Below, in pieces: positions 1 through 47,715 of a DNA stretch of 47,715 bases. A program made the translations under genes and the position numbers. Every line of letters begins with the position of its first letter. Position 1 is the first letter of the stretch. Source of the DNA: a virus; IMG/VR virus record IMGVR_UViG_3300022890_000034, positions 1-47,715 of that record. One strand, 5' to 3'. The notes beneath the pieces are model-generated. The model had not been told where the DNA came from and made no database searches. It saw nothing but the letters and a program-made list of their open reading frames with translations.

Positions 1-146
1 ATAATCCTGTGGCGGATTACACTATGTCCGTCCGAGACTATGTCTTACGTCCTATGGCAGGCGAAGACAGTGGGCCGATTACAATTACCCTTCCACCTGT
101 CTCAGAAGCCAAAGGGCGATTTTACAGCATCTTATGTCGAGAAGCA
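1..146. repeat. Terminal direct repeat, left copy
   Basis: Bases 1-146 repeat as 47570-47715. Differences are at positions 10 (t/a), 17 (t/c) and 20 (c/t); from 21 on the copies are identical. The repeat lies inside a gene and restores its reading frame when the ends are joined. This is what an assembler produces from a circular or circularly permuted genome. The mismatches may reflect strain variation at the contig start. True short terminal repeats of a packaged genome cannot be excluded. Confidence 0.9.
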
Positions 147-320
147 GATTGGATTAACTCCGTAACCATCACTGACCAAAATGATTCTGAGTGTTGGGGA
201 GATGACATAGTATGCTACGATAAATGTGAACCAACACTATGGTACAGTGATGGACTCTACTGGCATATGTGTGGTGCTTTAAGATTCACATTTGATGATT
301 TATTCCCTAAGCAACCTTAG
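1..320 (+). CDS. Decoration-like structural protein, C-terminal part of gene split by window ends
   Basis: The frame is open from base 1 and continues the gene that starts at 47518. Joined, the product is about 123 residues. Its first 60 residues (motif DYTMSVRDYVLRP, then GRFYSI) match the N-terminal module of the 401-residue protein at 45795. The second half diverges and gains several cysteines (CRE, ECW, VCYDKC, HMC). A GTG at base 9 could serve as an apparent start but is internal. It lies directly before the capsid gene, so a virion surface or head-decoration role is inferred. No enzymatic motif is visible. Confidence 0.75.
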   Translation, partial: NPVADYTMSVRDYVLRPMAGEDSGPITITLPPVSEAKGRFYSILCREADWINSVTITDQNDSECWGDDIVCYDKCEPTLWYSDGLYWHMCGALRFTFDDLFPKQP

Positions 321-344
321 CTTAAACTAACTGGAGGTAACAAC

Positions 345-1646
345 ATGCCTGGATTTTTAGGAATGAGAGGAGACGGTGACTGGGTAACAAACCAGCGCCC
401 TGAAAATTGGAGAGAGCAAATTCTCTATCTGTACCCTAACGGAATGGCTCCTTTGACCGCCATCCTGTCAATGATGGGAAGTGAATCTGTAGACGATCCG
501 CGCTTTCACTGGTGGACACAGTCTCAGGGTTCAGTAGGCGGAGATGTAGGTGGAGTTTATACCTTACCCGATCTGTCAGTAGCCTATGTAAATGGTGGAG
601 TAGCTGGTGATGTTCTGTATATTCAAATCACTACAGTGCTTGCAAACTACATTCGTGAAGGCCATCAAATCCTTCTCCGCGACGCATCTGATTACCGCGT
701 TGACGTAGTCGGCAAAGTAACTGGCGTAACCAGAGGAACAACCAACTCTGTTCTTGCAGTGAAGCTGCTCGAAGACGATGATAATTCACCTGATAATGAC
801 TTAAGTGAATGTGATACCTTCTTAATCATCGGTAACATGAATCCTGAAGGTGGGGAAATGCCTGATGCAGTTGCTCAGGATCCTACGGAAGTGGACAATT
901 ACACTCAGATCTTCCGAACACCTCTTTCCTTAACTCGTACCGCGCGCAAGACTCGCCTTCGAACTGGTGATCAGTACCAGAAGGCAAAATCCGAAGCTCT
1001 CGAAATGCACTCCTGGGAAATGGAACTGGCCTTCCTCTGGGGAATTCAAACTTCCAACATTGGAGACAATGGAAAGCCTGAACGTACCACTCAGGGCGTA
1101 ATCAACTTCATTCGCACCTATGCACCAGCGAACGTAGACGATTACACTCTCAACGCAACCTACTCCGGACTCACCTGGGCCCAGGGTGGTGAGACCTGGT
1201 TCAAAAATATGCTGGAGCAGATCTTCCGCTATGGAGCGAATGAAAAACTTTGCTTGTGCGGTTCTGGTTTCTTGCTCGGCATTGATGCTTTGGCAATGGC
1301 TGGTGGGCAGATCAACCTTCAGCCAGCGCAGAAGACTTACGGAATGGACATTCGTACTTGGATCACACCCTTTGGTACTATCCACATGAAAACTCACCCA
1401 CTGTTCAGTTACGATGCAACTACTCGTAACATGGGTGTGTTGCTCGAGCCTAAGGAACTGACCTACAAGTACATCGACGATACTTCATTCTACGGCGAAG
1501 ACACTTCAAAGACCCATTCTGAAGGTTACGGCGCTCGTCGTCTTGACGGAACCAATGAGGAATACTTGACCGAGTGTGGTCTTGAATTTGGTCTTCCTCA
1601 AAAGTGTGCTGTGCTCAATGGAGTTGGCCTCCCTAACGCTGTTTAA
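345..1646 (+). CDS. Major capsid protein (DUF5309-like)
   Basis: This 433-residue protein resembles the DUF5309 family of HK97-fold major capsid proteins. Supporting features are an N-terminal arm (GDGDWVTNQRPENWREQIL), a central basic helix (LTRTARKTRLRTGDQYQKAKSEALEMHSWEME is the characteristic region, about residues 193-225), and a C-terminal segment ending in a conserved-looking ECGLEFG motif. It follows the scaffold and decoration genes and has a strong ribosome site (CTGGAGG) before ATG 345. A terminator hairpin follows, as expected for an abundant product. Codon use looks richer in C- and G-ending codons than in the tail genes after 7 kb. The assignment comes from family resemblance and gene order; no structure prediction was run. 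Confidence 0.85.
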   Translation: MPGFLGMRGDGDWVTNQRPENWREQILYLYPNGMAPLTAILSMMGSESVDDPRFHWWTQSQGSVGGDVGGVYTLPDLSVAYVNGGVAGDVLYIQITTVLANYIREGHQILLRDASDYRVDVVGKVTGVTRGTTNSVLAVKLLEDDDNSPDNDLSECDTFLIIGNMNPEGGEMPDAVAQDPTEVDNYTQIFRTPLSLTRTARKTRLRTGDQYQKAKSEALEMHSWEMELAFLWGIQTSNIGDNGKPERTTQGVINFIRTYAPANVDDYTLNATYSGLTWAQGGETWFKNMLEQIFRYGANEKLCLCGSGFLLGIDALAMAGGQINLQPAQKTYGMDIRTWITPFGTIHMKTHPLFSYDATTRNMGVLLEPKELTYKYIDDTSFYGEDTSKTHSEGYGARRLDGTNEEYLTECGLEFGLPQKCAVLNGVGLPNAV

Positions 1647-1660
1647 CATTAACTAGCAGG

Positions 1661-1696
1661 CTGAGGACTAATCTCCTCAGTCTGTTAAATTTTTTA
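1661..1696 (+). terminator. Rho-independent terminator after capsid gene
   Basis: A perfect 7-bp stem CTGAGGA (1661-1667) / TCCTCAG (1674-1680) with a 6-base loop is followed by a T-rich tract ending in six T's near 1696. It sits 15 bases after the capsid stop. It overlaps the 25-bp palindrome at 1679-1703, so the T tract doubles as the spacer of that element. Confidence 0.7.
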
Positions 1697-1703
1697 ACGA
1701 ACT
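1679..1703. repeat. 25-bp palindrome family, copy 1
   Basis: Half sites AGTCTGTT and AACGAACT are separated by nine A/T bases. The copy ends 17 bases before ATG 1721 and abuts the capsid terminator. The family is described under findings. It may be a protein-binding site for a dimer; function is unknown. Confidence 0.85.
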
Positions 1704-1720
1704 ACACGAGGTAACTAACA

Positions 1721-2074
1721 ATGTCAAATTTCGCTATTCCAGCAAGTGGGATCCCAGGACCTACGACAAGGATAGTTGTTGGAGATACAGTCGATAACTT
1801 AGCTGACGAATATGATAGTCCTATTAACTCTTTCCCAGCTATTGGTGCAGTAGTCACCTGTGAAGCTGGGGACGTGCGCTTTACAATGGGTGGAGTAATT
1901 GCAACTCCTACTATCCCTCCAACACAAGGCGCTACAGGTCTTGGACACATCCTTTACGAAGGTCAATCACTGGTCTTATCCAGTGGCGTTGCAGCACGAA
2001 CCTTTCAATTCATCGCACATACTAACGGAACTGCGGCTACTTTGCAAGTAACTTGTCTATTCGAAAAAAGATAG
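1721..2074 (+). CDS. Small structural protein, possible head decoration
   Basis: This 117-residue protein is rich in G, T and V and looks all-beta (for example ARTFQFIAHTNGTAATLQVTCLFEKR is its C-terminal strand region, residues 92-117). No family is recognised with certainty. It lies directly after the capsid gene, preceded by the palindrome and a GAGG ribosome site, and 10 bases before the next small structural gene. Position and composition suggest a capsid decoration or head-fibre component. No cysteine pairs, signal peptide or membrane segment are present. Confidence 0.6.
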   Translation: MSNFAIPASGIPGPTTRIVVGDTVDNLADEYDSPINSFPAIGAVVTCEAGDVRFTMGGVIATPTIPPTQGATGLGHILYEGQSLVLSSGVAARTFQFIAHTNGTAATLQVTCLFEKR

Positions 2075-2084
2075 GAGAAATAAG

Positions 2085-2456
2085 ATGACATTTCCAGGTA
2101 GTTGGTTAGGAGCAGTTCCAGCGGCCACTACGGCTCCGGCAACTGCTGGGAGTTTTGGCGCACCTACTACATTGACAATAGCTGCTGGATTAGCAGCTAA
2201 GACAGTTGATACTAAGAACTTACTAATTGCTGGCGCAGGTGGAGTTGCCGATCAACTGGATCGTATTACTGGCTATAACGAAGGCGATATGGTAATTATT
2301 TCTCCTTCCGATGGAGCAGTCACAATCACAGTCGCTGACTCTGTTGGTATGAACCTTTCAGGCATTGACTTCACTATGGACGATATCAACGACTCAATGA
2401 TCTTACTCAATCAAGGCAGTGATACTTGGAAGGAACTTTCTAGATCTGCAAATTAA
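2085..2456 (+). CDS. Small structural protein with beta-rich repeat module
   Basis: A 123-residue alanine- and threonine-rich protein. Its C-terminal 80 residues have the pattern ITGYNEGDMVIISP, DGAVTITV, then a MILLNQGSDTWKELSR ending. This resembles small domains that recur in phage decoration proteins and tailspike N-termini, and its beta pattern is similar to the duplicated module of the protein at 44083. A GGAGAAATAAG ribosome site precedes it. The role is inferred as virion surface or trimer-forming head fibre; no close family is recalled. Confidence 0.6.
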   Translation: MTFPGSWLGAVPAATTAPATAGSFGAPTTLTIAAGLAAKTVDTKNLLIAGAGGVADQLDRITGYNEGDMVIISPSDGAVTITVADSVGMNLSGIDFTMDDINDSMILLNQGSDTWKELSRSAN

Positions 2457-2459
2457 CAA

Positions 2460-2484
2460 AGACCGTTTTAAAATTAAACAGTCT
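2460..2484. repeat. 25-bp palindrome family, copy 2
   Basis: Half sites are AGACCGTT and AACAGTCT. At the third and sixth positions from the outer edge the two halves differ in a compensating or near-compensating way. The copy ends 17 bases before ATG 2502 and lies upstream of an AAGGAGA ribosome site. Confidence 0.85.
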
Positions 2485-2501
2485 TAACAAGGAGATTTAT
2501 T

Positions 2502-4757
2502 ATGAAGAGGTTACTTTTATTCTTACTCAGTTTTTTACTGCTGCAGTTTGGAGCCTTGACACTTGCTGCTGATGGTGATCCTGTACTTGAAGGTAAAGAC
2601 ATTACAGGAACTATACAATGGGGAACTGGGGGAATATTTGAAACTCCTTACTCCAGTGTAGTAACGATTGCCAAGGCTGGTGCGGAGTACACGACTATCC
2701 AGTCTGCACTAACTGCCAATGCAACTGCAGATACCCTATTCGTTATCTACCCTGGAACCTATGTTAATGACACAGTCAATTTCACAGCAAACAATCAATA
2801 TATTGTAGGGTTCCCAGTCTCACCAAAAGTTGTCTTAATCACTAATACTACTGGCATCTGTGATTTCGGAGCCTTTACTGGCTGCGTTGTCAAAGACGTT
2901 AAGATGGTCATGACGCTGGCAGCCAACGCCTATGATGATTGTGTAACGGGAACAGGGAGCTGTAATTTCAAGTTCGTCCATGCTGAGACAATAGCTAGTG
3001 GGGGTGCTCCTACTGGTGGATCAACTGTCTACTATGGTACTGGGGACTTTAAGATTATCGAAGGTTCTATTGTTTATATAGATAGCTCAACAAGGGGAGG
3101 CCAAGGTAAAAAAGCAGTCTTAGTCGGTACTGGGAGTACATTCATGATAGATGATGTTACATTTACAGTAACTGGGAGTAGCACAAGTAAAACAATAAGT
3201 GCTGTGAGAAGTAACCTAGCTGGTAATGTGACTATAGATAAATGCACTATAAATGTAACTGATAATGACTCAGATGCTGCATATGCACTGTCTATCATAA
3301 ATGGGACTGGTACTGCTGAGGTGAGTTATAACAATATTCATGTGTATAATAGTACTGGTGACGCAGCGGCTCTGTATGCTGCAGGTGGTGGTGCTGGAAT
3401 AGTTATCAGAACTATGTACAATCATGCTCATGTAGTTGCTGGGGCAGGAACAGCAAACTCAATAGTGATTGTAAATGCAGACACAACTATAACTAGTCAA
3501 CTAGATGATATTATTGCTCTTGATGGAGTAAGCAATAGTGGGAACTTTGTCATAGTTTCATCTGAAATTGATGGAAGCTTGACACTCACTAATGATATAT
3601 CTGCTGGGACTATTGACTTAACCGATATCACAGATACCAACATTCCCTATATGTCAGGTGCAGCCGCTGGTTTTGCTGACTCGCCATTTACTACCGACGG
3701 GACAGACATAACCAACTCAGGTGACGTTCATGTTCAAGGTGGAGATGTGACAGTTGGACTTGTTACAGTGCCTGGAAACATCTGGATGCATGATGCTGGA
3801 TCACTTTATCTCTATGATGCAGATGATGACTTTAGTGTCTCAATGGCTGTGACTGATGGAACGACCAAGCTACGATTACTCGGTAGCCTTGATGCTTCTG
3901 CCCAAGTGATTGTTGGATCTAGTTTAGTTCCAGACTCAGTTGGTGGAGCTACTTTTGGCCTAGCAACTCTTGAGTGGGGAAATGGCTACTTTCAGGATGG
4001 AGCTATTGTCTACTTTGGTAACGATCAAGATGTTAACTTAACCCATGTAGCTGACACAGGATTGACCACCAACTTAAACTTCTTCTCTGCAACTTATGGC
4101 TCCGACAGCTCTATCTCTGACGCTGATCTGCTGGCGATTGATGATGGCGCAACAACGACTATTGCCGTTGGCGGTGGAGTTGGATCACCTATTGCTTGGA
4201 CCACTGCGACTGGAACTGGCGCTCCTGTGCGAGCTGGTAGTCCTACGTTTACTTCTGGATTAACAGTACCAGCAATTAATCTTACGGGCGGAGTAATTAC
4301 CTTTCCAGCACCTGGCAATGGAAGCGCTGGGGTTAATGTTTTAGATGATTACGAAGAAGGCACTTGGACGCCGACATTTACATCTACTGATGCTACTTTT
4401 ACTCATGGAACTAGAGTAGGAAGATATACCAAGATTGGAGACCTTGTTTTTTGCACTTTTTACTTACGGACGACTGCAACTGCTGGAACCACCAGTAATG
4501 GATTATCTATCTCAGCATTACCATTTACTTCTTTAAACATCACGTACATATCCTCCGCTGGGTCGTTTTCTTACATAAGTGGCCTTACAATTACTCATCC
4601 GACACTTATTGGTGAGATAGGTCAAAACTCAACTAATATGTCTTTATATAGCACAAGCAATCTTTCTCTAGCAAGTGTTCTAGCGAATAATTTAGAGGCG
4701 GCAGCAAACTCATTTATTGTTGGATCTTTTACATATAAGACTCCAACTAGTTGGTAA
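2502..4757 (+). CDS. Tail adhesin with signal peptide, beta-helix and LDDYEEGTWTP C-terminal domain
   Basis: 751 residues. Residues 1-23 form a textbook Sec signal peptide (KR, then a leucine/phenylalanine core, likely cut after ALTLA), which is unusual for a tail protein. Residues 50-110 (EYTTIQSALTAN, then VIYPGTYVND) match the start of pectate-lyase-type right-handed beta-helices, and the helix probably continues to about residue 400. Near residue 614 the motif LDDYEEGTWTP begins a C-terminal receptor-binding domain known from many phage fibres; it recurs in the protein at 40510. The gene lies between decoration proteins and a second tailspike. The likely role is host recognition or polysaccharide binding. 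Secretion of the newly made protein is possible but unproven. Confidence 0.75.
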   Translation: MKRLLLFLLSFLLLQFGALTLAADGDPVLEGKDITGTIQWGTGGIFETPYSSVVTIAKAGAEYTTIQSALTANATADTLFVIYPGTYVNDTVNFTANNQYIVGFPVSPKVVLITNTTGICDFGAFTGCVVKDVKMVMTLAANAYDDCVTGTGSCNFKFVHAETIASGGAPTGGSTVYYGTGDFKIIEGSIVYIDSSTRGGQGKKAVLVGTGSTFMIDDVTFTVTGSSTSKTISAVRSNLAGNVTIDKCTINVTDNDSDAAYALSIINGTGTAEVSYNNIHVYNSTGDAAALYAAGGGAGIVIRTMYNHAHVVAGAGTANSIVIVNADTTITSQLDDIIALDGVSNSGNFVIVSSEIDGSLTLTNDISAGTIDLTDITDTNIPYMSGAAAGFADSPFTTDGTDITNSGDVHVQGGDVTVGLVTVPGNIWMHDAGSLYLYDADDDFSVSMAVTDGTTKLRLLGSLDASAQVIVGSSLVPDSVGGATFGLATLEWGNGYFQDGAIVYFGNDQDVNLTHVADTGLTTNLNFFSATYGSDSSISDADLLAIDDGATTTIAVGGGVGSPIAWTTATGTGAPVRAGSPTFTSGLTVPAINLTGGVITFPAPGNGSAGVNVLDDYEEGTWTPTFTSTDATFTHGTRVGRYTKIGDLVFCTFYLRTTATAGTTSNGLSISALPFTSLNITYISSAGSFSYISGLTITHPTLIGEIGQNSTNMSLYSTSNLSLASVLANNLEAAANSFIVGSFTYKTPTSW

Positions 4758-4766
4758 AGGAGAAAA

Positions 4767-5291
4767 ATGACTAAACTATATATCATACTGATTGTTTTGT
4801 TTTGTGTGCCGTTAGCCAATGCAGGTGATTTAACGAAGCAGGCTGTAAAGGCTTATAGCGTGTCTGAAGATGGAAAGATAAGGGTTAAGGAGGCAATTAA
4901 AATCCTTGATGGCGATGATGTGGTGTCCAGGAAAGTTTTAAGTGTAGCACATATAGATCCTAAAATTGATTCTGTTGATGGAAAGGACGCTAAAACTATT
5001 GCTATAATGAACAAGGTCAAAGCTGTCAATATCCCCGTTTTGGCTATTACCGGTTCTGGGCTGGAGCGTGCTGTGACTTATGATAATTCCATTACTCCTT
5101 CTGGGCATGTCCAAGTTAGGCGAATCACTCGGATATATGATAATGGTGTTCTTGTCAACAAGCAATACCACCGTCATGTAATCAGCCCCGGAGATGATTA
5201 CAGTAAAGAAGATTCATTATCTAAGGCAACGGCGGAGGCGGTACAAACACAGAAGGTAATTGATGACTACAAATTATCTGTAGCAAAATAG
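4767..5291 (+). CDS. Secreted-type protein between two adhesins, unknown function
   Basis: 174 residues. Residues 1-19 are a signal peptide (basic start, IILIVLF core, ANA cleavage site before GDL). The mature part is charged and probably beta-rich (VSEDGKIRVKEAIKIL; SGHVQVRRITRIYDNGVLV), and the tail is helical. I do not recognise the family. It starts 10 bases after the adhesin stop with an AAGGAG site, so it is co-transcribed with it. An adhesin chaperone, lipopolysaccharide-modifying or superinfection factor are all possible; nothing in the sequence decides between them. Confidence 0.65.
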   Translation: MTKLYIILIVLFCVPLANAGDLTKQAVKAYSVSEDGKIRVKEAIKILDGDDVVSRKVLSVAHIDPKIDSVDGKDAKTIAIMNKVKAVNIPVLAITGSGLERAVTYDNSITPSGHVQVRRITRIYDNGVLVNKQYHRHVISPGDDYSKEDSLSKATAEAVQTQKVIDDYKLSVAK

Positions 5292-5301
5292 GAGACTTAA
5301 A

Positions 5302-7317
5302 ATGGCAAGAGCACAATACACACCTGATGTCATTACCAAGGATGGGCCAGTTGTGGACGTTAGAGCGTTTGGTGATGCTTTGACTGAGGTTCCGATCAAC
5401 CTGGCAATTACTGCGATTGGAGCATCGAACAAGGTTTTGCTTATTCCTTCTGGCGCTTGGACTATTTCCAACGCCATAACTGTTCCTACCAACGTGACTT
5501 TGCGTATTCTTGGTGGAGCCGTGCTGACAAATAGCTCGACCATAACTATCGGCGGGCCGTTAGATGTTGGTGAGTATCAGGTGTTTGCGGGAGCTGGGAC
5601 TGTTAATATTTCTGCGACATCTAGCAAGAAAATTTATGCCAAGTGGTTTGGTGCAACTGAAGGTGGCGACAATTCTACCGCTATCGCAAACGCTGTTGCG
5701 GCGATTGCGACTGGAGTTGGTGTGACCTTGAGGATTCCAACTTCTCTGTATACCGAGACTGTATTAATCAACAAGGATGATGTTGTAGTTGAGTTAAGCG
5801 GAACCCATCATACTTTTGATGCTACATATAGTTTAAGTGGCGCACCTGATTATGGTATTTATAGTATCATATTTGCTATTACAGGAGACAGAGTAAATAT
5901 CGTTAATGGGAGTTTTTATCAAGGCGGGTATGCTGATCCTACAGTGTTTGTCTGGTATGGAAGTGGTGTAAATGGCGGAAATACTGATAAGTGTAACTTC
6001 TACAATATTCCTTATTCTGGGGCCACGCTCGGAGTTGCTATCCAAACAAGGGTAAGCGCGTCACATATTAGAGTAACTAACTGTTACTTTGAAAATTGTG
6101 CTGGTTGTGTTTCTTTACAGTCACAGCGAAGTTCAGTTGATCACTGCACCTCGTACATGGATATTAACGCAGTTACGTCTGTGGCCGGTGCTACTGACCA
6201 ACCTTTCGGGCTTGACGATACCGATCATAGTTCTATTACCAACTGCCTGTCCTACAAAACAGATGATGCGCCATATAGTGGAGCACATATAGGGGTCAAT
6301 GCTGGATCGACAAACTTTACTATCGCCAACAACATTATCCGTGGTGTGAAGGGTGGTATTGGTATCTATGTCAATGAATCAAGTCATGGAACAGTAACTG
6401 GTAATGTAATAGATGGTGGTGGGATGGTTCCAGTTGGGGCGTGGATTCTTGCTAGGGTAACTAATGGAAGCAATAACATTATAGTATCAAATAACCTATT
6501 TCATAATCCGCCTGTGACAACTGCCTTTGGGCGTGGTCTTGAGATTGGTACTGGCAATAATATCTTGTCAAATAACCACTTTGCAATGGGTACTGATGGT
6601 TACACCTATTGTTGTCTTTCAGTCAAGCCTGCGACCACAGCAGGGGATTTTCTTGCTACTGGAAATATCTTTGATTGTAGTAACGCAGCCGTTTATCTTG
6701 AGTTCACAAACAACGATATGATACCAGTTGTTTTCAAGAACAACACTTTTGCTGGTGCTTCACTTACGCCTTTTCTTAGCACCTCGTTGCTTCAAAATGC
6801 TCCGCTTTATATTTCTAATGAAAGCTTTACTGTCGAGGCGGCTGCTTCTGGGTCTTTTAATTTTAATGTGGGGCTTAAGAAATTCTATGTTCCTTTTTTA
6901 AATAGCCGAGCAAGACACTTTCCGTTTACTTTCGGGAGAAACACCGTTATGCACACTAATGCTGTTCCGGTAAGTCCTGCGTATAACGGGGCTTCTTATG
7001 TGCAGGGTGATATCTTTTGGAACTGTGATGTTGGAACAGGTGGTTCGCCTGGTTGGGTTTGTATAACCAGTGGGACCTTTAGTGCTGCTTCGACAACTGG
7101 TGGGATTACCACTGGGACGGCCGCGCTTGTGGTAGCAGCATCTGCTGGGTTCTTTGCAGGCGACTATATCACGATTGTTGGCGTAACAGGAGTCAAACGG
7201 ATAGTTTCGATTGTTGGAACTGCCGTTACGATTAATAGCAATGCGGATGCGACAGTGGCGGGTGCTGCTGTTGTTACGCCTGATCCGACCTTTGAGTCAA
7301 TGGGAGTTTTGACGTAA
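5302..7317 (+). CDS. Tailspike with right-handed beta-helix (pectate-lyase-like)
   Basis: 671 residues. The start (DVRAFGDALTEVPINLAITAIGASNKVLLIPSG is the region around residues 19-52) is the Pectate_lyase_3-type opening of many tailspikes. It is followed by repeated NosD/PbH1-like turns such as NFTIANNIIRGVKGG, HGTVTGNVIDGGG and NNILSNNHF (residues 330-430). The last 90 residues contain the small beta module common at the end of spikes (YVQGDIFWNCDVG, GWVCITSG). The likely role is binding and perhaps cleaving host surface glycan. Catalytic acids cannot be identified by eye. Promoter-like sequence is not seen before it; it reads on from 4767 with a GGAGA site. Confidence 0.8.
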   Translation: MARAQYTPDVITKDGPVVDVRAFGDALTEVPINLAITAIGASNKVLLIPSGAWTISNAITVPTNVTLRILGGAVLTNSSTITIGGPLDVGEYQVFAGAGTVNISATSSKKIYAKWFGATEGGDNSTAIANAVAAIATGVGVTLRIPTSLYTETVLINKDDVVVELSGTHHTFDATYSLSGAPDYGIYSIIFAITGDRVNIVNGSFYQGGYADPTVFVWYGSGVNGGNTDKCNFYNIPYSGATLGVAIQTRVSASHIRVTNCYFENCAGCVSLQSQRSSVDHCTSYMDINAVTSVAGATDQPFGLDDTDHSSITNCLSYKTDDAPYSGAHIGVNAGSTNFTIANNIIRGVKGGIGIYVNESSHGTVTGNVIDGGGMVPVGAWILARVTNGSNNIIVSNNLFHNPPVTTAFGRGLEIGTGNNILSNNHFAMGTDGYTYCCLSVKPATTAGDFLATGNIFDCSNAAVYLEFTNNDMIPVVFKNNTFAGASLTPFLSTSLLQNAPLYISNESFTVEAAASGSFNFNVGLKKFYVPFLNSRARHFPFTFGRNTVMHTNAVPVSPAYNGASYVQGDIFWNCDVGTGGSPGWVCITSGTFSAASTTGGITTGTAALVVAASAGFFAGDYITIVGVTGVKRIVSIVGTAVTINSNADATVAGAAVVTPDPTFESMGVLT

Positions 7318-7334
7318 CGCTTTGGCTATAATCA

Positions 7335-7359
7335 AGTTTGTAAAAAATTTAAACGGACT
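7335..7359. repeat. 25-bp palindrome family, copy 3
   Basis: Half sites are AGTTTGTA and AACGGACT. Only six bases separate its end from ATG 7366, and that gap contains no Shine-Dalgarno sequence. The element itself therefore forms the immediate leader of the next gene. Confidence 0.8.
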
Positions 7360-7365
7360 AATAAA

Positions 7366-8094
7366 ATGAACTTACTACAGCTTAGGACAAAGTTTAGGTC
7401 TTTATCAGGAAGATTTGATTTAGTCAATGAAGATTTCTCTGATAATGGTGCGGACTTCTTTATCAACGAAGGTAGGAAGTATCTTGATCGATTAGATGAA
7501 ACACAGAAGTCTTGGGCTAGTTGTTTTCGTATAGCTGAGGTTGGAAGATTTAGTGCTTCGTTTCCTTACTGTAGGTCGATTAAAGAGGTCTGGTTGGCTA
7601 CTACAAGTGCGCGGTGGCAGTTGGAGAAAGCAACTTTGCAGGACTTGACTGCAGGTTATCTAACTGGGTTGCCTAGCTCTCGTACCACAGGAACTCCGCT
7701 TTATTATTCACCTGCAATAGTTCGCTATGTACCTGAAGATGCAGACGCGGACGACATAGAAGCTTTCGCAGGATTTACAGATGTAGAGGCTGGAACTTAT
7801 CATGAGTATAATTCTATCCTGCTTAACGTTCCAGTGAGTGAAAAAACTATGATCGACATTCGCGGTTTGTTCTATTCAATGGAACTTGTGAATGACACAG
7901 ATAAAAACTACTGGTCAGAAGCTAATTCACTTTTACTCTACATGGCAGCTATGCGACAAATAGAAGTAACTAACCGCAATACACAAGGTGTAAATGACTG
8001 GACTGCTTCAATAAGGGATGAAGTACAACAGCTTGGAATGGATCTTGTTGAAGAACTAATCACTGAAATAGATCAAATGGGAGGAGAAGGCTAA
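7366..8094 (+). CDS. Head-to-tail adaptor (gp6/gp4/gp11-like)
   Basis: 242 residues, all-alpha start (LRTKFRSLSGRFDL, then FFINEGRKYLDRLDE) typical of podovirus connector adaptors that bind the portal ring and start the tail. A beta segment follows (YSPAIVRYVPEDAD; TMIDIRGLFYSMEL) and then a helical C-terminus (LLLYMAAMRQIEVTNRN). Size and position, just ahead of nozzle and internal virion genes, fit. Its stop overlaps the next start by one base (TAATG). Confidence 0.75.
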   Translation: MNLLQLRTKFRSLSGRFDLVNEDFSDNGADFFINEGRKYLDRLDETQKSWASCFRIAEVGRFSASFPYCRSIKEVWLATTSARWQLEKATLQDLTAGYLTGLPSSRTTGTPLYYSPAIVRYVPEDADADDIEAFAGFTDVEAGTYHEYNSILLNVPVSEKTMIDIRGLFYSMELVNDTDKNYWSEANSLLLYMAAMRQIEVTNRNTQGVNDWTASIRDEVQQLGMDLVEELITEIDQMGGEG

Positions 8095-8438
8095 TGGCAA
8101 GTGTATCTGGAAGTTATCGTGTAGGTAATATACCGACTATTGCAGCTATTATTACATTGATAGATGCGCAGCTTACTGCGGAAAATGCTAGGATGATTGT
8201 GTTAGGTGGAGCGGCGACTGCTATTAGTGGTTCTATCTCGCTTATAATTAATGCAGAAAATGGAGCTGCTGAGTCTTATGCACATAAAATTACTATTACA
8301 TTAAGCTGCCCAACATTAGCTGATACGGCTACTTTAACTGCAGCCTTGTCAATAATGGCAACTGCAATAGAGGCAGAATCTGATTATACAACTGTAATAA
8401 CTACTTCTGTGTCAATGAGTACTTCAATGAGTAATTAG
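8094..8438 (+). CDS. Hypothetical virion-associated protein
   Basis: 114 residues, strongly enriched in A, I, S and T. It has alternating hydrophobic stretches (IAAIITLIDAQL, then ISGSISLIINAENG and HKITITLSCPTLAD) and a serine/methionine-rich tail. It is translationally coupled to the adaptor by a one-base overlap and followed by another small tail gene. I do not recognise the family. A tail-completion or minor structural role is inferred from context only. Confidence 0.6.
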   Translation: MASVSGSYRVGNIPTIAAIITLIDAQLTAENARMIVLGGAATAISGSISLIINAENGAAESYAHKITITLSCPTLADTATLTAALSIMATAIEAESDYTTVITTSVSMSTSMSN

Positions 8439-8447
8439 GAGGTTAAG

Positions 8448-8963
8448 ATGAAAAGGCCTTTATTTAAAAAAGGTGGAGCTATAAATCAAGAACGCATAGA
8501 GCGTATTGAAAAAATAGTTACCAGACTTGCTCAAGGGAGTAGAGATTCAGTTAGTGCAATAATTACTCCATTTCCAATATCTAACGCGGTAATTGGAGAT
8601 GATGTTGGAGGTGTAATACTTCGTTATATATTTCCATGTAAAGGTAAGATTACAAAAGGTTATATTAAACTAGATAAAAAACCAAGACTAGGAACCGCTA
8701 TAAATGTAAAGGTCTTTAATGAACTAACTTCCGAGTCAAGAAGTATAGTTATTAACAAGAGAATTTACCAAGCAAAAACAGACCTAGATGTATTTCCAGG
8801 TGATTGTCTTGAGGTATCAGTTGCATCTGAGGATGATATTAAAGAGGTTTGGATTTCTATGCTTTGGACTCCTGATAAAAGTGTAACTGATATTCATAGT
8901 GTCTTGATTGAAGATCTAAACAAAATCACTGACAAGATTATTGAGGAAGAGTCAAATGCGTGA
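8448..8963 (+). CDS. Hypothetical tail-region protein
   Basis: 171 residues: a basic N-terminus with a short helical segment (NQERIERIEKIVTRLAQG), then a beta domain (ILRYIFPCKGKITKGYIKL; SRSIVINKRIYQAKTD; DCLEVSVASEDD) and an acidic helical end. It resembles a small jelly-roll or adaptor-type beta sandwich, but no family is recalled. AGGAGGT precedes the ATG. The stop overlaps the next gene's start, consistent with an operon of tail parts. Confidence 0.6.
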   Translation: MKRPLFKKGGAINQERIERIEKIVTRLAQGSRDSVSAIITPFPISNAVIGDDVGGVILRYIFPCKGKITKGYIKLDKKPRLGTAINVKVFNELTSESRSIVINKRIYQAKTDLDVFPGDCLEVSVASEDDIKEVWISMLWTPDKSVTDIHSVLIEDLNKITDKIIEEESNA

Positions 8964-10335
8964 GTATGAACTTATAATTGATGAGGCCCTTAAGGCTGGT
9001 TTAAGTCCAGAGCAAATGACTCCGAGTAATTCTCAGCTACTTTATGAATGTCTTGGATTTAGATGTGGAAGGTTAGGTTTGGAAGCTGCGTTGTTAGGTA
9101 GTAATCCCTTGCCTTCTACAATTACTATGCACTACAACTGGCCTTTTCCGCAATTTCTAGTTGGAGATACTTATAATATATTAGTCATAAGGGACTTGGT
9201 TATTAACGCAGATTATGTATATGAAGTTTCAAGTGATTATTCTACAGTAACTTTAATCACTACACTTTCCCATGCCATCTATGGAATCGGCTCCTTAATG
9301 GAATTAGCAGACTTCGGCGAGTATGCTTTTATGACTAATGGAGTTGCAATGATCTATGGATGGAGTGGTTCGTGGACTGTTAGGTCAGCAGCTATTACAA
9401 CCGTCCCTATGATGGAGACTGTCTGTAACTTAAACGGTCAAGCAGTAGGTGGGAATGTTTCAAGTGTCTGGCATGACTGTGATGAGACATTTTATGTCTG
9501 GTCTAGAATTGGGAGTATAGAATTTACTCCAGACCTTGAGAACGAAGCTGGTTATCGTAGGTGTCCTTATGGTGGAGAAGTTTTTCATGTTAAAAAATTA
9601 GGTGGAAATGTAATTGGTTATTCGTCTAAAGGGATTACTTTGTTAAGTCCAGTCAACGATCCAGTAGCAGCTTATGGATTTAATGAGATGTATGACTTAG
9701 GGATTGTTAACAAAGGTGCAATAGATGGTGGGAACCTAGACCATGTGTTTGTGGATGAGGACTATAATGTTGTAAGAGTAAACGATAAAGGAATTAATTC
9801 ACTAGGCTACCAACAACATATGGTTCAGCTTGGTGAGACTGAGGACATCATAGTAAAACGCGACATTGTTAAGGGAGATTACTACATTGGCAATAGCACG
9901 AAGACATTCTTGTTATCAGCTAATGGATTGACCGAGGTCAACCAACATCCTTCTGCAGTATTCGGCGGAGGTTATTTACTTCCAGACACTGTTGATAGTA
10001 GATTGCCAATTATTACTACTGAACCATTTGATATGTCTTATAAAGGACAAAAGACAGTCTCCATAATCGAATCAGATATTTTCTCAGTCACTGGAGCTCA
10101 AGCGGCAGTTGACTATGCATTTGATCTTAACTCATGGGATAGTACAAACTTCACTCCTATCAACAATATGGGGATTGCAACTATTAATGCAGCAGGTGGT
10201 AGGTTTAGGTTTAAGCTAAAATTCACTGACATAAATGATGACTTTAGAATTGGCTACATGGGAGTTAGATATAAAATGACTGACTTACGTGGAATTCGCG
10301 GAGTCTACGCGCCACCTATCAGAGGACAGAAGTAA
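8956..10335 (+). CDS. Tail hub/nozzle protein (P22 gp10 / T7 gp12-like)
   Basis: 459 residues. ATG 8956 was chosen because it overlaps the previous stop and has GAGGAAGAG in front; an upstream TTG at 8941 lacks a site. The protein is largely beta, with blades reading like a nozzle propeller: FMTNGVAMIYGWSGSW, ETFYVWSRIGSIEFTP, NVIGYSSKGITLLSP, DHVFVDEDYNVVRVND. A late section (LPIITTEPFDMSYKGQKTVS) is typical for phage stabilisation or nozzle proteins. It sits after the adaptor and before internal virion proteins, exactly where podoviruses keep this gene. Confidence 0.7.
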   Translation: MREYELIIDEALKAGLSPEQMTPSNSQLLYECLGFRCGRLGLEAALLGSNPLPSTITMHYNWPFPQFLVGDTYNILVIRDLVINADYVYEVSSDYSTVTLITTLSHAIYGIGSLMELADFGEYAFMTNGVAMIYGWSGSWTVRSAAITTVPMMETVCNLNGQAVGGNVSSVWHDCDETFYVWSRIGSIEFTPDLENEAGYRRCPYGGEVFHVKKLGGNVIGYSSKGITLLSPVNDPVAAYGFNEMYDLGIVNKGAIDGGNLDHVFVDEDYNVVRVNDKGINSLGYQQHMVQLGETEDIIVKRDIVKGDYYIGNSTKTFLLSANGLTEVNQHPSAVFGGGYLLPDTVDSRLPIITTEPFDMSYKGQKTVSIIESDIFSVTGAQAAVDYAFDLNSWDSTNFTPINNMGIATINAAGGRFRFKLKFTDINDDFRIGYMGVRYKMTDLRGIRGVYAPPIRGQK

Positions 10336-10827
10336 ATGAAGACTTTAATTAATAAATTGTTACCTGAGCAAGTATCTGCCTTCTGGAATGTTATTAAGTA
10401 TGCTTTGGAAGAATCACTTCCACCTTTCGTACATGATCATCCAGATAAAATGAATCGCGTTTTGACTTCTATCCTCTGTGGAAATATAGATGTGTGGGCT
10501 AGCTATAATAAATTACCAGATGAGACTATAAAATTTGAGAGCATTGCGGTTACGCAAGAACTATATGATGAACCAAGTGGAACTAAAAGCTTGCTTATTT
10601 ATTGTCTATTCGGGTATGATTATATAGATGAAGAAAGCTGGACGCAGAAATTTTCTACAGTTATCAAAGCTGCAAAGGAACTTGGATGCGTCCAAGTAAC
10701 TGCTTATTCTAATGTTGAGAAAGTTATAGAATCAGCTAAAAAATTCGGTGGAGATACAAGTTATACTTTCATATCCTTTGATGTTGATGAGACCGTTAAA
10801 AAATTTAACGGACTATTGGGGAGCTGA
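10336..10827 (+). CDS. GNAT-fold-like small protein in virion operon
   Basis: 163 residues. The order helix (LPEQVSAFWNVIKYALEE), strand (GNIDVWASYN), strand (SLLIYCLFGYDY), helix (KFSTVIKAAKELG) and strand (VQVTAYSN) followed by VIESAKKFGG resembles a GNAT acetyltransferase-like fold. Such proteins often occur beside podovirus internal virion genes. The acetyl-CoA loop (R/QxxGxG/A) is not clear, so it may be catalytically inactive. It is adjacent to the nozzle gene without a gap. The last codons overlap a 25-bp palindrome copy. Confidence 0.55.
   Translation: MKTLINKLLPEQVSAFWNVIKYALEESLPPFVHDHPDKMNRVLTSILCGNIDVWASYNKLPDETIKFESIAVTQELYDEPSGTKSLLIYCLFGYDYIDEESWTQKFSTVIKAAKELGCVQVTAYSNVEKVIESAKKFGGDTSYTFISFDVDETVKKFNGLLGS
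10790..10814. repeat. 25-bp palindrome family, copy 4 (inside gene end)
   Basis: Half sites are AGACCGTT and AACGGACT. It lies in the last codons of the gene at 10336 and ends 15 bases before ATG 10830, with a GGGGAG site between. The coding sequence evidently tolerates the element (residues near ETVKKFNGL). Confidence 0.85.
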
Positions 10828-10829
10828 AG

Positions 10830-12212
10830 ATGAAAATAATTACTAAATGTGTGATAGACATTAAAACGTCTAAAGTCATAGAAGAAGAATCTTTTGATTA
10901 TATAGGACCTTTGGCTTTATGTAGTGGTGGAGGAAGTTCTGGCGCATCAAGTTGGCCTGAGTATCTCCAGAATTCACATGCTTCTATGTTGTCACATGGG
11001 ACTGGTGGAACTCAGATATCCACAGATATCATGCAGACAATGAATGCAATGTATGATAATAGTCCTTGGATAGGTTTTGATGCTTATAATCCTGATGTAA
11101 TTATGGGTGAAAGTGTTGCTGCAGTAGCTGTGTTTGCAAGTTTACTATCAGGCATTGATGAATTAACTGACTGGTCAAGGTTTTATAGTTTAGCAAAATC
11201 AACACTTGCTGTTCCTCCAGATGGGTTGGTGGTAGAAGATTTAGAAGTAGACGACGTAGATGTGACTGGTATAAGTGATTTAGCTATAGATGACATGACA
11301 GCTATTGATGATTTAGTAGTCGCTGATGCTGCTGGAGTTACAGACGCGGAAATTATACTTGATGTAGATGCATTCGCAGATCAACTAGATGATGAAATAC
11401 TTACCAAGGTCCTTCCTCGATTTAAACGTGGGATGCAAGATATCAATGCAGTTGTTTCTTCAGCCTTTGTTATTGGATCTTCTAACATTGAAGGCTTTAG
11501 GGACAGGGATGTTGCTAAGCATAATTCAGTACTACGTGTAAATGCTGCTATGAAAAATGCAGATGTTGATGTGTCTAATATGAACAAAGATGTTCAGGTT
11601 GGACTAGGTAATATAAACAAAGATATTGATTCAGCTAAAGTTGATATCTTAAAGGACGTAGATGTTGGTAAGACTAACATTGGAAAAGATATTAAAATTG
11701 CTGAGACTAATGTTAATAAGGATATGCAAGTTGGAATTGCTAATTTAAGGAAAGACACTCAAGTTGGCGAGATAAATATCAAGTCAGCTGTTGAGTATGA
11801 AAGAATGTATCTTGAAGGTGCGTCACAGATGATGCAGATTTATGGGCAGAAAATATCTGCAAATGATAGTCTTGGCAGGATGACTGTTGATAGTAATAGA
11901 ATTAGAATTGTGGGATATAAAGAATGGAAGGATATGGAGAATACAATAGCTGTCTCAGATGCCTTATGGAATATTGAACTATTTCAGTATGGGGCTAATT
12001 TGTTGGCTGCAATATCTGGTGGGACTATGGGAAATGTCACTGAGAAGCCATCTGCTGCAATAAGTGCAATCGGTGGTGCGTTAGGTGGTGCGAGTGCTGG
12101 TGCACAGATTGGTGCGAATACTGGTGGAGGTGGATACGGAGCTGCTTACGGTGCAGCTATTGGCGCAGTGTTAGGTGCTGCAGGTGGGTTGATTTCTAGA
12201 AATAATTCGTAA
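10830..12212 (+). CDS. Internal virion protein with hendecad repeats and glycine-zipper tail
   Basis: 460 residues. Residues 250-315 are six consecutive 11-residue repeats of the form N(I/M/V)xKDxxVGxx. The last 60 residues are a glycine/alanine-rich segment (GGALGGASAGAQIG, then AAYGAAIGAVLGAAGG) of the type that inserts in membranes. Residues 125-190 are very acidic (EDLEVDDVDVTG). By position (third from the end of the late operon, before two larger internal proteins) it is a candidate ejection-channel component like T7 gp14/gp15. No sequence homology to those is claimed. A GGGGAG site precedes ATG 10830. Confidence 0.65.
   Translation: MKIITKCVIDIKTSKVIEEESFDYIGPLALCSGGGSSGASSWPEYLQNSHASMLSHGTGGTQISTDIMQTMNAMYDNSPWIGFDAYNPDVIMGESVAAVAVFASLLSGIDELTDWSRFYSLAKSTLAVPPDGLVVEDLEVDDVDVTGISDLAIDDMTAIDDLVVADAAGVTDAEIILDVDAFADQLDDEILTKVLPRFKRGMQDINAVVSSAFVIGSSNIEGFRDRDVAKHNSVLRVNAAMKNADVDVSNMNKDVQVGLGNINKDIDSAKVDILKDVDVGKTNIGKDIKIAETNVNKDMQVGIANLRKDTQVGEINIKSAVEYERMYLEGASQMMQIYGQKISANDSLGRMTVDSNRIRIVGYKEWKDMENTIAVSDALWNIELFQYGANLLAAISGGTMGNVTEKPSAAISAIGGALGGASAGAQIGANTGGGGYGAAYGAAIGAVLGAAGGLISRNNS
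11577..11774 (+). repeat. Six degenerate 33-bp (11-residue) tandem repeats in coding sequence
   Basis: The units start at 11577, 11610, 11643, 11676, 11709 and 11742. The protein units read NMNKDVQVGLG, NINKDIDSAKV, DILKDVDVGKT, NIGKDIKIAET, NVNKDMQVGIA and NLRKDTQVGEI. Third-codon positions have drifted, so the period is kept at the protein level. Hendecads favour right-handed coiled coils or amphipathic helices. Confidence 0.85.
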
Positions 12213-12231
12213 ACTGTTTGAGGTGATTATT

Positions 12232-13479
12232 ATGGCTGGTTTTGAAGGTTTAATGGGTTCGTTTGATGAAGCTATGAGAAATCCTGCTATACTCAATGTT
12301 ATGGCTACTCTAGCTCAAGGGGTTAGTCCAAAGGGAACTGCAGGTCAAGCATTAGGTGCGTTAAGTAGTCAAATGATTAGGACTAAGAGTAAAGCTAATT
12401 TGCTGCAGAAACTACTTGGTGGTGGAGATGAAGAAGGTGGATTAGGTTTAACAGGTGAAGATGTTCTGCAGATGCCTGAGTCTATGGGCGGCGGTTTTAT
12501 GTCTGGTAATGCGCCTAGTAGTCTATCTGGAAAGGGAAAACTTACCATGAGTGAAGATGGTAAGATTAACATTTCTGGAGATGAAAATTATATTAGAAAC
12601 ATATCAGGAATTGGTGGAAGGCAAGGTGGTGGACAGATCACACCTCAAATGTCTTCTCAAGCACCTATTCAAAATCCTACAAGTCAACCTAACAACTCAG
12701 CGCAGGCAAAGTATGCAAACCCTTTCGCGTCCAGTCAGCCTAGTTTGACAACTGCTGACCTGGCTGGACTAACTTCTGAAGATATAAATCAAGCAGTTAC
12801 GTTAATGTTGGGTAATAGAGAACTTGGAAGAAAGACTACATCTGATATCTATGATGCTACTTATAAAATGGGGATGTTAGGGACGCAACAGAAAGATGCG
12901 GAGACTAAACGACTTACTGAACAAAGAGCTAGCGCGCCATTCATAGGTGGGTATAATAAATCTGAGTTTAAATCTTTACCATCAGATGAACAAGAGTATA
13001 CTGTGTATAAGTCATCTGAAGAAAGTCAAAGTAGATCTCCTGTGTCTAGGCGGGAATTCAAGATGATGGAGCCTACGGTTAAGGAAAAATTTCTAAGATC
13101 TGCATTGAAAGATCCTGCGCTTAAAGGTATTGCAAAGGAACTGGCTCAGGCTGGAGTTACTCCACTTAAGGATAAAGTTGCTGAGAAAGGTGCATTTGCA
13201 GATGTTAAGTCTAAGAAGTACTTTACTAGTCCAAATGGCCTCAGTAAAGATGTTAATAAGTATATGAGTAGTGAGGAAGTTGGTAATAAGAAATTCATGC
13301 TTGGAGGTGATGAGGATAAAATATCTAAATTTATTGACTCAGAAAAGTCTTCCTTCATAGCAGACAAAATAACCTCTGGTGGTGGAGAAATAGTTGGTAG
13401 GAGAAAGGAAGGGTCTACTAGAATTTGGGATGTGAAATGGTCTGATGGAACTACCAGTGAGGTACGTTATGGCTTCTGA
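12232..13479 (+). CDS. Internal virion protein (second)
   Basis: 415 residues from ATG 12232, which has GAGGTG seven bases upstream; a GTG nine bases earlier is less likely. The N-terminus (FEGLMGSFDEAMRNPAILNVMATLAQG) is a helical motif often seen at the start of podovirus internal proteins. A low-complexity Q/S/N/P-rich middle (residues 125-175) and a charged helical C-terminus follow. Its stop overlaps the next start, so it is made with the giant protein at 13469. A structural or ejection role is inferred from position. Confidence 0.6.
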   Translation: MAGFEGLMGSFDEAMRNPAILNVMATLAQGVSPKGTAGQALGALSSQMIRTKSKANLLQKLLGGGDEEGGLGLTGEDVLQMPESMGGGFMSGNAPSSLSGKGKLTMSEDGKINISGDENYIRNISGIGGRQGGGQITPQMSSQAPIQNPTSQPNNSAQAKYANPFASSQPSLTTADLAGLTSEDINQAVTLMLGNRELGRKTTSDIYDATYKMGMLGTQQKDAETKRLTEQRASAPFIGGYNKSEFKSLPSDEQEYTVYKSSEESQSRSPVSRREFKMMEPTVKEKFLRSALKDPALKGIAKELAQAGVTPLKDKVAEKGAFADVKSKKYFTSPNGLSKDVNKYMSSEEVGNKKFMLGGDEDKISKFIDSEKSSFIADKITSGGGEIVGRRKEGSTRIWDVKWSDGTTSEVRYGF

Positions 13480-16400
13480 AGAATCACTATGGAATAACTT
13501 ATCGTCAGATGATGAAGAGTCTAATTGGACTAATCCAAGTAAGTCATTGGCTAGTGAGGAATCTAACTGGGATAGCATAGGTAATGAAAATAAAGTTAAT
13601 GCTAAAGATCCTTTAAAATACTCTTTCGAACCATCTGATAAATCAGAACCTTACCTGCAAAGTACTTCCGCTGCAGAGAAAAAGTATGGCTTGCCGGAAA
13701 ATTTACTTAACCAGTTAATTAATACTGAGAGTGAATTTAATCCAGATGCGCTGAACCCAAGTGGTGCAACTGGCATTGCACAGATAGTTCCTAAGTGGCA
13801 TCCTAAGGTTGATGCTACTGATCCGAACGCGTCCATAGATTACGCAGCTAGTTTACTTAAGAAGCACCATGATAAGTTTGGAGATTGGGATAGTGCACTA
13901 GCTGCTTATAATGCAGGGCCTAATAGGGTTAGTAAGGGAATGGATAAGTTGCCAGAGGAAACTAAGAATTACCTGGCAAAGATAAATGCCTTTAGAGTTA
14001 AGGAAGCTGAGAAGGCTAAGGTTGGGGAAGTTCCAGTAATTGAAGATCTTGAAACCCCTAAGTTTGAAGAGGCTGGTAAAGGAACTATCCAGGGCAAGTT
14101 AATGACTGAGCAATTAGCTCCTTCCGTTCAGGAGTTTGATACACTTAAAGCTAATCCTATTTTGGCAGAAAACTTTGTGGGTGAGGTTACAGAGACTTTA
14201 CAAGGCTATGCTAATCTTGCAACACAGCCTATGGAGGTTATTAGAGGTGGTGCGGAGTTTGCATTGAGTTTGCCAGGATTTGGTCTTGGGGTGATAGGTG
14301 CTACTCAGAAGATAATGGAGAGGATGGGAAGGCCTTTTACATTTAATGACTTGTATGATTCTGCTAGTGAAGGTATGGAAAACTTGCAGACTTACTGGGG
14401 CGAGAAGATGGTTGAGCCTTTGCTTGGCAAGCCGTCTGCGGTGAGTCAGTTAGTTGGGCAAACAGCTATGGCACCGGCTATAGGCATCTCAATGGTAGCT
14501 GGGAATTTATCTAATGCATTTAGAGACAACCCTAATGTACAAGGATTGATTAAGTTCTTAGGTGACATAGGTGGGTTGGTTGCACTGAGTAGAATCTATC
14601 ATGGTAGCAAAGCAGAGGTAACTGCTAAGGCTGAAGAGATTGTTGAGAGAGCAAAGGTTATAGCTAATAAAGAAAGTTTGTTAGACAAGACCTTTGATGA
14701 AGCTATTAAAGCTGCGCAGGTAGAAGTGATTAAGACAGAGAAGAATCAACTTGAGTTGGAAGCGAAGGAGTTGCAGAAGAATTTAGATTATGAGAAGATG
14801 ATTAAGAATGATCTGAGTTCGAAGACTAAGAAAATTAAACAGATTAAACAAAAGCAAGGTGAGATTCTTGACGTTCAGGTTAATAAAGCACTTGAGAAAT
14901 TACCTGATGGGAAAGACCGTTCAAAAATTAAACGGACTGAGGAAGTTAAAGTTGAGGAAGTAGTTGATGAACCGGCTACTGATCTTGACTTGGATACAAG
15001 TATAGTCAGAGAACCTATAGAATTCTCTACCCAAAGATCTCCATTCCGAGAACATGACGCGGAAGCAACTAATGCAATGCATAAGGTTTATGGAGAGCGT
15101 GAGAAAGGTGTGGCTAATGATCCAGAACTATTCACAGGCAAACTAATCAATGATGTTAATAGATACTTAAATGGAGAAGAAGTTCCTATTGAACAGGTTA
15201 GGGAAGGACTTAGTAGCTTGTCGATGAGGGCTGAAGAGATTAAGGATATGTTTGTGGAAGACCCAACGTATCCTATGAACTTTATCAACTGGCAGGAGAT
15301 GGTAGGTGAGGCGGCCAAGTGGGCAAGGAAAGCAGAGAGAGTTGAAGTAGATCCATTTGCTGGTATAGATCTTAAGCCAGCCCCTAAGGTAAAGGCTGAA
15401 CCATTTGCTCCAGACATTTGGCAGGTTGAGCAACTACAACAAACATTAAATGCTATCAAAGCTGTAGGTGATCCTATGGCTAGTCTTATACAGAACTTTG
15501 GTAGGGACTTAGGATCTAGGCTATACGATTCAATTAGTGATATACTTGGTAAGGAAGGGGACTTCCCTAAAGGTAATAGAGCTGAGGAAGTATTTGCAAA
15601 TGCAGATCGTAAAATTGTTGAACGGACTGGTGAACCAAGTGTTAGACTTAATACTATGATTCCACTGGACGAAGTTCCTAGACAAGTTAGAAAAGCTTTA
15701 GGTGGTGCAAAGAAATTATTTGACTCAGTTGCAACTGGTGATATTTATAGGAATAAAAAACTATGGAATAAGACTGGTTACTGGCTTGATAAGGATGGAA
15801 ACTTCCGTTATGAGATTCCTAACTACATAGATATCTATAATAAGAAAAATAAAACTAGGTTCAACTGGCTTAGGTTACGAGATGAAGGGCCGCAGAAACT
15901 TCCTGATGTGCTGAAGAATGATGAGCTGTATAAAGCAGTTCCTAAGTTAAAAGATGTAACAGTTATAGTTAATGAAGACCTAGCTTCTCAAGGTATGTAT
16001 AGTAAAACAACCAACTCAATAATGATGCGTCTTGCACCTGACTTTGAAACCTTAGTACATGAAATCCAACATGCAGTTGAGTCAAAGGCTAATACAAAGT
16101 TCCAAGGCACTAACATAACCATGCAAGAAGTAAAGAAGATGTCTCAGTTTACTAATGAACTAATAGCAACTGCTAAGAGTCCTGAAGTAAAAAGAATGGC
16201 TAGGGTGTTTAGGGAAGACTATCTGCGCAATGCAACTAATCCAGACGCTGTGCCTATGTATACAATGAGTGATCTTTACAGGGAAGCTAAGAAAAGTCCT
16301 GATGACTATTGGAAGCTGCAGGAATTAGATAAGAGGATTTTCTCAGAAGACCCATTTGAATCTTATCAAAAAGATCCAGGCGAAGCATTGGCTAGGTTGG

Positions 16401-19400
16401 AGACTGAACGTAGTAACATGAGTGATCAGGCTAGGAAGAAAGAGGCGCCTTGGGAGACGTTGGATAAGATGTTAGAAGGTGAAGGGATTGAACCTTCAGG
16501 TGTGGAGCTTTACTCCGGCATACCAGTCGGCAAGGCTATTGATTTATTGAAAGACACAGTTAAGAAATTTAAAGGTAGAATAATCAAAACTGTAAACAAA
16601 GATCAAAGTCAGATAATAAAAGACATAGCTAAGCTGCACACGGAAGGTAAGTTCGACGCTGACATTACGTTTAGCAAAGGTGTAATGTGGAGAGGGACTG
16701 GAATTGAACCAGGGTTAAAGTTTGACAAGAGGATTGAAAAAGAAGGAGTTACTAAAGCTGATGTAGGGAAGAAGATTCCACTGGATGATAAGTCAATTAA
16801 TTCTATAATGTTTGATCCGCCGTTTTTAGTTGAAGCCACTAAACCAGGTAAAGAACGAACTGGGATAATGGCTAAGAGATTCACCGCGTTTAGGACTGTA
16901 GATGAGATGTGGTCTTTTTACAAAGACACTATTAATGAATCTTTTAGAGTCCTTAAGCCTGGTGGGAAGTTGGTAACCAAGACACAGGATATTACTTATG
17001 GTAATAGAATGTGGGCGTCCTCTTCAGAGATTTACAACTTTGCAACCCAGGCAGGATTTAAACCAGTTGATAGGTTTATACTTGAGAAAGAGCACGGCAT
17101 GCCACTTCCGCCGAATGTGAAGGTTCAGAAGCATGCTAGGAAAAGTCATAGTGACTTCTGGGTATTTGAGAAACCAAAGAAAAGTTATACTTATCCAGAA
17201 CAAGGTGGAGTTAAGTTACTTGACATCACATCAGTTCCTGCTGAAGGTGCTAAAGCATTAGTGGCTGGTGCGAAGAAGTTAAGTGATTATACTAAACGTG
17301 CAAGGGGAATGAAAGCCTTCAGACCAGCGCAGGCAGCTAGGATGTTAAGGGAAGAATTTAACAGATCCTTTATTGATAGGTCTGGGAATATTAGAAATAA
17401 GTTACTTGATAAACTAGGAGATGATGGTTATAGCATAGTACAAAAAATGTACTTGTCTAAAGGTGCTTCGTCATTAGCTGCTAATAACTTAAAGCAAATG
17501 AGTAAGGAAGTTTATTCAGGACTAAGCAAGGATGGAAGAAGGATTTTAGATAATTTAATCTTAGCAGACCGCATGATAGACATTGGAAAGTATAAGACTG
17601 CTAAGCAATTTAAGTTTCCTGAAGGTCTTGAGCCGACTAACTCAGCGGCGTATAATGAGTTGTTTCAATTCATTGAGAAGATAGACGCTAAGACCGCGGC
17701 TGACCTAAAGCAAAGAGCGGGCGCGTACTTCGAGTGGATGAAGAAGCCACTTAAGGATTTGCTAGACAATGGATTGATTAGTGAAGAAGAGTTTAACAAC
17801 TTAATTGCACATAATTATAGGCAGATTAAACTCGTGGACGTATTTGATAAAAGGTATCAAGCGAAGGTTGGGAAGAAGAAAAGGACAGTCTATGATTCAG
17901 GTATTGAGTCACTTGCAAGAGGGCGGCAAACAGATGTGTTTGAACCTTCTAGTGAGATTATGGCACTTGAGGTTTTCAATAGATCTTATGGAAGAATATT
18001 AAACAACAAAGCTAATCAATCATTGCTTGAGCTTGCTAAGAGTCAACCTGAGAATGAATTTGTTAGAATTAAGGAAAAGAAAGGTGATAAGATTCCTAGT
18101 GGGTGGGATAGAACTTTTGTATATGAAAATGGTGAGCGGAAGTCTATGTACTTATCGCCGGAGATGTCTAAGGAATGGATAACTAGCAACCCAGAGATGA
18201 GTTATAAAGCAAGTCAGATGTTAAGGTATGCTAGTCTTTCTCCAGTACTTAGGACATTTGCTACTGGAATTAACTGGGGATTTGCACTAGCGAATTTACC
18301 TAGGGACATTCAACATGTTTGGTTTACTGCTAGAGCATTTAAAGATGGTAAATGGGAACCTATTTACAATCCTAACATGCCAGTGTTTGCTGCACAGATG
18401 GGAAGGGACATGGCTAGTGTGTTTACAGATGCTGTAACACGAAAAGGTAGGTATGAAGAATATATTAAAGACGGCGGAGGGATGGAGTTCTTAGTTCATC
18501 AAGGTAGACTGTTGCAAAGAGGAAGGCACGTTGAAGGTGGGATTGATAAAGTCTATGATTGGCTAGGTTACTTTGGTGAAACTAGTGAGATAATGACTAG
18601 GCTTGCGATTAGAGAACGGGCAATTAGGAAAGGGAAGAGTAAGCAGGAAGCTACGTTTATTGCTAGGGATTACATGGACTTTGGGCAGGGTGGAGGGATT
18701 GCAAAGGCTGCTGATAACGCGTTTCCTTACTTGAATGCGGCTATACAGGGAACTAGAGGATTGTTAAGGTCTTTCAAACCAGGCAGTGGAAGTGCATTGA
18801 GTTCGTCTTATAAATTAGCACAGTACGCTGCACTTACTTCTGGCCTGTATATAGCCATGACCAAGATGCATCCGGAGACTACTAAGGCACTTAAAGGCAG
18901 CATAGACATGCAAAATAATCAGTGTCTTCCATTAGGTGATGACTTTGGATTTGAAGACTCAAGAGGTCAGATGAGATATCCTTATTTGAAAATCCCTATT
19001 GACCCAGGACAGAAATTTTTTAAAACATTCTTTGAAGCAAGTACAGATAAATGGTTAGGTAATGAGGTAGATGTTAATAGGGTAGTAGATTCGTTGAAGG
19101 AGTTAAGTCCTGCTAGCGTCAGTGAACTACCGCCGACCATTAGTGGAGTACTTGGATATGTTACTAATAAGGATTTCTGGTTGAACGAAGACATCTGGAG
19201 GAAAACTGACAAAGCATTTGATTACCCAAGAAGTAAGGAAGAGTACATTCCTGGAAAAACGCCGCAAGCTTATATAGACTTCGGTGCAACCACTGGACTT
19301 TCTCCAGAACGAACCAAGTTTGCAGTTGAAGAATTAGTTACAAATGGAACTGTGTGGAGTTACTTGCTTGGTCAAGGCTACGATGCAATGTTTGGTGATC

Positions 19401-19894
19401 TGCCGAAGGATAAGAAAGAAATGCACTTAGCTGAAACGTTAAGTAAATTACCAGTGATTAAAAGGTTCTTTGGTTTGACTAATCCTTATTCGCAGTTTGC
19501 AACTGGCATTAACGAGGCTAAGGAAAAGAGCGAGGTTGATAGATGGATTCAGAACAGAGGCCTTGACATGAGGGTTGAAGGTTATTTAGTTAATAAGAAT
19601 GTTAGTCGGAAGGAAGTAGTTGATTACATAGCTGGGTTTAAGGATAAGAAAGTATTTGATAGACTTAAGGACAGGTTTGAATTTCAGCAGAAGATTAAGG
19701 ATTTGCCTAATCGTTCTTTCTGGCTGCGAATGAAGAGTTTGAATGTAGAAGCCAGGGCAGAAGTTTATAAGAAAAGACTTGACAATGCAAGTGAAGAAGA
19801 ACGCAGTCAGCTAATGAATGAGTTGCAGAAAGTAATCGCTATCGGTGGAGTTGTTACTAAGGGATTTAGAGAAGAAGTTAGTAAGCTACAATAG
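13469..19894 (+). CDS. Giant polyvalent internal virion protein: lytic transglycosylase + zincin-like + DNA methyltransferase + LPD38-like
   Basis: 2,141 residues from ATG 13469, chosen for its GAGGT site and overlap with the previous stop. Residues 70-160 are a lytic transglycosylase domain: catalytic Glu about 87 in TES, GIAQI near 102 and AYNAGPN near 148. Residues 780-880 resemble polyvalent-protein domain LPD23 (TGYWLDKDGNFRYEI) and end in HEIQH (864-868), a zincin-type motif. About residues 1060-1225 read as a DNA methyltransferase: FSKGVMWRG, INSIMFDPPF (1112-1119), VLKPGGKLV and QKHARKSHSDFWVFEK. The C-terminal 800 residues resemble LPD38. It is probably ejected into the host to breach peptidoglycan and act on DNA. 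Two copies of the 25-bp palindrome lie inside the gene. Confidence 0.85.
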   Translation: MASEESLWNNLSSDDEESNWTNPSKSLASEESNWDSIGNENKVNAKDPLKYSFEPSDKSEPYLQSTSAAEKKYGLPENLLNQLINTESEFNPDALNPSGATGIAQIVPKWHPKVDATDPNASIDYAASLLKKHHDKFGDWDSALAAYNAGPNRVSKGMDKLPEETKNYLAKINAFRVKEAEKAKVGEVPVIEDLETPKFEEAGKGTIQGKLMTEQLAPSVQEFDTLKANPILAENFVGEVTETLQGYANLATQPMEVIRGGAEFALSLPGFGLGVIGATQKIMERMGRPFTFNDLYDSASEGMENLQTYWGEKMVEPLLGKPSAVSQLVGQTAMAPAIGISMVAGNLSNAFRDNPNVQGLIKFLGDIGGLVALSRIYHGSKAEVTAKAEEIVERAKVIANKESLLDKTFDEAIKAAQVEVIKTEKNQLELEAKELQKNLDYEKMIKNDLSSKTKKIKQIKQKQGEILDVQVNKALEKLPDGKDRSKIKRTEEVKVEEVVDEPATDLDLDTSIVREPIEFSTQRSPFREHDAEATNAMHKVYGEREKGVANDPELFTGKLINDVNRYLNGEEVPIEQVREGLSSLSMRAEEIKDMFVEDPTYPMNFINWQEMVGEAAKWARKAERVEVDPFAGIDLKPAPKVKAEPFAPDIWQVEQLQQTLNAIKAVGDPMASLIQNFGRDLGSRLYDSISDILGKEGDFPKGNRAEEVFANADRKIVERTGEPSVRLNTMIPLDEVPRQVRKALGGAKKLFDSVATGDIYRNKKLWNKTGYWLDKDGNFRYEIPNYIDIYNKKNKTRFNWLRLRDEGPQKLPDVLKNDELYKAVPKLKDVTVIVNEDLASQGMYSKTTNSIMMRLAPDFETLVHEIQHAVESKANTKFQGTNITMQEVKKMSQFTNELIATAKSPEVKRMARVFREDYLRNATNPDAVPMYTMSDLYREAKKSPDDYWKLQELDKRIFSEDPFESYQKDPGEALARLETERSNMSDQARKKEAPWETLDKMLEGEGIEPSGVELYSGIPVGKAIDLLKDTVKKFKGRIIKTVNKDQSQIIKDIAKLHTEGKFDADITFSKGVMWRGTGIEPGLKFDKRIEKEGVTKADVGKKIPLDDKSINSIMFDPPFLVEATKPGKERTGIMAKRFTAFRTVDEMWSFYKDTINESFRVLKPGGKLVTKTQDITYGNRMWASSSEIYNFATQAGFKPVDRFILEKEHGMPLPPNVKVQKHARKSHSDFWVFEKPKKSYTYPEQGGVKLLDITSVPAEGAKALVAGAKKLSDYTKRARGMKAFRPAQAARMLREEFNRSFIDRSGNIRNKLLDKLGDDGYSIVQKMYLSKGASSLAANNLKQMSKEVYSGLSKDGRRILDNLILADRMIDIGKYKTAKQFKFPEGLEPTNSAAYNELFQFIEKIDAKTAADLKQRAGAYFEWMKKPLKDLLDNGLISEEEFNNLIAHNYRQIKLVDVFDKRYQAKVGKKKRTVYDSGIESLARGRQTDVFEPSSEIMALEVFNRSYGRILNNKANQSLLELAKSQPENEFVRIKEKKGDKIPSGWDRTFVYENGERKSMYLSPEMSKEWITSNPEMSYKASQMLRYASLSPVLRTFATGINWGFALANLPRDIQHVWFTARAFKDGKWEPIYNPNMPVFAAQMGRDMASVFTDAVTRKGRYEEYIKDGGGMEFLVHQGRLLQRGRHVEGGIDKVYDWLGYFGETSEIMTRLAIRERAIRKGKSKQEATFIARDYMDFGQGGGIAKAADNAFPYLNAAIQGTRGLLRSFKPGSGSALSSSYKLAQYAALTSGLYIAMTKMHPETTKALKGSIDMQNNQCLPLGDDFGFEDSRGQMRYPYLKIPIDPGQKFFKTFFEASTDKWLGNEVDVNRVVDSLKELSPASVSELPPTISGVLGYVTNKDFWLNEDIWRKTDKAFDYPRSKEEYIPGKTPQAYIDFGATTGLSPERTKFAVEELVTNGTVWSYLLGQGYDAMFGDLPKDKKEMHLAETLSKLPVIKRFFGLTNPYSQFATGINEAKEKSEVDRWIQNRGLDMRVEGYLVNKNVSRKEVVDYIAGFKDKKVFDRLKDRFEFQQKIKDLPNRSFWLRMKSLNVEARAEVYKKRLDNASEEERSQLMNELQKVIAIGGVVTKGFREEVSKLQ
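14914..14938. repeat. 25-bp palindrome family, copy 5 (intragenic)
   Basis: Half sites AGACCGTT and AACGGACT are both close to consensus with correct 9-base spacing. It lies in the frame that reads KDRSKIKRT in the giant virion protein. As it is far from any start codon it shows the family is not strictly leader-bound. Confidence 0.75.
15604..15628. repeat. 25-bp palindrome family, copy 6 (intragenic, weaker)
   Basis: Half sites are AGATCGTA and AACGGACT; the spacer (AAATTGTTG) is less A/T-pure. It encodes ADRKIVERT, similar to the peptide under copy 5, so protein-level similarity rather than a DNA site could explain it. Confidence 0.45.
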
Positions 19895-19917
19895 TCCGTT
19901 TTAAAATTTAACAGACT
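19893..19917. repeat. 25-bp palindrome family, copy 7 at convergent junction
   Basis: Half sites are AGTCCGTT and AACAGACT. It begins at the stop codon of the giant virion gene and is followed at once by a 10-bp hairpin. No start codon follows within 50 bases, so here it marks the end of the late operon. Confidence 0.85.
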
Positions 19918-19954
19918 ATGTGGGAAGCGAGATGTACAGTCCAACTTCCCACAT
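19918..19954. terminator. Hairpin at convergent junction, probable transcript end
   Basis: A perfect 10-bp stem ATGTGGGAAG (19918-19927) / CTTCCCACAT (19945-19954) has a 17-base loop. No long T run follows on either strand, so termination efficiency is uncertain. The 3' half with its downstream bases (CCAACTTCCCACATTAAC) closely matches the end of the element at 47012-47064. Confidence 0.55.
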
Positions 19955-19973
19955 TAACCTATTGGAGTTGAGA

Positions 19974-20027
19974 ATGCCATTAGGGCCAACAGTACCCAAA
20001 AGGTTTCCACTAAGCATCACCTCCTAG
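19974..20027 (+). CDS. Possible 17-residue peptide
   Basis: ATG 19974 follows TTGGAGTTGAGA, similar to the terminase small subunit leader, and opens a frame of 17 codons (MPLGPTVPKRFPLSITS) to TAG. It lies downstream of the late operon hairpin. The rest of 19955-20086 holds only tiny opposite-strand frames (for example 20010-20045, 11 codons after AGGAGG) and no other recognisable signal. This could be a leader peptide or chance. Confidence 0.25.
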   Translation: MPLGPTVPKRFPLSITS

Positions 20028-20086
20028 TTGTAGATTTATTTTCATCCCTCATCCTCCTGGTGGTTGGGGGTTCATTTTAAGCAAAG

Positions 20087-20350
20087 TTATATCTCTGTTC
20101 TATCAATAACTTTGCTTATAATATCCAAAGACCTTTCGATATCTTCTAATCGCGCACGCATATCTGTAAATAGGGGTGGATATTCTGCTTCTGGTTTATC
20201 CTCTTTATCTTCTTCTGGTCTATCTTGCATTACTGGGGTGAGTTTATCTGATAGTCTAATTGCAAGTTCTTCAGAACGTGCAGCAGCTTCATTTAATCTA
20301 TTGAGGATAATAGTCGCAATTGATTCTCTTGTCGGTTGATTTTCTTTCAT
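20087..20350 (-). CDS. Small charged helical protein, last gene of the leftward operon
   Basis: 87 residues, very rich in E, R, D and K: a helical N-terminus (IATIILNRLNEAAARSEELAIRL), a proline/acidic linker (DRPEEDKEDKPEAEYPP) and a C-terminal helix (MRARLEDIERSLDIISKVIDR) fit for a coiled coil. No family is recognised. GAGGAG lies eight bases before its ATG, and the start overlaps the stop of the 54-residue gene upstream (ATGA), so the two are coupled. Confidence 0.65.
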   Translation of the reverse strand: MKENQPTRESIATIILNRLNEAAARSEELAIRLSDKLTPVMQDRPEEDKEDKPEAEYPPLFTDMRARLEDIERSLDIISKVIDRTEI

Positions 20351-20511
20351 CTTAAATTCTCCTCTTTATCTGAGAACGATATATCACAAGCAGATCCATC
20401 TGTATTAGTTCCTCCGCCATGGATTTCATATCCTTCTTTTCTTAATAGGTCTTCAATTTTATGTCTTTTTTCTACATGGATCGCGGGTATTATCTCTAAT
20501 TTAAAATTCAT
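20347..20511 (-). CDS. 54-residue hypothetical protein
   Basis: The frame runs from ATG at 20511 to TGA at 20347 and encodes MNFKLEIIPAIHVEKRHKIE and onward to a DGSACDISFSDKE end. A near-ideal site (AGGAGGTGAAAGG) precedes it and its stop overlaps the next start by four bases. Both points argue that it is real despite its length. It looks like a compact alpha/beta protein (strand, helix, strand pairs). Function unknown. Confidence 0.7.
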   Translation of the reverse strand: MNFKLEIIPAIHVEKRHKIEDLLRKEGYEIHGGGTNTDGSACDISFSDKEENLR

Positions 20512-20533
20512 CCTTTCACCTCCTGGTGTTGGG

Positions 20534-21730
20534 TTACTTCCCTAATACTCTAATCATTGTATCAGTTCCAGGTCTTTTAATAATCTCTACATACTTAGAA
20601 GCCTGAAGTGTAAACACAACCCTGTCCAAGACTATCTTATCCATGTTACCTTCAAATTGTCTAGCAAACTTCCACATAGGAATGTCTGGTGTAGAGCTGT
20701 TTTCGATAAAGACTATTGCGTCGTTGATCAAAGCAGAGATGTCTGAAGTTCCAATGCCTCGGAACACGGTGCCCATCTTTACCTCGACCTCTGCAAGTAA
20801 AGTTGCAGCGCGTTCTAGGTCGTCTTTGGAAATGATCAGTCCATTATTGCGGCTTGCACTGCAGGCCATTGATAGTGAGATTAAATGATTACGTCTTCGT
20901 CCACAGTAACCGTCGAATTTAGGACTGTAGAATGGAGGGTTCTTATCAGCTATATGACACCAGTCTGAGTAAAAAGATAAGGCGTTTTGACTGAAGTTCA
21001 TGACTCCTGACATTAAAGAAATTTGCTCTAAGTCATGTATTAGATATTGTTGAAGTTCAAGTTCGCGTTGAGTAGTTGAAGGAAAGACTACGAGCTTGTT
21101 TTTCTTTTCTTCATTGACAAAGATGATCCGCGAAGTTAATCCGCCGCCAATAGCTTCCATTGGCATACTTGCTTGAATGTTGTCGGGAGTAGTTCCGGCT
21201 AGAATGTTTACCCAGACTCCTATGATTTCCTCTTTATCCCTTTTAATCGTATCATAAGACCAGCGATTATGACAGTCGTACCAGTCGCAAAGGGATGCAA
21301 TTAGTTCTCTATTGTGATAGCCTAGGAATACAGTAAACTCATTGCTGAAGATACTTAAGGATGAATGGAATAGTTGTTCGCCAGTTGCTTGGTCTATGTC
21401 AGTTAAGTTAACTTCTTTCATGCGGCGAATTAAGGCTTGAAGTGAAGTAGCCTGTGAACTCATACGGATGGAAGGTATTTGCTCTATGATGTCGTAAGCA
21501 TACTTCATCGCAGTTCCTTTGCCAGTTGCAGATGGACCAACTAGGACGATGTAGAAATTGGGATAGAAAGTTAATGAGATTCCTATAGATACTTTGCACT
21601 TACGCTGCATAGCTGAGGCTATAGTTGAAATCGCAGTCCACTTGCGGAATAACAAGGGAGGTTCAGAGTTTTCAGTTAGTAACATAAAGCCATCTATCCA
21701 GTCTGGTATGTTTCGCTCTAGATCAGACAT
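20534..21730 (-). CDS. Primase/helicase-type P-loop ATPase (DUF3987-like)
   Basis: 398 residues. Walker A is GPSATGKGT at about residues 64-72, preceded by the DUF3987-like opening PDWIDGFMLL and FRKWTAISTIASAMQRK. A probable Walker B/acidic site is LSIFSNEFTVFLG (about 125), and a sensor-like section follows (VWVNILAGTTPDNIQ; GGGLTSRIIFV). Such proteins accompany phage replication modules and act as helicase or primase-associated motors. It lies immediately after the polymerase in the same transcription direction. No zinc finger or primase catalytic domain is visible, so a separate primase is missing or unrecognised. Confidence 0.7.
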   Translation of the reverse strand: MSDLERNIPDWIDGFMLLTENSEPPLLFRKWTAISTIASAMQRKCKVSIGISLTFYPNFYIVLVGPSATGKGTAMKYAYDIIEQIPSIRMSSQATSLQALIRRMKEVNLTDIDQATGEQLFHSSLSIFSNEFTVFLGYHNRELIASLCDWYDCHNRWSYDTIKRDKEEIIGVWVNILAGTTPDNIQASMPMEAIGGGLTSRIIFVNEEKKNKLVVFPSTTQRELELQQYLIHDLEQISLMSGVMNFSQNALSFYSDWCHIADKNPPFYSPKFDGYCGRRRNHLISLSMACSASRNNGLIISKDDLERAATLLAEVEVKMGTVFRGIGTSDISALINDAIVFIENSSTPDIPMWKFARQFEGNMDKIVLDRVVFTLQASKYVEIIKRPGTDTMIRVLGK

Positions 21731-21736
21731 AGTAAA

Positions 21737-21922
21737 TTAGACTTCCTTTCCAATATAGATAACCTTTTCCTCTTCATCGAAGTAAGTTTTGTACTTGGTT
21801 GGTAAGGCTTTGTTGATGTCTTGTATGATTTTAATAGGCACTGGTCTTCCGTCCAGGGAAATTACTTTAACTGCAAACTTAGGATTGAGTGCGTTGAGGT
21901 AAGACTTTTGCATTGAGTTCAT
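21737..21922 (-). CDS. 61-residue hypothetical protein overlapping polymerase gene
   Basis: The start (AAGGAGA site, ATG at 21922) lies inside the 3' end of the polymerase gene, overlapping it by about 44 bases. The sequence has two short alpha/beta units (FAVKVISLDGRPVPIKII; YKTYFDEEEKVIYIGKEV). It is not recognised. The tight packing between polymerase and ATPase suggests a replication accessory role, which is inference only. Confidence 0.6.
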   Translation of the reverse strand: MNSMQKSYLNALNPKFAVKVISLDGRPVPIKIIQDINKALPTKYKTYFDEEEKVIYIGKEV

Positions 21923-24404
21923 TATAGATCTCCTTTAGTTTATCTGCGAGTATTTCATTATCCCTAGGGACTTCTTTGCTTTTTAATTCTATCATATCAT
22001 CTTTGCACATATTAAGTCCGATAGCTACATCGCATGGAGTTTTGATTTTAGTCCCATGCCATTCTAAAGGTGTCTCGAGTGAGGTTTTAATTAAGTTAAT
22101 TATCTTAGCGTGTTCTTCCCATGGAACAGTTAAAGGAATCTGAAACACAACTGAGTCATGAACCTGGGCAAGCAACTCAACGTGTTTGAATAGGTCTTGG
22201 TTGTAGTAGATGTATTCTATTCCTTGTTCGTTTATCTTATCAGCACAAGTGCTTTGAGGTAACTGTGCATAGGCTTGACGGTAAGTATCAGCGCAAGCTC
22301 CAGCAGGTACGAATGGGTGGGAGGGAATGATAGGGCCTAGGAATAGACGAGTTCTGCCAAAGAGATTAGTTACAGTACGATTTTTCTTTAGCATGTTTTG
22401 AACTATAATGTGAAAGCCTCCACGAATCTGAGGGTAGCCGCGGTGGATCTTTTCGAGGATTAGTTTGGCTTCTGACTCACCCATTTCATTCTTAAGGGCA
22501 AAGGTTTTGTAGCCAACGTCGTAGTTAGTTGCGTGGTTTCCTTTCTTTCCCCAGAACCTTTCTGACTGGCGGCCATCGCCTAGTGTGGAAGAACCGTCCT
22601 TGCCTGAGATTTCATCGTAAGGTTTGCCAAAAATTACAGATGCAGTTAAACGATGTAAGTCAACTCCAGATTCAAATGCTTCTATTTGTGGGATGACTCC
22701 TCCGACGTAGGCAACTATTCTATTTTCAATCTGACTGAGATCGAGAGAGTATCCAATATATCCTTCATCGAATAAGAAAAATCGAAGGAGGTCATGTGGC
22801 CAGTTTTGTTGATTGCCTCCAGTGCCAAAGATAGTTTCTCCACTTGATAAACGACCTGTTTCAGCACCGACTGGTTTGTAACTGGATCTATATCTTCCAT
22901 CTTTATCTATTTTCCCTATGTTAAGGTAAGTTGAAATGCGCTTGCTAAGTCCGCGAATGTCTAACATCATCTGTGCAGCAGGAACACCTTTGCGTGATAG
23001 ACGCTTAAGTGCGTCTACGTCTGTGGTTACTGTATAACCTTGTGCAGTTTTCTTTTTATAAGGTTTGTGTTTTAGTTCTTTGTAAAAGTAATTAGCCATT
23101 TGTTTAGGTGAATTAAAGTTAATCGCATAACCTACTTCCGTGTTAAGTTTTTCCGCAAGATTATCTAATGTGTGTTGTTGCTCATTTTTGTGTTCTAACA
23201 TACCTTGAACGTCTATTTTAATACCTCGTTCAGACATGTAGATTAGTGGCTTGATTAGCTTACGTTGGCGATTGTAAGTTGCTTCATTCCCTTGACTGCG
23301 CAGGATTGAGAGTTGTTTTGGTAAGGCCTCGACTGGAATAATTGAGTCCATGCCGTTGTAGTTCCACCACGTTTCCCAAGTACCGGCGCCCATCTTCATC
23401 CATTGCTTGCCGTCTTGTTTGTAGTAAGGAACATCAGTGTGCATGTTGGTTACGAAGTCTAGTCCAGCAGGGAAATCAGGGAAGGCTATTTTTTGTGCGA
23501 TCTGCGTACAGTGTATATCACCTCCAGGGCGGATGCCGTACTTTCGGAATAGAAATTGCATGTCGAAGATGAAGTTCGCACCAACTTTGGAGATTTTTTC
23601 AGATTGGATTATCTTGGCAACAAGCAACATTATTTCATGTTCTTGGTTGGGACTGAAGTAATCTCCAGAATTGTCTCTGAACGGGATTGAGATGGATTCC
23701 GTAGGTGCATGTCCAAAGGAAATGCAGTCGACCTCTCCGTTAATGACTTCAATGTCAATAGCAATTGTTTGGCCTCTGCATCCGACTTCATAGCAATGAT
23801 CAAGGTATGCGATGGATTCCTGAAAGCTAGGTTTAATAAAGATGTTACGTCCAATCCGCCGAATTTCTGGGAATGTAGATTCATACTTTGCACGGAGTAA
23901 GTCCTCGCAAATTAAAGGTTTGTTTAGGTAGTTGAACTTCGGTGGGATGAAAGTTGCTGGGTGGAAAGTTGGGATTACTTTAAGGCCAGGGATTAAAGTT
24001 GATTCAAGAACTGAGCCGCGCCACTTAGTGATTCCAACGCGAGAGGTTAAGGCAAACAAAGGTATGTTGCCGAAAGCTACTACGCAATTTAAGTTAAGCT
24101 GACTTAGTTCATGACCTAGTTCTTTAATGTACTGATAGCCATCAGCGGACACAGTTGACTTACCGTATTTGCCTAGCTCGATGTAGTGTTTAAGTGGACG
24201 GTCTAGGTCCTTGATTACGTTAGTTAAATATAAATCTCTACGAATTATCTTCGTCATTAACAGACATTGGTCTAGACCTTTACCAGCAGGACCTATGAAT
24301 GGCTTAGGAGGTCTAGCGCGGATTTCTTGTACTCCAGGTTGTTCACCGCAACAGGCTAGCTTTGAGGCTACGTTGCCTGAAGGTGGAACGAATAGTTTTT
24401 TCAT
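21879..24404 (-). CDS. Uracil-DNA glycosylase / DNA polymerase I fusion
   Basis: 841 residues. Residues 1-175 are a family-4-like uracil-DNA glycosylase: GEQPG (20-24), PFIGPAGKGLD, LYLTNVIK and HPATF (H148). The usual N-terminal iron-sulfur CxxC is absent; only a CC pair remains. Residues 212-360 are a 3'-5' exonuclease with DIE (217-219), N277/D281 and YNGMD (349-353), apparently intact. Residues 385-830 are a family A polymerase: RLSS (518-521), motif A DLSQIENR (555-562), motif B RFWGKKGNHATNYDVGY (616-632) and motif C QVHD (747-750). It should replicate the phage genome and check it for uracil. Palindrome copy 8 ends 10 bases upstream, followed by a GGAGAA site. Confidence 0.9.
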   Translation of the reverse strand: MKKLFVPPSGNVASKLACCGEQPGVQEIRARPPKPFIGPAGKGLDQCLLMTKIIRRDLYLTNVIKDLDRPLKHYIELGKYGKSTVSADGYQYIKELGHELSQLNLNCVVAFGNIPLFALTSRVGITKWRGSVLESTLIPGLKVIPTFHPATFIPPKFNYLNKPLICEDLLRAKYESTFPEIRRIGRNIFIKPSFQESIAYLDHCYEVGCRGQTIAIDIEVINGEVDCISFGHAPTESISIPFRDNSGDYFSPNQEHEIMLLVAKIIQSEKISKVGANFIFDMQFLFRKYGIRPGGDIHCTQIAQKIAFPDFPAGLDFVTNMHTDVPYYKQDGKQWMKMGAGTWETWWNYNGMDSIIPVEALPKQLSILRSQGNEATYNRQRKLIKPLIYMSERGIKIDVQGMLEHKNEQQHTLDNLAEKLNTEVGYAINFNSPKQMANYFYKELKHKPYKKKTAQGYTVTTDVDALKRLSRKGVPAAQMMLDIRGLSKRISTYLNIGKIDKDGRYRSSYKPVGAETGRLSSGETIFGTGGNQQNWPHDLLRFFLFDEGYIGYSLDLSQIENRIVAYVGGVIPQIEAFESGVDLHRLTASVIFGKPYDEISGKDGSSTLGDGRQSERFWGKKGNHATNYDVGYKTFALKNEMGESEAKLILEKIHRGYPQIRGGFHIIVQNMLKKNRTVTNLFGRTRLFLGPIIPSHPFVPAGACADTYRQAYAQLPQSTCADKINEQGIEYIYYNQDLFKHVELLAQVHDSVVFQIPLTVPWEEHAKIINLIKTSLETPLEWHGTKIKTPCDVAIGLNMCKDDMIELKSKEVPRDNEILADKLKEIYNELNAKVLPQRTQS

Positions 24405-24414
24405 CTAATTCTCC

Positions 24415-24439
24415 AGTCCGTTTAATTTTAAAACAAACT
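24415..24439. repeat. 25-bp palindrome family, copy 8
   Basis: On the plus strand the half sites are AGTCCGTT and AACAAACT. It fills the gap between the methyltransferase fusion stop and the polymerase start, ending 10 bases before the polymerase ATG in the direction of transcription. Confidence 0.85.
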
Positions 24440-25775
24440 ATTTAACCGCATTAGCTTTGACAAGGAATGAGTCACGGTTGCTCTTTGATAAGTCAAAGCC
24501 AATAGGTGCCATGCCTAGTGCACTAGCAGCGAAAATGCCAACGCCTGAACCAAGAAAAGGAATAAATACACGAGAGCCAGGAAAAGCAAAGGTTTCATAG
24601 ATGTCTCTCATTAACTCGATTGGCCGTTCAGTTGGGTGAGTCTTTTGTTGTGCAGGGACGGGAGGGAAGTTGAATACGTTAGTTGAGCGCGCCTTAGCTA
24701 TGGCAGGCCGTCCTTTCCATGCGTAGAAGAACATTTCGTAAGAGTTAGGCAAGTGCATTTCTGGACGCTTAGATTGACCTGAAGGCTTAGTCCACACAGG
24801 ACACATGCGAGTTGTTTCAAACCCAGCACTTAGGATTGACTTGTAAATTTCTGCAAACCAAGGCTCAGGTGCAAACCAACAGATTAGCCAAGAGTGATTA
24901 GCCATAACGCGGTAGCATTCTTTGAATACAGTATTCATTCCTTTCCATAGTCCATCAGGACCGCCGTTCATGTAGTGTTCGATTTCTATCTCATTGTACT
25001 CGCCTAGAGTGTATTGAGATTCTCCGTCTGTCTTCTTTGCATTGCGTAGGTCGATTGCATAGGGTGGGTCTATCTCAACCAAGTGTATTATGTTGTCAGG
25101 GATTTTCTTAACGCCTTCGAAGAAACTATTAACAACGTAGCATTTGGAGAGTTCGTGAAGTTTAGTGTTGGAAGTTTGAGATTCTAGCTTTTGCGCGATT
25201 GCTCCCTTGACCATTACTTCATTTACTTTCTTAAGAATCTTAGTTGCATCTGACGCGGTCTTGCAGTTTTCAAATAGCTCAGGAAATGTCTCACGTGCTT
25301 CCGCGCGTTTGATAGATTGAGAAATTGCAGCCTTTGAAATTCCACCTAACATCTCACCAGTGTCTGCGCTTCCCCAGCCAACTCCATCAGGTCCAGGTGC
25401 TTTGACTCCATGAAGTTCTTGTTGCATCTGATGGATTTCTAAAGTTAGCTTGTCAAATTCGTAGAATTCCATATCTTTGCGATGAAAGTTCTCAGCCTTC
25501 TCAATCATCTTCATTTCCAGCTCGGATAAGTCGCGGTCGTAGATGCGGCCAGGAATTAAAGTTACTTTGTTTTGGTTTAGGACTGTGAATCTACGTTCGC
25601 CAGCAAGGAGTAAGTACTTTCCATTTTCTAGAGATTTAAATGTTAAAGGAGTTGTTAGCCCAGACTCTTTCATTGAAATTTCTAGGCCTTCTAAGTCGCC
25701 CATCACTTCACGGGCGCGGTCTGAAATAGTTATTGATTCAATAGGAACCATCTCCACACGACCTACGTCAATCAT
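24438..25775 (-). CDS. ParB-like domain / DNA methyltransferase fusion
   Basis: 445 residues from ATG 25775, placed eight bases after GGAGG; a TTG 15 bases earlier is the only alternative. Residues 5-95 are a ParB/Srx nuclease-like domain with LAGERR near 63-68. Residues 95-190 are a helical DNA-binding linker (GISKAAISQSIKRAEAR looks like a helix-turn-helix). Residues 215-440 are a beta-order N6-adenine/N4-cytosine methyltransferase: IDPPYAID (about 236-243), GLWKGMNTVFKECYRVM, THPTERPIELMRDI and FIPFLGSGVGIFAA. It probably modifies phage DNA at a sequence chosen by the N-terminal part. No restriction partner is visible, so protection or regulation is likelier than restriction. Confidence 0.85.
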   Translation of the reverse strand: MIDVGRVEMVPIESITISDRAREVMGDLEGLEISMKESGLTTPLTFKSLENGKYLLLAGERRFTVLNQNKVTLIPGRIYDRDLSELEMKMIEKAENFHRKDMEFYEFDKLTLEIHQMQQELHGVKAPGPDGVGWGSADTGEMLGGISKAAISQSIKRAEARETFPELFENCKTASDATKILKKVNEVMVKGAIAQKLESQTSNTKLHELSKCYVVNSFFEGVKKIPDNIIHLVEIDPPYAIDLRNAKKTDGESQYTLGEYNEIEIEHYMNGGPDGLWKGMNTVFKECYRVMANHSWLICWFAPEPWFAEIYKSILSAGFETTRMCPVWTKPSGQSKRPEMHLPNSYEMFFYAWKGRPAIAKARSTNVFNFPPVPAQQKTHPTERPIELMRDIYETFAFPGSRVFIPFLGSGVGIFAASALGMAPIGFDLSKSNRDSFLVKANAVK

Positions 25776-25779
25776 TAGT

Positions 25780-25995
25780 TTATCCTCCAAGGGTTTTTAA
25801 CAGATCAGCAATTTGCTCTGCAGTCATAGTTGTTGGGTCTACGTTTGTTACTTTCTTTTGCGTAACCTTTCGTGTGGTTTTAGTTTTGCGCAAAGGTACT
25901 CTGCGACTTAGACGAATCTGGCGGAGGACTTCTAAGGCTTCGTCAGTTGACAGGTCAGAGATTGAGTCATAGTTTAAGGATTCTAAGTCAGACAT
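25780..25995 (-). CDS. Small basic protein, unknown function
   Basis: 71 residues: an acidic helix (SISDLSTDEALEVLRQIRLSRR), a strongly basic linker (LRKTKTTRKVTQKK) and a C-terminal helix motif (MTAEQIADLLKTLGG). Similar ends (DPTTMTAEQ and a leucine-rich tail) occur in two other small proteins of this phage (33869 and 32758). A GGAGTAAGC site precedes ATG 25995. The basic linker suggests nucleic acid contact. Confidence 0.6.
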   Translation of the reverse strand: MSDLESLNYDSISDLSTDEALEVLRQIRLSRRVPLRKTKTTRKVTQKKVTNVDPTTMTAEQIADLLKTLGG

Positions 25996-25999
25996 TAGC

Positions 26000-26254
26000 T
26001 TACTCCTTTAGTTTTTCTGCAGCTAATTCAGCTTGCTTTAATGAAGGTAAGATTTCGCGAGGTTTAAGTGTTCCAGACATAATGATTCCTATTGCAATTC
26101 CTCCGTGATCTTGGACTAGGTCAAGAACGTCGTCTAGGATTTTGGTAAACAAAGCCTTGCGCATGCCGTAGTTTTCAAGCAACCTATCAGCGCGTTCTTT
26201 TTGATCATAGGTTATTTCAAATGAGAACCTTGGCTTGTAGTCAGTATTAGACAT
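26000..26254 (-). CDS. Small helical protein, possible DNA-binding
   Basis: 84 residues. The N-terminus (FSFEITYDQKERADRLLENYGMRKALFTKILDDVLDL region, residues 10-46) has strand-helix-helix order like ribbon-helix-helix or ribosome-associated adaptors. A glycine/isoleucine segment (GGIAIGIIMSGTL) and a helix follow. Short proteins with this pattern are common in phage replication operons, but no function is known to me. Its start overlaps the deaminase stop by eight bases. Confidence 0.6.
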   Translation of the reverse strand: MSNTDYKPRFSFEITYDQKERADRLLENYGMRKALFTKILDDVLDLVQDHGGIAIGIIMSGTLKPREILPSLKQAELAAEKLKE

Positions 26255-26690
26255 TGGAAAACTCCCTTATTGAAATGTTAGAATTTTCTATTAGGAATAA
26301 AGAAAGTTCATCATAGGCTAAAGTTTGTTGAACAACTATCTCAATGATCCCTGCGTTGATTAAGGTACCGAAGCATTTGCTGCAGGGGATTACAGAGTTC
26401 ATGTAAAGGGTTGAGTTGAGGACTGATACACCTAAACGTGCTGCGTTGGAGACTGCGTTTTCCTCTGCATGTTGAGCTGGACAAAGTTCCATGTGAGTTC
26501 CTGAGGAATAGCCTAGAACTTGCCTAGGACATTTGTCTTTACAATGAGGAATGCCGCGAGGAGGGCCGTTGTAACCAGTTGAGATTATTGAGTGGTCGCG
26601 GACTAAGATTGCACCTATCTGACGTGATAGGCAAGAAGACTTGGTTGATACAGAGCAGCAGATGTCGAGGAAGTAAGAATCCCAGGTCAT
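26247..26690 (-). CDS. dCMP deaminase
   Basis: 147 residues. It has the cytidine/dCMP deaminase zinc site HAEEN (His about 86, catalytic Glu about 88) and PCSKC (about 113-117). The dCMP-specific substrate region STGYNGPPRG is at about 37-46, and a cysteine cluster follows (HCKDKCPRQ). It converts dCMP to dUMP for thymidine nucleotide supply. No thymidylate synthase is seen in this genome, so the host enzyme presumably follows. Its product pool makes uracil misincorporation likelier, which fits the glycosylase fused to the polymerase. The AAGGAGA site and one-base contact with the upstream gene place it in the replication operon. Confidence 0.9.
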   Translation of the reverse strand: MTWDSYFLDICCSVSTKSSCLSRQIGAILVRDHSIISTGYNGPPRGIPHCKDKCPRQVLGYSSGTHMELCPAQHAEENAVSNAARLGVSVLNSTLYMNSVIPCSKCFGTLINAGIIEIVVQQTLAYDELSLFLIENSNISIREFSNV

Positions 26691-26971
26691 TAGTAAACGT
26701 CTCCTTCGTTGAGGTCTAGTTTTAATTTATCATAGATGAACTGCGCATAGTGGGCAACTTTAATAATGTCCCTTAAGCTTTCTTTATTCCCTCTAACATT
26801 TGATCCTCTGCGATTGTAGTATCTTCGAATGTTAGTCCAACAATCTTCAATTGTGAAAGAATCAATTTGTTCAGCTCCTTCTTCAGAACCGTATTGTTCT
26901 AGTGTGTAGCGTTCTATATGATCAAGGACTTGATCGTTGAACCTATCCCATTGTCTTATTCTATTATACAT
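26690..26971 (-). CDS. Conserved phage protein of unknown function (HYAQ-type)
   Basis: 93 residues with a conserved-looking pattern I associate with many phages: FNDQVLDHIERYT, EDCWTNIRRYYNRRG and RDIIKVAHYAQFIYDKL. It is all-helical and acidic. It abuts the dCMP deaminase, so a nucleotide-metabolism or regulatory role is plausible but unproven. GGAGG lies seven bases before the ATG. Palindrome copy 9 ends 13 bases upstream of the start. Confidence 0.7.
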   Translation of the reverse strand: MYNRIRQWDRFNDQVLDHIERYTLEQYGSEEGAEQIDSFTIEDCWTNIRRYYNRRGSNVRGNKESLRDIIKVAHYAQFIYDKLKLDLNEGDVY

Positions 26972-26984
26972 TTAGTTCCTCCAA

Positions 26985-27009
26985 AGACCGTTTAAATTTA
27001 AAACAAACT
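26985..27009. repeat. 25-bp palindrome family, copy 9
   Basis: Half sites on the plus strand are AGACCGTT and AACAAACT. It sits between the branched element at 27007-27104 and the start of the gene at 26971, overlapping the former by three bases. Confidence 0.85.
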
Positions 27010-27104
27010 TGGCAAGCCCAGCTTTGCTCGATATTTAATAAGCGTACTATGGTAGCACGTCGAGTTGTTTTCAGCCGGTAGTCCATTGAACCATCTTGCC
27101 AAGT
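27007..27104 (-). ncRNA. Branched structured element between Tad2-like gene and next operon
   Basis: A perfect 10-bp outer stem, ACTTGGCAAG (27007-27016) with CTTGCCAAGT (27095-27104), encloses about 78 bases. Inside, on the minus strand, CGTGCTA-CCA-TAGTACG forms a 7-bp hairpin with one G-U pair. On the plus strand that pair would be A-C, which favours a minus-strand RNA. GTCGAGT (27059-27065) can also pair with ACTCGAC (27113-27119) at the stop codon of the upstream gene, interlocking with the outer stem. It lacks a T arm and a TTC loop, so it is not a canonical tRNA. It may be a terminator, processing signal or regulatory RNA. Confidence 0.55.
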
Positions 27105-27110
27105 GGTTAA

Positions 27111-27323
27111 CTACTCGACAACTCTCCATTCATTTGAGAATAGTTCAATCATAGTTTCTTTCCACGGAACTTTACCATAACTACTTTCTACATAAAGATA
27201 AGGTGCTGTCATCTTACTGTTATCATCTGGGTACTGTGATCTAATTACTACACCATCAGCCCAGAAAGCAAGCCTCATTCCTTTGCCTTTTTTAACTTCT
27301 TCAAATGCTTTTCCAAAAGTCAT
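27111..27323 (-). CDS. DUF2829 / Tad2-like candidate anti-Thoeris protein
   Basis: 70 residues matching the DUF2829 pattern along its length: MTFGKAFEEVKKGKGMRLAFW at the start, SKMTAPYLYVESSYG in the middle and VPWKETMIELFSNEWRVV at the end. DUF2829 includes Tad2, a phage protein that sequesters the cyclic ADP-ribose signal of the Thoeris defence. Whether this member binds a signal cannot be told from sequence. It stands apart from the replication genes: branched RNA elements flank it on both sides, and its site (AGGAGGA) is good. The compact size and the YLYV and PW motifs make the family call fairly secure. Confidence 0.75.
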   Translation of the reverse strand: MTFGKAFEEVKKGKGMRLAFWADGVVIRSQYPDDNSKMTAPYLYVESSYGKVPWKETMIELFSNEWRVVE

Positions 27324-27349
27324 TTTAAATCCTCCTAAATATTAGATTA

Positions 27350-27424
27350 ATGCTGGCTACTAACCCTACCAAAGGCTGGAGCAATCTATTCCAGAACTTA
27401 CATAGGTACGGCTTTCACCAGCAT
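27350..27424 (-). ncRNA. Branched element in Tad2-like gene leader
   Basis: The outer stem is ATGCTGG (27350-27356) / CCAGCAT (27418-27424). Within it CTGGA and TCCAG form a 5-bp hairpin, and CCGTACC can pair with GGTAGGG apart from one mismatch (minus-strand reading). It lies about 25 bases upstream of the Tad2-like start codon and would be in its 5' leader. Riboregulation or RNA processing is possible; no known riboswitch is recognised. Confidence 0.5.
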
Positions 27425-27430
27425 AAGTTA

Positions 27431-27511
27431 AGTGCTAACAGAAGATGTTTTCTCATCTCGGCCTGTAGTGGGATTTACAGCGGCCACCATTAACAGCACG
27501 CTGTTAGCACT
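27431..27511 (-). ncRNA. Branched element after SSB-like gene
   Basis: An 11-bp perfect outer stem AGTGCTAACAG (27431-27441) / CTGTTAGCACT (27501-27511) encloses two side hairpins: AGATG/CATCT, and GGCC-TGTA/TACA-GGCC with a 2-base bulge. The strand next to the stem also allows an alternative local hairpin TAACAGC/GCTGTTA, so two exclusive folds exist. Placed seven bases after the SSB-like stop, it may end that transcript. No T run follows on the minus strand. Confidence 0.5.
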
Positions 27512-27517
27512 AGTCAA

Positions 27518-27937
27518 CTACCTACCAGTGACGTATTTGGAGACTGTGTTTTGATCTCCGTATTCGTCTGATTTTTTCACTCCAAGAATAACCCAGCCTT
27601 CGAGGCCAATGAGATCTTCCTCCCAGTCAAACGGGCGGGAGTAGTCAAGGTCAAATGCAGTGGCGAACTTTTTGAAGTCCCTAAGTGCAGACGCGGATTG
27701 CTTAGCATCTAATTTATCACGATCTGCCAGGTCCCAAAAGAATCCGGAGAACTCAGTGACCAAGGGATCAACAGGAACGTCGAAGACTGGACTATACCAT
27801 TGACAGTCGTTTTTGTCACTAACTCCGCCTCTGACGCCGACGATTCTGGCTTTTACTTCACTTCCACGCGGAAGGATTTTAGGCTCTGGTGCATCTTTTA
27901 TCTCTTGTTCCATTTCACTGTAGTCTGCTATTGCCAT
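27518..27937 (-). CDS. Single-strand DNA-binding-like protein (recombination module)
   Basis: 139 residues: a beta-barrel-like order (LPRGSEVKARIVGVRGGVSD; WYSPVFDVPVDP; EFSGFFWDL) and a C-terminal strand pair ending GWVILGVKKSDEYGDQN. This resembles the DUF669/SSB-type proteins that phages keep beside Sak4-like recombinases. It is adjacent to exactly such a gene (27997). The acidic C-terminal tail usual in bacterial SSB is missing. TAAGGAG precedes ATG 27937. Confidence 0.55.
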   Translation of the reverse strand: MAIADYSEMEQEIKDAPEPKILPRGSEVKARIVGVRGGVSDKNDCQWYSPVFDVPVDPLVTEFSGFFWDLADRDKLDAKQSASALRDFKKFATAFDLDYSRPFDWEEDLIGLEGWVILGVKKSDEYGDQNTVSKYVTGR

Positions 27938-27996
27938 CTTTAAATCTCCTTAAAATAAACTACGTTTGAAGTTAACTTCCCTTTTCCTCTGCCGTT

Positions 27997-28839
27997 TTAA
28001 GATTCATCACCTCCTTTGAAATTTAGTGGTGGTTTGTCTTTCCAATCAAGGCCAGCTTTTTTAAGTAACTTTTTAATATCAGGGTCTTCGATTGCAGATA
28101 GTTTGCCGTTTCCTTTAAGGCGTGATCTGGCGATGTAGGTGCCAAGGGAGTCAATTAACATCTCACGTTTTGGAGTTCGTCCGCGTCCGTCCTTGCCAGT
28201 TAGCACATAGATTTCGTCGAATAAAAGTGGAATGGTAACTACAGCTTGTCCAGTTGTCAGGAAACGGTAGTTTACTTCTTCCCTAACTACTCCTGATTTA
28301 GTGTCTATGCTAATTACCTTGCGATTTTCCTTCAAGTGCCCAGTTAGGATAAAGTCACATGGAAGCCGCATTAGTTTCTTAATGTAATTAGTCATGTGAA
28401 TTTTCTGTGGCATGTAGTCATGACGGTGCTGAGGTGATTCACCAGCGCGGCCCTTGGCTGCGAGGCCATAAGACATAACCGCGTCAGCCCAGGTGGTTGC
28501 AGAATCAAGACAATAAGTGCCGAACTTTTCAAAGTAACCTATTGTAAATCTAATGTCAGTGGCTTTCATCCACTTGGCGAATTTGTCAGGTGAGAACGGA
28601 TCGTCTGCCTCCCATTGAGTGTCAGCTACTATATCGCCGCGCTTAATTTCATTGAGGAGTCCTTTAGTTCCTCCTGGATCGAAGGAGTCAATGTGAATAG
28701 GCTTACGTGCAGTTTTGAGTAACCAGGTTTTGCCTGAGTTTGTTTCCCCAGTAACTAATGCACTGTAGCGTTTTTGCAGTGGGTCACCTTCATAGTATTC
28801 TTTGACTTTTTCAAGTTCATTAATATAGTCATATGCCAT
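27997..28839 (-). CDS. Sak4-like RecA-fold ATPase
   Basis: 280 residues from ATG 28839. That codon follows AAGGGGAATAAGA and lies inside the end of the upstream small gene; an ATG 30 bases earlier has no site. Walker A is VTGETNSGKTW (about residues 29-39) and Walker B-like FGTYCLDSATTW is near 95. A polar strand (CDFILTGHLKENR) matches the sensor/ATP motif of AAA_24/Sak4 proteins. These promote single-strand annealing. With the SSB-like and Cas4-like neighbours it forms a phage recombination set. Confidence 0.8.
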   Translation of the reverse strand: MAYDYINELEKVKEYYEGDPLQKRYSALVTGETNSGKTWLLKTARKPIHIDSFDPGGTKGLLNEIKRGDIVADTQWEADDPFSPDKFAKWMKATDIRFTIGYFEKFGTYCLDSATTWADAVMSYGLAAKGRAGESPQHRHDYMPQKIHMTNYIKKLMRLPCDFILTGHLKENRKVISIDTKSGVVREEVNYRFLTTGQAVVTIPLLFDEIYVLTGKDGRGRTPKREMLIDSLGTYIARSRLKGNGKLSAIEDPDIKKLLKKAGLDWKDKPPLNFKGGDES

Positions 28840-28996
28840 TCTTATTCCCCTTATCCTCACATGAGTCACATGGGAGATGAATTGAGCTGGTTTTGTTTTC
28901 TAGTTCTTCGTCACTTAGCAAACGATAGGCTTTTTCAAGCACAGGTAAGATTTGCTTTAGTTTGATTAGGAGTTTTTCTAATTCAATTTTAGTCAT
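28829..28996 (-). CDS. 55-residue helical protein with CxxC
   Basis: The frame runs from ATG 28996 to TGA 28829, begins MTKIELEKLLIKLKQILPVL and ends with a PCDSCEDKG motif. It overlaps the Sak4-like start by 11 bases and starts right after the gap from the nuclease gene, filling an otherwise empty interval. A leucine-rich amphipathic helix plus a single zinc-type CxxC suggest a small adaptor. Function unknown. Confidence 0.6.
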   Translation of the reverse strand: MTKIELEKLLIKLKQILPVLEKAYRLLSDEELENKTSSIHLPCDSCEDKGNKNGI

Positions 28997-29998
28997 TTAA
29001 ACTCCCCACGTTAAGTTCATTTTGTTTGTAGTCTCCATTGCACTTGGGTCCCAGAACTCGCGTTTGAAACCTAGAGGAACAACTTGACACCGTTGGAGAG
29101 GGTTGGTCCAGCTTAGGCAGAAGTCATGGTAAGGACAGCCTCGGTAGTCAGTGCATGATTTAGGGTTCATATGAAAGGATTGGAGGACTGAGTGAGAGTC
29201 AGAACAACTCATTAAACGGTTCATGTCCCTATCTAGGTCGTCTAAAACATCTAAAACATTCCAAAGCCAGACGTTCATCTGCTCAGGAGTTTTAAATGCA
29301 GGAACTCGTCTAAGCGTAGCGTGGTTTCCAGCAGGCCGGTTTGCAGAGCCGCGTTTTAGGTGTGCAAATCCACAGCCGCAGAATTCTATACCTAAAATCT
29401 GATCCATAGGAAATAAGCAATATAGGCAGTGAGTGTAAGTTCCGTTCTGGAGTCCAAGATGAAACTGCTCTGCCCATTGGTAGCCGTTTATGTAGCGTTC
29501 ACTTGTAGTCTTATGATCCCATGAGAAGATCATTCCATCTTCCTTGCGCCGCATTATAGAGTCCATTCGATAGTAGAGAACTTGAGTATCGGAGACAGGA
29601 ACCGTTCCTGAGATTTCAGTCATCTTGCACCCGTCTATCTCAACAACTTCATTCTCCACCAAGTCAAGTGACTTTTCCTCTTTAAATTTAATCAGCGCAG
29701 TTACTACGCCTAATGGGTCTTTTGGTGTATAGATGTTGTCTGTCTCAGGATCAAAGACTTCTCGATATTTAGTAATGAACTTCTCATAAGCTCCTGCTAC
29801 ATCATCGTAGCCGTTTAGGAGTTGATATTCCCTAGCCTCATGCCAGCAAGTGCCGAAGTGAAGATCATGTGCAGGCATGTCGAGTTTCCAACCTAAAATG
29901 TGGGAGAAGAAATACATTCTAGGGCAAGCCATGTAATCGGTTAGTTTGGACGAGTCACGAATGTGCCAGGTTGGGTCTTCTACAATTGGTAAAGTCAT
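28997..29998 (-). CDS. Cas4/RecB-like PD-(D/E)XK exonuclease
   Basis: 333 residues. It opens with the RecB/Cas4 motif KLTDYMACPRMYFF (residues 17-30) and H in GTCWHEAREY (about 52). The core acids are D in YRMDSIM (about 148) and D-x-K in FSWDHKTTS (about 160-168). The C-terminal cysteines (SCTDYRGCPYHDFC, about 290-304) with the early cysteine would hold a 4Fe-4S cluster as in Cas4. It likely resects DNA ends for the adjacent Sak4-like annealing protein, not CRISPR adaptation; no array is present. Confidence 0.8.
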   Translation of the reverse strand: MTLPIVEDPTWHIRDSSKLTDYMACPRMYFFSHILGWKLDMPAHDLHFGTCWHEAREYQLLNGYDDVAGAYEKFITKYREVFDPETDNIYTPKDPLGVVTALIKFKEEKSLDLVENEVVEIDGCKMTEISGTVPVSDTQVLYYRMDSIMRRKEDGMIFSWDHKTTSERYINGYQWAEQFHLGLQNGTYTHCLYCLFPMDQILGIEFCGCGFAHLKRGSANRPAGNHATLRRVPAFKTPEQMNVWLWNVLDVLDDLDRDMNRLMSCSDSHSVLQSFHMNPKSCTDYRGCPYHDFCLSWTNPLQRCQVVPLGFKREFWDPSAMETTNKMNLTWGV

Positions 29999-30004
29999 CT
30001 TATC

Positions 30005-30181
30005 TCACTTTCGTAGTAGATGTTGGTCGAGAAGTTCTTGGGTCATCTTTAGGATGCGTTCTTGAGTTTCCATAAAGGCTTCGGTTAGGTTGTTAGTTTC
30101 TCCAATAATTGTTCTGCGCTTTACTAGGTTATTAAGTGATTCTTTTCTCCACCTTTTCAAAGTTCTTTCTGTGATTGGCAT
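30005..30181 (-). CDS. 58-residue basic helical protein
   Basis: ATG 30181 to TGA 30005, MPITERTLKRWRKESLNNLV and onward to LLDQHLLRK. The N-terminal TERTLKRWR resembles the recognition part of a helix-turn-helix, followed by a long helix with heptad leucines. It overlaps the upstream gene by 25 bases and ends seven bases before the nuclease start. That packing supports it as a real gene. A small transcription or recombination accessory factor is a guess. Confidence 0.55.
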   Translation of the reverse strand: MPITERTLKRWRKESLNNLVKRRTIIGETNNLTEAFMETQERILKMTQELLDQHLLRK

Positions 30182-30384
30182 AGTTTAATTACCTCCTCTG
30201 TTTTAGATTCTTTTTCAAAAATTATTAATCCTTGTAATACATTAGGTTCAAGATAAATTCTATCAGTTGGTTCACTGTGACTATTTGCATGAAGCCATAT
30301 TCCGAAGCCGTCGAAGATAGCATAGACTCCATCGCCAAGATAAGATGCTGGTCTTTTAAATTCACCATAAGTTATTATTTCCAC
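30157..30384 (-). CDS. 75-residue hypothetical protein, GTG start
   Basis: GGAGGT lies seven bases before a GTG at 30384; no ATG fits. The product has four short strands (YGEFKRPASYLGDGVYAIFD; GIWLHANSHSEP) and a C-terminal helix. It is not recognised. It lies in a run of small genes overlapping by a few bases. Confidence 0.6.
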   Translation of the reverse strand: MEIITYGEFKRPASYLGDGVYAIFDGFGIWLHANSHSEPTDRIYLEPNVLQGLIIFEKESKTEEVIKLCQSQKEL

Positions 30385-30395
30385 TTATTACCTCC

Positions 30396-30692
30396 CTAGA
30401 ATACATGATTTCTCTCAATGTAGTCTCCATTTTTGTACAGCAGTAAATTAAGTCCTCCGTGTAAGTGTGAGAAGATTGCACAGGCTAAAGAGTTCATTAC
30501 GTTAAGGGCGCAGGGAACTATATAATCGCCCTTGGAAGAATTCTTTAAGATACTAAAGAACGTCCTGTGCATGTTGTTAGTTGAATAGCGATTCATAGGA
30601 CCTTCGCTGAGAAATATCACATTCCCAAAGTCCTTTGCCGCGCTAAAATCATGAGATGATTTGTTTACAATGTAGACGTTAGCCTTGTCCAT
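30396..30692 (-). CDS. Hypothetical phage protein with MNRYSTNNMHR motif
   Basis: 98 residues from ATG 30692, which has CGAGGACC ahead; a TTG 24 bases further up is possible but weak. The motif EGPMNRYSTNNMHRTFFSIL and a later region (NSLACAIFSHLHGGLNLLLY) are of a type I have seen in phage proteins of unknown function. The fold looks alpha/beta. It follows a zinc-ribbon protein gene and is separated by only 13 bases. Confidence 0.6.
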   Translation of the reverse strand: MDKANVYIVNKSSHDFSAAKDFGNVIFLSEGPMNRYSTNNMHRTFFSILKNSSKGDYIVPCALNVMNSLACAIFSHLHGGLNLLLYKNGDYIERNHVF

Positions 30693-30705
30693 TAGGTCCT
30701 CGTTG

Positions 30706-31059
30706 TTAGTCTTCAATTAAGTCATTTACTGGAGTTGTGTTTGACATACCTTTTAAATTGTGTAGTAACGAATCAGGTGCGGTTGACTTTACTTGTTCAG
30801 TTGGTCTTCGGTCACGTAGGTCTAGGTCTTTGTTAGGTAGACGCTTTGGTGACAGTTCGTTTAATTTTTTTACAAACTTATTCTTATCCTCAGATGGTTG
30901 GAATGTAGGGACTTCCAACGGAGTTATGTCGAACTCCACTGGTTCATCTGTACATTCGTGAGGAGAGATTAAGTCTATAATGCGTCCATGAGTAGGGATT
31001 GCTTTCTTGAATACTTCTAGGCGTTTCCCACAGTTGGCGCAGAAAGTTAATTTAGACAT
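30706..31059 (-). CDS. Zinc-finger protein of unknown function
   Basis: 117 residues. The first 12 hold FCANCGKRLE, a CxxC half of a zinc ribbon, and a further HEC lies near residue 36. The remainder is disordered and charged (SEDKNKFVKKLNELSPKRLP). A palindrome-like sequence (30854-30878) lies within the gene. The start has an AAGGAG site and overlaps the HIRAN gene stop by eight bases. Confidence 0.6.
   Translation of the reverse strand: MSKLTFCANCGKRLEVFKKAIPTHGRIIDLISPHECTDEPVEFDITPLEVPTFQPSEDKNKFVKKLNELSPKRLPNKDLDLRDRRPTEQVKSTAPDSLLHNLKGMSNTTPVNDLIED
30854..30878. repeat. 25-bp palindrome family, copy 19 (intragenic, degenerate)
   Basis: Half sites AGTTCGTT and TACAAACT fit the consensus except for one base, with exact 9-base spacing. 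It lies in the coding sequence for FVKKLNEL. An identical half (AGTTTGTA on the minus strand) occurs in copy 3, which supports kinship over chance. Confidence 0.5.
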
Positions 31060-31375
31060 CTTCTTCTAACTCCTTAATTTCCACTTTGAATATTTCCCAA
31101 GTTTTTGCGTTAGGTGCAAATCCAGTAAGTGTGCATTCAAGTTCAATTCCGACCTCTAACAATGCAGAAACTTCAGACGAGAATTTCTTCGGCACGTAGC
31201 CTATGAATCCTGCCTTGTCTCCGTTGTCGAAGTAGATTTTAATTGCATTAGGATCGAACTTGTTCTCAGGCTCAGGGATTAGTTGAAGTGTGTTTCCTTC
31301 AGACATTGAGTTTAGGACATTCTTGTATTCATGGAACTTCACACCTGCTACGAAAAATTCTCTTTTATCAGACAT
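31052..31375 (-). CDS. Stand-alone HIRAN domain protein
   Basis: 107 residues covering a whole HIRAN domain: FFVAGVKFHEYKNVLN at the start, LIPEPENKFDPNAIKIYFDNG in the middle (residues 32-52) and GFIGYVPKKFSSEV. HIRAN domains bind 3' ends of single-stranded DNA and are usually fused to helicases; here it is alone. It is placed between the DNA ligase group and a zinc-ribbon gene, consistent with repair of phage DNA ends. GAGGAGG precedes the ATG. Confidence 0.75.
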   Translation of the reverse strand: MSDKREFFVAGVKFHEYKNVLNSMSEGNTLQLIPEPENKFDPNAIKIYFDNGDKAGFIGYVPKKFSSEVSALLEVGIELECTLTGFAPNAKTWEIFKVEIKELEEDV

Positions 31376-31520
31376 TCTTTTTCCTCCTCTTCATTGTCAA
31401 GATATTTCTTACTATTGCTTTGCAACTCTTGCATAAGTAAGTTCCTGCACTTGTTTTGCCGGACTTCCATAGGTCAGGTTGGCAGAAGTTACAAGACCTA
31501 ATTGAGATTGGTTTAGTCAT
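31368..31520 (-). CDS. 50-residue zinc-ribbon protein
   Basis: ATG 31520 overlaps the ligase stop (ATGAC-TAA) and the TGA at 31368 overlaps the HIRAN start. The product begins MTKPISIRSCNFCQPDLW and has CNFC (10-13) and CKSC (30-33), a four-cysteine zinc ribbon, then a basic tail (MKRRKKNV). The double overlap and the cysteine pattern make a chance frame unlikely. It probably binds nucleic acid or a replication protein. Confidence 0.75.
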   Translation of the reverse strand: MTKPISIRSCNFCQPDLWKSGKTSAGTYLCKSCKAIVRNILTMKRRKKNV

Positions 31521-32361
31521 CTTCGATTACCTCTATGTTAAAAGTCCCTTTGGGAATTTTCTTATCAGTTAAGTGTTGGTAGTGAACTATTGCACGGAAG
31601 TTGTGGAGACTTTCCCTGATCTTCCAAAGCCTAGCTTTTTCCTCAAAGTCTAATCCAGCACTTACGTTGAACAAGTCACCGCTTTGAGAAGACATTGTTA
31701 AGGCACCTATGCGGCCTTTAGGAACTCCGTCCTTAGAAACTTCCTCGACCCAACCTACTATGGCATATTCATCTTGTTTCTTAGGTTTAAATTTCATGAC
31801 GAAAGTAGAGCGTTTCTTTTCATAAGGTGCATTTGCGTGCCTTATGATTATTCCTTCGTAGCCGAGTTTAATTACTTGATCAAAAGTTCTTTTTACATCA
31901 TCTAGTGATTCGCAGATCCAGAATGGTGAGACAACTAACCAAGGACTAAGCCCGCGTAGTTGCTCAATAATTAAGTTTCTGCGCATTTGAGGTTGGTCGT
32001 TGACTACGTCGAAGATGTGAAATTGAATCTTTTTATGCTCAGGATGAATGTTTACGGTTCTTGAAGTTATGGAAAGTATTTCCTCAAAACTCATTCCGTG
32101 ACAGTAAAGTTCTCCGTCTAGTTCTGCAGTGATTCCTCTAAGTGCTTCGTTAAGGTGAGGAACACTATAGACTACGTTTTCCTCAGAACTTAACAACATA
32201 ACTTCATTACCTTTAAGTCCTGTGGTAATAGGTATGCTTCTGCACCTAACTCCATCATACTTGGGCTGCACTATGTAAGGCGGAGACCACTTAGCTAACC
32301 TTTTCTCTTCAAACGGATAGCATTTTTGTATCCCCTTCCACCTCTGCCATTTACCTGCCAT
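31513..32361 (-). CDS. ATP-dependent DNA ligase
   Basis: 282 residues from ATG 32361, which overlaps the preceding stop; a start 36 bases further upstream would overlap more and lacks a site. Ligase motif I is QPKYDGVRC with Lys near residue 33. Motif III is IFDVV (about 118-122), motif IV EGIIIR (about 168-173) and motif V KFKPKK (about 190). It seals nicks left by the polymerase and repair enzymes. It is shorter than T7 ligase (359) and has only a brief OB-fold part. Confidence 0.9.
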   Translation of the reverse strand: MAGKWQRWKGIQKCYPFEEKRLAKWSPPYIVQPKYDGVRCRSIPITTGLKGNEVMLLSSEENVVYSVPHLNEALRGITAELDGELYCHGMSFEEILSITSRTVNIHPEHKKIQFHIFDVVNDQPQMRRNLIIEQLRGLSPWLVVSPFWICESLDDVKRTFDQVIKLGYEGIIIRHANAPYEKKRSTFVMKFKPKKQDEYAIVGWVEEVSKDGVPKGRIGALTMSSQSGDLFNVSAGLDFEEKARLWKIRESLHNFRAIVHYQHLTDKKIPKGTFNIEVIEDD

Positions 32362-32596
32362 AGCCTTTTTCCTTTCTATAAGAATTGTAGGCTTCAATGA
32401 CTGAGTTTTTAAACTTAATCAAATCAAATTCGTTGGATAGGTAAAGAGTGATTTCTGGACAGTTTATGTTTGAACTGTAGAGTGAGATATTAATTGGCCA
32501 GTCGTCTTTGTCAACTCGGAGATTACTAGAATGTCTGATTTTAAACTTAGGACCTTTTCCTTTCTCGCAGAAGAAACTTGCTGAGTTAAATTCCAT
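32351..32596 (-). CDS. 81-residue hypothetical protein before ligase
   Basis: Mixed alpha/beta: FKIRHSSNLRVDKDDWPINISLY then a C-terminal helix (FDLIKFKNSVIEAYNSYR). It is not recognised, though small genes of this kind commonly lie beside phage ligases. An AAAGGA site precedes it and palindrome copy 10 ends 16 bases upstream. It is the first gene after a strong terminator, so it heads its transcription unit. Confidence 0.6.
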   Translation of the reverse strand: MEFNSASFFCEKGKGPKFKIRHSSNLRVDKDDWPINISLYSSNINCPEITLYLSNEFDLIKFKNSVIEAYNSYRKEKGYGR

Positions 32597-32612
32597 CTTA
32601 TAATCCTTTCGT

Positions 32613-32637
32613 AGTTTGTTTAATAATTTAACGGACT
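32613..32637. repeat. 25-bp palindrome family, copy 10
   Basis: Half sites are AGTTTGTT and AACGGACT on the plus strand. It lies between the terminator (32673-32731) and the start at 32596, that is, at the head of a new leftward unit. Confidence 0.85.
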
Positions 32638-32672
32638 TTTAATCAATTCTAAGATGTACATTTTAAGGAGTT

Positions 32673-32731
32673 AAAAAATTGCCCTGGTTAGTGGCGCTTG
32701 ACAACTTCATCCTTTGCACCAACCAGGACAA
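32673..32731 (-). terminator. Rho-independent terminator with long two-part stem
   Basis: Minus-strand 11-bp outer stem 32721-32731 / 32679-32689 (one G-U pair) continues into GGTGC/GCGCC, then an 18-base loop. It is followed on the minus strand by six T's (complement of 32673-32678). It ends the transcript of the gene at 32758. The G-U pairs would be A-C mismatches on the plus strand, confirming direction. Confidence 0.75.
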
Positions 32732-32757
32732 CCCGAGCAGGAGGTTAGATGAATCTT

Positions 32758-33144
32758 TTATCCCTTCAGTTCCGCAGCCCGTTTCTGCAGTTCCTTGATC
32801 ATCTTTACCTGTTCCTCTGCAGTTGCTGACAGAAACTGAGCCTGATAAGCGACTGTAGGATCAACAGTAGCACCCTTAGTGGAAATCCCTAACTTAGCGG
32901 CTCCAAGCCTGGACTGAAGCTGATCCTGAGTCTCACCTTTCTTCATCCCTGCGCGCATGTTACCTTGGAGCGTCACTACCCAGGAACCATCACAGTTTGT
33001 GGAAACTGCCTCATCTCCAAACATCTCGATCTTTTCCTTGGCAGTTGCGCCAGTCTGAACTGTAATGCTGAAAGGTCCGAGTTCGGGAGTGTTATTCTTC
33101 GCGTTAGCCGGTACTTTTGCAGTTACTACCATTGCTTTAGGCAT
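32758..33144 (-). CDS. Abundant-type small protein, paralogue of the one at 36534
   Basis: 128 residues: a beta-rich first half (VVTAKVPANAKNN; FSITVQTGATAKEKIEMFGDEAV; GSWVVTLQGNMRAG) and a helical C-terminus (DPTVAYQAQFLSATAEEQVKMI). The C-terminus aligns by eye with the end of the protein at 36534 (DPETAMVAKLATMNQEEQ). It has its own consensus promoter (33292-33320) and a strong terminator, so it is probably highly expressed early. Function unknown; an SSB-like, anti-defence or host take-over factor are options. Confidence 0.65.
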   Translation of the reverse strand: MPKAMVVTAKVPANAKNNTPELGPFSITVQTGATAKEKIEMFGDEAVSTNCDGSWVVTLQGNMRAGMKKGETQDQLQSRLGAAKLGISTKGATVDPTVAYQAQFLSATAEEQVKMIKELQKRAAELKG

Positions 33145-33154
33145 TTTTTATTCC

Positions 33155-33271
33155 TTACGTAAGAGTTGGATGAAATAAGATAAATTTTAGTAAATTGTTG
33201 AAGAAGTTTGTTAGGGCTAAATCATAGGCAATCACCTTCCTTTCGTTGTCTTGAGTGATTAGTTGTGGCAT
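33155..33271 (-). CDS. Possible 38-residue leader protein
   Basis: ATG 33271 to TAA 33155 gives MPQLITQDNERKVIAYDLAL followed by a hydrophobic segment (NFFNNLLKFILF). It starts about 14 bases after the predicted transcript start and ends 10 bases before the next ATG. No convincing ribosome site is present: AAGGAA lies too far away. It may be a short coding leader or chance. Confidence 0.35.
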   Translation of the reverse strand: MPQLITQDNERKVIAYDLALTNFFNNLLKFILFHPTLT

Positions 33272-33291
33272 GGTGCAAATTTGATTCCTTT

Positions 33292-33320
33292 ATTATAGAC
33301 CTTCTATGACGTAATGTCAA
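33292..33320 (-). promoter_or_regulatory. Consensus sigma70 promoter (leftward)
   Basis: On the minus strand TTGACA (33320-33315), 17 bases, then TATAAT (33297-33292): both boxes exact. It drives 33155/32758. The bases upstream of the -35 (to 33338) match those of the promoter at 36288-36316 in 23 of 26 positions. Confidence 0.9.
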
Positions 33321-33347
33321 TGTATTATTTGGTGCATTTAACTCCAG

Positions 33348-33530
33348 TTAAGCCACGAGATCTGGAATGTAGTCTGGTTCGAGACCAAACCAATCTTCGC
33401 AGATATCATAGGCATCTTCGCCATTTGAAAGGCGATTGTTTAGATCTTCCCTAGCATCTGAAATTAGTTCATCTGCTTCTTCTTCAGACATATTGTCTCG
33501 ATTAATTAAGACTTGTTTTATGCTTAGCAT
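33348..33530 (-). CDS. 60-residue conserved acidic protein
   Basis: MLSIKQVLINRDNMSEEEAD, then a helix and YDICEDWFGLEPDYIPDLVA at the end. This is a pattern I associate with small phage and bacterial proteins of unknown function (RD-M--EEAD and FGLEPDYI). Very acidic and helical. It ends before the promoter at 33292, and its start overlaps the upstream stop. Confidence 0.65.
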   Translation of the reverse strand: MLSIKQVLINRDNMSEEEADELISDAREDLNNRLSNGEDAYDICEDWFGLEPDYIPDLVA

Positions 33531-33865
33531 TTTTTACTAGCCCTCCCAGCGTTCCATGCATAGTGTGCGATGTCCTCTAACTCCGGCGCTTCAACGTGAG
33601 CAGATACAAAGTGATCCCACCAAGTGGCAAACTGAGTTTGACTACTAGCATAGTCCACAGTTGGAACTTCAAATAGCTCATTGCTAAGACCTGCAAACCA
33701 GTTACCGTTCTTGTTAAACACTTTACCTTCGTTCTTTAATGTACTAAGTGTTCCACTGATACTTTGTTGAGACCAGCCGCGTTCTGCTTCTATTGCCTTA
33801 ACCTTAACCCCACCTAAGTCATGGTTGATTAAGACTGTTTCTAAGATAACTTCCTTCTTATTCAT
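33524..33865 (-). CDS. Winged-helix-like protein
   Basis: 113 residues. The first 55 (VKAIEAERGWSQQSISGTLSTLKNEGKVF then NGNWFAG) read as a winged helix: helix, recognition helix QQSISGTLSTLK and a wing. The rest (TQFATWWDHFVSAHV; EDIAHYAWNAGRAS) is a helical effector part also seen in other phage proteins. It could be an early regulator of the leftward genes or of the palindromes. This is inference. GGAGGA precedes the ATG. Confidence 0.6.
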   Translation of the reverse strand: MNKKEVILETVLINHDLGGVKVKAIEAERGWSQQSISGTLSTLKNEGKVFNKNGNWFAGLSNELFEVPTVDYASSQTQFATWWDHFVSAHVEAPELEDIAHYAWNAGRASKKC

Positions 33866-33868
33866 CCC

Positions 33869-34192
33869 TTAATCCTCCTTCAGTTCAATTCCTACACGTT
33901 TAGCCAATGCACGTACTTGATCCATAGTCATTTGCGCAGGCTCGATTTTGGTAGGTTTGTTAGACTTCCTCTTACTTCCTGGTTTAGGGCTTGGAATTCT
34001 AGTAAACCTTCCATCTATTTCAGCCAACTCTAAATCAAGCTTCTCATAGGCTAATGTAGCCTTATGACATTCAGTCATTAATAAGTCAGTTTCTTTCTTA
34101 CTTGCAGAATAAGTTTGGTAGGATTCAAGTTGGATAACTTTAGCAATCAACCTTTGATGTTCTAAATCTCTAATCCTTTCTTCTAATTCCAT
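33869..34192 (-). CDS. Coiled-coil small protein with basic linker
   Basis: 107 residues: two long helices (residues 1-60, EERIRDLEHQRLIAKVIQLE), a basic linker (KPGSKRKSNKP) and a short C-terminal helix (AQMTMDQVRALAKRVG). The linker-plus-terminal helix layout resembles the 71-residue protein at 25780. AAGGAG lies before ATG 34192, and palindrome copy 11 ends 22 bases upstream. Function unknown. Confidence 0.6.
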   Translation of the reverse strand: MELEERIRDLEHQRLIAKVIQLESYQTYSASKKETDLLMTECHKATLAYEKLDLELAEIDGRFTRIPSPKPGSKRKSNKPTKIEPAQMTMDQVRALAKRVGIELKED

Positions 34193-34214
34193 AGTCTTAA
34201 TCTCCTTTCATTTA

Positions 34215-34239
34215 AGATCGTTTTGAAATTTAACGGACT
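34215..34239. repeat. 25-bp palindrome family, copy 11
   Basis: Half sites are AGATCGTT and AACGGACT. It overlaps the last codons and stop of the 33-residue membrane peptide and ends 22 bases before the next start. Confidence 0.85.
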
Positions 34240-34331
34240 ATTGAACCTCCAAGTGCACTGAAGGCCCAATAGTAACCAAATGCTATGCCGATTAGCAAGA
34301 TGAAAAACTTAACCATTACTGACTTTAACAT
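34230..34331 (-). CDS. 33-residue single-span membrane peptide
   Basis: The ATG overlaps the upstream stop (TC-ATG-TTAA) and the product MLKSVMVKFFILLIGIAFGY and onward has one clear membrane span (about residues 8-25). An inner methionine (residue 6) could also start it. Coupling and hydrophobicity favour a real gene. The role could be membrane disturbance or superinfection exclusion; unknown. Confidence 0.5.
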   Translation of the reverse strand: MLKSVMVKFFILLIGIAFGYYWAFSALGGSIVR

Positions 34332-34507
34332 GATAGTTCAAACCCCATACTTTGTGCGATCTTTAACTTGTCATTGATAGTTAATTTATGAGTCTTACGC
34401 TTGGTATAGTTATTCTTCCTAACCCAAGCATCTTTAGCAGATGTTTTAATTATTCTCTTTTGCCTAACTATCGAGATATTATATCCTAATATAGTTACTC
34501 TAGCCAT
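34325..34507 (-). CDS. 60-residue basic protein
   Basis: Strongly basic (VRQKRIIKTSAKDAWVRKNN, then TKRKTHKLTINDKLKIAQSM): short strands followed by a C-terminal helix. GGGAGGT precedes ATG 34507. It overlaps its neighbours on both sides by a few bases. Probably binds nucleic acid; no family recognised. Confidence 0.55.
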   Translation of the reverse strand: MARVTILGYNISIVRQKRIIKTSAKDAWVRKNNYTKRKTHKLTINDKLKIAQSMGFELSC

Positions 34508-34698
34508 TAGACATTACCTCCCTCTTCCCATTGCTTATCAAGCCATTGATCATACTTGAAGTCATCTTGAATTTCCGCGAGTTCCCTGGCTGCTTCTGCT
34601 AGTTCATTCTCATCTTCGTAATCAAGCGGACAAAGGTCAGTTTTACGTTTAGTACACTCTCCGTCCCTATTTTCAAAACTACATCCAGAATAACACAT
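34507..34698 (-). CDS. 63-residue cysteine-rich acidic protein
   Basis: Cysteines at 2, 6, 14 and 22 (CYSGC, GECT, LCPLD) form a compact metal or disulfide site. A long acidic helix follows (ENELAEAARELAEIQDDF). GGAGGTT lies before the ATG. Unknown function; typical early small phage protein. Confidence 0.55.
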   Translation of the reverse strand: MCYSGCSFENRDGECTKRKTDLCPLDYEDENELAEAARELAEIQDDFKYDQWLDKQWEEGGNV

Positions 34699-34701
34699 TA
34701 G

Positions 34702-34905
34702 TTAACCTCCAAACACTTCATCTTGACACGTTTGACAAAGACCTGAAATAGTATATTCTTTGGCAGACAAGGCATCTTTGAAATTAACTGCAGGTTGAAG
34801 GCAGAAAGCACAGACTACTTTACTTTGACTCTTTGTCAAGGTCTGTCCTGAGATGTTTTCCGCGAGACTGTCAACGAATCCTTGCATTTGTTTAGTCCTT
34901 TTCAT
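34702..34905 (-). CDS. 67-residue zinc-ribbon protein
   Basis: ATG 34905 is preferred over one 15 bases upstream because AAAGGAG lies between them. CAFC (about 32-35) and CQTC (about 57-60) make a zinc ribbon. The leader (TACTCAATATGAAAGGAG) is nearly the same as that of the gene at 36534 (TACTCGATATGAAAGGGG). It is the first gene after its own promoter. Confidence 0.65.
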   Translation of the reverse strand: MKRTKQMQGFVDSLAENISGQTLTKSQSKVVCAFCLQPAVNFKDALSAKEYTISGLCQTCQDEVFGG

Positions 34906-34953
34906 ACTAACTCCTTTCATATTGAGTATTTACAAAAACTCCATTTCACCCGT

Positions 34954-34982
34954 ATAATATCACATTTAACATGAGATGTCAA
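34954..34982 (-). promoter_or_regulatory. Sigma70-type promoter (leftward)
   Basis: Minus strand: TTGACA (34982-34977), 17 bases, TATTAT (34959-34954). Predicted transcript start near 34947, upstream of ATG 34905. Confidence 0.8.
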
Positions 34983-35020
34983 TAAGGCATCAAACATTAA
35001 ACGACATACTTAACCTTTCC

Positions 35021-35045
35021 AGTCCGTTTTAAATTTAAACGGACT
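35021..35045. repeat. 25-bp palindrome family, copy 12 (perfect)
   Basis: AGTCCGTT and AACGGACT are exact reverse complements, and the spacer is also nearly symmetrical: the best copy of the family. It covers the stop of the gene at 35044 and lies about 40 bases upstream of the -35 box at 34977-34982 in transcription order. Confidence 0.9.
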
Positions 35046-35820
35046 AAACATTCCTAGCCGCTTGCAACTTCATAATCTCCTCCACATTCACAGGTGCATT
35101 TTCCTTGGCAGCCACTTCCTCTTCTCTCACCTTATTATACTCATCTAATTCACTCTCAGTCATATTTGACCTTAGTACATTCTTCTGCACTTCCCCAGGT
35201 TCTTCTGGTAACTTTCCAGTTTCTCTATAAGCCTTAATAGTATTATTCAACTCAACCTTTCTAGCTTCTTTCTCCTTCTTTTCTTCCTCACTTAATTCTA
35301 CCTCAACCTTAACATCTCCATTCATAGCCTTCTGCCTCTCAATCATCTTCCTAGCCATCTCTACATCATCAGCATTAATCACACCTTCATAAACACTTCC
35401 TACATCGAAAGGTTCCACACTATGCTTATTATTAACCATGACATGTGACCTAGGTACAAGCTCCCTAGTATCAATTCCCTGATCTCTTAAAGTCTCAAAC
35501 ATAATAGCTGTGCTTATCTTCTTCATTGACCTTTTACCTAAGCTCCTTTGATAAAGTCCTTTCTCAATCAAGTACCTATGAGCATCTGCTACACTATCAA
35601 TTCCTTCAGGCACTTTTCCATGACTATTTAGTAAGTTACTCAGTGCGCTAACACTCCAACTTAATAACTTACTCATACTACTAATCTCTACATTCTCAAC
35701 CATCTCCCAATACTTACATAGCCTTGCCAGATCAACTATACTAATCCTTCCTTGTACTGGCACACTACTTTCTCTTCTAACATTACCTTCCATCAAAGGT
35801 TCTTTTTTATCTCTTATCAT
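35044..35820 (-). CDS. Early protein, possible DNA-binding regulator
   Basis: 258 residues. The first 130 residues are helical (ISIVDLARLCKYW; MSKLLSWSVSALSNLLNSHG looks like a helix-turn-helix, residues 48-67). The second half is a very charged helix (VEVELSEEEKKEKEARKVEL and on). It is co-transcribed from the main leftward promoter as the second gene, coupled to the first by an ATGA overlap. No family recognised; position and the helical motif suggest early regulation. Confidence 0.6.
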   Translation of the reverse strand: MIRDKKEPLMEGNVRRESSVPVQGRISIVDLARLCKYWEMVENVEISSMSKLLSWSVSALSNLLNSHGKVPEGIDSVADAHRYLIEKGLYQRSLGKRSMKKISTAIMFETLRDQGIDTRELVPRSHVMVNNKHSVEPFDVGSVYEGVINADDVEMARKMIERQKAMNGDVKVEVELSEEEKKEKEARKVELNNTIKAYRETGKLPEEPGEVQKNVLRSNMTESELDEYNKVREEEVAAKENAPVNVEEIMKLQAARNV

Positions 35821-36062
35821 AATACTAACTCCTTCGGACAGTTGTCCTTTCTATATTGTTTGGCTGGAATGTCTAATCCAAGTTTATCCTTTAACACTAA
35901 CCTAACACTGTACAAGTCAGTTATTCTCTTAACCTTACATAGATCACATATATCTATAATCATCTCTGCACTCTTATTAATCACCTCCTTATCCTTACTT
36001 CCTTTATTAACGTACTTCATAAACTCTAGCAATGCATTAGTTCTAATCTCACGTATTCTCAT
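35817..36062 (-). CDS. First leftward early gene, unknown function
   Basis: 81 residues from ATG 36062, which has GGAGGAAGAGGAGG just ahead; the ATG at 36113 has no site. All-helical (TNALLEFMKYVNKG; VINKSAEMIIDICDLCKV) with a basic C-terminus. With the promoter at 36288 the transcript has a leader of about 220 bases. Not recognised. Confidence 0.65.
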   Translation of the reverse strand: MRIREIRTNALLEFMKYVNKGSKDKEVINKSAEMIIDICDLCKVKRITDLYSVRLVLKDKLGLDIPAKQYRKDNCPKELVL

Positions 36063-36192
36063 AATTCCTCCTCTTCCTCCATTAGTGGTTTGCGGCGTAT
36101 TAATTGTTTGCATTGTATTAATGTATACCTAGTATGCTACAAATGTGTAGCGCATCAATCATACACGTAAACACGTAAACAAGTCTACTCTC

Positions 36193-36210
36193 ATACAATG
36201 TATATTGTAT
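36193..36210. promoter_or_regulatory. Palindrome in leftward leader
   Basis: ATACAAT-GTAT-ATTGTAT, a 7-bp inverted repeat with a 4-base spacer, downstream of the main leftward promoter. The rest of 36114-36287 is A/T-rich, with a tandem CACGTAAA CACGTAAA (near 36163) and runs of TATATA. I see no gene in 36114-36533. An operator or replication origin would be plausible. Confidence 0.4.
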
Positions 36211-36287
36211 ATAAGTAATCATGTATATATATTTTTATATACCCTACACATATAAGACAAACACATATTACATTAAACATTACATAC

Positions 36288-36316
36288 ATTATAAACATAC
36301 TACAACTTAATGTCAA
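36288..36316 (-). promoter_or_regulatory. Main leftward early promoter (consensus sigma70)
   Basis: Minus strand TTGACA (36316-36311), 17 bases, TATAAT (36293-36288), both exact. It transcribes the genes from 36062 leftward. A conserved block (36309-36334) overlaps and extends upstream of the -35 box and is shared with the promoter at 33292. Confidence 0.9.
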
Positions 36317-36379
36317 GGTATTATATGGTACATTGTTACACTAAACCAATCTATTAACCAACTAACTCCTAACTTCCCA

Positions 36380-36404
36380 AGTCTGTTAAATTCCAAAACG
36401 AACT
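36380..36404. repeat. 25-bp palindrome family, copy 13
   Basis: Half sites AGTCTGTT and AACGAACT are the same pair as in copy 1, here with a spacer containing TTCC. It lies between the terminator at 36474-36507 and the main leftward promoter. Confidence 0.8.
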
Positions 36405-36473
36405 TAAGCAAATAGTTAACTTTAACTTGCATTCCAAGTAGAGTTGATAGTTAATTAATAGTAGCTAATAACT

Positions 36474-36507
36474 AAAAAAGGCCTATGAATTAACATAGAC
36501 CTTTTTA
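36474..36507. terminator. Bidirectional rho-independent terminator
   Basis: AAAAAAGG-C-CTATG, loop AATTAA, CATAG-A-CCTTTTT: a stem of 12 or more pairs with one mismatch and a T run on each strand. It ends the leftward transcript of the gene at 36534. Confidence 0.75.
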
Positions 36508-36511
36508 ATTA

Positions 36512-36526
36512 AGTGGCTTATGGTTC
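36512..36526. repeat. 15-bp inverted repeat flanking gene 36534, left arm
   Basis: AGTGGCTTATGGTTC, the exact reverse complement of 36938-36952. The two arms bracket one gene and would pair across its mRNA. Confidence 0.85.
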
Positions 36527-36533
36527 TTTTAAA

Positions 36534-36905
36534 TTACTTACTTGCTGCCTTTGCCATTAGGTCTGCAAAGTAGGCCGCTTGTTCTTCCTGGTTCATAGTA
36601 GCTAACTTTGCTACCATTGCAGTCTCAGGATCAATTTGAGGTGCCTTGCCTGGTGCCTTGGCATCTACCTTGATAGTTTCCTTGTCAACTAGATTGACAT
36701 AGTTCTTTCTCCCACCACTTCCATTCTGCCATGATACTACATCCTTATCAAGTGCCTTCAGGAAGATATCCTGCAGCGTGAGACCGTCATACTTCATTTG
36801 AAGTGTAACTGTCTTCTTATCTCCTGCTTTTTTCGCATCTGCATCCGGCGAAAGCTCAATTGTCTTGTTCAACGTCACGTTTTCAACCTTCATATTCAGA
36901 TCCAT
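36534..36905 (-). CDS. Small protein flanked by inverted repeats, paralogue of 32758
   Basis: 123 residues: beta-rich N-terminal part (MKVENVTLNKTIELSPDADA, KKTVTLQMKYDGLTLQD) and a helical end (DPETAMVAKLATMNQEEQ, FADLMAKAA). The C-terminus aligns by eye with the protein at 32758. It is a single-gene unit: own promoter (37018-37046), leader with a hairpin, GAAAGGGG site, terminator (36474-36507) and 15-bp inverted repeats around it. The layout suggests high, independent expression early in infection. Function unknown. Confidence 0.65.
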   Translation of the reverse strand: MDLNMKVENVTLNKTIELSPDADAKKAGDKKTVTLQMKYDGLTLQDIFLKALDKDVVSWQNGSGGRKNYVNLVDKETIKVDAKAPGKAPQIDPETAMVAKLATMNQEEQAAYFADLMAKAASK

Positions 36906-36937
36906 AATTTACCCCTTTCATATCGAGTATCAATTAT

Positions 36938-36952
36938 GAACCATAAGCCACT
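36938..36952. repeat. 15-bp inverted repeat flanking gene 36534, right arm
   Basis: GAACCATAAGCCACT, exact partner of 36512-36526. It falls in the 5' leader. An imperfect hairpin with CATGG/CCATG ends lies just upstream in the transcript (about 36955-36984). Confidence 0.85.
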
Positions 36953-37017
36953 CCACATGGAAGTAGTACAATACTCCCGCCATGCTTTTTATTAAATTGT
37001 CAAAGATCATTAAAAAC

Positions 37018-37046
37018 ATCATACCTCGAAAATGATTTTATGTCAA
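37018..37046 (-). promoter_or_regulatory. Sigma70-type promoter for gene 36534
   Basis: Minus strand TTGACA (37046-37041), 17 bases, TATGAT (37023-37018). It is the only good promoter upstream of this gene. Confidence 0.8.
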
Positions 37047-37226
37047 GTTTTATTTCATCAAACCAAAGGGGGATAGTTCATTCATACTCGCGGGGGTTAC
37101 CTTTCCTACATTATAGAAGTAGAATACAAAACATCCTAAATGGTACAATTGGTACAACTACGTTGCTGTACAGAGTGTTGATTAAAGTGTTGGTTTGATG
37201 ATACGCAGTTTTTTAGTTGGTAATTA
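37047..37226. other. Divergent intergenic region between leftward and rightward units
   Basis: No gene is seen from 36953 to 37357. It holds TGGTACAAT TGGTACAAC in tandem (37141-37158), a short inverted repeat CAAC-TAC-GTTG right after, and a CGCGGGGG patch near 37090. TGGTACATT also occurs next to the main leftward promoter (36326-36334). These may be operator half sites. No origin or cos-like signature is recognisable. Confidence 0.4.
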
Positions 37227-37251
37227 AGATCGTTTTATTTTTTAACAAACT
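37227..37251. repeat. 25-bp palindrome family, copy 14
   Basis: Half sites are AGATCGTT and AACAAACT. It ends 37 bases upstream of the -35 box of the rightward promoter, the only copy with that placement on the plus strand. Confidence 0.8.
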
Positions 37252-37288
37252 GTGGAATATTAGCTAACGAAATGTACTGAAAATTACA

Positions 37289-37317
37289 TTGACATTTATG
37301 CTACAAACTGTTATGCT
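37289..37317 (+). promoter_or_regulatory. Rightward promoter of the late block
   Basis: TTGACA (37289-37294), 17 bases, TATGCT (37312-37317); -35 exact, -10 four of six. It starts about 35 bases before the terminase small subunit leader. It is the only convincing sigma70 promoter found on the plus strand. Confidence 0.85.
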
Positions 37318-37357
37318 TTAACCAATGTAGGAGAAATAGATTTTATGGAGTTGGAAA

Positions 37358-37987
37358 ATGCCAGAAGTTCAAACTAGAAATAACCTCTATGGATTTGAAT
37401 ATCTCGAACCGGACAAAAGGCGTCTTAATGAAGGCCAAGAACGTCAATTTGAAGTTAAACAACTTTGGCAACGCTCTCATGAAATTGTCAACTTGTCAGC
37501 GCGCGGTTATAAGAATGTTGAAATAGCGCAGATACTTAACATTTCCCCAGTGACAGTTTCTAACACTCTCAATGGAAAGTTAGGCCAGCACAAACTATCT
37601 GAAATCCGCCAGGAACGTGATGCAGATACGAAAAAAACTATAGAAAAAATCAGAGTTCTGACGGACAAGGCACTTAATGTTTATCATGAGACATTTGACA
37701 ATGAGTCTGGAAATGCAACCTTGAAAGACCAAATTGCAGTTGCAAACATGGTTACTTTGGAACTCAGTGGATTGCGCGTTCCAACTAAAGTTCAAAGCCA
37801 TTCAATTCACACTGCATTGACTAAGGACGAAATTGAAGGGTTTAAAAAACGCGCTACATCCGCAGCTGATAACGCAGGAATAGTTATAGATGTTGAATCT
37901 TCCAATGGAGCAGTTGCTCCGTCCACTGCATCCCTGGTTGACGCTGGTACTATTGCTGATGAGAGAGTTTCTGAAAAAATACTTTGA
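37358..37987 (+). CDS. Terminase small subunit
   Basis: 209 residues. A helix-turn-helix lies at residues 45-75 (VNLSARGYKNVEIAQILNIS then PVTVSNTLNGKLG) after a charged N-terminus. A long helical oligomerisation part follows (ADTKKTIEKIRVLTDKALNVY), and then a flexible tail. This matches small terminase subunits, and the large subunit lies downstream, though separated by four tiny genes. The ATG follows GGAGTTGGAAA; an ATG 13 bases upstream opens only a short frame. It should bind the packaging start site. Confidence 0.8.
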   Translation: MPEVQTRNNLYGFEYLEPDKRRLNEGQERQFEVKQLWQRSHEIVNLSARGYKNVEIAQILNISPVTVSNTLNGKLGQHKLSEIRQERDADTKKTIEKIRVLTDKALNVYHETFDNESGNATLKDQIAVANMVTLELSGLRVPTKVQSHSIHTALTKDEIEGFKKRATSAADNAGIVIDVESSNGAVAPSTASLVDAGTIADERVSEKIL

Positions 37988-37994
37988 TTTGTTG

Positions 37995-38069
37995 ATGATT
38001 AGTTTGCTAATGGCTTTGAGCTTTACAGGTTTGTTAGTTATTCTTTTCCTGGTCAAACATTATGATTAA
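37995..38069 (+). CDS. 24-residue hydrophobic peptide
   Basis: MISLLMALSFTGLLVILFLV then KHYD: one membrane span. It begins eight bases after the terminase small subunit stop and overlaps the next start. No good ribosome site; coupling would be needed. It might be part of a lysis (holin) set. Confidence 0.4.
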   Translation: MISLLMALSFTGLLVILFLVKHYD

Positions 38070-38208
38070 AGATATCTTGGCAATGGCAGTGGTTGGTGTA
38101 GTAATGACAGTCGCGGTTCCAATCTGTTTTGCGGCGGCAGTTATCTGGCAGCTTTGGGAGATAACAAGTGAGAATAAACAATCTAAGTCCACACCGCATT
38201 GGGCGTGA
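38062..38208 (+). CDS. 48-residue membrane protein
   Basis: MIKDILAMAVVGVVMTVAVP continues hydrophobic to about residue 32 (ICFAAAVIWQLW), then a polar tail. One long or two short spans. Its position in the cluster between the terminase subunits and its size fit a holin or antiholin; not proven. It overlaps both neighbours. Confidence 0.5.
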   Translation: MIKDILAMAVVGVVMTVAVPICFAAAVIWQLWEITSENKQSKSTPHWA

Positions 38209-38311
38209 TAAGTGGGAGCGTTGGCAGCATGTTAGTAGGTTAGAGATTACGTTTACTTGGGAACAAATTAAGTGGTTTTTCAACTGGCTATTCGGCCGAA
38301 AAGGGAGATAA
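38168..38311 (+). CDS. 47-residue tryptophan-rich basic protein, GTG start
   Basis: GTG 38168 is preceded by GGGAGATAACAA, a good site. The product begins MRINNLSPHRIGRDKWERWQ and ends FTWEQIKWFFNWLFGRKGR: amphipathic, aromatic and basic. It reads in a different frame across the end of the membrane protein gene. A membrane-active accessory is possible. Confidence 0.5.
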   Translation: MRINNLSPHRIGRDKWERWQHVSRLEITFTWEQIKWFFNWLFGRKGR

Positions 38312-38315
38312 GAAA

Positions 38316-38522
38316 ATGGACTTTATTCTAAAAATGGCAATACCGATCATAATGCAGCTTGTTGAGCAGCTTCTCAGTGCAGAAAATATCCAGAAGTACG
38401 GAGATAAATTATTTGACTTTATTGAAGCCGCAGTTAAGTCAAGCGATACAACTATTGACGATATGACTGTATTACCTTTAATCAAGGCTCTGAGGATTGC
38501 ACTGTCTATCCCTAACGATTAG
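38316..38522 (+). CDS. 68-residue helical hypothetical protein
   Basis: MDFILKMAIPIIMQLVEQLL, then a polar helix (YGDKLFDFIEAAVKSSDTTIDD) and a last helix (VLPLIKALRIALSIPND). The amphipathic pattern and SAENIQKYGDKL are of a kind seen in small phage genes near terminase. AAAAGGGAGATAAG precedes the ATG. A peripheral membrane or lysis role is possible. Confidence 0.6.
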   Translation: MDFILKMAIPIIMQLVEQLLSAENIQKYGDKLFDFIEAAVKSSDTTIDDMTVLPLIKALRIALSIPND

Positions 38523-38545
38523 ATCGTTAAATTTCAAAACGGACT
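38521..38545. repeat. 25-bp palindrome family, copy 15
   Basis: Half sites are AGATCGTT and AACGGACT. It ends 12 bases before ATG 38558. The gap (ATTAATTAACTA) has no Shine-Dalgarno sequence and is nearly repeated after copy 16. Confidence 0.85.
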
Positions 38546-38557
38546 ATTAATTAACTA

Positions 38558-40096
38558 ATGGATGAAGAACTTAAAAAAATCCTAGCTTCCTGTTCAACTT
38601 CAACTCGAATGGTTGCTAAGACTTTCTTCCCTGAACGCTTCAACAAAGAATTTGCTGAGGAAGTTCATGGGAAGATCTTCGACCTCATTGACGGTCCTGA
38701 GAATCAAATAGCCATAGCTGCGCCCCGCGGCTGGGGGAAGACTTCAATAGTCGCCTTAGCCCTAATGGCTCGTTACATCCTCTTCCGCCACACAGGCTTC
38801 ATCTGTTACATTAACAAATCTCACGAAGCAGCTTCACTTCAAACCGAAAACCTAAAACGTGAGTTAATAACTAATCGTACAATTCGCGGAATCTTCGGTT
38901 CAGTCAAACCTTCCAAAGGTGAAGGGAACGATTTTGAAGAAGTTTTTAGTAAGAAGTCTTGGGTAGCTTATGATTCACTAGTTTGGCCGCGCGGAGCTGG
39001 GCAGCAAGTTCGAGGCGTTCTGTTCAAAAATGACCGACCTGGACTATTCGTCATAGACGACCTCGAGGACAAGAAAAAGATAATGAACGAAGACCTTCGT
39101 AAGGAAATAAAAAACTGGTTCTTCTCTGACGTTATCGAGGCCGTTCCTCAGTTACACAATGACTGGAAAATTATCTACATAGACACTCTCAAACACGAAG
39201 ATTCTCTCCTCCAACACTTGCTTGAATCCCCAGACTGGGCCTCAGCGCGTCTCGAAGCCTGTGACGACGACCTCCACTCAGTCGCACCTCACTTTGTCTC
39301 CGACGCAGTCATCAAGTCAAAATGGGACAAGGCAGTAAACGCGGGCGAGACTGACTCTTTCTTCCAAGAACACCGTAACCTTCCTATCTCATCCAAAGAT
39401 TCTTCCTTCCCACAGGAATATTTTAAATACTATAACTTACCACCTGAGAAGAATCTTCGTGAAGGAATTGACTTAAAGTTGTTTGACTCTGAAGTCCAAC
39501 TAGACCAAAATATCGAAACTGTAATCATCCTTGATCCAGCTAAGACTGTAAAAATCCATTCTGCTGAGTCAGCCATAGTTGGAATCGGCATAGACCTTAA
39601 CTCAGCTCGTCTCTATGTCCGAGACATAATCTCTGATAAGATGTACCCAGATGAAATCTACGACGCAATGTTTGGAATGGGCCAGATGCTTGGCGCGAAA
39701 GTCTTAGGCATTGAAGAAACTTCTCTAAACGAATTCATCAGACAGCCGATTAAAAATGAGATGTTTCGCAGGGGTTCATTTTTCGAACTTATCTGGCTTA
39801 AGGCTCGAGGTGGAATGAAGAAAGAACTTCGCGTTAAGGAACTTGTACCTTACTACCGAGGCGGTTACATCTATCACAATGCCTCCTGCATTAACACGCG
39901 AAAGTTAGAACAACAACTCCTTATGTTCCCTCGTTCAAAACTCTGGGATATTATGGATGCCTTAGCTTACATAATTGAGATGCTTGAACTTGGAGAACGT
40001 TACTTTTCTCCGACTAACAACCCGGAAGATTCCGAAGCTGAATACGCCGATCTCGACTACGACAAGCCAATGGAAGACTGGAGGGCTATGCAATAA
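38558..40096 (+). CDS. Terminase large subunit
   Basis: 512 residues. ATPase domain: Walker A APRGWGKTS (55-63), adenine-side motif in CYINKSHEAASLQ, Walker B LFVIDDLED (163-171). The nuclease domain begins at IILDPAKT (Asp about 330), with a second acid in LGIEETSLNEF and a third in LWDIMDALAYIIEML (about 467). Domain order and size fit a complete packaging motor. The ATG follows a 25-bp palindrome and lacks a ribosome site. Third codon positions are rich in C compared with the tail genes. Confidence 0.9.
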   Translation: MDEELKKILASCSTSTRMVAKTFFPERFNKEFAEEVHGKIFDLIDGPENQIAIAAPRGWGKTSIVALALMARYILFRHTGFICYINKSHEAASLQTENLKRELITNRTIRGIFGSVKPSKGEGNDFEEVFSKKSWVAYDSLVWPRGAGQQVRGVLFKNDRPGLFVIDDLEDKKKIMNEDLRKEIKNWFFSDVIEAVPQLHNDWKIIYIDTLKHEDSLLQHLLESPDWASARLEACDDDLHSVAPHFVSDAVIKSKWDKAVNAGETDSFFQEHRNLPISSKDSSFPQEYFKYYNLPPEKNLREGIDLKLFDSEVQLDQNIETVIILDPAKTVKIHSAESAIVGIGIDLNSARLYVRDIISDKMYPDEIYDAMFGMGQMLGAKVLGIEETSLNEFIRQPIKNEMFRRGSFFELIWLKARGGMKKELRVKELVPYYRGGYIYHNASCINTRKLEQQLLMFPRSKLWDIMDALAYIIEMLELGERYFSPTNNPEDSEAEYADLDYDKPMEDWRAMQ

Positions 40097-40455
40097 TGCC
40101 TGACTGTGATAATCCTAAATGTCATGAGCATATGACAACTGAGTTGGCCAAAAAAGCTGACTGGAAAAAGGTTGACGATTTGCGTAGTTGTTTGAATAAG
40201 AAAGTCCCAAAGAGTTGGCTATGGCTTGGATTTGTCTTCATCGGATTGCCTGTGTCAGTTATGGCTGCTGGTGTTTGGGCTGGTCAGACTAGCGATCCTC
40301 TTCGATATGCTGGCAAGATGGAGATCAGGAACGTTGCAACAAGAGTTGAGCGACTAGAAGAATCAAGTAAGTATCTCCGCCGTGATATTGATGAAGTTAA
40401 AGCTGGTATCAAAGAACTACTTAAGCGTACACATAAAGTTGAAAGTGGTAAATGA
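40096..40455 (+). CDS. Membrane-anchored coiled-coil protein (holin- or spanin-like)
   Basis: 119 residues. The N-terminus has CDNPKCHEHM, a possible metal site. One membrane span lies at about 40-62 (SWLWLGFVFIGLPVSVMAAG), followed by a long heptad helix (ATRVERLEESSKYLRRDIDE). Topology and gene position beside the terminase fit a holin or inner-membrane spanin, but no lipoprotein partner is seen. Its start overlaps the terminase stop by one base. Confidence 0.55.
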   Translation: MPDCDNPKCHEHMTTELAKKADWKKVDDLRSCLNKKVPKSWLWLGFVFIGLPVSVMAAGVWAGQTSDPLRYAGKMEIRNVATRVERLEESSKYLRRDIDEVKAGIKELLKRTHKVESGK

Positions 40456-40471
40456 CTATATAAAAGCAATA

Positions 40472-40496
40472 AGATTGTTTAATTTTAAAACGGACT
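40472..40496. repeat. 25-bp palindrome family, copy 16
   Basis: Half sites AGATTGTT and AACGGACT. Ends 13 bases before ATG 40510; gap AATTAATTAACTA contains no ribosome site. Confidence 0.85.
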
Positions 40497-40509
40497 AATT
40501 AATTAACTA

Positions 40510-41325
40510 ATGGCATTTCCAGACTTACCTACACCTACTGGAGCATGGCGTTCATTCTGGGTCGGATCAGCAGGACCATTCTGGTACGACGATGGAGCGG
40601 ATGTTGCAGATCCTGATTTAGAATACGATGGCTTAGCTGTGCCGCTTCAATCTGGATTTACAACTAATGCACAGATAAACATAGCTCAAGCTCCAGTTGA
40701 AGATTACCAAGCACTCCGCCTTGTGGATGTAGGAGTAATAGCCGGTGACGTAATTGGTCCTGCAGCCTCAACAGATAATGCGGTTGCAAGATGGGATGGG
40801 ATTACTGGAAAGTTAATCGACGATAGTCTTCTTATAGTTGACAACATCGGTCATATCAGCTCGTTTGGCGGCAACATAGTGTTTCCGGCGGCGCAGGTTT
40901 CTTCAGCTGGAGCCAACACACTTGATGATTACCAAGAAGGTTCATGGACTCCTGGGTTGACTTTTGGTGGTGCTGCAGTTGGCCTGGTATTGGCCGAGGC
41001 AGCGGGTTACTATACCAAGGTCGGCCGAGTTGTGACAACCACTGGCTCACTTCGACTGACGGCAAAAGGAACTTCCGTTGGATCGGCAGTTCTAACTGGA
41101 TTCCCTTTCCCAACCATAACTGGCGCACCGTATAGTCAGCCAAGGGCAGGTGGCGTAATTGGAGAAGCGGCGAACTTCACAACTATAACAAACATTCATT
41201 TTTATATGGACCACACAGCTTCAGTTGCTGCACTTATATTTGACCTTGGTTCAGTTGTAACAGATGCCCACTTTCAAAATACATCATATTTGTTTGGTAT
41301 TTCAATAACGTACCTTACGAATTAA
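40510..41325 (+). CDS. Receptor-binding/tail protein with LDDYQEGSWTP domain
   Basis: 271 residues. A short N-terminal unit (residues 1-75, with FWVGSAGPFWYDDGADV) and a linker lead to the C-terminal domain starting at LDDYQEGSWTPGL (residue 138). That domain has further motifs AAGYYTKVGRVV and TGFPFPTI and is the same type as the end of the adhesin at 2502. Its location between terminase and portal, far from the tail genes, is unusual. It may be an alternative adhesin or head fibre. Confidence 0.7.
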   Translation: MAFPDLPTPTGAWRSFWVGSAGPFWYDDGADVADPDLEYDGLAVPLQSGFTTNAQINIAQAPVEDYQALRLVDVGVIAGDVIGPAASTDNAVARWDGITGKLIDDSLLIVDNIGHISSFGGNIVFPAAQVSSAGANTLDDYQEGSWTPGLTFGGAAVGLVLAEAAGYYTKVGRVVTTTGSLRLTAKGTSVGSAVLTGFPFPTITGAPYSQPRAGGVIGEAANFTTITNIHFYMDHTASVAALIFDLGSVVTDAHFQNTSYLFGISITYLTN

Positions 41326-41348
41326 TATAATGAGTTAGGAGCAACTAA

Positions 41349-43313
41349 ATGCCATACATTGTCAAAGGCGAGCCATCTAGTTGGAAAGAAAGTTATTCTA
41401 AAGGTAAAGAGCATAACTATAAATACCCCTCTGGACTTAACCTCAAACCAGGAAGTGACCTGCATAATTCTCTCCGAGACAAAATCTGGGAACGCGCGAA
41501 TGAGGCTAGACATGAAATCTCCAAACGCTTCCCTTACTGGCGCGAAATAGACCGAATGTTAACTGCTTACATTCCATTGAAAGACAAAGAACTAGCCGCA
41601 AAAAACAAAGACATAACTGAGCCTGTATCAATAGTCTTCCCTTACACTTATTCAATCTTAGAGTCACTCTTAACTTACCTAACAATGGCGTTCTTCCAAG
41701 ACCCTATGTTTCAATATGAAGGGGTAGAAGACAACGACGTAATAGGCGCGATGATGCTTGAGATGGTAGTTAATCTCCACTGCATTAAAACCAAAGTTCC
41801 ATTAGCTGTCCACACTTCACTCCGCGATTCACTAGCATACGGTGTAGGCATTGCAATACCTGGATGGAAGAAACAATTCGGACGTAAACCAGTTAAATCA
41901 TCTATAATTACCCAGTCTGACCTCGGCGAACAAGTTACCAACGACGTCCAGATGGTCGATTCACTTCTTTTCGAAGGTAACAAACTATCAAACATCGACC
42001 CTTACATGTGGCTACCTGATCCTTCAGTTTCAAGTGCAAATATTCAAGATGGCGAATTCATAGGTTGGATTGATCGTGATAACTATATGAATATCTTATC
42101 AGAAGAAAGCCAATCTGAAGGTGGTCTATTCAACATCAAGTATCTTAAGGACAAAAAAGACTACCGATCAACCTTAGCCCTTGATCAAAGCGACCGCGAA
42201 GTCCGTCATGGAGGCGATAAAGAACTAAACCGTTCAATGACTAACACAACAAACCCAGTTGACATTATCAAGATGTATGTTACTATCATTCCTAAAGACT
42301 GGAAGTTGTCTAACGTTGAAGTTCCTGAAAAATGGTACTTTGAGCTTGCATCAGATGACATTATCATAGCTGCAAACCGCGCAGACCACGATCATGGAAT
42401 GTATCCAGTTAGCGTAGCTTCACCTGAATATGACGGATACTCAATTACTCCAGTTAGCAGACTTGAAATGCTAAGTGGTTTGCAAGGCGTCTTAGATTTC
42501 GAATTCAACTCACACATAGCTAATGTAAAGAAAGCTATAAACGACATGCTTATAGTCGACCCATACTTAGTCAACATCAATGATTTAAAAGATCCACGAC
42601 CTGGAGCGCTCATTCGCTTACGACGCCCAGCTTGGGGACGCGGAGTTGACAAGGTTGTTCAACAACTAATGGTTCAAGACATAACTCGCGCTAACATAGC
42701 AGACGCATCTTATATAACTTCTATGATGGACCGTACTTCAGGCGCCGATCAATCTATGCAAGGTTCACTTCGTCAAGGTGGCCCTGAACGCTTAACCTCT
42801 GCCGAGTTCAAGGGAACCCGCGGATCTTCAATAAGCCGCCTTCAACACATCTCAATGATCATCGGAATGCAGTTCATGCAAGACATCGGCACTATGTTCG
42901 CGGTCCACACTCAGCAATATATGTCTCAAGATGCCTACGTCCGCCTAGTTGGCAGGCATGAAGAATCTTTAAGAAAAACTTTTGCAAATCAAAACCAGCG
43001 TGGGACTAGTGTATCACTCTACGATCTGTCAGTAAACTATGATGTAATAGTCAGGGACGGTTCAATCCCTGGAGGTAACTTCTCCGACTCTTGGATTGAC
43101 TTATTTAAAACAATAGGTACTAATGAAGAACTATCTCAACAATTTGATGTGACTAGAATCTTCATGTACATAGCTCAGCAGTTAGGCGCAAAAAATGTAG
43201 AAGACTTCCGACGTAACATTGATCAGATTCAGCCACAGGTAATGCCTGATGAACAAGTGCAGCAACAAGCTCAGGCTGGCAACTTAATCCCTATAAACGA
43301 AATGCAGCAATAA
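41349..43313 (+). CDS. Portal protein
   Basis: 654 residues. Typical long podovirus portal: an early helical region (WERANEARHEISKRFPYWREI), VSIVFPYTYSILESLLTYLT (about 83-104), a clip/wing region and the long C-terminal helices (RTSGADQSMQGSLRQ; SAEFKGTRGSSISRLQHIS about 480-500; then a glutamine-rich tail). It follows terminase and precedes scaffold and capsid genes, as expected. TTAGGAGC precedes the ATG. Confidence 0.85.
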   Translation: MPYIVKGEPSSWKESYSKGKEHNYKYPSGLNLKPGSDLHNSLRDKIWERANEARHEISKRFPYWREIDRMLTAYIPLKDKELAAKNKDITEPVSIVFPYTYSILESLLTYLTMAFFQDPMFQYEGVEDNDVIGAMMLEMVVNLHCIKTKVPLAVHTSLRDSLAYGVGIAIPGWKKQFGRKPVKSSIITQSDLGEQVTNDVQMVDSLLFEGNKLSNIDPYMWLPDPSVSSANIQDGEFIGWIDRDNYMNILSEESQSEGGLFNIKYLKDKKDYRSTLALDQSDREVRHGGDKELNRSMTNTTNPVDIIKMYVTIIPKDWKLSNVEVPEKWYFELASDDIIIAANRADHDHGMYPVSVASPEYDGYSITPVSRLEMLSGLQGVLDFEFNSHIANVKKAINDMLIVDPYLVNINDLKDPRPGALIRLRRPAWGRGVDKVVQQLMVQDITRANIADASYITSMMDRTSGADQSMQGSLRQGGPERLTSAEFKGTRGSSISRLQHISMIIGMQFMQDIGTMFAVHTQQYMSQDAYVRLVGRHEESLRKTFANQNQRGTSVSLYDLSVNYDVIVRDGSIPGGNFSDSWIDLFKTIGTNEELSQQFDVTRIFMYIAQQLGAKNVEDFRRNIDQIQPQVMPDEQVQQQAQAGNLIPINEMQQ

Positions 43314-43326
43314 AGGAGACTAAACA

Positions 43327-43797
43327 ATGAGAGCACTTTATGATGTAGTAGAATCCAGAGAAGGTTTCATCGACCAGTATGGTATGCAGCATAATTCGAA
43401 GAAAGTCAAACTAACTGCCGCGCAAGTCTTGGCTTTGCATACTACGCCGCAGACTTTGATTGCAGCGCCTGGGCCTAACAAGTTCATCCTTATTGACACA
43501 GCGATTGCCTACCTTGATTACAGTGGCGGTGCATTCGCTGGAGCCAATGACTTGGAAATCCGCGCAGTTGATGGCGCTGGAACTGTACTAGTCAATGACG
43601 GCTTCGCGGCTGCTTTCCTCAACAGTGTAGCAGACGCAATCGCAGTCGAATCCGGAGTAGCCTACTGGGGTGAAGTCACACGTGTCTTGGACCAAGCAGT
43701 AGTCGCCGTAGTCCCAGTCGCCGATCCAACTGGTGCGTTGTCAACTTCAACACTTTCAATCATCCTTAACTACACGATCATAAAGGTGCACAACTAA
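43327..43797 (+). CDS. Virion decoration-like protein
   Basis: 156 residues. The pattern KLTAAQVLALHTTPQTLIAAPG then KFILIDTAIAYLDYSGGAFAG matches a type of small phage structural protein that I have seen near capsid genes; no function is assigned to it. Beta-rich, rather C-rich codons. AAAGGAG precedes the ATG; the next gene starts inside its stop (TAATG). Confidence 0.65.
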   Translation: MRALYDVVESREGFIDQYGMQHNSKKVKLTAAQVLALHTTPQTLIAAPGPNKFILIDTAIAYLDYSGGAFAGANDLEIRAVDGAGTVLVNDGFAAAFLNSVADAIAVESGVAYWGEVTRVLDQAVVAVVPVADPTGALSTSTLSIILNYTIIKVHN

Positions 43798-44111
43798 TGC
43801 TCGATGAAGAAACTATCAGATCTTCTCAATCTGAAATTGAAGAGTTCAAAGACTCGTTTGTTTGGCTAGACATTAAGGAAGAACTCAATGATCTAGCTAA
43901 ACGAGCTGAGCTTGAATATGACCTAGTCGGTGAACCGCACGTAGACGACTCAGGTCATATGATAGTTCCTAATACATCCGAGACGTTAATTCACTTAGGT
44001 GACATTAAGGGACGAAGAAAAGCAATCTCATATTTCCTAAGTATCCCAGACATACTTCTTCAAATTCTGGAGGATAAAAAAGATGACAATCGACTCAACG
44101 AAACCAGTTGA
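43797..44111 (+). CDS. Acidic helical protein between portal and scaffold
   Basis: 104 residues: SQSEIEEFKDSFVWLDIKEEL, KRAELEYDLVGEP, and ETLIHLGDIKGRRKAISYFL. The SFVWLDI and GRRKA-SYFL parts resemble small proteins in other podovirus morphogenesis clusters; role unknown. It starts by stop-codon overlap, and its last 29 bases contain the next gene's start. Confidence 0.6.
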   Translation: MLDEETIRSSQSEIEEFKDSFVWLDIKEELNDLAKRAELEYDLVGEPHVDDSGHMIVPNTSETLIHLGDIKGRRKAISYFLSIPDILLQILEDKKDDNRLNETS

Positions 44112-44898
44112 TCAAGTACTAAATGCCCTATGGCCTCTTTACATTAGGGAAAATAGAGTAGAAATTAATGAAGTCTGGAATGCTATCACTGGTGCTAGTG
44201 CTGCGGATACCACCTATGAAATGGGTGCTGGAGAAAGTACTTTAGAAATAGGCGTAGACATAGCAGATATAGCGCTTGAGGTAATCTCACTAACAGGTGC
44301 TGTAGCAGTAAACCTTGAGCAGATTACTAAAGGTTCAGGTGGGATGCTTAAGACAATCCGCGCCGGAGATGGTAATGTAACTATTAAACATGACGCTAGT
44401 TACATGGTCTTAAATGGTGGGGTTGATCTAGCACTTGCTGCTGGTAACATCATTGGATTAGTAAACATCGGTGGAGACACTAGCACTAGCCTAAACGGAA
44501 TCTGGTATGAAGTTTTCCGAGTAACTGGTGATGCATCTGGTAATGCAACTTATACAGCTGCAAACATGACTGCTGGACAGACTTCACTTGTAACCGGCAC
44601 AGACATTAATAATGTAAGAGTTGAAGTAATCGGCCTAACAGCAGACGCGGCAGTTAACTTAACCACCATGAGTCTTGGTGAGGCTGGAGTTGTCAAACAC
44701 ATCATTGCACTTGATGATGATATTACTGTAGTTCAAAACACTGGTTCAACCACTGGAGGAACGTTCTTCCTTAATGCACCTGCAGGAGTTGACTTAGCAA
44801 TGCAAACTCGTGATGTTTTATCAGTGACTAACATTGGCGGAGACGGAGTAGTCGTCCACGGATACTGGCTTGAACTTAACAGGAAACTTCAAGTTTAA
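44083..44898 (+). CDS. Decoration-like protein with internal duplication
   Basis: 271 residues made of two similar modules, about 65-160 and 180-271. Paired motifs are LEVISLTGAVAVNLEQI / VEVIGLTADAAVNLTTM, MLKTIRAGDG / VVKHIIALDD and GGVDLALAAGNIIGLVNIGGD / AGVDLAMQTRDVLSVTNIGGD. Both modules end in a WYEVFR / YWLELNR strand. Such beta modules occur in capsid fibres. GGAGG lies before ATG 44083, inside the end of the upstream gene. A trimeric surface protein is inferred. Confidence 0.65.
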   Translation: MTIDSTKPVDQVLNALWPLYIRENRVEINEVWNAITGASAADTTYEMGAGESTLEIGVDIADIALEVISLTGAVAVNLEQITKGSGGMLKTIRAGDGNVTIKHDASYMVLNGGVDLALAAGNIIGLVNIGGDTSTSLNGIWYEVFRVTGDASGNATYTAANMTAGQTSLVTGTDINNVRVEVIGLTADAAVNLTTMSLGEAGVVKHIIALDDDITVVQNTGSTTGGTFFLNAPAGVDLAMQTRDVLSVTNIGGDGVVVHGYWLELNRKLQV

Positions 44899-44923
44899 AG
44901 TCCGTTAAATTTTTAAACAATCT
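44899..44923. repeat. 25-bp palindrome family, copy 17
   Basis: Half sites are AGTCCGTT and AACAATCT. It begins directly after the stop of the preceding gene and ends 23 bases before ATG 44947. Confidence 0.8.
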
Positions 44924-44946
44924 AATTAATCAACAGGAGATTAACT

Positions 44947-45789
44947 ATGGGAGAAGAAGCATTGAAAAGTGAAGTGTCTGAAATGAATGATGCCTTTGAG
45001 TCAGTGATTAAGGATTTATCACCTGAACCTGAACCTGAGTCTGATCCAAAGGAAGAAGAAATTATTGATGATAAGGAAGAAGAAGAAGTTGAGGATAAAT
45101 CTACTGATGATGTAGAAGATGATTCTACGGAAGAAGAAACTGTAGATGAAGAGGAAGCTACTGATGAAAAAGAAGTTCCTGAAGAAGACGAACGAGACGC
45201 AACTATCACTGAACTGCGTAGGAAACTAGAGGAAAAAGAAACTAAAGAAGAACCTGAAAAAGAAATTCCTAAGGAAGAACCACCTACTTTCGAACCACAA
45301 GAATTCCTCACTGAGGATGAGGACTTAGAAGACTTAATTCGAGATCCAGATAAGCTTAATAAAGTATTCAATTCCATCTACCAGCGAGCAGTAACTGATA
45401 CGCGCAAAACTCTTGGTGAAGGAATCTTACGTTCAATTCCTGAAATAGTTCGTTCCAGTGTAGACATGATGGATAGGCTTAAGGAAATGAACACTAAATT
45501 CTACGCTGATAATCAAGAACTACAACCATTTAAGAAAGTCGTAGCTGCAGTTTTCGAAGAAGTCGCAACTGAGCATCCTGGAAAAGACATGATGGAACTT
45601 CTCCCAATGGTTGCTGATGAATCAAGGAAACGTCTTGAACTGCACAAGAACGCCACGAAACAAGATGGACCAAGAAAATCTCCAAAGCTTCCATCTAGAA
45701 AACGGCGTATGACTATAGCGGATGATAAGCCAAACACTGACCCTCTTCTAAATGAGTTAGAAGAAATGAATAAAATAATTCGGAGGTAA
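44947..45789 (+). CDS. Scaffolding protein
   Basis: 280 residues. Residues 1-120 are extremely acidic (runs of E and D). The middle and C-terminus are helical (LNKVFNSIYQRAVTDTRKTL; MDRLKEMNTKFYADNQEL) and end basic (RKSPKLPSRKRRM). Acidic start, helical rod and basic C-terminal hook are the usual podovirus scaffold layout. Position before the capsid group agrees. Confidence 0.8.
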   Translation: MGEEALKSEVSEMNDAFESVIKDLSPEPEPESDPKEEEIIDDKEEEEVEDKSTDDVEDDSTEEETVDEEEATDEKEVPEEDERDATITELRRKLEEKETKEEPEKEIPKEEPPTFEPQEFLTEDEDLEDLIRDPDKLNKVFNSIYQRAVTDTRKTLGEGILRSIPEIVRSSVDMMDRLKEMNTKFYADNQELQPFKKVVAAVFEEVATEHPGKDMMELLPMVADESRKRLELHKNATKQDGPRKSPKLPSRKRRMTIADDKPNTDPLLNELEEMNKIIRR

Positions 45790-45794
45790 TAACT

Positions 45795-47000
45795 ATGGGA
45801 CTGGAAAGATTTGGTGAACAGCAGAACGAAGTTGTAGACAAGTACCACAACCCTGTTGCAGATTATGCAATGACGGTTAGGGATTATGTCTTACGACCTA
45901 CAGTGGCAGCCGCCGCTATCACCATTACCTTGCCACTTGTGTCTGAGGCAAAAGGTAGATTTTACTCAATCAAAGCTGCAGGAAATGTTACTGCAATTCT
46001 TCCTGTCATCATCCAAGATGGAGATGATTCCGAGTCTTGGGACGGCGACATTAGACTTGTTGATCCAGGTGACAGCTTGCTCCTTTACTCTGATGGACTC
46101 ATGTGGGCTAATGGACCTGACAGCATGGTACTGGGTGCAGCCGTAGACGACTCGCAAATTGCTATCATTAACACTTGGGGAACTGGCTTTAACAGTGCAG
46201 CTATCTTAATTGCTGCAGACAATGCTGGAACCGCACTTGCATTCGGTACAGTAGCTGACTCAATAATCATCGAGCGAGTTAACCTTACTGCTGAAATTAC
46301 TGGCGGTAATTACCTCATGGGCAAGTACATGACCCTGGCAACGTCTGAAACTTTCGGCGCTACTGGCTTCATGATTGGACACTATATCCGAATTGACTGT
46401 GCTCATGTAGTCCAGGACTCTTATGCAATCTGGGGCAAGTGCTCTATTTCAGGTGCACAGCCTGGTGATACTAGCAATCAGCATGTAGGCGTCTTTGGTT
46501 CAATGACTATCGACGGCGTAGCTTGTGCCTTGGCTGACACCGGCGGTTGCTATGCAATTCTTGGTGTGGCCTCTATAGCAACTGGTGGAACACTCGACCA
46601 ACCGCTTATTGCTGGACTTTTCGACTGTGGCTCTGTAGACAACATTGCTGGCTCAGTAATTGGCGTTAAGGCGTTAATGAGGAACTACTGCGACTACGGT
46701 GTTGAAGTCCATTGCTACACTAATAACAACATTGCTGGAATTCATCTGATTGCAACTGATGCTGCTAGAATGGGTAGTGGTATTAAGTTCGAGGCTTCTG
46801 CAGTTGGTGGGCAGTCTTACATCTGGCATGCTTTTAGGTTCCTTGATGCTGACATGTCTGATGGAGCTTATGTGGCAAACACTACAATTACTGATGCAGA
46901 TGCTGCAGATGGCGTGATTAAGATTGACTGTGCTGGAACGCACTATTACATTCCATTCTACGATGCATCTGTAATTGACACTGAGTGGGCTGATCAGTAG
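45795..47000 (+). CDS. Decoration/head-fibre-like protein, two-part
   Basis: 401 residues. Residues 10-110 (DKYHNPVADYAMTVRDYVLRP; GRFYSIKAAG; LLYSDGLMW) are the module that stands alone in the gene 47518-320. Residues 130-400 are a glycine- and cysteine-bearing beta domain with repeated G-A-I motifs (MIGHYIRIDCAHVVQDSYAIWG; GSGIKFEASAVGGQSYIW). Two parts of separate origin are likely. The location just before DUF1617 and the capsid gene suggests a capsid surface protein. CGGAGGT precedes the ATG. Confidence 0.65.
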   Translation: MGLERFGEQQNEVVDKYHNPVADYAMTVRDYVLRPTVAAAAITITLPLVSEAKGRFYSIKAAGNVTAILPVIIQDGDDSESWDGDIRLVDPGDSLLLYSDGLMWANGPDSMVLGAAVDDSQIAIINTWGTGFNSAAILIAADNAGTALAFGTVADSIIIERVNLTAEITGGNYLMGKYMTLATSETFGATGFMIGHYIRIDCAHVVQDSYAIWGKCSISGAQPGDTSNQHVGVFGSMTIDGVACALADTGGCYAILGVASIATGGTLDQPLIAGLFDCGSVDNIAGSVIGVKALMRNYCDYGVEVHCYTNNNIAGIHLIATDAARMGSGIKFEASAVGGQSYIWHAFRFLDADMSDGAYVANTTITDADAADGVIKIDCAGTHYYIPFYDASVIDTEWADQ

Positions 47001-47011
47001 AAATTAAATTC

Positions 47012-47064
47012 AGTGGGATAGGGTACTAGTCCTGAAAAGTTGGTTCCTGGCCAACCTTCCCACT
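47012..47064 (+). ncRNA. Three-way-junction hairpin element
   Basis: Outer stem AGTGGGA/TCCCACT (47012-47018, 47058-47064) encloses AGGG-TACTAG-TCCT (one G-U on the plus strand) and GTTGG-TTCCTGG-CCAAC. It is related to the hairpin at 19918-19954, which reads as a version without the second inner hairpin. G-U pairing favours a plus-strand RNA. It may terminate or process the transcript of the gene at 45795. Confidence 0.55.
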
Positions 47065-47097
47065 TTAACTTCCAGGTTATCAACAGGAGATAACTAA

Positions 47098-47490
47098 ATG
47101 GAACTTACGAACGGCGAAATCTTTGGTGCTACCAAGACTCTTGAGGAATTATTCAGTATGGAATTACCAGTTCGAACTAGCATGGCGATTGCAAAGTTGT
47201 CTACTAAACTAAGCGAACTATTCCAATCCATTGACAAAGTTCGCAATGGTTTAGTAACTCGCTATGGTGCGATGGATATTAAGACTAATCAATTATCTAT
47301 TACACCTGAAAGTGAGAACTGGACTAAATTCATACTTGAACTCAATGAGTTAATGGCACAGAAGACTGAGTTAGTCTTTGACAAAATAAAACTACCTCAG
47401 GTAATCGAAGGCAAACCCTTGATGATCAAACCTAGCTCACTTGCGATGCTAGATAAATTTGTAGAACTTGAAGCGTTAAAGTCTGTTTAA
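47098..47490 (+). CDS. DUF1617 family phage protein
   Basis: 130 residues. It starts with TNGEIFGATKTLEELFSMEL, followed by KLSTKLSELFQSIDKVRNGL, YGAMD and KPSSLAMLDKFVELE, the helical pattern of DUF1617 proteins known from several phages. Function is not established; in this genome it is sited with the head genes. CAGGAG precedes the ATG and its stop lies in palindrome copy 18. Confidence 0.7.
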   Translation: MELTNGEIFGATKTLEELFSMELPVRTSMAIAKLSTKLSELFQSIDKVRNGLVTRYGAMDIKTNQLSITPESENWTKFILELNELMAQKTELVFDKIKLPQVIEGKPLMIKPSSLAMLDKFVELEALKSV

Positions 47491-47504
47491 TTTTTTAACG
47501 GACT
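47480..47504. repeat. 25-bp palindrome family, copy 18
   Basis: Half sites AGTCTGTT and AACGGACT. Overlaps the stop codon of the DUF1617 gene and ends 13 bases before ATG 47518. Confidence 0.85.
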
Positions 47505-47517
47505 ATGGTGACTTACC

Positions 47518-47715
47518 ATGCTCGAAGATAGATCAGCACAACATGATAAGGAAATAGTTGATAAGTATCATAATCCTGAGGCGGACTATACTATGTCCGT
47601 CCGAGACTATGTCTTACGTCCTATGGCAGGCGAAGACAGTGGGCCGATTACAATTACCCTTCCACCTGTCTCAGAAGCCAAAGGGCGATTTTACAGCATC
47701 TTATGTCGAGAAGCA
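47518..47715 (+). CDS. Decoration-like structural protein, N-terminal part of gene split by window ends
   Basis: 66 codons are visible, MLEDRSAQHDKEIVDKYHNP and onward to SILCREA, continuing in frame at base 147 to the stop at 320. The first part is a copy of the N-terminal module of the protein at 45795. Only a weak GGTGAC site precedes it; the palindrome copy 18 forms its leader. Confidence 0.75.
   Translation, partial: MLEDRSAQHDKEIVDKYHNPEADYTMSVRDYVLRPMAGEDSGPITITLPPVSEAKGRFYSILCREA
47570..47715. repeat. Terminal direct repeat, right copy
   Basis: Matches 1-146 with three substitutions at its left end; see the left copy. It sets the unit genome at about 47,569 bp. Confidence 0.9.

Follow-up and report, generated by a model that had tools for sequence, protein, structure and literature searches.

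A DNA methyltransferase domain within a putative ejection protein of the polyvalent class in a podovirus-type phage

Introduction

Polyvalent proteins have been described previously, and the zincins that they contain are likely to act as their processors (Iyer et al., 2017, PMC5512222). That work counts LPD38 and lysozyme among the phage-type domains, and most of the methyltransferases (MTases) of these proteins fall into a single EcoKI/TaqI-like adenine family joined to SF2 helicases, of which DarB is the archetype (PMC5512222). DarB is a component of the virion head and guards phage P1 DNA in cis against type I restriction (PMC5512222). A review of ejection proteins treats domain swapping of the peptidoglycan hydrolase and leaves methyltransferases unmentioned (PMC8954989). 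A literature search of partial coverage returned no paper joining 'internal virion protein' with 'DNA methyltransferase domain', which is weak evidence of novelty, and we found no proteomics for the protein family studied here.

In this work we analysed a contig of a bacterial virus, 47,715 bases long and taken from an environmental sequence collection (the window, which covers the whole record), in which one very long gene joins an N-terminal transglycosylase to an MTase domain. We give a probability of about 60% to the reading that this protein leaves the virion together with the genome and that its MTase protects phage DNA, on entry or soon after copying, from restriction by the host.

Results

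The gene lies at 13469..19894 on the plus strand, the strand of all features of the protein given below, and its translation runs uninterrupted over 2,141 amino acids (AA), as an earlier note on this DNA had read it. The ATG at 13469 has a GAGG upstream at suitable spacing, and a second in-frame ATG is present 24 nt further upstream. The SLT lytic transglycosylase domain (AA 67–160, 13667..13948) matches Pfam PF01464 above cut-off (E=3e-21), with the catalytic Glu87 at the position that the note had given, and in a PHROGs scan the same region matches phrog_342, internal virion protein with endolysin domain (E=3e-23).

The next module (AA 740–1005, 15686..16483) joins LPD23 to a zincin-like metallopeptidase and is supported by an 11-sequence alignment and the LPD23 matches of homologues. 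In the protein itself LPD23 scores 17.6 bits at AA 763–784, below the Pfam cut-off, while at the corresponding position of seven homologues LPD23 (PF18838) exceeds 27 bits. The LPD23-like segment of the earlier note has its support in the homologues, and its HEIQH sequence is present at AA 864–868, but LPD23 precedes this motif and does not end in it: HEIQH sits in a separate zincin-like domain. In the alignment both HE-Q-H and a downstream PGE are invariant, the combination of HEXXH and a conserved Glu that marks zincin-like metallopeptidases (polyvalent MPTase, M78-like), and the Glu of PGE, E972, is probably the third zinc ligand. Profile–profile comparison relates the domain to L014, a single-module protein that matches Peptidase_M78 and DUF6782 above cut-off. 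The zincin model (pLDDT 75, pTM 0.52) has no PDB match below E=0.35, PprI/IrrE and jannalysin being among the weak matches; the closest zincin found is that of the homologue L229 (62% identical).

The C-terminal core (AA 1306–2141, 17384..19891) is conserved. Searching twice with core alignments, and once among genome contigs, we collected 87 distinct homologous ORFs, some of which end at a contig edge before the region of interest here and are uninformative on it. The LPD38-like C-terminus proposed in the earlier note finds its support in homologues and not in a direct match. Pfam finds no match to LPD38 (PF18857) in the 2,141-AA ORF, but the homologue in a Desulfofustis phage scores 24.2 bits, just below the cut-off of 27, and in profile–profile comparison the core is related to a protein with a strong LPD38 match with a probability of 97%. 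Among contigs of metagenome-assembled genomes, core homologues occur in three only (Syntrophaceae, Parcubacteria, Aminicenantes), at about 32% identity, which is too distant to name a host. In one homologue, L165 (6984-10510), the ORF is split into pieces of 400 and 788 AA, although its core and the L163 core are nearly identical. Taken together, the SLT domain, LPD23 (via homologues), the zincin-like domain, the MTase and the LPD38-related core support the polyvalent architecture that the earlier note had proposed, with profile, alignment and fold evidence behind it.

The MTase domain (AA about 1037–1245, 16577..17203) is recognized by phrog_24333, 'DNA methyltransferase', at AA 1037–1241 (E=3e-43, PHROGs scan) and by Pfam N6_N4_Mtase at AA 1110–1243 (E=2e-6, 28.4 bits, the cut-off being 26.7). 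The domain is whole, since the phrog_24333 match spans positions 31–232 of the 238 in the profile; the limits of about 1060–1225 given previously were too narrow. Its motif residues are D1065, G1071, D1086, DPPF (1116–1119), KTQD (1171–1174) and QKHARK (1220–1225). In a 65-sequence alignment it keeps all 17 invariant columns of the family, DPPF, D1065, D1086 and QxHxR among them, with an overall identity to the family of about 40% (36–45% to stand-alone phrog_24333 proteins). It departs from the family at five positions (F1073M, P1089I, C1172T, H1185S and Y1229D), each of which shows 99% conservation among 68 relatives and is rarely altered in any other member, more mildly at R1210G and a few conservative positions, and its terminal branch is long (0.87, for a median of 0.23). 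The alteration of several near-invariant residues means that the activity or the target of this MTase may differ from those of its relatives. The five changes occurring together, and the long branch, could also be expected of a dead or reduced domain, a former MTase retained as a DNA- or SAM-binding module or as a spacer. We consider this quite unlikely, given that all 17 invariant residues persist at such a low overall identity and that the domain is full-length and confidently modelled.

The AlphaFold2 model of the domain (pLDDT 84, pTM 0.83), obtained as the earlier note had suggested, points to a class I MTase with a Rossmann fold. In Foldseek it matches class I MTases with DNA methylases on top, the first being TTHA0409 (E=8e-8), at TM-scores of only about 0.4–0.5; other DNA MTases matched are rotifer N4CMT, CcrM and PvuII. 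The match supports the fold and says nothing on target or activity. A sequence search of solved structures gave no close template for the MTase, the zincin or the core. Bud23, Trm11 and nucleomethylin are also among the class I fold matches, which leaves some room for a different substrate in place of phage DNA, such as RNA, the DNA of the host, or a host or phage protein. We regard such a substrate as improbable, because both the DPPF motif and the families matched are typical of N6/N4 DNA MTases, and an unlike domain found at the same place in a homologue (L113, see below) is also an N6/N4 DNA MTase.

In viral contigs and phage records, 88 matches to the MTase were scanned; all lie in open frames of 195–286 AA, and none in a frame above 320 AA. 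The profile scan kept the best 80 of the 221 relatives that it found, so rarer fusions among more distant members are possible. Nine phage records match the domain; one of them, that of Pseudoalteromonas phage H103, carries a detailed annotation, and there the MTase is a gene of its own, gp51. phrog_24333 is a small phage MTase family whose retrieved relatives are stand-alone genes, the window protein being the only fusion found. No phrog_24333 domain occurs in any of the 87 core homologues or in the DNA examined around them.

The fusion, junctions included, is seen in one record only, and no match to its MTase elsewhere exceeds about 45% identity, two facts that speak for an assembly artefact. 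An artefact is nevertheless scarcely credible: the reading frame is open throughout, linkers of the family type stand at both ends of the domain, the GC and GC3 of the MTase segment resemble those of the rest of the gene, and the site is also filled in relatives. By the same composition, the segment does not stand out as a recent acquisition, and that proposal was rejected. Ile1038 of the domain, encoded by ATA, aligns with the start Met of stand-alone members.

The site occupied by the MTase could be compared with the same site in close relatives. The homologue L112 has the same set of SLT, LPD23 and zincin and a core about 70% identical to that of the window protein, but in it a short LYSGIP linker joins the zincin to the core with no insert. 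The slot of L229 is likewise empty, and homologues without cargo have a single LYSGIP linker ahead of the C-terminal part. Set beside these two empty sites, the window MTase is a precise insertion. In L113 the slot holds a different N6/N4 MTase (841-1575; DIFGGTGKIGL, SPTYGNR; Pfam 2e-8), alignable to the window MTase family over only 85 columns, and an exact peptide-pattern scan of viral contigs found no relatives of it. In L114 the slot holds an ART-PolyVal domain (Pfam, 4e-12); in L098 it holds an ART-like segment, called from the appearance of the sequence, with no Pfam match. In L236 (7874-9391) a cargo of about 480 AA is bracketed by two nearly identical linkers, copies of GxKLYSNIPID, whose 60-nt stretches are 62% identical in DNA; its start looks ART-like by eye, and Pfam gave no match in the cargo stretch scanned.

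A third MTase stands before the core in the distant homologue L204, a DarB-like methylase (LEPSAGIGHF, GNVPFG; Eco57I below cut-off) accompanied by helicase and RadC matches above cut-off. This very long ORF (L204, 3-8003, 3,537 AA) has matches to a DarB-like methylase, an SNF2 helicase and RadC besides the C-terminal core. Another (L249, 2-7800, 3,614 AA) has matches to a DarB-like methylase and an SNF2 helicase, along with LPD23 and a DUF6782-like peptidase. Two other candidates were rejected: NVPF in L144 and L231 is surrounded by sequence that is not that of an MTase, and in Maribacter phage Panino (L010, 6334-11823), annotated as 'tRNA methyltransferase', Pfam finds no methyltransferase. 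The three MTase-bearing proteins (window, L113 and L204) lie apart on a quick maximum-likelihood tree of 85 cores, made with a short search without bootstrap and without a formal change-count test, and separate recruitment of the three MTases is the simplest reading of this tree.

A case of exchange comes from two sister phages, L114 and L116, whose DNAs are 92.7–96.5% identical along the aligned stretches flanking the cargo. The cargo itself does not align, about 700 nt in L114 (9139-9841) standing against 355 nt in L116 (9487-9841). The former encodes an ADP-ribosyltransferase and the latter is of another sequence; this pair is a direct view of cassette replacement. The site between zincin and core has the look of a slot for interchangeable cargo, an arrangement already known in its broad lines.

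A copy of the LYSGIP-type linker often stands on either side of the cargo. Such paired copies are significant relative to shuffles (p=0.001) in L113, L115, L098, L116 and L236, and the duplication is weak by the same measure in L108 and L114. In the window protein the first linker is LYSGIP (AA 1014–1019, 16508..16525), and the second is VKLLDITSVPAEGAK (AA 1248–1262, 17210..17254), which resembles the single linker of L229, IELFDITQIPTEAAK. Taken alone, this pair has no significance against shuffles (p=0.74), and the case for it rests on comparison with the relatives, the first copy being the family LYSGIP and the second resembling the L229 linker. DNA direct repeats at the linkers are only 38–70% identical and give no indication of a recent exact duplication. 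The idea that LYSGIP is a cleavage site of the zincin gains no support from co-occurrence, as the linker is present in L103, L106, L110, L114 and L116, in which no zincin was detected.

Upstream of the gene lie several late genes in a row and the gene of a major head protein, and downstream are the convergent primase and polymerase; a terminase and an SU10-type portal are at the opposite end of the record. Desulfofustis phage MD01 has a comparable gene order. The homologue gp120 of phi46:3 is called 'virion structural protein' in RefSeq, in a record that states no evidence. The label 'podovirus' is drawn from these resemblances. The designation 'internal virion protein' in the earlier note agrees with the SLT domain, the gp120 label and the place of the gene, where the structural cluster ends, which are indirect indications; presence in the virion itself we infer from them, and the protein is probably packaged and injected with the DNA. 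No tRNA or Rfam RNA was found in the 47,715-nt window, and scans of it for promoters and terminators returned no more than shuffled sequences.

The phage has a second MTase gene, at 24438-25790 on the minus strand, which encodes a ParB-like N-terminal domain and an N6/N4 MTase with DPPY. The syntenic gene of the Desulfofustis phage, annotated as ParB-like, contains ParB and MTase families matching this gene. A dCMP deaminase-like gene lies nearby (26247-26690, minus strand). Over 1-47715, with both strands counted, several palindromes show a nominal deficit relative to a Markov model (TACGTA 2 for 17 expected, CAGCTG 8 for 30, CCGG 58 for 100). The ParB-MTase could perform ordinary DNA modification, and its presence bears on a further explanation, that the fused MTase works in the producing cell, where it would be made late and methylate progeny DNA before or during packaging, its placement in an ejected protein being incidental. 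The location of the gene within the structural cluster is compatible with this, and in its stand-alone form the MTase is encoded by ordinary genes of phages, so that the activity needs no injection. We judge this explanation unlikely, since for such a role a free gene would do, the phage already has the separate ParB-MTase, and the slot of relatives carries ADP-ribosyltransferase-like domains, which fit an action on a new host.

Discussion

We favour the reading in which the MTase acts on phage DNA in the newly infected cell. A podovirus-type ejection protein of the polyvalent class would be packaged and leave the capsid together with the DNA; the SLT domain would open the peptidoglycan, the core would anchor or guide transfer, and the cargo domain would act inside the cell, where an MTase cargo would methylate the phage DNA as it enters, or the first copies made from it, and shield it from host restriction. 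The zincin may cleave the protein to free the cargo, as has been proposed for polyvalent proteins, and the effectors would be exchanged between phages as cassettes near the repeated linker. The example of P1 DarB makes it plausible that incoming DNA is protected before the host can restrict it. The strongest indirect support is that three MTases of different kinds have been recruited to the same core, which favours a selected DNA-methylating role and strengthens the case. Against this reading count the five changed positions, the long branch, the lack of the helicase usual in polyvalent MTases, the separate ParB-MTase and the occurrence of the fusion in a single record. A more elaborate proposal, in which the site is a dedicated cargo dock where LYSGIP-flanked cassettes recombine between phages and the neighbouring zincin frees MTases, ADP-ribosyltransferases and other first-strike enzymes, is possible but on balance doubtful.

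What this locus offers is a helicase-free DNA methyltransferase carried in a podovirus-type ejection protein, together with a natural series at one site: empty, occupied by another MTase, or occupied by an ART. With this series one can test directly whether phage DNA is protected on entry by methyltransferases injected along with it, and whether ejection proteins have a modular cargo site; a modular cargo site in ejection proteins, if present, could explain rapid change in early counter-defence.

Compared with described systems, the protein resembles polyvalent proteins in uniting a lysozyme/transglycosylase, a zincin-like peptidase, LPD domains as read through homologues and a DNA-modifying enzyme in one polypeptide, but its MTase differs in type from the predominant EcoKI/TaqI-like adenine MTases and comes without an SF2 helicase. 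The likeness to DarB of phage P1 that we propose is that of a virion-carried methyltransferase protecting incoming DNA. DarB joins a gamma-class NPP(Y/F) MTase to a SWI2/SNF2 ATPase, whereas here a DPPF MTase stands alone inside a transglycosylase–zincin ejection protein; the DarB-type dyad is absent, the motif being DPPF and not NPP(Y/F), and Pfam and PHROGs scans of the 2,141-AA protein giving no helicase match. From the stand-alone phage MTases of phrog_24333, such as H103 gp51, the domain differs in being fused and in having an ATA codon where its relatives start with Met, while it shares with them the full-length domain and all invariant residues. With ejection proteins of the T7 gp16 type the protein shares an N-terminal transglycosylase on a large late virion protein, but phrog_342 aligns only at AA 58–221, and neither a zincin nor an MTase is described for gp16. 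The comparable protein of Desulfofustis phage LS06-2018-MD01, WBK39753, has a homologous C-terminal core and lies in a similar order of structural genes, homologue and convergent primase/polymerase; unlike the window protein, it is 1,577 AA long and is without a Pfam SLT, zincin or MTase match.
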